From contig JACRIR010000268.1 of assembly GCA_016215705.1 (NCBI GenBank), positions 1 through 24,923 of the forward strand: DNA of 24,923 bases. Direction: 5' to 3'. The stretch comes from Candidatus Poribacteria bacterium (lineage in GTDB: Bacteria > Abyssobacteria > SURF-5). The notes under the pieces were generated by a model. It made no database searches. It had not been told where the DNA came from and saw only the letters and a list, made by a program, of their open reading frames with translations. This document shows, piece after piece, positions 1 to 24,923 of the stretch. Position 1 is the stretch's first letter; the number at the start of each line of letters is the position of its first letter. The translations under genes were made by a program, and so were the position numbers.

Positions 1-73
1 CTCCATCAAGCAAGTGCTCCCTTAGAATCGAAACCTTCTCCTGAGCCGTGTAATGCTTCCGTTCCTTCGCCAC
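1..73 (-). CDS. IS transposase OrfA-like N-terminus (partial, runs off the left edge)
   Basis: Reading leftwards from a GTG at 73, the first 24 codons give VAKERKHYTAQEKVSILREH and continue LLDG before the window ends. This matches the start of the helix-turn-helix transposase subunit of IS3-type elements (basic residues, then a KHYT-x-EEKV-x-ILR pattern). A strong Shine-Dalgarno, AGGAGGA on the minus strand at about 81-88, lies 7 nt from the GTG and decides the start. The rest of the gene is outside the window, so neither intactness nor IS family can be settled. The IS end probably lies at about 93-140. Confidence 0.7.
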   Translation of the reverse strand, partial: MAKERKHYTAQEKVSILREHLLDG

Positions 74-92
74 TGTCCTGTCCTCCTTTTCA

Positions 93-140
93 CTCACTAT
101 CATAACGGCTCAGTTCTCCATTTCCAACTGGGGCAAAACA
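93..140 (-). mobile_element. IS terminal region upstream of the transposase start
   Basis: This segment lies directly upstream of the transposase gene and recurs in the same orientation at 708-758, with about 5 mismatches over the first 42 positions. Shared blocks include CTCACTATC and CCATTTCCAACTGGGG (plus strand). Position and recurrence suggest the terminal inverted-repeat end of the IS. The outer boundary is inferred from where similarity stops, and no target duplication could be identified. Confidence 0.5.
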
Positions 141-314
141 ACCGCTTGTCAAATGTACCGCGATCAAAGGGTTGCATTACGAAACACTTGCCCATCTCAT
201 TCCCTTTCGTTGTGCGAGAAACTTCTCATATTCGTTCTTCATGAAACCCTCAGCAAATGCACATTCTTGCCATTCATACAAGACCCAGACGTCCCCCAAC
301 CATACTCAATTGTC

Positions 315-688
315 CTAGTATTTCCTTATTAATTGCAGAGCTTCATCAATTCTTGGATTGTCTGAATCTGAATACTCTTTTTCCAGCGCATCCGACAAGT
401 CTACCTGAACAGTTTGAACCTCATTTGGATTGCGTATTCTTGCCCTAATAGTATAGTCACCGTAAGCAGTTGTTTTTTCTTCAACATTATTCTGACCGTT
501 TCGTACTTCTCTTACAGGCTCATAATATGTTTCATGGAGGACGTATGTCACGGCATAAGTATTCATCGGTGCACGTCTATGGAAAGTCGTATTTCATAAT
601 GTCGGTGATTCCCGCTTTTTATGAATTCGGGGGCGCCATTTTCATCAAGCTCAAATTTCACCCGGATACTGGGTTGCTCTGCTATCAT
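315..688 (-). pseudogene. pYEATS-like domain, split by a frameshift
   Basis: Two minus-strand frames together give one domain. The first (688 to 563, 41 aa) reads MIAEQPSIRVKFELDENGAP and ends YEIRLSIDVHR. The second (566 to 315, 83 aa) starts MNTYAVTYVLHETYYEPVRE and goes on to a TTAYGDYTIRARI segment. V-x-YVLHxTYYxPVREV followed by an (A/W)(Y/W)G-[DE]-[FY]-T-[IV] strand is the pattern of the prokaryotic YEATS domain, known from predicted bacterial conflict proteins. The join is an ATGA overlap in the middle of the beta sandwich. A frameshift, real or from sequencing, therefore explains it better than two genes, although translational coupling of two short ORFs is possible. The domain name is from recalled pattern, not a search. 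The 2TM ORF upstream on the same strand was probably its N-terminal half. Confidence 0.5.
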
Positions 689-707
689 CTCACGCAATCT
701 CCCTCTG

Positions 708-758
708 CTCACTATCCTAGCGACTCAGCTCGCCATTTCCAACTGGGGGACAAAAACA
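708..758 (-). mobile_element. Solo IS end (second copy of the 93-140 sequence)
   Basis: This near-copy of the sequence at 93-140 has the same orientation but no transposase next to it. Similarity begins at CTCACTATC and ends shortly after the CAACTGGGGG-ACAAAAACAA stretch. It sits between the 2TM reading frame and the pYEATS frames and supplies the last ~18 codons and the stop of the 2TM ORF. It looks like what is left after an IS inserted there and was mostly deleted. Confidence 0.5.
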
Positions 759-1344
759 ATGGGGGGGCAGCAACCCAATTGTTCTCATACTTTTCACAAA
801 ACGCCCCTAGCTTAATCTCAACGTTGGAATCTATTTCAGGCGCAGGACCCGCCCATATCCAAAAGCCATCTTGGATTCCGCGGTCAACAAGCGGTTGAAC
901 CTGAGTCAGCGCAAGGTCGCTAAGCTCAGGCATGGGATATGATCCAATCAAAATTAGATGTAGTTTCAGTTCGATTTGTTGGAAGCTTCGACAGCAGCTT
1001 CGAGCAAGAACTGCCTTCGTTCGTCCGTCCTCCCTGGTAAAAATCATTCTGGCACCAAACCAAGCTAAGGCTGATATGAAGCCTGGGATTAGGAACCAAG
1101 CTGATGATCCCTCTATGATTTTGGATAAATCAACGCTAACTCCTTTATTCTCCGAATTTGGAGGAAGAAACGCATTTATTAGAGGATGGCCTATTCCGAG
1201 AGCACTCAGGCCGGCGATCATATCTCCCCAGTAGCTGTAGAAAGCATGAAGTCTGTAATACCAAGCTTTCCGTAGAAGGTCAGCCGAGACAACGTAAGGG
1301 ATAATCTCCTGTCTGAGTTTACGTCTGACGGGATGCTCTGACAT
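712..1344 (-). CDS. Two-transmembrane protein, C-terminus overwritten by an IS end
   Basis: The protein is 210 aa from ATG at 1344. An in-frame TTG at 1356 is possible, but GGAGGAG at 1348-1354 is correctly placed only for the ATG. A basic N-terminus (MSEHPVRRKLRQEII) precedes two hydrophobic spans at about residues 41-60 and 82-102 with a short polar loop between them. A soluble tail of ~90 residues follows, with an FWIWAGPAPEIDSN segment. The last residues (about 194-210, FLSPSWKWRAESLG) are encoded by the IS end, so the natural C-terminus is lost. Membrane 2TM modules fused to pYEATS are known among predicted bacterial immune effectors. The pYEATS remnant directly downstream suggests one original 2TM-pYEATS gene. 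I recognise no enzymatic motif. Whether the truncated product is made is unknown. Confidence 0.55.
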   Translation of the reverse strand: MSEHPVRRKLRQEIIPYVVSADLLRKAWYYRLHAFYSYWGDMIAGLSALGIGHPLINAFLPPNSENKGVSVDLSKIIEGSSAWFLIPGFISALAWFGARMIFTREDGRTKAVLARSCCRSFQQIELKLHLILIGSYPMPELSDLALTQVQPLVDRGIQDGFWIWAGPAPEIDSNVEIKLGAFCEKYENNWVAAPPLFLSPSWKWRAESLG

Positions 1345-1356
1345 TTGCTCCTCCAA

Positions 1357-2088
1357 TCGAATTCACCTTTACTCAAGGATCCCTCCAAACACTGATTGAG
1401 GCTCAGGTGGCCTTCGCTCGCTCTGTTTACAGGACGACTCTGTATTCCCATTTCTTTCCGACCTGCCGAAGTGATTAGTCTTTACAAGTCGCTGGGGTGT
1501 TCCGCAACGGGCTCTCGGCATTTTCATGGTGTCGCACCTCGCAGCCGATTTTCTTTCAGTGTCTTGCGCGTAAGGTCGGTCCTGTCTTCTCGCTGGGGAC
1601 AGCTCTTTTGTCTTATGTCAAAGTCGTCAACAATACATATTCTCTCTAGTCAGCCGAATTCCCTCGCTGTCCGCATTATGTCTCTCGCCTTTTGTTGCAG
1701 GAAAAGTAGGTTTGCCTTTTGGTGGACTATATGTCATATGGAACGATTGTTGTCAAATGTGTACCGCCATCTAGGCCACCCTGTGACCACAGGCGAAGAG
1801 CAAGCGTCCACAGCTTGCAGTCTTCATTGATACCGTAGACTGTGAACTGTGAATCGGAAACTCGGGCAAGGCGAAATCGCGCAGGGGACGCATTACCTCC
1901 GAGGAAAGGGAAAAGACGAAAGGAACAAGACGAAAAGGAGAATCTCACCACTAAGGCAAAGACACCAAAGATTCTTGAGAGATTCGCGCTTTTTTCATAC
2001 AGGGCGGTTCGCGAACCGTCCCTACAAAATATCGGCATTCATCGGCAGTTCCCGACTCTCCAGTTGTGGACAATTCGAGGAAGCATCA
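1357..2088. other. Gene-free spacer with repeat fragments
   Basis: I see no convincing gene in either strand. The longest open frame (1396-1830, plus) has no ribosome-binding site or recognisable protein pattern. The right part holds boilerplate repeat fragments: a CACCACTAAGGCAAAGACACC-type stretch near 1946-1970, the palindrome at 2000-2025, and TATCGGCATTCATCGGCAGT at 2030-2049, which recurs with a few changes at 24630-24649. Confidence 0.5.
2000..2025. repeat. Palindromic repeat built on TTCGCGAA
   Basis: GGGCGGTTCGCGAACCGTCCC has a perfect 14-bp core palindrome (CGGTTCGCGAACCG) flanked by GGG/TCCC and by TAC/GTA-like ends. It resembles in design the palindrome at 18624-18651 (GTAGGGGC...GCCC-TTAC). 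Both look like members of a small dispersed palindromic family and not like terminators, because no T-tract follows. Confidence 0.5.
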
Positions 2089-3195
2089 TCACTGGGCGAG
2101 CAGGCGCGCTGGGTTTGCGACGGTCAGATTCTCGATATTGGACTCCGGGATGTCGAGGTGCCTCAGCCATGGAACGACAAAGTTCGTGAGCCGGCAATAG
2201 CCTTCTCCGCCGAAGCGGCGCGTGAGAATCTTGAGAAAGATGTCGGTACCCAATACTATCTGCGATGAATAGCCGGCTTTGATGAGCGCTGCGAGACCCG
2301 CCAGCCGCTGCCAATCAGCAGTGTTGACCTGGCCGATAGGCTCGGAATCATAGAAATGTCCGAAGGAATCGATTGAGATATTGAATCCCTTATCAAGGAG
2401 TTCTTTCGCAAGGTCTATTCTTAAGCGCCATGAGCCTGGGTCAAGCACGAGGGTCGGCAAGTCTTGAGGAACAAAGAAGAGATCGGCGTGAGCGATGACG
2501 GCCCTCTCGGGATTTACTCCTTCGTCGAGCATCACTTTCACCACTTCCCGCACGCCGGCTTCCGAGTCGAGCGGCGGGTGCACTGACAATGAGAGCCCCG
2601 TCTCGTTGGATACTCGAACTGCGGCTCTGAGCAGCAGTTTCTGTTGCTCGCTGAAGGGCGCCACTGTAAACGTCATCTTGTCTGTGATCGCAACCTTGAT
2701 ATGGCCGGGCTTGATTGCGGTGTCCTCGATACCGTCCTCGATTTCTTTGCGCATGAACTCCGCGTACTCCTGCATGGTCATGTTCTTGTAATGCCCGGGC
2801 CACGAATCCTCCGCATACAGGCCGGTGGTCGCTATGATGTGAACGCCGGTCTTCCCGGAAATCCGCCGAATTGCAGGAAGATTGCAGCGAAGGCCGGGAG
2901 TGCTCATATCCACCATGGCCGCGCCACCCGACGCTTCGAAATCCGCCACCTCGGCCGCCATCAACTCCTCGTCGCTCAGATTCACGACGTCGCGTGAAAG
3001 AATGAAGTTGTGTTTCAGGAATGTCAGATTATCCAGCCTGACCGGCTCGTCCGGTGAAACAGGCAGGTTCTCGGGCAGCAAGTCTTCGTATCTGCGCCGG
3101 AAAATGCTCATGTCGCAGACAATATGCTCGTGCATCGAGGTGAATCCGAGTTCGTGGGGTGCTATCGGCCCCAATACAGTGGTTATTTCCGGCAT
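2089..3195 (-). CDS. Phosphotriesterase-family metal-dependent hydrolase
   Basis: The protein is 368 aa and reads as a complete phosphotriesterase/amidohydrolase TIM barrel. It starts MPEITTVLGPIAPHELGFTS and is followed at once by MHEHIV, whose H22 and H24 are the family's first metal ligands. Further candidate ligands are K167 in HIKVAI (the lysine carboxylated in this family), H206 in SVHPP, H236 in VIAHAD and D318 in VLGTDIF. Family members hydrolyse phosphotriesters, lactones or esters, and the substrate cannot be told here. The frame stays open to 3624, but that extension overlaps the aminotransferase gene and matches nothing, so I place the start at ATG 3195. The ribosome-binding site is weak. 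It follows the aminotransferase on the same strand after a 97-nt gap carrying a palindromic repeat, and probably shares its transcript. Confidence 0.85.
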   Translation of the reverse strand: MPEITTVLGPIAPHELGFTSMHEHIVCDMSIFRRRYEDLLPENLPVSPDEPVRLDNLTFLKHNFILSRDVVNLSDEELMAAEVADFEASGGAAMVDMSTPGLRCNLPAIRRISGKTGVHIIATTGLYAEDSWPGHYKNMTMQEYAEFMRKEIEDGIEDTAIKPGHIKVAITDKMTFTVAPFSEQQKLLLRAAVRVSNETGLSLSVHPPLDSEAGVREVVKVMLDEGVNPERAVIAHADLFFVPQDLPTLVLDPGSWRLRIDLAKELLDKGFNISIDSFGHFYDSEPIGQVNTADWQRLAGLAALIKAGYSSQIVLGTDIFLKILTRRFGGEGYCRLTNFVVPWLRHLDIPESNIENLTVANPARLLAQ

Positions 3196-3251
3196 GGGTG
3201 GTTGGTCCTTATTATGTACGGGAAATTGGGGACACGACGCTGGCCAGTGAG

Positions 3252-3290
3252 AAATTCGGGGACACCATGCGGCATGGTGTCCCCGAATTT
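3252..3290. repeat. REP-like palindrome (short subtype)
   Basis: This is a perfect 39-nt palindrome with arms AAATTCGGGGACACCATG and the reverse complement, around a 3-nt centre. It begins 2 nt after the stop codon of the aminotransferase gene on the minus strand. It could fold as a strong RNA hairpin between the aminotransferase and hydrolase cistrons, without a T-tract. The same core is at 9563-9605. Confidence 0.8.
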
Positions 3291-3292
3291 CG

Positions 3293-4564
3293 TCAAAGCT
3301 CCCCTGCGAGCGCTTTTTTGGCTGCTCTCTTGAAGGCAGTCGCAATCTGGTCGAGGTAGTCATTGCACGGCACGTGGAACCCGACACTCGGCAGGTTAAG
3401 TTCCTCGCCGGAGCAGCGTTTCTCGGCCACAGGACAATCGCCCTTCTTGTATTCCACGACCCGTTCGGCGTGGCCGCATGTCCACGGACAGCCTTTCCCC
3501 CAGAAGCGCTGTTCCTGAAAACGTGGCCTGAGGTGAATCGGCGTTCCGACGTAACTCCCTGTCTCGAGCCCTTCGAGCGCGAGCGCATTCCTGAAATTCT
3601 CAAGCGGAACGTTGTTGAGTTCATCCGCCTTGTACGTCAGCGGGATCAAATGCGCCGCATGTTCGCAATCCGGAGCGACACAAGTCGGCCTGATTCCCGG
3701 AATGTCCGACAGCGCGCGAGTCAAATACTCCAGATTCTTTCGGCGCTGAACGACCCACTTATCGAGGCGCTTCAACTGGACATTTGCGATGGCGGCCGAA
3801 ACCGCGTGCATGCGGAAGTTCGGCGCGATGCTGTCGATGTACTTGCCGAGAGGCTTATCCTGAAGCTCCTGGAACTGCCGCATCGGGTGCGACGCCCAGC
3901 TCACCACCTCGTCGAAGAGCGCCTCGTCGTCGAACACAAGAATTCCGCCCTCACCGCCGATCAGGTTCTTGGAAGCTTGGAGGCTGAAGCAGCCGATGTC
4001 GCCCAGACTGCCCACTTTCCTTCCCTTGTATGTCGCCCCATGCGCCTGTGCGCAATCCTCGATCACGCGAAGGTTATGTTTTCGCGCAATATCCATGATG
4101 GGGTCCATGTCGCACGGATGCCCGTAAATGTGGACGGTCACGATGGCTCTTGTGCGGTCAGTGATCTTCTTCCGTATCTCGTCAGGACGGATGTTGAAGG
4201 TGAGCGGGTCTATGTCCGCGAAGACAGGAATCGCGTTGTTGTGGAGGATGCATCCGACGGTTGCGCCCCATGTGTAAGGCGAAACAATCACCTCGTCGCC
4301 CGGCCCGACGCCGCTCACATGAATCGCCGTGTCAAGCGCCGCCGTGCCGCTGCTGACGGCAAAAGCGAATTTGCGTCCCTGAAATTGCGCGAAGTTGTCC
4401 TCGAATTCCTTGATGATTCCGACCTGCATGACCGGCGAGAGGGATTCCTCTTTGAGAACGCGAACGACGGATGCGATAACTTCGTCATCGATTACCGGCC
4501 AAGGGGAGGGCTCGATTGTCATCGCCGGCCCCGTTGAATCGGGAGGATTCTTTACTTGGTTCAT
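3293..4564 (-). CDS. DegT/DnrJ/EryC1/StrS-family PLP aminotransferase
   Basis: The protein is 423 aa, a normal length for this fold-type I family, which transaminates keto-sugars or cyclic keto intermediates using PLP and usually Glu or Gln. Visible motifs are SSGTAA (71-76, phosphate binding), EDCAQAHGA (169-177, the acid that pairs with the PLP nitrogen), and SLQASKNLIGGEGG with K199 as the Schiff-base lysine. The C-terminal part contains a Cys-rich stretch (KGCPWTCGHAE, later GDCPVAEKRCSGEEL) that is longer than in typical sugar aminotransferases and recalls the AHBA-synthase-like branch. AGAGGAG lies 10 nt before the ATG. Neighbouring hydrolase and Gfo/Idh oxidoreductase genes fit a small modified-sugar or cyclitol pathway, which is inference only. 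Confidence 0.88.
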   Translation of the reverse strand: MNQVKNPPDSTGPAMTIEPSPWPVIDDEVIASVVRVLKEESLSPVMQVGIIKEFEDNFAQFQGRKFAFAVSSGTAALDTAIHVSGVGPGDEVIVSPYTWGATVGCILHNNAIPVFADIDPLTFNIRPDEIRKKITDRTRAIVTVHIYGHPCDMDPIMDIARKHNLRVIEDCAQAHGATYKGRKVGSLGDIGCFSLQASKNLIGGEGGILVFDDEALFDEVVSWASHPMRQFQELQDKPLGKYIDSIAPNFRMHAVSAAIANVQLKRLDKWVVQRRKNLEYLTRALSDIPGIRPTCVAPDCEHAAHLIPLTYKADELNNVPLENFRNALALEGLETGSYVGTPIHLRPRFQEQRFWGKGCPWTCGHAERVVEYKKGDCPVAEKRCSGEELNLPSVGFHVPCNDYLDQIATAFKRAAKKALAGEL

Positions 4565-4725
4565 TTGGATCGTTCTCCTCTCTGCGTCAAACTCCTCGCG
4601 GACCAGGTTATGTGCTTGAGAAATCCGTAGGTAAATACTATCATATGCCTAATCAAGAATGCGCAGGCGCGAGATTTACAACCCCTTTTCGAGGTAATAA
4701 GGAATTGATTGCCGACCTGCAGGAG

Positions 4726-5136
4726 CTACTCTTTCGACAAGAAAGTGGTTGCCGTGCGTTCAAGGGTTCCGATGGTCACGCGTATAGGAGCTTTTCGGCG
4801 TACCCCTTCTGCGACCTTTTCAAACTTATCGAGGGCATCCTTATCGGACTGAGTGAGTTTCACGAGGAGCACACCGAGAACCATTCCGCCGGGTTTGGGT
4901 TCCAGCAGCAAAGTCTTCTTCTTTCCTCGGCCGCGTTCGCCACGGGCATAGTTCCTCGCCACTGCCGCCGTGAAGGGAACATAGCGGCCCGTGAGCTTGT
5001 GGATGAATTCGGGGTCCATCAACAAACCACTCACGAAGATCGCATCGCCTTTGGTCACATCGCGGAGCATGACCTCTTCATTGTCGGAGTGGGCAACCCA
5101 CAAGAAGTAATCCGTAAAGAATGTAGTCTTAAGCAT
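4726..5136 (-). CDS. Gamma-glutamylcyclotransferase-like (AIG2/GGCT fold) protein
   Basis: The protein is 136 aa. The segment FVSGLLMDPEFIHKLTGR (34-51) corresponds to the YGSLM-DPEFLRALTGR-type opening of the GGCT/AIG2 fold, and GMVLGVLLVKLTQSDKDALD followed by KFE (84-106) is the family's second signature. E106 is in the position of the catalytic glutamate. The usual leading tyrosine-glycine is replaced by V-S-G, so activity is uncertain. Relatives release 5-oxoproline from gamma-glutamyl compounds. AAGGA 6 nt upstream supports the ATG. It is divergent from the Gfo/Idh gene (95 nt apart) and upstream of the aminotransferase with a 161-nt gap in which I see no other gene, so co-transcription is possible but unproven. 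Confidence 0.7.
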   Translation of the reverse strand: MLKTTFFTDYFLWVAHSDNEEVMLRDVTKGDAIFVSGLLMDPEFIHKLTGRYVPFTAAVARNYARGERGRGKKKTLLLEPKPGGMVLGVLLVKLTQSDKDALDKFEKVAEGVRRKAPIRVTIGTLERTATTFLSKE

Positions 5137-5231
5137 GGCATTCCTTTTTTTGAATGCTTTTTGTGCGCGATTTGGCTTTATATTACATCACATGTTCAAA
5201 GGTCTTTGCAATCCGGGAAGGAGGCTGGCCA

Positions 5232-6290
5232 ATGACAGACAAACTCAGAGTGGGAGTAATCGGCTGCGGTGAAATATCGGGCCTTACCACGTGGGGCTTT
5301 CGGACCGACGAACGGGCGAGCATCTATGCTGTCGCCGATCCGAATGCTGAGCGAGCCGGACAGCGAGCTGCCGAATGGAAGGCTGAGAAAAATTACAGCG
5401 ACTATCGCGCATTGCTGGATGACAAAGCGGTGGACGCTGTCATTATCATTACTCCGCATGACCTTCACAAACAGATGGTCATTGATGCGCTCGACGCGGG
5501 CAAGCACGTCTCCGTTCAGAAGCCCATGGCCCGCAACCCCGAAGAATGCAACGCCATGGTACAGGCGGCCAAACGGGCAAAGGGCAAATTCCAGGTGTTC
5601 GAGTGCTATCCTTTCTATCCGCCGGTCGCGAAGGCGAAGGAACTGATTGACGCAGGCGAAATCGGCGACGTGTCGATGACCCGGTTGCGCACGACAAGCG
5701 GTTCTCTCGAGTGTGGGTGGGAGTTGACCTCGACCTCATGGGAATGGAAATTCAATCAGGAAAGGGTCGGCGGCGGCACAATGTTCGACGACATGCACCA
5801 CAAATATGCTTTGGCCTTGTTTTTTGGGGGGCCCGTCGAGAAAATCTCGGCGTTCATCGAAAACGCCGGTATGTTTCTCGACACTCCGGCAACCGTTATG
5901 TGGAGACACAAGGAAGGGCAACGCTATGGCATCCTTGATGCCACCTATTCGCCCGATCTGATAATCGACACGAAGTACTATCCGGTCGAGGAACGAGTGG
6001 AGATCACCGGCTCGAAAGGTATAATCTGGGTCACCCGTCTGACCGGCCGACTCATGAACGTTGCTCCGCTCATCATGTATCGAGACGGCAAGACACACTG
6101 CTATAACGATATTCCCTCGGAATGGGAGGACGGATTCATAAGGTGCGGGCAACATTTCATCGATTGCATCCTCGAAGACAAACAACCTTACCTCAGCGCT
6201 GAGGAAGGTCTCCGGGTCGTGCAATTCGGGCGGGCCGTGTACAAATCAGCCGAAGAAGGTGTTGCTGTGGCGCCGGATTCATTAGTCTGA
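5232..6290 (+). CDS. Gfo/Idh/MocA-family NAD(P)-dependent oxidoreductase
   Basis: The protein is 352 aa, the family's usual length. The N-terminal Rossmann fold shows VGVIGCGEISG (7-17) for NAD(P). VQKPMARN (95-102) is the EKP-type motif whose K97 contacts substrate and nicotinamide. GGGTMFDDMHHK (180-191) holds the catalytic-histidine region (H189/H190). Members oxidise or reduce sugars, inositols or related polyols, and the substrate is not deducible. The frame is open from 5154, but GGAAGGAGG 7 nt before ATG 5232 decides the start. It ends 27 nt from the end of the convergent histidine kinase gene. Confidence 0.9.
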   Translation: MTDKLRVGVIGCGEISGLTTWGFRTDERASIYAVADPNAERAGQRAAEWKAEKNYSDYRALLDDKAVDAVIIITPHDLHKQMVIDALDAGKHVSVQKPMARNPEECNAMVQAAKRAKGKFQVFECYPFYPPVAKAKELIDAGEIGDVSMTRLRTTSGSLECGWELTSTSWEWKFNQERVGGGTMFDDMHHKYALALFFGGPVEKISAFIENAGMFLDTPATVMWRHKEGQRYGILDATYSPDLIIDTKYYPVEERVEITGSKGIIWVTRLTGRLMNVAPLIMYRDGKTHCYNDIPSEWEDGFIRCGQHFIDCILEDKQPYLSAEEGLRVVQFGRAVYKSAEEGVAVAPDSLV

Positions 6291-6317
6291 CTACAACACT
6301 CTTATCCACGAGCAATA

Positions 6318-9300
6318 TCAAGGTCTGACAACGACAGCGGGCGAGGGCGCGGATGTCAAAGGCAGCGCCACCACGAATTTGGCGCCGTCGGTGTGCGTTT
6401 TGTCGAGATAAATTCTGCCCCCGTGTTCCTTTACTATTCCGTAGCTCAGACTCATGCCGAGACCGGTCCCCTTTCCCACTTCTTTCGTCGTGAAGAACGG
6501 GTCGAATATCTTCTCCTGTATTGCCTCGGGCACACCGGGACCATCATCGATTATTTCCACCATGAGTTCTCTTCCGAGCAGGCACGTTCTCACCTCAAGG
6601 GCCCCGCCTTGATGCGAATCGTGCATTGCGTCAAAAGCATTGTTTATCAAGTTGAGGAACACTTGTTGGAGTTGACCGCCGTCAGCGTATATCGGCGGCA
6701 GTTTCTCATCGTAGTTCCTGACCACCTTTATGTTATTGACTGTGAAAGTGTGTTCCCGGAGCGACAGCGTGTTCTCCAGTATCTCATTGATATTGGTCTC
6801 GCGTTTCTCGAGTTTCTTCTTGCGGGCGAACGCCAGCAGATTCTCGACTATCCGCTTGCTCCGTGCGGCTGCGTCGAGAATCTTCCGTGCCATTTCATGA
6901 TGCTTTTCGGAAAGCTTTTGCTCCGTAGTCAACAACTGGGAGTAGCCCATGACGACCGTAAGAGGATTGTTAAGCTCGTGCGCGACACCGGAGACCAGTT
7001 CGCCGATGGAAGCAAGCTTCTTGGACTGCACTAGCTCTTCCTGCATCCTCTTCTGTTCCGTGACATCCTGGCCGACTACCACAACGGCCGCATTGCCGGA
7101 AGGCAGGTTGACCGATGCGGCGTTCCACATGACCGTCAGCACCCTGCCGCCTTTCGTGACAATCGGAATCTCTATATTGAGGAGAGGCCTGTCTGCTCTG
7201 AGCTCGCCAATCTGTTTTCGGACAATCTCTCGAGACTCTTCCGGCACCAACAACAGCGGATCCTTTCCAAACAACTCCTCTTTCCTGAATCCGGTCAACT
7301 CCTCGAACCGCCTGTTGAAAATGACGGTCTTTCCTCTCTCGTTCGCTGCGCCAATCAGCGCGTTCGCATTCTCGATAAGCTGGTCGATGAATTGTTTGTC
7401 GGCCTGCAATCGCCCCTCGAGGCGCCTTCTTTCGGTGATATCCTTTGCAAAACAAGAAATGCCGACCACATTGCCGGTGATGTCGCGGATGGGAGAGCAC
7501 GTGAAGAGAGCGTCGAACCGCGTGCCCTCGCGCCGCTTGCACTCGAACTCGACGTTTCTGATTGTCTCCCCTTTTGCAACGCGATCAAGTAACTCCGCCA
7601 GTCGAGAGGCGTCCGACGCCAGCGTCGATTGAAGCGGCATGCGGAAAGTGTCCGGCTCGGCGAATCCGAACATCAGTTCCGCCGATTTGTTCCATGAGAC
7701 GATACATCCTTTGCTGTCGAGCGTGATGATCGCGTCGCCGGCGTTCTCGATGATATTTGCGAGACGGTCGCGCGCCTCTTTCACAGCTTGTTCGAGCCGC
7801 TGCTGCTCCGTGATATCCCTGGCAATAATGAGCGAACCCGCGAATTGTTCGTCGTTCCAGATGGTGCCGGCAAGAATGTGAAGAACTCTCGCCTCGCCAT
7901 CGGCGTTCCTTATTCGCACCTTGTAGTCGCGCCGCGACAGGCCTCTTCGGCCTTCCTCAAATTTTGCGACGGCGATCGCAAGGTCGTCCGGATGCACGAT
8001 TGGCGCAAAGGATTTCCCGATCCAATCATCATATCTGTACCCGGTTGCCCGCAGCGTTTCCTGGTTCGCATAAGAGAACCTTCCCATATCGTCAAGGGAG
8101 AAAATCATGACGGGAGCGTTGTCCAGCAGATACTCGAGCCTTTTCCTGGTCGAGCTGAGTTCCTGTTCCATCTTCTTCATATGCGTGATATCTACGACTA
8201 CCGTCTCGACTGCCGGCCTCCCCTCAAAATGGACCAGCGACGAGAGGGTAAGGCCAACCATTATCTCGCCGGACTTCTTTATGAACCTTATCTCACGCGG
8301 TTCCTCTATTGGTCTTCCCTGCATGAGACCCGCCACCTTGTCCAATGAAACAGCCCTGTCCTCTTCATGGATTAGCGAGAAAACATTGAAATCCTCCCCC
8401 AATATGTCCTCTTGCGTATACCCGGAGACTTCGTAAAAACGCCGATTTGCGAATCGGATGCGGGAATCCTGGAATATGAGAACCGAGCTCAACAGATTGT
8501 CGACGAGAGTCTTGTACCGCTCTTCCGATTCCTCCAACTGGGCCATGAGCATTTGCTCTTGTCGCAGTCTTTCCGCCTCGCGCTTGGCGGCTATGCGCCG
8601 GGTATTGAGCATGATAAAAACACCTATCGTTATCAGAAGCGCCAACACTCTCGAGCTCGCCAGCGCAATGATTAGGAAAGGATTTCGCACAAAATAACCG
8701 CTTCCGGCGGAACGGGGCGCTATGAGGCCAAGAGACCAGCGGCTTCCGGACACATTGACCGGCGCGTACGCGATAAGCATCTTCTCGCGCACAGCCTTCC
8801 CATCCTTTTCCACTGCCTTCTCGTAAGTGTCCCAACCCTTCGCTCCTGAAATCATTCGCTCGACGACAGGGCGAAGGCCGGGAGCTTCTTCCTCACTGAA
8901 GTATTCCCCATAGTGTCGACCGACAAGATCCGGAGAAGACTGCTCGGCCACTACTATCCCATTTTCGTCGAGCAGCAGAACTTCAGACCCTGTGTTATCG
9001 GCAAGCTTCTTGAGAATCTTTTCGCTGATAAATGAAGGATCGACGCCCTTGCCCGCTGCGGAGCGTAATTCGGCGTGAACGCTGATTATGTCGGCGGTCT
9101 GTTCCACCAGAAGCATCTGGCGGCTGGAGAATTGTTCGAGCGCGTGTCTCCCCGTAACATCGAGAAACTTAGCCGTGCCAAGCGCAGCTATTGTGACCAC
9201 GGCCACAATGAGCGCAAGAACGAGCTTCAGAGTTTTCGATCGTCGCCTGGCGTTCCCCAAAGGGTGCTCTCCGTTATTCAGCGTCTTTCCGACTCTGGTC

Positions 9301-9335
9301 TGCGTGAAATCGATAATCAGCCCGAACATCCGCAT
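6318..9335 (-). CDS. Membrane-anchored sensor histidine kinase with four PAS domains
   Basis: The protein is 1005 aa. A transmembrane helix (about 36-58), an extracytoplasmic sensor of ~160 residues that looks like a single Cache/dCache-type domain, and a second helix (219-243) are followed by four PAS(/PAC) units at roughly 270-390, 395-512, 520-636 and 645-762, each ending in a D-[IV]-T-[EH] PAC signature. The kinase core has the H-box VAHELNNPL (phosphoacceptor H786), N-box [10 protein letters not shown] (895-904), G1 DDGPGVP (930-936), F-box FDPFFTTK and G2 GTGLGMS (956-962), all intact. It has no receiver domain, and no response regulator gene is in the window, so its partner is elsewhere. 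The start is uncertain: ATG 9335 lacks a clear ribosome-binding site and a downstream TTG (at PLGNARRR) has GGAGAG nearby. Confidence 0.92.
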
Positions 9336-9388
9336 CGAGGCGGGAGCGCCTTACATCCACACATGTACCCACCGACCGCAGCGCAAAC

Positions 9389-9417
9389 ATTATGCCATGC
9401 GTTTAACACATTGTCAA
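9389..9417 (-). promoter_or_regulatory. Sigma70-type promoter for the histidine kinase gene
   Basis: On the minus strand, TTGACA (9417-9412), a 17-nt spacer and CATAAT (9394-9389) match the sigma70 consensus in 11 of 12 positions. Transcription would begin near 9382, leaving about 47 nt of leader before the ATG at 9335. Confidence 0.65.
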
Positions 9418-9498
9418 ATCAATGCTTAGCAACAGGAATTGCCGACCGGGATGCCGCCGAAAAAGCAAAAACGCGAACAGCTATGTCCCCATTTGTAC

Positions 9499-9528
9499 TT
9501 GACACGTCTTAGCCAGATTCTCTATTAT
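9499..9528 (+). promoter_or_regulatory. Sigma70-type promoter for the SDR gene
   Basis: TTGACA (9499-9504), 18 nt, TATTAT (9523-9528). It points to the SDR gene, with a leader of about 110 nt that contains the palindromic repeat 9563-9605. It is divergent from the histidine kinase promoter, with the two -35 boxes about 80 bp apart. Confidence 0.6.
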
Positions 9529-9562
9529 TGGCTCAGGACAATGGATTACAGCGCGGGCGGAT

Positions 9563-9605
9563 GCTTATTCGGGGACACCATGCGGCATGGTGTCCCCGAA
9601 TAAGC
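9563..9605. repeat. REP-like palindrome (short subtype) in the SDR leader
   Basis: A 43-nt perfect palindrome whose arms begin GCTTATTCGGGGACACCATG, with a 3-nt centre (CGG). It shares its core with 3252-3290. It lies between the predicted promoter and the ribosome-binding site of the SDR gene, so the hairpin would be in the mRNA leader. Confidence 0.8.
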
Positions 9606-9646
9606 GCGGGTTTCCCGGGCAAACCTGAAAGAGAGGAGAGCATCTC

Positions 9647-10420
9647 ATGTTGAATTCACCTTTTAGCCTGCAAGACCGGGTTGCCATAGTCACGGGCGGA
9701 GGCACCGGCATAGGCAGGGCCATCTCGGAAACGCTGGCGCAGTCGGGCGCGCACGTAGTTATATGCAGTCGGAAGATGGAGCATCTCGAAGACGCCTCGA
9801 AGAAGATTCAGGCGATGGGGAGGCATTCTCTCGCCCTGGCGTGCGACGTCCGAAAGGAAGAAGATGTCAAGAACGTTGTGGAGCAGACGATCAGGAAGTT
9901 CGGAAAACTCGATATCCTCGTGAACAATGCCGGCGCCAGTTTCGTGTGTCCCATTGAAGACGTTAGCCTCAATGGCTGGAACGCCATCTTCGGCATAAAC
10001 GCGACCGGCACGTTCCTGTTCTCGAAGGCTGCTTGCCAGGAAATGAAGAAACAAAACAAGGGCGCCATTATCAATATAGCTTCAATCGCCGGCAGAGACG
10101 GCTCGCCCATGATGGCCCCGTACGGCGCCGCAAAAGCAGCCGTCATCAATTTCACCAAAGCGTTGGCGGTCGAGTTCTCGCAATACAACATCCGGGTCAA
10201 CTGCATCGCGCCCGGGCTTATCATCACAGAGGCGGTGCAAAAACAGATGGGAATCACGCCGGAATCGACAGCGGACCGATTCGTGAAGGTGCCTCTGAAA
10301 CGCTGGGGCAACCCGGAAGAAATCGGCTGGCCGGTGGTCTTTCTGGCATCTGACGCGTCGAGTTATATGACGGGCGAAACCATCTCAGTCGACGGCGGCC
10401 CGAGAGCATTCGAGGGGTAG
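9647..10420 (+). CDS. Short-chain dehydrogenase/reductase (SDR, FabG-like)
   Basis: The protein is 257 aa, classical SDR length. TGGGTGIG (16-23) binds the NAD(P) pyrophosphate, CDVRKEED gives the adenine-ring aspartate, NNAG is at 93-96, and the catalytic set is N118, S146, Y159 and K163 (YGAAK). The C-terminus has the usual YMTGETISVDGG. It reduces or oxidises a carbonyl/alcohol. FabG, 2,4-dienoyl-CoA reductase and polyol dehydrogenase all look alike at this level, so the substrate is open. AGAGGAG 8 nt upstream supports the ATG. It is a single gene on its own promoter, separated from the kinase by 311 nt and from the cupin-tailed gene by 315 nt. Confidence 0.9.
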   Translation: MLNSPFSLQDRVAIVTGGGTGIGRAISETLAQSGAHVVICSRKMEHLEDASKKIQAMGRHSLALACDVRKEEDVKNVVEQTIRKFGKLDILVNNAGASFVCPIEDVSLNGWNAIFGINATGTFLFSKAACQEMKKQNKGAIINIASIAGRDGSPMMAPYGAAKAAVINFTKALAVEFSQYNIRVNCIAPGLIITEAVQKQMGITPESTADRFVKVPLKRWGNPEEIGWPVVFLASDASSYMTGETISVDGGPRAFEG

Positions 10421-10457
10421 AGGACGGGAACCGGATTTCTCACGGTGAACGCGCCCG

Positions 10458-10488
10458 CCTTGCACCATCCGATCCGAATGGTGCAAGG
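10458..10488 (+). terminator. Strong hairpin after the SDR gene
   Basis: CCTTGCACCAT and ATGGTGCAAGG form a perfect 11-bp stem with a 9-nt loop, 38 nt after the SDR stop. No T-tract follows, so a Rho-independent terminator is not proven. A transcript-protecting hairpin or an operator is also possible. Confidence 0.4.
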
Positions 10489-10564
10489 CAACCGCCTGCC
10501 GCACACGGCGCGGGCTTCACCGCAACCTCGGTGTGATGCCGGCTCTCCCTGGTGCTTTCTTCTT

Positions 10565-10624
10565 TTTGCATATATTGTGCAAAGAACACGATGATGCGTA
10601 ACATACTGAAATTACACGTGTAAT
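10565..10624. promoter_or_regulatory. Palindromes upstream of the cupin-tailed gene
   Basis: Two inverted repeats lie in the AT-rich spacer: TTTGCA-7nt-TGCAAA (10565-10583) and the perfect 14-bp palindrome ATTACACGTGTAAT (10611-10624), 44 bp upstream of the -35 box. Both have the form of regulator-binding sites. No binder is identified. Confidence 0.4.
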
Positions 10625-10668
10625 GCGATGCATATACTATATAATTGCAAGTATATTGCTTTTTTTTC

Positions 10669-10697
10669 TTGACAAATCGAAAGTTCCATAATACAAT
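10669..10697 (+). promoter_or_regulatory. Sigma70-type promoter of the cupin-tailed gene
   Basis: TTGACA (10669-10674), 17 nt, TACAAT (10692-10697): 11 of 12 consensus positions at optimal spacing, preceded by a T-run. The start site would be near 10704, about 30 nt before the TTG start codon. Confidence 0.7.
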
Positions 10698-10735
10698 TAC
10701 GACTACTCACTGAAGTCAGAGATGGAGGTCTCTCT

Positions 10736-11587
10736 TTGGATACCACCAACAGTCAACTCAAGCCGGGTTTCATATGCAAGGTCTGGCGCGAGAATGTTGG
10801 GGGCAGGAAGGCCAAGCAGACCATCACTGATGTCGCCCAACGCCTGCTGGTATATGAAGACAGGCGTCTCACCGAGAAAGATGTCCGCCAGGCAGAACTT
10901 CGGCTCAAGCACTTTGAAAAAGGGTATCAGATAGATTCAGAGAAGAACGTTGTGGCCGCCGCCTACAACATAGAAACGAATATGATGCTTGAGCCGCCCT
11001 TGCATGTCCGTCTCCTCGCCCATCGCCGATGCGTCACAAAGGAAAGGCTTCTGGACGTCAGCAGACGATATCAACTGATCACCGCGACGACGACGGATAT
11101 ACAGGATAGGCTGAGCAAATTCGAAGTCGGATATCTGGACAATCCTCCCGGCCACATCGAAGATATTCACAAGGCCTATCGGTACGAGATGGAAACAACG
11201 GCCGAAACATTTGTGAAGATCGAAGAAACGGCCTTTGATATTCACCAAGAGGAAGGCTTATTTGCAAACAGCGACGTCCAGTATTTCAGTCACTCGGCCT
11301 TATCCGAAACATTGAGCGACTTCTCGGTCATGAAGGTGGTGTATGAGCCGGGAGCCGGCTCGGGCAACTACCATCGCTTCCACGGCGAGGAGATAGTCCT
11401 CAATCTCTCGTCCAACCCTGTCTTCTTCGAGTTCAAGGAAGACGAGAACCACCCTCACACGAAGCTGCAAGTCGATCCGGGAAAGGGCCTTTATTACTCG
11501 ACCGGGCGAAGTCATAGAAGCTGGGCTGAAAAACCGGCCTGGATTTGCGTTATCTCAAGAAAGGAAAGGCATAAGCTCGTAGAATAA
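10736..11587 (+). CDS. Protein of unknown function with duplicated module and cupin-like C-terminus
   Basis: The protein is 283 aa from a TTG start, chosen because GGAGG at 10724-10728 is 7 nt upstream and the frame begins there sensibly (MDTTNSQLKPGFICKVW). I do not recognise the family. Residues about 55-86 (ELRLKHFEKGYQIDSEKNVV...) and about 124-157 (DRLSKFEVGYLDNPPGHIED...) align as two copies of one module with R-L-x-x-F-E-x-G-Y in common. Residues 205-275 look like a single-stranded beta-helix cupin: GNYHRFHGEEIVL has H213, H216 and E218/E219 where metal ligands are expected, and H260 (TGRSHRSW) could be the last ligand. It stands alone on a strong promoter with palindromes upstream, which suggests a regulated gene. 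Sensor, enzyme or regulator cannot be distinguished. Confidence 0.75.
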   Translation: MDTTNSQLKPGFICKVWRENVGGRKAKQTITDVAQRLLVYEDRRLTEKDVRQAELRLKHFEKGYQIDSEKNVVAAAYNIETNMMLEPPLHVRLLAHRRCVTKERLLDVSRRYQLITATTTDIQDRLSKFEVGYLDNPPGHIEDIHKAYRYEMETTAETFVKIEETAFDIHQEEGLFANSDVQYFSHSALSETLSDFSVMKVVYEPGAGSGNYHRFHGEEIVLNLSSNPVFFEFKEDENHPHTKLQVDPGKGLYYSTGRSHRSWAEKPAWICVISRKERHKLVE

Positions 11588-11613
11588 GACGGCGGTTATC
11601 GTGCGGATTTGAT

Positions 11614-11647
11614 AAAAAAGGCGCCACATCCGCGAGGTTGTGGCGCC
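11614..11647 (-). terminator. Rho-independent-type hairpin, T-tract on the minus strand
   Basis: GGCGCCACA and TGTGGCGCC form a 9-bp GC-rich stem with a 10-nt loop. On the minus strand the stem is followed directly by TTTTTT. On the plus strand it sits 32 nt after the cupin-tailed gene without a T-run. It therefore looks like a terminator for leftward transcription, yet no gene is evident on that strand between 11650 and 11940. Confidence 0.5.
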
Positions 11648-11823
11648 GCATCCAAGCAAGAAATTCCTTGATGTGCCAGGCTGCCACCTTACATCGAAGG
11701 AATCACAACAGAATACTGTTGTCTTCTTGCCTTTCTCTTTCATTTTAAGTCACGCTGGAACATTTGTCAAACAGACGGTTGGCGCACGAACGCCTGGCCC
11801 CGGAGCCATCGGCCGCGCTTAGG

Positions 11824-11912
11824 CGTGGTTAATCGGGGAAGAAAAGAGCGAGCACATTACGGTCATTGCGAGCGGAGCGAAGCAATCTCGTCAAACCCTC
11901 AAACTGACAAAC
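11824..11912 (+). repeat. Dispersed direct repeat, copy 1 (CATTGCGAGCGGAGCGAAG type)
   Basis: CGTGGTTAAT, then GGAAGAAAA, then GTCATTGCGAGCGGAGCGAAG, CTCGTC and TCAAACTG-CAAAC follow in the same order as at 17729-17815. The two are roughly 80% alike by eye. Each precedes other features by a short gap and neither codes. Confidence 0.6.
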
Positions 11913-11940
11913 TTACGAACCCATTTTCCTGGGAGGTGAC

Positions 11941-14304
11941 ATGATAGAGATACGATTTCACGGCAGGGGTGGTCAGGGAGCCGTAATCGCGGCAAAGGTT
12001 TTGGCGGACGCCTTCTTTCGTGAAGGCAAACATGTGCAATCTTTCCCGGTCTTCGGCACGGAGAGACGGGGCGCTCCGATCGCGGCGTTCACCCGTGTCG
12101 CCGACGAGCACATACTGGTCAGATGCAACATTTACAAGCCCGATATAGTGGTCGTTCTCGATCCCCTCTTGCTGAACGAAACAGATGTCACCGCCGGCCT
12201 CAAGAGCGGCGGCGTGATCCTGCTCAATTGGCTCCTCGATGATGCTTCAATCCCCGATCTCGGCCCATATGATATTACCGTAGTCAACGCCACCGATATA
12301 GCCGTGCACAGGGGACTGGGCACAAGGATCAATCCGATCGTCAACACCTCAGTCCTGGGGGCCTTCGCGCGAGTGACAGGACTCGTGGGCATTGAATCCG
12401 TCGTCGAGTGCATCCGCGACGGAGTCCCCAAGGGAAAGGACAAGAATGCGGATGCGGCGCGCGAAGCGTATGAGCAGGCGCGGGTCGTACGAAGAGCGAC
12501 GGCCAAGAGCGCAAAGCCTCAGAAACCGCGCCCGGCGGCGGGAATAGTTTTCAGTCGGCGCTCCGAAATGCCCTTGGGCGACATTGCGAGGGGAGGAGTG
12601 TCGTGCGGTCCCACCGGAAGCTGGCGGCACATGCGGCCTCGTTACGAAAATAAGCTCTCGCCCTGCACGGCTGCCTGTCCTGCGGGCGAGAGCGTCGAGG
12701 CCTGGCTCAGGTCTGTCGAGGCGGGAGAATATGCAGAAGCCTGCCGGCTTATCAAATCCGTCAATCCGCTCCCCCGCGTATGCGGCAGGGTTTGTTTCCA
12801 TCCATGCGAGTCCAAATGCAATCGCGAAAAATTCGACATGCCGGTCGCGATCAATTCGCTTGAACGATTCGTGGCCGACCACGCGAAAGCGCTCGGTGGC
12901 GCTTCGCCACCCAAAGCCGTGGAGACCGGAAAGAGGGTCGGAATAATAGGCTCCGGGCCTGCCGGACTGTCATGCGCGTATCATCTGGCGCTTCGCGGAC
13001 ATTCGGTGACCATCTATGAGGCCGAAGGAAAACTCGGCGGCCTGCTCAGGTACGGCATCCCCGCGTATCGGTTGCCAAAGGACGTTCTCGACGAGGAGAT
13101 AGAGGACATCATCCGGCTGGGCATCGAGGTGCGCACAGGCGCGCGTATCGAAGACCTCAATGAGCTTCGCGGGCTTCATGACGTATTATTCGTGGCCACG
13201 GGCCTCGGAAAGGAAAACAGGCTCCACATTCCCGGTGAGGAAGGCAAAGGCGTCATGGGCGCGCTTAAACTGCTCAGACTGGTAAGCTGCGGCAGCCGGC
13301 CGGACGTGGGCGGGAAAGCGCTGATAGTCGGCGGAGGCAACGCCGCAGTCGACGCCGCGCGATCCGCCCTCAGGCTTGGCGCAAGGCCGACCATAATCTA
13401 CAGGCGCTCTCGCGAACAAATGCCGGCCTATGCCCCGGAGGTCGAGGAGGCTCAAAAAGAGGGCGTGAACATAATCTATCTCGCGCAGCCCGTGGAAATT
13501 GTCCGCAAGGACGGCCGTGTAATCGGCTGCGCTTGCGTGCGAAATCAGCTTGGTGAAGCCGACGACTCGGGCCGCGGCCGCCCGGCGCCTCTCGAGGGCT
13601 CGAACTTCTTTGTCGAGGCTGATTCCGTTATCGTTGCGGCGGGCGAACATCCCGACGATCAGCTCATAGATGCTTATTCGGGGACACCTTGCCGTCCCGC
13701 CAAGGCGGGATCCCCGAATAAGCTAACGCTCGATGACAACGGAGCATTCCGTATTCTTTCAGACGTCGTTTTCGCCGGCGGCGACCTGATCTCGGCCACG
13801 AGAACCGTCGCGCATGCCATAGGCTCCGGACGGCAGGCGGCGCTCCTGCTCGACAAAAGTCTCGGCCGCTCTTCGGGGACTGTCCCTATTTACGGGCCGC
13901 GTCTTCCAGGCCGTAGAATAGGGACTGTCCCCGACTCAGGAGAGAATCACGCCGAATCCCGCAACGGCGAGGCAGTCGGATTCGAGAATATCAACCTCGA
14001 TTATTTTCGCGCCGGCCCCCGCGTTCCAACGCCGATGCTGCCCATCCGCGAACGAGAAGGAAACTTTGTGGAAATCATCTCCGGCGTCGGGAGCGAAGCA
14101 GCCGCTCGGGAGGCCGGAAGGTGCTTCCACTGTGGCGCATGTATATCATGCGATAACTGCTACGTTTACTGCCCGGACCTTGCCATCAAGAAACTCCCTG
14201 ACGGCGCATACTCGATCGATTACGATTATTGCAAGGGCTGCGGACTGTGCGTGCACGAATGTCCGCGCAATGCCATGGCGATAGCAGAGGAAGCAAGCAG
14301 ATGA
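11941..14304 (+). CDS. 2-oxoacid:ferredoxin oxidoreductase gamma subunit fused to a GltD-like FAD/NAD(P) module and a ferredoxin (delta) tail
   Basis: The chain is 787 aa with three parts. Residues 1-183 are the gamma subunit (starting [19 protein letters not shown], with [12 protein letters not shown]). Residues ~235-640 resemble GltD/NfnB: Fe-S cysteines C242, C246, C281, C285, C289 and C293, FAD motif GSGPAG (337-342), NAD(P) motif GGGNAAVD (464-471), and VFAGGD (610-615). Residues ~690-787 are the delta-type ferredoxin with C728/731/734/737/740/744 and C764/767/770/774. The expected job is to pass electrons from keto acid oxidation to NAD(P), or back. Related unfused NAD(P)-oxidoreductase partners are known for 2-oxoglutarate:ferredoxin oxidoreductases. 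GGAGGTGA sits just before the ATG. Residues 578-595 and 645-665 are encoded by palindromic repeats, apparently tolerated insertions. Confidence 0.9.
13672..13723 (+). repeat. REP-like palindrome (middle subtype) inside the fused oxidoreductase gene
   Basis: A 52-nt element with arms GCTTATTCGGGG and CCCCGAATAAGC and an inner GTCCCGCC-AA-GGCGGGA hairpin. It is read in frame as [18 protein letters not shown] (residues 578-595), between the conserved [10 protein letters not shown] and the LTLDDNGAF segment. Its reverse complement recurs, nearly identical, at 16401-16454. Confidence 0.8.
13873..13934 (+). repeat. REP-like palindrome (long subtype) inside the fused oxidoreductase gene
   Basis: Arms TCGGGGACTGTCCCTATT and AATAGGGACTGTCCCCGA enclose TACGGGC...GCCGTAG. 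It is read in frame as [20 protein letters not shown] (residues 645-664). The same subtype occurs at 17855-17910 in a spacer. Confidence 0.8.
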
Positions 14305-15452
14305 AAAAAGTGATAATGGGCAACCACGCGGTGTCCCACGCCGTGAGACTCGCAAAAGTCGAGGTCATCTCGGCATACCCCATCACTCCCCAGACTCAGA
14401 TAGTGGAGGAGCTTTCGTATATGTGCGCGGAAGGTAAGTTGCGGGCGCGCTTCATAAAAGTCGAGTCCGAGCATTCCGCGATGGCCGCCTGTATCGGGGC
14501 GTCATCCGGGGGCAGCCGCGTTTTCACTGCCACCACGTCTCATGGGCTCGCCCTTATGCATGAGCTGCTGCACTGGGCCTCCGGCGCAAGGCTGCCGATT
14601 GTGATGGCCGAGCCCAATCGCGCCCTCTCGCCATGGAACATTTGGGCGGATCAGACGGACGCCCTGTCGCAGCGCGACACCGGATGGCTCCAGTTGTATT
14701 GCACTAGCAATCAGGAGATACTCGATTCGGTCCTCATCGCATACCGCCTCGCCGAGAGCCTGCTGCTGCCCGTCATGGTTGCTTACGACGCATTTGTTCT
14801 CTCGCACACCTACGAAGCAGTCGACATCCCGGAACAGGAGACGGTGAACGAGTTTCTGCCGAAATACGAGCCTGAGTTGAAAATGGACCTCGACAATCCG
14901 ATGGCGTTCGGCTCATTTGTGACACCCGAGTATTATATGGAAATGAAGTGGCAGACAGAGGAGGCAATCGAGCGGGCGCACAGGCTCTTGCCGGAAATCT
15001 GGGCCGATTTCAATAAGATATTCGGCAGGGGCTATAGCGCAGTGGAAGGCTACCGCTGCCAGGACGCCGAATTGATCCTGCTGACCTCCGGCTCGATTTC
15101 CAGTTCCGCGCGAGTTGTCATAGATAAGCTGCGCGGCGGCGGCAAGCGAGTCGGCCTGCTGAACATTCGTCTGTTCCGTCCCTTCCCCGTACAGGAAATT
15201 CACAGCGCGCTCCGGGGCTGCAAGAAGGTCGCCGTGCTTGACCGAAATATCTCCCTCGGGACGGGAGGTATTTTCGCCCAGGAACTGAAGGCGGCGCTTT
15301 ACGGCAAAGACGGGAGTCCACAGGTATTCGGCTTTGTCGCCGGGCTCGGCGGACGCGATATCACGCTGGAGACCATCGAGGAAGTCATAGCCGCAACCGA
15401 CAGGCTGAAAACGCCCGCGCGCGACATCGAATGGATAGGACTAAAGCCATGA
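14301..15452 (+). CDS. 2-oxoacid:ferredoxin oxidoreductase alpha subunit
   Basis: The protein is 383 aa and begins [20 protein letters not shown] then EVISAYPITPQTQIVEEL, the alpha-subunit signature (GNxAVA...AYPITPQT). ESEHSAMAACIGAS and TATTSHGLALMHE (TPP pyrimidine-side domain) follow, with a transketolase C-terminal-like domain at ~255-383 (LILLTSGS...GLLNIRLFRPFP). With the beta subunit it forms the TPP active site that decarboxylates a 2-oxoacid to acyl-CoA. The start is at 14301, overlapping the previous stop as ATGA, with GAGGAAG upstream. The open frame extends to 14229, but that would overlap the ferredoxin coding region. The tight overlap implies translational coupling with both neighbours. 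Confidence 0.93.
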   Translation: MKKVIMGNHAVSHAVRLAKVEVISAYPITPQTQIVEELSYMCAEGKLRARFIKVESEHSAMAACIGASSGGSRVFTATTSHGLALMHELLHWASGARLPIVMAEPNRALSPWNIWADQTDALSQRDTGWLQLYCTSNQEILDSVLIAYRLAESLLLPVMVAYDAFVLSHTYEAVDIPEQETVNEFLPKYEPELKMDLDNPMAFGSFVTPEYYMEMKWQTEEAIERAHRLLPEIWADFNKIFGRGYSAVEGYRCQDAELILLTSGSISSSARVVIDKLRGGGKRVGLLNIRLFRPFPVQEIHSALRGCKKVAVLDRNISLGTGGIFAQELKAALYGKDGSPQVFGFVAGLGGRDITLETIEEVIAATDRLKTPARDIEWIGLKP

Positions 15453-16333
15453 ATCTTGAAAAGACAAATGAAGAGGAATTGATGTGCTCGGGCCATGTCG
15501 CCTGCCAGGGATGCGGCGGCGCCCTGGCGATGCGCCATGCCTTGCAGGGCTTCGGTGCGAAAACGATGGTGGTCATACCGGCCTGCTGCTGGACAATAAT
15601 CGCCGGAGCGTTCCCGTGCTCCATCTTGAAGACGCCCGTTCTTCACACGGCCTTCGCCGGCGCCGGGGCGACGGCGGCGGGACTCAGGGCTTCGCTGGAT
15701 ATGCGGGGCAGGGAGGATATCAACGTGCTTGTGTGGGCGGGCGACGGAGGCACCTTCGACATAGGCCTGCAATCGCTTTCGGGCGCAGTCGAACGCAACG
15801 AGAATGTCACCTTCGCCTGCTACGACAACGAGGCCTACATGAACACCGGAGTGCAGCGAAGTTCGGCCACGCCTCTGGGCGCGTGGACGATGACGACGCC
15901 GGAGGGGTTTCCGAAGGAGAATCCCAAGAAGAATATCGTGCAGATAATGGCCGCGCACAAGATTCCCTATGCCGCTACGGCGTCCGTCGGGTTTCTGGAT
16001 GACCTGAGGGCGAAGTTCGAGAAGGCCGGCAAGATCAAGGGCTCCAAGCTCATTCACATACTCGCGCCGTGTCCGCCGGGCTGGAAGCACTCATCCGATC
16101 TGACGGCGAGGCTTGCGAGGCTGGCGGTCCACTGCAAGGCGTTTCCGGTGTACGAGGTGTTCGATGGAGAAAAACACGTGATCAATATCGAGCCCGATGG
16201 CAAGCCGGTGAAACAGTATCTCTCGATGCAGGGGCGTTTCTCTCATCTCACAGATCAACAAATAGCCGATATCCAGACGCGCGTCGACCACGATTGGGAA
16301 CAGTTGCGTCAAAAAACAGTTCGGAGCGCCTGA
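15449..16333 (+). CDS. 2-oxoacid:ferredoxin oxidoreductase beta subunit
   Basis: The protein is 294 aa. GHVACQGCGGALAMRHAL supplies C19 and C22. With C46/C47 and C208 (LAPCPPGW) these are the expected ligands of the beta-subunit 4Fe-4S cluster. The TPP/Mg motif is GDGGTFDIG (98-106) with N127 in YDNEAYMNTGVQRS (125-138). It completes the gamma/NAD(P)/delta-alpha-beta complex. The start at 15449 overlaps the alpha stop (ATGA). The subtype is not certain: pyruvate, 2-ketoisovalerate or aryl-pyruvate enzymes share these motifs. The following branched-chain aminotransferase tilts the guess towards branched-chain keto acids. Confidence 0.93.
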   Translation: MNLEKTNEEELMCSGHVACQGCGGALAMRHALQGFGAKTMVVIPACCWTIIAGAFPCSILKTPVLHTAFAGAGATAAGLRASLDMRGREDINVLVWAGDGGTFDIGLQSLSGAVERNENVTFACYDNEAYMNTGVQRSSATPLGAWTMTTPEGFPKENPKKNIVQIMAAHKIPYAATASVGFLDDLRAKFEKAGKIKGSKLIHILAPCPPGWKHSSDLTARLARLAVHCKAFPVYEVFDGEKHVINIEPDGKPVKQYLSMQGRFSHLTDQQIADIQTRVDHDWEQLRQKTVRSA

Positions 16334-16372
16334 CCACGCCGGATGTAGTTAGTAGCGGCAGAAACGCGCCAC

Positions 16373-16398
16373 AATTCAGGGACATGATACTTCATCGT
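16373..16398 (+). repeat. Half copy of the REP-like palindrome
   Basis: AATTCAGGGACATGATACTT followed by CATCGT resembles the left part of the element at 24428-24470 (AATCGGGGACATGATGCCCC, CATCGT). Its right arm is missing, and another element of the same family starts 3 nt later at 16401. Confidence 0.45.
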
Positions 16399-16400
16399 CA

Positions 16401-16454
16401 GCTAATTCGGGGATCCCGCCTCAGGCGGGACCGCAAGGTGTCCCCCGAATTAGC
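16401..16454 (-). repeat. REP-like palindrome (middle subtype), inverted copy
   Basis: Arms GCTAATTCGGGG and CCCCGAATTAGC surround ATCCCGCCTCAGGCGGGA. The reverse complement matches the in-gene element at 13672-13723 almost base for base. It lies in the 221-nt spacer between the beta subunit and the aminotransferase. Confidence 0.8.
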
Positions 16455-16485
16455 GGAAGAAATGCAAAGGCTCTTTGCTGTTTAA

Positions 16486-16530
16486 CCATGAACCATAAAC
16501 CATGAACCATGAACCATGAACCATGAACCA
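16486..16530 (+). repeat. Heptanucleotide tandem repeat (CCATGAA)x6
   Basis: Six consecutive 7-bp units, five CCATGAA and one CCATAAA (16493-16499), plus a trailing CCA. Most units carry an ATG, and because 7 is not a multiple of 3 the ATGs cycle through the reading frames. The ATG at 16516 is in frame with the aminotransferase gene. Confidence 0.9.
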
Positions 16531-16554
16531 CTTTCTTCGGAGGAGCGAGCAATT

Positions 16555-17475
16555 ATGGAATACGGAAAGTATGCCTATTTTGAGGGGAAGATCGTCCCGA
16601 TAGAGGACGCCAAAGTGAGCATCATGACGCATGCGTTCAATTATGGGACGGGCATGTTCGAGGGGATTCGCGGGTATTGGAACGATGAAGAGGGCCAGCT
16701 TTACATATTCAAATTGAAGGAACATTATCAGCGAATGTTCAAGAACTTCAATTTGTTCAAGATTGAGCTTCCGATCACGATTGAGGATGCGAGCGCGGTC
16801 ACGGTCGAACTCGCCCGAAAGAACGAGTACCGGCGGGACATGTACATCAGGCCGCTCGCATACAAGAGTTCGTATGAAATCGGGCCCCGCGTGCACAACC
16901 TGAAGAACGAGTTTGCAATCTTCAACATTCCGTTGGGGGACTATGTCAATACCTCCGACGGGCTGAATGTGATGGTCTCCAGTTGGCGGAGAGTGCCCGA
17001 CAACAGCATTCCTGCCCGCAGCAAGGCCACCGGAATTTACATAAATTCAGCGCTCGCTTCAACGGAAGCCAAGGGGAACGGGTTCGACGAGGCGATCATG
17101 CTGACCCAGGACGGCCATGTGTCGGAGGGCAGCGCAATGAATCTGTTCATGGTTCGCGACAGCGCGCTCGTGACCACGCCGGTCACCTCGAACATATTGG
17201 AGGGCGTCACGCGCCAGACAATCATTCAAATCGCTCGAGAGCAGATGGACATCGAAACGACGGTCCGCCCGGTCGACCGGACGGAGCTCTATATTGCGGA
17301 TGAGCTTTTCTTCTGCGGCACGGGCGCGCAGGTGGCGCCGATAACGTCGGTCGACCGCCGTCCCGTGGGCGGAGGGAAACCGGGCGAACTCACAATGAAG
17401 CTGCAGGCTCTGTATTTCGCCGTTGTCCAGAACAGATTGGCCGAGTACTCGCGCTGGCTGACGCCGGTTTACTGA
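16555..17475 (+). CDS. ilvE: Branched-chain amino acid aminotransferase (class IV PLP)
   Basis: The protein is 306 aa, the IlvE length. HAFNYGTGMFEGIRGY (26-41) is the N-terminal signature, K157 in RSKATGIYINSALA is the PLP lysine, and SEGSAMNLFMV (190-200), TTPVTSNILEGVTR (207-220) and FFCGTGAQVAPI complete the class IV pattern. It interconverts Leu/Ile/Val and their 2-oxoacids with glutamate. A D-amino-acid aminotransferase is less likely from the length and the EGIRGY motif. Start 16555 is preferred because GGAGGAG stands 9 nt upstream. An in-frame ATG at 16516 in the tandem repeat would add 13 residues. With the 2-oxoacid oxidoreductase just upstream it could feed or drain that enzyme. 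Confidence 0.88.
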   Translation: MEYGKYAYFEGKIVPIEDAKVSIMTHAFNYGTGMFEGIRGYWNDEEGQLYIFKLKEHYQRMFKNFNLFKIELPITIEDASAVTVELARKNEYRRDMYIRPLAYKSSYEIGPRVHNLKNEFAIFNIPLGDYVNTSDGLNVMVSSWRRVPDNSIPARSKATGIYINSALASTEAKGNGFDEAIMLTQDGHVSEGSAMNLFMVRDSALVTTPVTSNILEGVTRQTIIQIAREQMDIETTVRPVDRTELYIADELFFCGTGAQVAPITSVDRRPVGGGKPGELTMKLQALYFAVVQNRLAEYSRWLTPVY

Positions 17476-17666
17476 CCGCGAGGCTGCAATCAAGAAGAAT
17501 CTTCGATCACTGCTGTCCAAAACAAAAAAACTTGAACCGCAGAGGGCGCGGAGGGGCGCGGAGAAAAACGGTAGAAAGTCAATGTCCTCAGCGTCCTCTG
17601 TACTACTCACATTCGAAATCTTGAATTCCTGTCGCGATTCTCATGACACACCGTATGAAACTCACA

Positions 17667-17688
17667 CGGGCGCGATTCATCGCGCCCG
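17667..17688. repeat. Perfect GC-rich hairpin
   Basis: CGGGCGCGAT and ATCGCGCCCG form a 10-bp stem with a 2-nt loop about 190 nt after the aminotransferase stop. No T-tract follows, so it is a palindromic repeat or a weak terminator. Confidence 0.5.
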
Positions 17689-17728
17689 ATATGGCGAGTC
17701 CTTAGGAGCCTCTGACCACACATGAGGA

Positions 17729-17815
17729 CGTGGTTAATTGTGGAAGAAAAAGCTTGTAGGGTAACGTCATTCTGAGCGAAGCGAAGAAACTCGTCGAACC
17801 TTCAAACTGTCAAAC
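17729..17815 (+). repeat. Dispersed direct repeat, copy 2
   Basis: Same order of blocks as 11824-11912: CGTGGTTAAT, GGAAGAAAA, GTCATTCTGAGCGAAGCGAAG, CTCGTCGAACC, TCAAACTG-CAAAC. It ends 3 nt before the MITE-like element. Confidence 0.6.
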
Positions 17816-17818
17816 CTG

Positions 17819-17945
17819 GTGTAGTGTCTCAGAAATAACTTAAAGCGCTGCGAAGGGGACCGTCCCAGATTTACGGGCGCTTTGCGCCGTAGAATCGGGA
17901 CTGTCCCCGAAGATCAAATGTAAAGAAGCGTTAGAGACACTACAC
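17819..17945. mobile_element. MITE-like element with 12-bp terminal inverted repeats
   Basis: GTGTAGTGTCTC (17819-17830) and GAGACACTACAC (17934-17945) are perfect inverted repeats 127 bp apart, enclosing a REP-like palindrome (17855-17910) and no ORF. The layout is that of a miniature inverted-repeat element. I could not identify the parental transposase or a clear target duplication. Confidence 0.6.
17855..17910. repeat. REP-like palindrome (long subtype) inside the MITE-like element
   Basis: GGGGACCGTCCCAGATTTAC ... GTAGAATCGGGACTGTCCCC with GGGCGC-TTT-GCGCC in the centre. It has the same design as the in-gene element 13873-13934. Confidence 0.75.
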
Positions 17946-17950
17946 TAGTT

Positions 17951-18073
17951 TTAGCCGCGTCGTTCCGACCGCTTCTTGGTTACTTCCTTTTTCTTAAGTT
18001 TGTAACCCTTGAGCCGTCGATTAAATTCGTAGAGGTCACTAAGCTGTTTCAGCGCTCTATTGATCTTCTTCAT
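17951..18073 (-). CDS. Small basic 40-residue protein overlapping the nucleotidyltransferase gene
   Basis: ATG at 18073 opens a 40-codon frame, MKKINRALKQLSDLYEFNRR followed by a very basic half (LKGYKLKKKEVTKKRSERRG). Its start lies 17 nt inside the end of the nucleotidyltransferase gene, in another frame, a typical translationally coupled arrangement. The N-terminal half looks helical and the C-terminal half is a Lys/Arg tail that could bind nucleic acid. I do not recognise the family. The MITE-like element begins 5 nt after the stop. It is too short to be sure that it is expressed. Confidence 0.5.
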   Translation of the reverse strand: MKKINRALKQLSDLYEFNRRLKGYKLKKKEVTKKRSERRG

Positions 18074-18515
18074 TTTCAAGCTTCTCTATATCAGCCTGGT
18101 CCTGTTTCGAATCTCGCATTCTCTTGAGCCATATCAAATCCTTCCGGCTTGCTATTCTTACTTTCCCTTGATCCGATTCGGCTTCAACAGAATCTCTGAT
18201 TATTCTCCTAATCTCCTCGGTTCGAGCAAGAAGAATATCGATGATCATCTCATCTCCGTTACTCGCCTTCAAAAAGCGATGAAGCTCTATGGGGATTGTG
18301 CTGAATGTCCGCGGAGAAATTGATTCGGAATACCCTTCCTTCTCCAAAATGCCTTTGGTCTTCTCAAAGTCGTCAGAATCAACCAGTAGGTCGATGTCCC
18401 TTGTGAAGCGCGGTTCGGCGTAGAATGCCATCGCCACTCCCCCGACGAGAGCGTACCTCACGCTGCGCGTTTCCAACTCCTTCACCAAATGATTGAATTC
18501 TTCAAATACGTTCAT
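18057..18515 (-). CDS. MNT-type nucleotidyltransferase (DUF6036/AbiEii-like)
   Basis: The protein is 152 aa. YALVGGVAMAFYAEPRFTRD then IDLLV (21-45) has the GG (25-26) and the D-x-D pair (D40, D42) of the polymerase-beta nucleotidyltransferase fold, and D93 in MIIDILLA is the third carboxylate. KDLIWLKR near the end matches the usual tail of this family. Such small enzymes transfer nucleotides (AMP, UMP or NMPs) to proteins or tRNAs, and several are parts of toxin-antitoxin or abortive-infection pairs. Here the only possible partner is the 40-residue ORF that overlaps its end. The ribosome-binding site is weak (AAGG). A housekeeping nucleotidyltransferase cannot be excluded. Confidence 0.8.
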   Translation of the reverse strand: MNVFEEFNHLVKELETRSVRYALVGGVAMAFYAEPRFTRDIDLLVDSDDFEKTKGILEKEGYSESISPRTFSTIPIELHRFLKASNGDEMIIDILLARTEEIRRIIRDSVEAESDQGKVRIASRKDLIWLKRMRDSKQDQADIEKLENEEDQ

Positions 18516-18881
18516 CTACCTTGGTTTCCCCGGCGGACACCATCCCCATCGCCTATACCAGCCCTAAACCTAAACCGGTGCGCTGTCAAGAAAAAATTTG
18601 CGGGTATTGGCGTTTGGTTCTTTGTAGGGGCACGGCGCGCCGTGCCCTTACAGATACCAACAAAATTAACTTGACCTGACACCAGTCTAATCATTCCACG
18701 CGGGAAAATCAATCAGCCGACGAATCCGGAGGCGAAGATCGAAAGGGGAAATCTAACCACCAAGGCGAATTTTCACGGGGAGCACAGGGAAAGTGCCCCT
18801 TCGTGAACTCTGCGAATGAATCTTCGATTTTCGGCCGCCTGCGGCGGCCAAATGGTAAAAGTGTAAAAGAGCAAAGGGTAA
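18516..18881. other. Spacer between the nucleotidyltransferase and NTPase operon
   Basis: No gene seen. It contains the palindrome 18624-18651, boilerplate fragments near 18758-18806 (ACCACCAAGGCGAATTTTCACG, then CCCCTTCGTGAACTCTGCG), and a GGCCGCC-TGC-GGCGGCC hairpin at 18833-18849, 33 nt after the stop of the minus-strand NTPase gene, which may end that transcript although no T-tract follows. Confidence 0.5.
18624..18651. repeat. Palindromic repeat built on GGCGCGCC
   Basis: GTAGGGGCACGGCGCG and CGCCGTGCCCTTAC form a near-perfect palindrome of about 28 bp. The TAGGG...CCCTA-type ends recall the palindrome at 2000-2025. Confidence 0.6.
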
Positions 18882-21800
18882 TTATTTAATCCTGACGCAG
18901 CGAAAACCCATGTCGAAGTACCGAGTGTTCGGGAAGTCCCCGGTACGGAAAGAGCACCGGGCAGCCTCACGAATGTCGCCCCACGAGCCGCCCCGGAGCA
19001 CCGGGCCAGCCTCATCAGGCGTGAAATCAACTCTCTGCTTCTTGGATTCATAATCCGAGCATGTCCATTCATCCACATTTCCTGCTAAATCAGTCACGCC
19101 TTCCGGCGTTGCTCCTTTGGCAAAGATCCCAGCCGCAGAGGTCTTGCGGATTTCTGATTCCCGCGTGTTGCAGCAATTCTCGCACCAAGGACCCCACGGA
19201 TACTCTCGCCCTTCCTTGCCCGCAGCGGCCGCCTGCCATTCCTGCTCGGTCGGCAGCCTGTATGTGTACCCATCCTTCCTCGAAACGCCAAGCCATCGGC
19301 AGAAAGCATCCGCCTCGTACCAACTCACTCCCACAGCCGGTGAGTTCGGGCATTTCCACGCCCGGTCATGCCAGTAGTCAGGCTCTTGACGCTTCTCCTT
19401 ATCCACCCACTTCCATCCTTCCGGTGTCCAGAACTCTTCCTTCTTGTATCCCCCTGCCTTGATAAACTCATCATACCATTGATTGGTAACCGGATACTTA
19501 CTTATTTCAAAAGCTGAAAGGCTCGCCTTGCCCAACTCTTTGAGCTTGTATTTGCTCCCTTCAATCGCGACAAACTCCTTCAAATCCCGCGTATCGCCCA
19601 ACCACCCCAGCGTATCGCCCGCATCAGCCAGAACCTTTGCCTCTTCCTGTTCTTTGATTACCTCTAACAAGCGCTCTTGAGCTTTTTCTGCCACCTGTTT
19701 GTCTCGTCTGTCTGGTTGGATGTCAAACAACGCTTTCGCCGCCAAACGCCAATGTCTAAAGGGTGGCTGCTCATCCCGTTTCAGTTCATCTTCCACTATG
19801 CCGTTGGCCTCAGCTCGATTCGAGTTGCTCAGATGACCAATAAACAGTCGAAGCGTTTCCTCAAACCATTCATCGTCCCAATACTTCTTAATGGCCTGTG
19901 CAAACTCCTGCGACCGCTTCCGCTCAACTATCTGTCTTGCCGCCAGGAATTCCTGAAAGCTCAAGTGCCAGAAGCTGTGCTCTGCGCCGTCCAACCTGAG
20001 AAGTCCGCAGTGCTGCTCGATTTCATCGAACTCTTCTCCCAATCGCGCAATATACTGGCGTTCTGTCTCGTCTGCTTTCGCAGGGTGTTGTTCTGTCATG
20101 AGGTCGACAGCGAATCTCTTGCTGAACGTCTTTTGTTTCTCGCGATGGCTCTCATAGGCTATCTTCATCAGAAGGTCTAAGACGGCGCCGGCGTTATCGT
20201 GAAAACGTTTATATATCAGGTTGCTGACAATTCTCTCGTACAATTCGGCCCGCTGTTCCGGCAGTTTCTTATCGTAATGATACAGTATGCAGGCAGCGGT
20301 CAACATAAGCGGTGTGCTCATTAGCTCTTCGCCGCGCTGATGCTCATATATCTCGGAGAACATATCTTCCTTGCTTTTCCCCTTACCAAGCAACTCAGGG
20401 TCCCACTCGAACCATTTTCCAATGAAGAGCCGCACCTGGTCGCTGTTCAAGGAACTGATGTCCGCACACTTGTCGCCGAGTCTGTCGGTGACTGTCGCGT
20501 CGATTCCGTGCGGTCGGCCCGACAGAATCATTTTGCTCCGTGGAAATTCGCTTCTGAAGGACACCAGACAATCAATTGTGAACTCCCGGAATGGCGCCTC
20601 GATCTCATCGAGTCCGTCAACAAGGAATATCGCCTTGCCTTCTCGACAGAATGCTTTGATTAATTCAATATCCAATCCGTCACACTTCCGTCGAAAATAT
20701 TCGGTCAAAATCTCTTCCGCTGCCTGCGCGCCCGGAACCAATCCCTTCCTCCGAGGAATGATCTCGGGGATGTCTCTCAGAAATATCAGAACCGGCAAAT
20801 ACTCGTTGAGTCCGTATTCATTCTTTTTCCTGATGATGGAGTAAGCCAGATGCTTCATCAGCGTCGTCTTACCCGAACCCGCCTGGCCCCTTATGACCAG
20901 CCACTCGCTCGAGGCTGCCAACTCTTCAATATCAACTCCTTCTCGTTGTCTTTTGCCCATGCGAATCTTGATGCCCTCATTTGTTGCCTTCATCTCTTCC
21001 ATGCGAGTTGTGTTGAGCGGGATGAACATTTCCGGAAGCTTCAGGCTGATGATCGAACTGTCTCTGCTGTCAACAAGTTTGCTGATATCCATCCTCTCGC
21101 ATTGCGTTATGATCCAGTCTTTGTAGTTATCCGGGATTTCGAGCGAGAGGATGGGAACTCCTCGTTCTGAAGACGCCGCCTGCTCGTGAACTATCCGCTC
21201 ACACACGTCACCTGCAATGCTCTTGATCTCTTGCGCCACTAGAACTTCCTCTTGCAGATATACTCGCAATCCGATAATCAGAGGTTCAAGCGCGCAAGCA
21301 GAGGGTGATTCCTCCAGTAGCTCCAAAACCGCCCTGCCACGTCCTGCGGCTGCCGCAAGAATGCAGGAATCTATCACTTGACTCAAATGGTCTTCGGTCT
21401 TCTTCGGATCAGCGAGAACTTTCTCGATTTCAGTCCATTTGTCTCCGTTACCTTTTACCTCTGAGGACGCAAGATCGTCATAGAAGGCCGACATGAATCT
21501 CACAACTGCTTCCAGCCTGCCGGAGGGTTGCCCCCTCCTTCGCATAAGATGATAGATGTTGTACATTCGCTCTGTAACCTGATACCACTTCTTCTTTCCC
21601 TTCTGTCTTGCAGCTTCGACCATCCCTCTTTCAACAAGCCTGTTTAGGAAAGAACTGGCTTTGTTGATTTCGATTCTCGCGGCGGTTGCGACTTCCCGCG
21701 CCGTGGCGGGGTCCCACAAGTCCGCCAATGCCACAAATACTCTGCGCTCGATCGCAGGCAACCCGTCGAGATGGCCCTTGAAATACTCCGTGTGATCATC

Positions 21801-22616
21801 CACAAGCTGAGCTATGTCCTTCATTAGTTCAGGAAAAGAAGTCCTGGCGGCAAGCGTGGAAAAAACGGCCACGAGGCGAGCATTGCCGCCCGTTAATATT
21901 TGGATCGGCCTTACATACTGGTCAATCGGCTCCTCTCCAGTCATCGCCTTCCACAAAGCCGAACATTCCTCGATATTCAATGGTTGCAACTCATGTATCT
22001 TGAACATCTGATACATGGCCTTTCCGGAACTTTCAATCTCCTCAAACCGGCTCACTGCTGTCCCCAAAAGCATCAGCCGCGGCTCGTTCTGCAACGTGTG
22101 GCGCAGCACCCATGCGTCGTCATCACTCATCTGCTCACCTAATAGCATGTTAAGGTTCTCGACGACGAGCAGGATGCGCTTTCCCTGTTCGTCAGCAAAA
22201 TCCATCAACTGCGCCAACGCGCGGTGGCGCAGTCTGTCCTCATCGCTTTCATTGACCAGTTCTCGGTAAGTCCTTTCCCATCCTTCCACCCCTGTTTGTT
22301 TCGCCAAATGAAAGAGCGCCTCAAGCCACAACTCTCCGGCAGAATGAACATTGTAGCTTTCCTCGGAAAATATCAGCGGATACCACTTCTCCCTGAGTCC
22401 AGTCTTCTCTTTGATTTCCGCGGCCACTCGAAGGGCCAAAGTAGTCTTGCCCGTTCCGCGGGCTCCAATAATGATAACGTGCTGGTTGGACTGTCCCGTA
22501 TTTTGACTTATGGTCTCCAGGATCAGATGCAAGTCCATATGGCGCGCGACAAATAATCGAGTCAGTTCTTCAGCCGACAGAAAAGCAGGATTATATTTCA
22601 TAACTCTCGTGGCCAT
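18882..22616 (-). CDS. Dual-NTPase STAND-type protein: ATPase-winged helix, NACHT NTPase and FGE/C-type-lectin domain
   Basis: The protein is 1244 aa. Residues 1-280: AAA/Orc-like ATPase with Walker A GARGTGKT (51-58) and Walker B ILLVVEN (148-154). 285-355: winged helix (AREVATAARI...LVERGMVEA). 360-560: helical linker. 575-900: NACHT NTPase with Walker A GQAGSGKTT (577-585), Walker B AIFLVDGLDEI (662-672), SGR sensor (699-701) and the WHLSFQEFLAA helix (883-893) typical of NACHT. 900-1012: helical/HEAT-like. 1013-1244: formylglycine-generating-enzyme fold (YPVTNQWYDEF, VGVSWYEADAFCRWL, YRLPTEQEWQAAA, DLAGNVDEW, LRGGSW, GFRCVR). The two catalytic cysteines of FGE are absent around RGGSWGDIREAARC, so this end is more likely a binding (lectin-like) domain. 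It starts 3 nt after the upstream AAA gene. STAND NTPases commonly sense invaders and trigger effectors, so defence is inferred. Confidence 0.88.
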   Translation of the reverse strand: MATRVMKYNPAFLSAEELTRLFVARHMDLHLILETISQNTGQSNQHVIIIGARGTGKTTLALRVAAEIKEKTGLREKWYPLIFSEESYNVHSAGELWLEALFHLAKQTGVEGWERTYRELVNESDEDRLRHRALAQLMDFADEQGKRILLVVENLNMLLGEQMSDDDAWVLRHTLQNEPRLMLLGTAVSRFEEIESSGKAMYQMFKIHELQPLNIEECSALWKAMTGEEPIDQYVRPIQILTGGNARLVAVFSTLAARTSFPELMKDIAQLVDDHTEYFKGHLDGLPAIERRVFVALADLWDPATAREVATAARIEINKASSFLNRLVERGMVEAARQKGKKKWYQVTERMYNIYHLMRRRGQPSGRLEAVVRFMSAFYDDLASSEVKGNGDKWTEIEKVLADPKKTEDHLSQVIDSCILAAAAGRGRAVLELLEESPSACALEPLIIGLRVYLQEEVLVAQEIKSIAGDVCERIVHEQAASSERGVPILSLEIPDNYKDWIITQCERMDISKLVDSRDSSIISLKLPEMFIPLNTTRMEEMKATNEGIKIRMGKRQREGVDIEELAASSEWLVIRGQAGSGKTTLMKHLAYSIIRKKNEYGLNEYLPVLIFLRDIPEIIPRRKGLVPGAQAAEEILTEYFRRKCDGLDIELIKAFCREGKAIFLVDGLDEIEAPFREFTIDCLVSFRSEFPRSKMILSGRPHGIDATVTDRLGDKCADISSLNSDQVRLFIGKWFEWDPELLGKGKSKEDMFSEIYEHQRGEELMSTPLMLTAACILYHYDKKLPEQRAELYERIVSNLIYKRFHDNAGAVLDLLMKIAYESHREKQKTFSKRFAVDLMTEQHPAKADETERQYIARLGEEFDEIEQHCGLLRLDGAEHSFWHLSFQEFLAARQIVERKRSQEFAQAIKKYWDDEWFEETLRLFIGHLSNSNRAEANGIVEDELKRDEQPPFRHWRLAAKALFDIQPDRRDKQVAEKAQERLLEVIKEQEEAKVLADAGDTLGWLGDTRDLKEFVAIEGSKYKLKELGKASLSAFEISKYPVTNQWYDEFIKAGGYKKEEFWTPEGWKWVDKEKRQEPDYWHDRAWKCPNSPAVGVSWYEADAFCRWLGVSRKDGYTYRLPTEQEWQAAAAGKEGREYPWGPWCENCCNTRESEIRKTSAAGIFAKGATPEGVTDLAGNVDEWTCSDYESKKQRVDFTPDEAGPVLRGGSWGDIREAARCSFRTGDFPNTRYFDMGFRCVRIK

Positions 22617-22619
22617 AAC

Positions 22620-23870
22620 TTACATCTTTCTGTCCGAGGCGGGAATGAAGAACAATCTGTGCCGTCCGTCCCACCAGTCCCTTATCAACGTCGATTTGAA
22701 TGCAAAACCGGTCGGCGCGCGCGACAGATAGCCGTCATACTCGAGGATATCCATTATTTCGCGCAACACGTCATTCGGTCTTCGATTCTTGAATTCATAT
22801 CCCCTTAACAAAATGCGGGCGGAATCCATCGACAAATGACCTGTCACCGCCGCCTCAGTCAAGAGTTCCAAAGCAAGCGGAAACAATTCCTCGCCCAGCA
22901 CCCATCCCAGACGTTCTTCGAGTTGGGCCAGTTCTGCGTGCCCTCTTGTGCTTAGCATCCGGTCATTGTAAACCCCCAAAACATCATCCCTCGAACACTC
23001 CATATTGCCTTTGCATCTGCAATTATCATAAATGTGTTCAAAGAACATCTGAACGTGTTGCGGTATGAAACATCCCAGTTTCTCCAAAACTCGCTCCTTT
23101 GCCCCTTCCTCAAATGTGACACCGGCCCCGTTTGCTAACGCCTGAAGACAACCCTCGGCCGTATCGGTATCCCATGGCTTCAGCTCGAAGGGCGTAAAGG
23201 TTGTCACCGTGCCGCTGAGACCCGCCTGCCTGAGAATCGGCTCCAGTCCGATGGAACCGGTCAGCACGATTCTGATCGTGCCTTTATGCTTGATGCTCGA
23301 CTCTCGGAACCAACTCATGAATTCGTCCGCCAATTGTAACCGCTCAGATGTTATTCTGTGATCTGCCCCCTTCAGTATGCGGTTCACAAGGAGCGTTACC
23401 TCATCGATGAAGATCGCAACCGGCTTCTCGCATTCACCCAGCGCACACAAGAGATTCTCCCCTTTTGCTTTCCAGTTTCCGGCGGAGACCCCTGCGTTTA
23501 GCGCAATCTTGATGTCGTGAACGTCGAGAGAATCAATGGAGACTTCCACTCTTTCAAGAATGTTACTGAATACTCGCTTTGTCTTTTGCCAAATACTCGC
23601 GTGGGGGCGAGTGGCAACACTCAATTCCACTACCGCGTCGGAGGGCGATTTCGATGCTTGCAGGTCCAAATATAAGCACACATAGCGATCTCCCAAACGT
23701 CGGGCCACCTCGTGCAAAAGGCTTGTCTTCCCCATCCTTCTTGGAGCCAGAAGCTGAATGTGCGCGCCTTCATCCAATTTCTCGATAAAAAGCTCGATTT
23801 CCCTTTCTCGGTCCCAAAAAAAATCCCTCCCCGTCACGTAGTTGTTGTGCGCCGGCCTCAGCTTCTCCAT
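22620..23870 (-). CDS. AAA ATPase (archaeal-type ATPase family) of the NTPase operon
   Basis: The protein is 416 aa. FFWDREREIELFIEKLDEGA leads into Walker A LAPRRMGKTS (41-50). Walker B is VAIFIDEV (151-158), sensor 1 LTGS (203-206), and the C-terminal third is helical with a winged-helix-like end (ARILLRGYEF...GYLSRAPTGFAF). This is the arrangement of the archaeal-type P-loop ATPases often found beside toxins, nucleases or STAND proteins. GGGAGG 7 nt upstream supports the ATG. It is the first gene of a two-gene operon: the 1244-aa protein starts 3 nt after its stop. The two ATPases may act together, for example as loader and sensor (inference). Its promoter and operator-like sites lie just upstream. 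Confidence 0.85.
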   Translation of the reverse strand: MEKLRPAHNNYVTGRDFFWDREREIELFIEKLDEGAHIQLLAPRRMGKTSLLHEVARRLGDRYVCLYLDLQASKSPSDAVVELSVATRPHASIWQKTKRVFSNILERVEVSIDSLDVHDIKIALNAGVSAGNWKAKGENLLCALGECEKPVAIFIDEVTLLVNRILKGADHRITSERLQLADEFMSWFRESSIKHKGTIRIVLTGSIGLEPILRQAGLSGTVTTFTPFELKPWDTDTAEGCLQALANGAGVTFEEGAKERVLEKLGCFIPQHVQMFFEHIYDNCRCKGNMECSRDDVLGVYNDRMLSTRGHAELAQLEERLGWVLGEELFPLALELLTEAAVTGHLSMDSARILLRGYEFKNRRPNDVLREIMDILEYDGYLSRAPTGFAFKSTLIRDWWDGRHRLFFIPASDRKM

Positions 23871-23894
23871 AAACCGCCTCCCAACACATAGCTT

Positions 23895-24046
23895 ACCAAC
23901 ATAATTGTTGCCTAACTCATTATACCACCACTAAGCCGCCTCGTCAATATAATACCAACAACAATGTTGCCAATATTCTTGTTGTACACTGCACAGCATT
24001 CGAAATGATATGCCTCAATTAGATGATTACCAACATATTCGTTGCA
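23895..24046 (-). promoter_or_regulatory. Cluster of four 18-bp operator-like sites
   Basis: Plus-strand copies are ACCAACATAATTGTTGCC (23895-23912), ACCAACAACAATGTTGCC (23954-23971), GCCAATATTCTTGTTGTA (23969-23986) and ACCAACATATTCGTTGCA (24029-24046). The shared core CAACA-4nt-TGTTG is an imperfect dyad, as expected for a dimeric DNA-binding protein. Centres are 59, 15 and 60 bp apart. The first covers the predicted transcription start and the second abuts the -35 box. Confidence 0.7.
23919..23947 (-). promoter_or_regulatory. Sigma70-type promoter of the NTPase operon
   Basis: On the minus strand, TTGACG (23947-23942), 17 nt, TATAAT (23924-23919). The start site would fall near 23911, inside the first operator-like site, about 40 nt before the ATG at 23870. 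Confidence 0.7.
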
Positions 24047-24049
24047 GAG

Positions 24050-24427
24050 AAGACTGTCCCCTGCCGCCAACCCGCCCAGCCCGGCAGAGCCGCAACCCAA
24101 AAAGCTCTCGGAACACGATTGTCGGCCCGCGAAACGCGGGACATGTCACGAGACGAATTGCACGAATCACAAGCTTCTTCTTTATCATTCCCGCGCGAGC
24201 CTGCCCTCGACCTGATCGGGGGGCGGGAATCCATTCTTTTTCCGGTGCCACTCGGACTGCTGTTCCTCTCTTTTAACCAGAAACCAGAAACCCCGTGCGT
24301 TTCGCGCGATGCAGTTTCATTCCGCATTCATCATTCCCTATCAATTCCCATTCCTTCGCTCCAGCCTGCAGTCTCCAGCCTCCGGTCTACTTAACCTCGC
24401 GCTTCGCGCGGCGCATGGCTGACCTTG
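24050..24427. other. Gene-free repeat-rich DNA
   Basis: No gene seen in either strand. It includes a CCCGCG-AAA-CGCGGG hairpin near 24129-24143, an ATTCCCGC...GCGGGAAT repeat (24187-24230), tandem AACCAGAAACCAGAAACC near 24277-24294, and CGCGCTTCGCGCG (24401-24413). Confidence 0.5.
24187..24230. repeat. ATTCCCGC...GCGGGAAT inverted repeat
   Basis: Arms ATTCCCGC (24187-24194) and GCGGGAAT (24223-24230), with a 28-nt interior. This is the form of the TTCCCGC/GCGGGAA dispersed repeats common in bacterial intergenic DNA. Confidence 0.5.
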
Positions 24428-24470
24428 GGAAAATCGGGGACATGATGCCCCATCGTGTCCCCGATTTTCC
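24428..24470. repeat. REP-like palindrome (variant of short subtype)
   Basis: GGAAAATCGGGGACATGATG, CCC, CATCGTGTCCCCGATTTTCC: a 43-nt palindrome with outer arms matching perfectly and one mismatch in the inner stem. It belongs to the same family as 3252-3290 and 9563-9605. Confidence 0.75.
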
Positions 24471-24540
24471 ACCGAAATGTCGATATAGCTGACCGCGCCT
24501 CGCGCGGCCCCCCTTCGCCCTTTCTTCTGTCTCATACAAC

Positions 24541-24923
24541 GCCTCTTCATTCCACAACTTTAGACACTTTAGCTCACTTTAGACACTTCACACTATTCTT
24601 CTCCCTTTCGCCCTTCGCCCCAAGATTCCTATCCGCGTTCATCGGCGGTTCCCATTCCTCTTTGTCGCTTTCTTTATCTTGCTTTCTCCGTGCCCTCCGT
24701 GGCGAATGACTCTTTTTCTTCGTGCCCCTTCGTAATGATTTCGTGGCCTATACCTCTTCTTCTTTTTGCTGCTTCTACTCTTTCTTCGTGTCTCCGTGCC
24801 TTCGTGGTGAATTTCTTTTTCTTCTTTGGCTGCGGCTATGCCCCTTCGTGAACTTCGTGGTTCCTTTCCTCTTTGCTTCCTATAGATGTCTTTGTGGTGA
24901 ATTCTCTTCGAAGATTTCCGGCC
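24541..24923. repeat. Degenerate tandem-like repeats (CTTCGTG type), no gene
   Basis: ACTTTAGACACTT occurs twice (24557-24569, 24576-24588). From about 24690 onwards, units such as CTCCGTGCCCTCCGTGGCGAAT, CTTCGTGTCTCCGTGCC, CTTCGTGGTGAATTTC and CCTTCGTGAACTTCGTGG repeat with many changes, separated by TTTTTCTTCTTT-like runs. Open frames across this stretch are repeat artefacts. Confidence 0.6.

What the first reader, a model, noticed from the sequence alone, without database searches (positions are those of the whole stretch)
18882..23870. Candidate undescribed two-component NTPase conflict system
Three separate NTP-binding modules in two adjacent genes (AAA ATPase; then ATPase-winged helix and NACHT in one chain) end in an FGE/C-type-lectin domain. 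No nuclease, protease or other known effector is visible, so the mode of action is open: the lectin-like end may sense or bind, and the first ATPase may be a loader or effector. I know of STAND proteins with such sensor domains, but not this exact pair.
Basis: partly seen in the sequence, partly recalled or inferred. Interest (0 to 1): 0.85.

Follow-up and report, generated by a model that had tools for sequence, protein, structure and literature searches.

The report
Hypermutable immune-type sensor on ATPase pair
A widespread but unnamed pair of ATPase genes has, in this genome, lost its usual repeat-type sensor and gained a different one, closely related to a sensor that the same genome rewrites by targeted mutation; this links an uncharacterised two-gene machine to immune-like receptors of bacteria.

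Summary
Gene A (22620-23870, minus strand) is a STAND/ORC-type ATPase with winged helix; gene B (18882-22616) is ORC-type ATPase, winged helix, NACHT and FGE. Comparison shows that gene B is a chimera.

(1) Gene A plus the first ~480 aa of B are a conserved two-gene operon: A lies directly upstream of B in 74 of 89 relatives from many phyla, with no third shared gene. Relatives carry TPRs on B (61 of 67 scanned); none of 90 carries NACHT-FGE. The pair matches no PADLOC model beyond the P-loop.

(2) B keeps the tail of a TPR-type B (aa 427-487), then continues as a NACHT-FGE module, 67% identical to a second protein of the same genome that has a phosphoesterase front and sits in a complete diversity-generating retroelement (DGR). 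The window FGE bears the DGR mutation fingerprint, but its non-adenine changes show it is no longer refreshed from the surviving template.

Best reading: an NLR-like receptor; variable FGE senses, NACHT switches, and the output slot holds an ORC-type ATPase working with ATPase A. STAND-FGE-DGR receptors are known; this output pair and the sensor swap look new. Biochemical output and anti-phage role are inferred.

The parts
22620..23870 (-). Gene A: STAND/ORC-type ATPase with C-terminal winged helix, 416 aa, no further domain
   Evidence: AlphaFold2 pLDDT 90.6; 2qen Z 26.1, 2fna Z 25.3
23718..23750 (-). Gene A Walker A, LAPRRMGKTSL (GKT in 65 of 65 relatives)
23397..23420 (-). Gene A Walker B, VAIFIDEV (D-E in 65 of 65 relatives)
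18882..22616 (-). Gene B: ORC-like ATPase, winged helix, relic TPR-type tail, NACHT, FGE; 1244 aa
22437..22469 (-). Gene B ORC-domain Walker A, IGARGTGKTTL
22149..22178 (-). Gene B ORC-domain Walker B position, RILLVVENLN: E-N instead of D-E, N in 91 of 91 family members
21546..21767 (-). Gene B winged helix (aa 284-357)
   Evidence: Pfam TrmB / DUF7342 hits
21156..21338 (-). Relic of the C-terminal tail of a TPR-type gene B (aa 427-487); the TPR array that normally precedes it is missing
   Evidence: matches 51 of 83 complete relatives, always within 40 aa of their C-terminus
18885..21155 (-). NACHT-FGE receptor module (aa 488-1243), 67% identical to the DGR target on contig C52 of the same genome
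20409..20903 (-). NACHT domain (aa 572-736), Walker A GQAGSGKTT and Walker B FLVDGLDE intact
18894..19532 (-). FGE (C-type-lectin fold) domain, aa 1029-1241
   Evidence: Pfam PF03781; solved relatives incl. Treponema DGR variable protein TvpA 2y3c
18890..19001 (-). Variable region (VR) homologous to the DGR template on C52: 20 of 32 template-A sites changed, 13 of 80 other sites

Best explanation
An NLR-like receptor operon made by fusing two existing systems. Shown by sequence: gene A and the first ~480 aa of gene B are a conserved two-gene STAND/ORC ATPase operon whose usual sensor is a TPR array on B; here the array is gone and a NACHT-FGE receptor of DGR type is joined to the end of B. Inferred: the variable FGE end binds a ligand, most plausibly a foreign protein; NACHT then changes nucleotide state and oligomerises, bringing several ORC-like domains of B together. 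These bind ATP but have an altered Walker B, so they serve mainly as a scaffold for the hydrolysis-competent partner A. The A-B assembly is the output side, because it fills the slot that a phosphoesterase fills in the sister receptor. Most speculative step: the assembly acts on DNA through its winged helices to stop the infected cell or the invader's replication.
For: Conserved A-B order in 74 of 89 loci, gaps -157 to +22 bp; no conserved third gene, so the pair is self-contained; TPRs on 61 of 67 B proteins; the tail relic shows where the new module was joined; the module is shared with a phosphoesterase-NACHT-FGE protein in a complete DGR of the same genome and its family also sits in a DGR in a distant genome; A-site-specific changes in the window VR, 20/32 against 13/80, while A and non-A sites differ equally outside the VR, 0.28 and 0.29; A has intact Walker A/B in 65 of 65, B has E-N at Walker B; A's fold matches STAND ATPases, NLR and CED-4 domains and ORC, B's matches ORC/Cdc6; effectors occupy the N-terminal slot of described STAND-FGS receptors (PMC8195603). 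Plasmid relatives lie beside Pycsar, AbiE, cyclase and methylase genes.
Against: No biochemical or phage data. 15 of 89 B loci have no adjacent A, so B may not always need A. Six of the seven chromosomal loci whose flanks were annotated show mostly metabolic neighbours, not a defence island. The window VR is not cognate to the only template found (13 of 80 non-A changes, 5 mismatches in the last 24 bases), so it is not now being diversified from it. DNA as the target of the output is a guess from fold.
Confidence: 0.45

Rival explanations
1. The A-B pair is a MalT-like switch of normal cell physiology (gene expression or replication control). The NACHT-FGE graft only gives it a new environmental or cell-surface ligand; it is not a defence system.
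For: ATPase - winged helix - TPR is the layout of regulators such as MalT (own knowledge); a MalT complex appears among the fold matches of B (8bob, Z 12.9). Chromosomal neighbours are mostly metabolic. DGR-type targets have also been linked to signal regulation in cyanobacteria (PMC7517822, title and abstract only).
Against: NACHT-FGE-DGR receptors with effector fronts are proposed antigen sensors of conflict systems (PMC8195603, PMC10907252), and plasmid relatives of B lie beside Pycsar, AbiE and cyclase genes.
Confidence: 0.27
2. A and B are adaptors only. They assemble on sensing and recruit an effector encoded elsewhere in the genome, as effector-associated domains do in described systems.
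For: No effector domain in either protein and no conserved neighbour that could be one. Described STAND-FGS systems often use EAD adaptors to recruit effectors (PMC8195603).
Against: No effector-associated domain was recognised in A or B, and the pair has no common partner in 90 loci.
Confidence: 0.2
3. A dead-end fusion or assembly artefact without function.
For: Seen in one genome only; the VR is no longer matched to a template; the assembly has 270 contigs.
Against: The 1244-codon frame is open and the P-loops are intact. The module differs from the C52 copy at about 28% of bases, most at third codon positions (149/109/279 at positions 1/2/3), as in genes under selection and not as in a mis-joined copy.
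Confidence: 0.07

Closest known systems
STAND NTPase-FGS (FGE) receptors with diversity-generating retroelements (Kaur et al. 2021, PMC8195603; Doré et al. 2024, PMC10907252, DGR clade 5D)
   Same: NACHT followed by C-terminal FGE; two or more receptor copies per genome with different N-termini; DGR in the same genome; variable region at the FGE end.
   Different: The N-terminal slot holds an ORC-like ATPase plus winged helix of a separate two-gene operon; no such partner is listed in the sections read. The window VR is not cognate to the surviving template.
Paired Orc/CDC6 operons with KAP NTPase (PMC10853773)
   Same: Two ORC-clade ATPases encoded together, one with intact Walker A but disrupted Walker B; fusion of one of them to NACHT is mentioned.
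   Different: There the active copy is fused to NACHT and a KAP NTPase is part of the operon; here the Walker-B-altered copy is fused, no KAP gene is conserved and the usual sensor is TPR. Whether the proteins are the same families could not be tested (supplement not available).
Avs / bacterial NACHT anti-phage proteins
   Same: Effector - STAND NTPase - sensor logic.
   Different: Only the P-loop matches the Avs4 model (19.5 bits, cut-off 1500); FGE sensor instead of repeats; no nuclease or other known effector.
MalT-type STAND regulators
   Same: ATPase - winged helix - TPR layout of the ordinary gene B.
   Different: A second ATPase gene is linked; B's Walker B is altered; in the window the TPR array is replaced.

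Membership tests
STAND NTPase-FGS/DGR receptors | NACHT or other STAND NTPase with intact P-loop | tested here: met
   NACHT E 1e-14, Walker A and B intact
STAND NTPase-FGS/DGR receptors | C-terminal FGE (C-type-lectin fold) domain | tested here: met
   PF03781 E 1e-45 at aa 1029-1241
STAND NTPase-FGS/DGR receptors | DGR (RT, Avd, TR) beside the gene or elsewhere in the genome | tested here: met
   On C52: bAvd E 1e-17, RVT_1 E 2e-28, TR
STAND NTPase-FGS/DGR receptors | VR differs from its TR at A sites only (active target) | tested here: not met
   C52 VR: 18/32 A, 0/80 other (met). Window VR: 20/32 A but 13/80 other: a former target or target of a lost template, not a current target of this TR
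STAND NTPase-FGS/DGR receptors | N-terminal effector or effector-associated domain (variable, usual) | tested here: inconclusive
   The slot holds an ORC-like ATPase with winged helix; no known effector found by Pfam, NCBIfam or PADLOC
Paired Orc/CDC6 operons with KAP (PMC10853773) | Two ORC-clade ATPase genes in one operon, one with altered Walker B | tested here: met
Paired Orc/CDC6 operons with KAP (PMC10853773) | KAP NTPase as a further member | tested here: not met
   No conserved third gene in 90 loci; in the window the contig ends 1.05 kb upstream of gene A
Paired Orc/CDC6 operons with KAP (PMC10853773) | NACHT fused to the active Orc copy | tested here: not met
   NACHT is on the Walker-B-altered copy
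Named anti-phage systems in PADLOC-DB 2.0.0 | Full-length match of A or B to a system model | tested here: not met
   Only P-loop stretches match
Anti-phage defence systems in general | Protection against phage | not testable with these tools
   Needs an experiment
STAND/ORC-clade NTPases (gene A) | P-loop NTPase of STAND/ORC fold followed by a winged helix | tested here: met
   2qen Z 26.1 over 332 residues, 2fna Z 25.3, ORC2 Z 19.9, CED-4 Z 19.6

The most novel reading that the evidence does not exclude
A DGR has supplied binding diversity to two receptors with different output machines in one cell, a phosphoesterase and a two-ATPase ORC-type assembly. The window operon would be a receptor of adaptive type whose output is a DNA-acting hetero-oligomeric ATPase, a new class of NLR effector, and the many TPR-type A-B pairs would be an unrecognised family of the same machine.
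Probability: 0.2. Interest if true: 0.82.

Novelty: new variant of a known kind. Interest (0 to 1): 0.57.

Why it matters
The gene pair is widespread (187 relatives in one collection scan, at least 12 phyla by record title), yet I found no name or description for it. A natural domain swap now ties it to immune-like receptors and places it on the output side. The swap also shows that a DGR-type sensor module can move between unrelated output machines within one genome, which makes the modular-receptor idea directly testable with chimeras. If the A-B assembly proves to be an effector, it would be a kind of NLR output that is absent from the lists in the papers read.

Tried and rejected
Single-protein scan of genome contigs with gene A found no relatives; an alignment of the better conserved B core was needed. 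An 8-row alignment was too diverse for a pattern scan.

Viral contigs and phage records gave no relatives of the B core, so a phage-borne origin has no support here.

Hidden effector in gene A: the predicted structure is accounted for by STAND ATPase plus winged helix over nearly its whole length. This does not exclude an unusual activity of that fold.

Third component: clustering of neighbouring ORFs gave only small groups without a fixed position.

Second template repeat for the window VR: the own-genome DNA search found only the C52 VR and TR. A contig missing from the assembly could still hold one.

RT on C221: 451 aa, looks like a group II intron RT, not linked to a VR; set aside.

Nucleotidyltransferase downstream (18057-18515): not seen beside other pairs, left out.

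Literature: searches found no paper that describes this A-B operon. Only open-access papers were searched and supplements could not be read, so mention in a supplementary table is not excluded.

Full report
WHAT IS THERE. Gene B reads ORC/AAA_16-like ATPase (aa 28-178), winged helix (284-357), NACHT (572-736), FGE-sulfatase (1029-1241). Gene A is a lone ATPase with weak Pfam hits. PADLOC gives P-loop-level matches only, and NCBIfam gives the same apart from FGE relatives such as EgtB, all below their cut-offs.

GENE A AND THE FRONT OF B ARE A CONSERVED OPERON. A profile of the B core found relatives in 12 of 386 diverse genomes, the window's own included. A pattern scan of genome contigs found 187 relatives, of which 80 loci were fetched: Desulfobacterota, Planctomycetota, Chlorobi, Acidobacteria, Alpha- and Gammaproteobacteria, Hydrogenedentota, Aminicenantes, Latescibacterota, Calditrichota, Chloroflexota, Cyanobacteria, Bacteroidota and others (phyla as read from record titles). 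Of 89 loci with enough upstream sequence, 74 have gene A directly upstream on the same strand at -157 to +22 bp, many overlapping. A and B distances correlate at 0.96 over 65 loci; shared ancestry of the hosts contributes to this figure. No third gene is conserved. In 61 of 67 B proteins the part after the core carries TPRs. A local HMM search found the window's kind of FGE or NACHT in none of the 90 B proteins.

GENE B OF THE WINDOW IS A FUSION. Its aa 427-487 align with the extreme C-terminus of TPR-type B proteins: 51 of 83 match, all within 40 aa of their end. The TPR array was therefore lost but the tail kept, and the next module was joined to the end of a complete B. That module (aa 488-1243) is 67% identical to the back of another protein of the same genome, on contig C52. 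The fronts of the two proteins are unrelated; on C52 it is a calcineurin-like metallophosphoesterase.

THE MODULE BELONGS TO A DGR. On C52 the receptor gene is followed by bAvd, a reverse transcriptase and a template repeat. The C52 variable region differs from the template at 18 of 32 A sites and 0 of 80 other sites, the defining DGR signature. The window region differs at 20 of 32 A sites and 13 of 80 others (p 4e-6), and 13 of 14 template Asn codons are changed. In the module outside the VR, A and non-A sites differ equally (0.28 and 0.29), so the bias is specific to the VR. The window gene was thus diversified by a DGR with a template like this one. Its non-A changes, and 5 mismatches in the last 24 bases, where the homing site of DGRs lies, indicate that this template no longer rewrites it. 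No other template was found in the genome. A NACHT module of the same family occurs in a distant genome within a full DGR with two targets, a TR and two VRs, so the association is not a local accident.

MOTIFS AND FOLDS. Gene A: AlphaFold2 mean pLDDT 90.6; best PDB matches 2qen (Z 26.1, 332 residues, rmsd 3.4) and 2fna (Z 25.3), then NLR and CED-4 domains at Z 19-21. It is a complete STAND/ORC ATPase with winged helix. B core: mean pLDDT 78.7, closest to archaeal ORC2 and Cdc6/Orc1 (Z 17.1 and 16.4). Walker B is D-E in all 65 A proteins; in the B family it is E-N (E in 90 and N in 91 of 91). This suggests that A hydrolyses ATP while B mainly binds it. NACHT has both Walker motifs.

CONTEXT. 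Of seven chromosomal relatives whose flanks were annotated, six lie mostly among metabolic genes and one beside a caspase-FGE gene. On plasmids, B homologues lie beside two nucleotide-cyclase genes and a ThiF gene (Agrobacterium), a Pycsar cyclase and effector plus AbiE (Sphingobium), and dUTPase and DNA methylase genes (Moraxella, where an A gene is also present). That is suggestive of defence, but three cases are no statistic.

HOW IT MOST LIKELY WORKS. Shown: a chimera of a two-ATPase operon and a DGR-type receptor. Inferred: FGE senses, NACHT switches and oligomerises, and the A/B ATPases are the output. The reasons are that they occupy the slot that a phosphoesterase fills in the sister receptor, and that effectors sit there in described STAND-FGS receptors (PMC8195603; PMC10907252). 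The nature of the output is the weakest step. A mixed ORC-type assembly acting on DNA is my preferred guess, from the folds, the winged helices and the contrast between active A and altered B.

COMPARISON AND NOVELTY. STAND-FGS-DGR receptors are known and proposed, without experimental test in the papers read, to be antigen sensors. A 2024 paper reports operons with two Orc/CDC6 proteins, one with a disrupted Walker B, together with a KAP NTPase, and fusion of the active copy to NACHT (PMC10853773). That is the nearest precedent for the pair, but there the other copy is fused, and no KAP gene is conserved here. Whether the proteins belong to the same families could not be tested. I therefore file this as a new variant of a known kind: a known receptor class, a new output partner, and an unnamed but widespread ATPase operon.

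Noticed in passing
window 3254-3288, 9563-9614, 24434-24464; L015:3134-3177, 12210-12253, 17655-17699, 18897-18940: A near-palindromic element of about 43 bp recurs between genes in the window and on contig C52 at up to 98% identity; it looks like a dispersed REP-type repeat and supports that both contigs belong to one genome.
   Followed up: partly
L061:4138-8248: A gene B that ends after the winged helix (458 aa, no TPR), preceded by only a fragment of gene A and followed on the same strand by a caspase - peptidoglycan-binding - FGE gene: perhaps another link between B and an FGE sensor, with the effector on a separate chain.
   Followed up: partly
L043:5118-5810: A RelA/SpoT-domain gene (230 aa) ends directly at the start of gene A in this locus: a possible alarmone-making partner of one A-B pair.
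   Followed up: no
L164:1043-6610; L162:2286-10195; L163:6016-14692: Plasmid homologues of gene B lie beside Pycsar cyclase/effector and AbiE genes (Sphingobium), two cyclases and ThiF (Agrobacterium), and dUTPase and DNA methylase genes (Moraxella).
   Followed up: partly
L160:8493-8612: In the two-target DGR of genome G360 the second variable region seems to carry a one-base shift that ends the frame early, so that target may be broken.
   Followed up: no
window 18057-18515 (-): Small nucleotidyltransferase (152 aa; NTP_transf_5/AbiEii/DUF2204 hits) downstream of gene B on the same strand, without a recognised partner.
   Followed up: no
own genome, contig C221:310-1665 (L016): A second reverse transcriptase (451 aa) that looks like a group II intron RT and not a DGR RT.
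   Followed up: no

Follow-up and report, generated by a model that had tools for sequence, protein, structure and literature searches.

The window (the whole stretch of 24,923 nucleotides that was analysed) harbored a two-gene NTPase operon on the minus strand, with four dyads of the type CCAACA-N4-TGTTGG upstream of it (starts at 23896, 23955, 23970 and 24030). Genes, predicted promoter and sites were distributed as follows.

18882..22616, minus strand: P2, 1244 aa, with an AAA_16/ORC-CDC6-like ATPase, a TrmB-like wHTH, a NACHT and a C-terminal FGE-sulfatase domain (Pfam and homologues)
21576..21764, minus strand: wHTH of P2 (residues 285-347, PF01978 TrmB), recognition-helix segment INKASSFLNRL, the proposed DNA reader
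22620..23870, minus strand: P1, first gene of the operon, a 416-aa P-loop ATPase (ATPase_2-like) with a helical/winged C-terminal region (Pfam and the L161 orthologue)
23881..23886, plus strand: half-site CCAACA, 15 bp gene-proximal of site 1, read from the sequence and recurring in orthologues
23896..23911, no strand: site 1 (site B), CCAACATAATTGTTGC, closely following the -10 box and lying over the predicted transcription start, centre about +8
23919..23924, minus strand: predicted -10 box TATAAT (sequence and promoter geometry script)
23942..23947, minus strand: predicted -35 box TTGACG, 17-bp spacer (sequence and promoter geometry script)
23955..23970, no strand: site 2 (site A), CCAACAACAATGTTGC, ending 7 bp before the -35 box, centre about -51
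23970..23985, no strand: site 3, CCAATATTCTTGTTGT, directly abutting site 2 in 15-bp phase
24030..24045, no strand: site 4, CCAACATATTCGTTGC, 60 bp upstream of site 3

The 16-bp dyads displayed one mismatch to CCAACA-N4-TGTTGG in sites 1 and 2 and two in sites 3 and 4. Against the four dyads observed, no more than one arose in any of 5000 shuffles of the local 230 bp that preserved dinucleotides, and three dyads within 150 bp did not occur in any of 400 shuffles of the whole window. The original prediction had described 18-bp copies of a CAACA-4nt-TGTTG dyad with centres 59, 15 and 60 bp apart; all four proved real, as a cluster that shuffling never reproduced. The half-site at 23881, exactly 15 bp from site 1, was an extra site absent from that description, and with it included the steps along the five sites were 15, 59, 15 and 60 bp, close to a 15-bp lattice. 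The layout proposed at the time (one site over the start, two adjoining the -35 box and one upstream) was confirmed around the predicted minus-strand promoter TTGACG-17-TATAAT, placed between sites 1 and 2.

When the window genome (5.47 Mb) was searched for the motif, as had been suggested, single sites were not enriched over a reversed-pattern control, while paired sites were unique to this operon, with no second pair elsewhere in that genome. A regulon in the window genome was rejected on both grounds.

Similar sites were recovered in distant genomes. A blind scan of 85k genomes for two sites 30-60 bp apart, a DNA pattern holding no protein information, returned 32 loci, almost all of them repeats inside long open frames. 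The two noncoding hits that were followed up both lay directly upstream of NTPase homologues (P1 and P2 in L161, P2 in L176). In L161 (Syntrophobacteraceae), the sites directly preceded orthologues of P1 (49% identical) and P2 (56% over the N-terminal 400 residues), with two dyads flanking TTGACA-17-TATATT much as in the window, and in L176 (Desulfobacterales) a dyad was found 31 bp before a P2 homologue, without P1. In viral contigs, the two-site pattern occurred in 92 stretches, all but one within frames of at least 110 codons, and was taken as coding repeats. A profile of the P2 N-terminus was searched in 395 genomes of the phylum of L161, 389 of the class of L176 and 55 of the class of L161, and plasmids were searched with P2 itself. 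P1 and P2 were not found in the two other genomes compared from the phylum of the window (three genomes in all).

Among the 21 homologous loci closest to the window (Desulfobacterota, alphaproteobacterial plasmids and the window itself), which are related by descent so that their site counts are not independent, sites with at most one mismatch numbered 35 in the 350-bp stretches preceding the operons (7350 bp in total) and 4 in the other 188565 bp. Three of these four belonged to the usual operator array of L249, where the gene start was misassigned by the script. An unbiased dyad search (4096 half-sites by 7 spacers) in 15 loci not used to discover the motif ranked CCAACA-N4-TGTTGG best, in 13 of the 15, against 1-2 in shuffles. 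The comparison of homologous upstream regions that had been proposed as a check therefore displayed recurring CCAACA dyads, at near-fixed promoter positions in most loci, and this conservation in orthologous promoters gave strong support to the operator cluster of the NTPase operon. In L206 the only site was weak and close to the gene, in L207 the sites were dispersed, and none were found in the upstream regions of L251 and L208. Single sites being no commoner than control patterns in the genomes checked would suit sites that are non-regulatory, arising by chance or local repetition, but their conservation, position and enrichment in homologous loci ruled this out, leaving it a negligible probability. 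An apparent decayed second copy of the P1 start, with CCAACA half-sites of its own, was present at 3720-3830 of L161 and suggests a duplication of the promoter region.

Promoters and start sites in all loci were consensus predictions, relative to which the centre of site A fell at -49 to -52 in most of the 15 loci scored (-51 in the window) and that of site B at +2 to +5 (+8 in the window). Spacing from A to B was mostly 51-55 bp (about 5 turns) in orthologues, making the 59 bp of the window an outlier. The near-60-bp spacing of 5.7 turns, initially read as a sign of cooperative looping, was thus atypical, and that claim was not established. At least nine loci had extra half-sites or dyads exactly 15 bp away, and near-consensus -35/-10 boxes were present in many of the scored promoters. 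L248, L253, L287 and L288 deviated in one geometry measure or another (L248, L287 and L288 in spacing), and consensus prediction found no good promoter in L287 and L288. Promoter-relative positions and 15-bp phasing appeared, for the most part, to be the features held constant across orthologues.

The ATPase of P2 matched PF24389 (ORC-CDC6-like; 38.1 bits, cut-off 27) and its wHTH matched PF01978 (31.2 bits, cut-off 25.6), with AAA_16 and NACHT both above their Pfam cut-offs as well, while the match of P1 to ATPase_2 was below the curated cut-off. TPR was found in 9 of 10 P2 relatives scanned, the window P2 having NACHT-FGE instead. A search of solved structures with the P2 profile gave generic P-loop/AAA+ matches only, and no specific NCBIfam name was found for these NTPases. 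AlphaFold2 models built with 2-3 sequences (pLDDT 60 for P1 and 52 for residues 1-400 of P2) were too poor to judge the wHTH. At the C-terminus of P2 (18882-19700), the FGE-sulfatase domain resembled C-terminal sensor domains that are mutated by diversity-generating retroelements in other bacteria. Contig C52 of the window genome carried two stretches that match the last 120 bp of the P2 gene at 71-73% identity.

P2 was the only gene common to all loci compared (20 examined). Binding of the sites by P1, or by a P1-P2 complex with P2 alone insufficient, would agree with P1 being co-encoded in 14 of the 20 and with the possible winged region in which it ends, its C-terminal part being conserved. 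However, seven loci without linked P1 (L176, L205, L206, L207, L287, L288 and L289) kept the sites, and they fell into two separate lineages of the P2 tree (the Agrobacterium/Sphingobium plasmids, and L176 with L205-L207). A tblastn of P1 against all plasmids gave no match to the Agrobacterium or Sphingobium records. Involvement of P1 in binding is accordingly rated improbable.

An unlinked host transcription factor, controlling the operon as a member of a wider regulon, had been offered as a candidate alongside the winged-helix proteins of the operon itself. It would be in line with the earlier remark, correct for the window, that no conventional regulator gene adjoins the sites, and with an XRE-cupin regulator encoded just upstream in four Desulfobacterales loci. 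The other loci sharing the motif nevertheless lacked this XRE gene, paired sites occurred nowhere else in the window genome, exact dyads in three genomes (G039, G004 and G281) were found only at this operon among the matches listed, and operator sequence changed with the P2 subfamily while its position was kept. An unlinked factor is thus disfavoured and very improbable. P2 was the likeliest binder, as it was common to all loci, the lineages without linked P1 kept CCAACA sites and XRE-cupin was present in four loci only. The candidacy of the operon's own winged-helix protein appears supported for P2 by shared gene content, tree and recognition helix, and the sites are probably operators of P2, bound by P2 dimers for autorepression. 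The XRE-cupin gene was divergent from P2, in Desulfobacterales loci only (L176, 1-393; upstream in L205-L207), and two extra CCAACA dyads were located between it and P2 in L176 and L205.

More distant P2 homologues without CCAACA carried dyads of their own. ACAATA-N4-TATTGT was found in six loci at -25 and +2 (L261 having three sites, at -52, -25 and +2), ACTATA-N4-TATAGT in three copies at -52, -25 and +2 on a Moraxella plasmid, and TACAAC-N6-GTTGTA in five loci near -68/-52 and -2/+14. GCAAC and ATAACA operator types occurred at 16-bp steps in other P2 subfamilies, and L252, inside the clade of the window, displayed CCATCA-N4-TGATGG twice, 54 bp apart. No recognisable dyad was found for many of the most distant P2 homologues. 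Operator types were separated on a maximum-likelihood tree of P2 N-termini and paired with distinct P2 helices: VNKASSLLNRL with CCAACA, VNQASTQLTRL with CCATCA, QSKAVSAQLGQL with ACAATA, PSKTVSAQLVEL with ACTATA and PPQQISSLLKRM with TACAAC. Operator type thus tracked both the P2 tree and the wHTH recognition helix; since operator and helix both follow phylogeny, their match is suggestive, short of independent co-variation. If P2 is indeed the binder, these naturally matched helices and operators would provide material for decoding winged-helix specificity. On a Moraxella plasmid (L290, 3268-4019), an IS5-family transposase gene lay just upstream of the P1-P2 homologues, the related plasmid L187 carrying an intact triple operator there.

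We infer that P2 binds these sites, represses, switches with nucleotide or ligand and serves in defence, along the following lines. P2 dimers would recognise CCAACA half-sites with the winged helix C-terminal to the ATPase domain, and would occupy a dyad that abuts the -35 box, a second covering the start of transcription and additional half-sites at 15-bp phase. Bound P2 would block RNA polymerase, and the positions of site B over the start and of site A against the -35 box fit such promoter occlusion. Cooperative contacts through the NTPase domains, between dyads about 5 turns apart and along the 15-bp half-sites, are plausible; looping between the flanking dyads is conjecture. The sensor part of P2 (TPR in relatives, NACHT and FGE here), together with its nucleotide state, would presumably release the DNA on a signal, which could plausibly be an invading phage or other element, and the sensor P2 and its partner P1 would then be made in quantity. 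As in autorepressed operons, the operator overlapped the predicted start site and was kept together with the P2 gene across loci. P2 might instead bind and activate, like MalT or SARP-LAL, or switch between activator and repressor by nucleotide state, with site A recruiting polymerase and site B tuning output. The NTPase-plus-sensor build shared with STAND activators and the location of site A just upstream of the -35 box would be compatible with this, but site B covered the start site in nearly all loci and the near-consensus boxes of many promoters favour repression, so that activation seems unlikely.

MalT, AfsR and SARP-LAL proteins activate transcription and carry a terminal DNA-binding domain of LuxR or SARP type. 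Pfam scans of P2 displayed no such terminal domain, the TrmB-like wHTH at 285-347 being the only one. The likeness to these STAND-type or related regulators (MalT, PMC4381067; AfsR/SARP, PMC10936776; SARP-LAL, PMC5930380) lies in the union of NTPase, TPR-type sensor and DNA-binding domain in one polypeptide, and in arrays of short repeats at the promoter. P2 shares with STAND/LAL proteins a NOD-type P-loop NTPase (AAA_16, NACHT) and a TPR or similar sensor, but its wHTH is placed between NTPase and sensor, and the dyads lie over the predicted start of its own gene. CapW and BrxR are WYL-domain repressors of CBASS and BREX, and CapW structures suggest that a ligand releases the repressor (PMC9122588, PMC9122601). 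They act, as proposed here, on palindromic or inverted-repeat operators in a defence promoter, but as separate small WYL proteins, whereas in this operon the large sensor NTPase would itself be the repressor; Pfam scans of the window P2 and its relatives detected no WYL domain. Orc1/Cdc6 initiators likewise have an AAA+ ATPase followed by a winged helix. P2 differs from them in its attached sensor and in its sites, which did not mark a replication origin but flanked the sigma70-type promoter of its own operon, as they did in most close homologues.

NACHT/STAND proteins with a C-terminal FGE domain are putative invasion sensors in accounts of NTP-dependent conflict systems and DGR-diversified FGE sensors (PMC7159879, PMC10907252). 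Those accounts mention no operators or promoters, with one passing mention of wHTH/HTH each. Neither these operators nor a regulatory role of P2 turned up in a literature search that lay mostly outside subscription papers, and a P2-type sensor controlling its own gene is apparently undescribed.

The neighbours of P2 on the Sphingobium plasmid were a cyclase and an effector of Pycsar (PADLOC E 8e-91 and 5e-86), and on the Agrobacterium plasmid two Pycsar-type cyclases and an E1-E2 protein were encoded divergently from it. With P2 adjoining Pycsar genes on plasmids, and with NACHT-FGE proteins suggested to sense invasion (PMC10907252), at least some members of the P2 family probably serve in defence. 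No named defence family fits P1 or P2: PADLOC gave no match for P1 or for two TPR-type P2s, and for the window P2 only partial P-loop-type matches (best mad8, 4e-11 over 35 residues). Downstream of P2 (18057-18515), a nucleotidyltransferase showed weak AbiEii-like matches, and AbiEi/AbiEii genes were also present near P2 on the Sphingobium plasmid (L288).

Taken across loci, the sequences give about even chances to a widespread family of sensor NTPases, linked at least in part to anti-phage defence, in which each member would be its own repressor, the layout being kept nearly to the base while operator and helix diverge together. If true, this would explain how unannotated NTPase-TPR and NTPase-NACHT operons are silenced as a class. 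Sensor and repressor would then form a single switch, so that an activated sensor would also be made in larger amounts, and the cognate operators would offer an easily tested read-out for the signal sensed by these proteins.

Other repeats were located near the end of the window and in the genome. A 20-nt inverted repeat (24428-24470, beginning GGAAAATCGGGGACATGATG), 95% complementary with a 3-nt loop, lay in a long noncoding stretch and looks like a REP-type element or hairpin, and degenerate repeats of the type CTTCGTGGTGAATTTCTTTTT extended from 24590 to the contig end at 24923. An identical 18-mer, TAACAAAAAGTTCGTTGC, occurred five times in genome G000, on contigs C5, C81, C181 and C260 (loci L037, L042, L047, L048 and L057), and is apparently another repeat family, unrelated to the operators.
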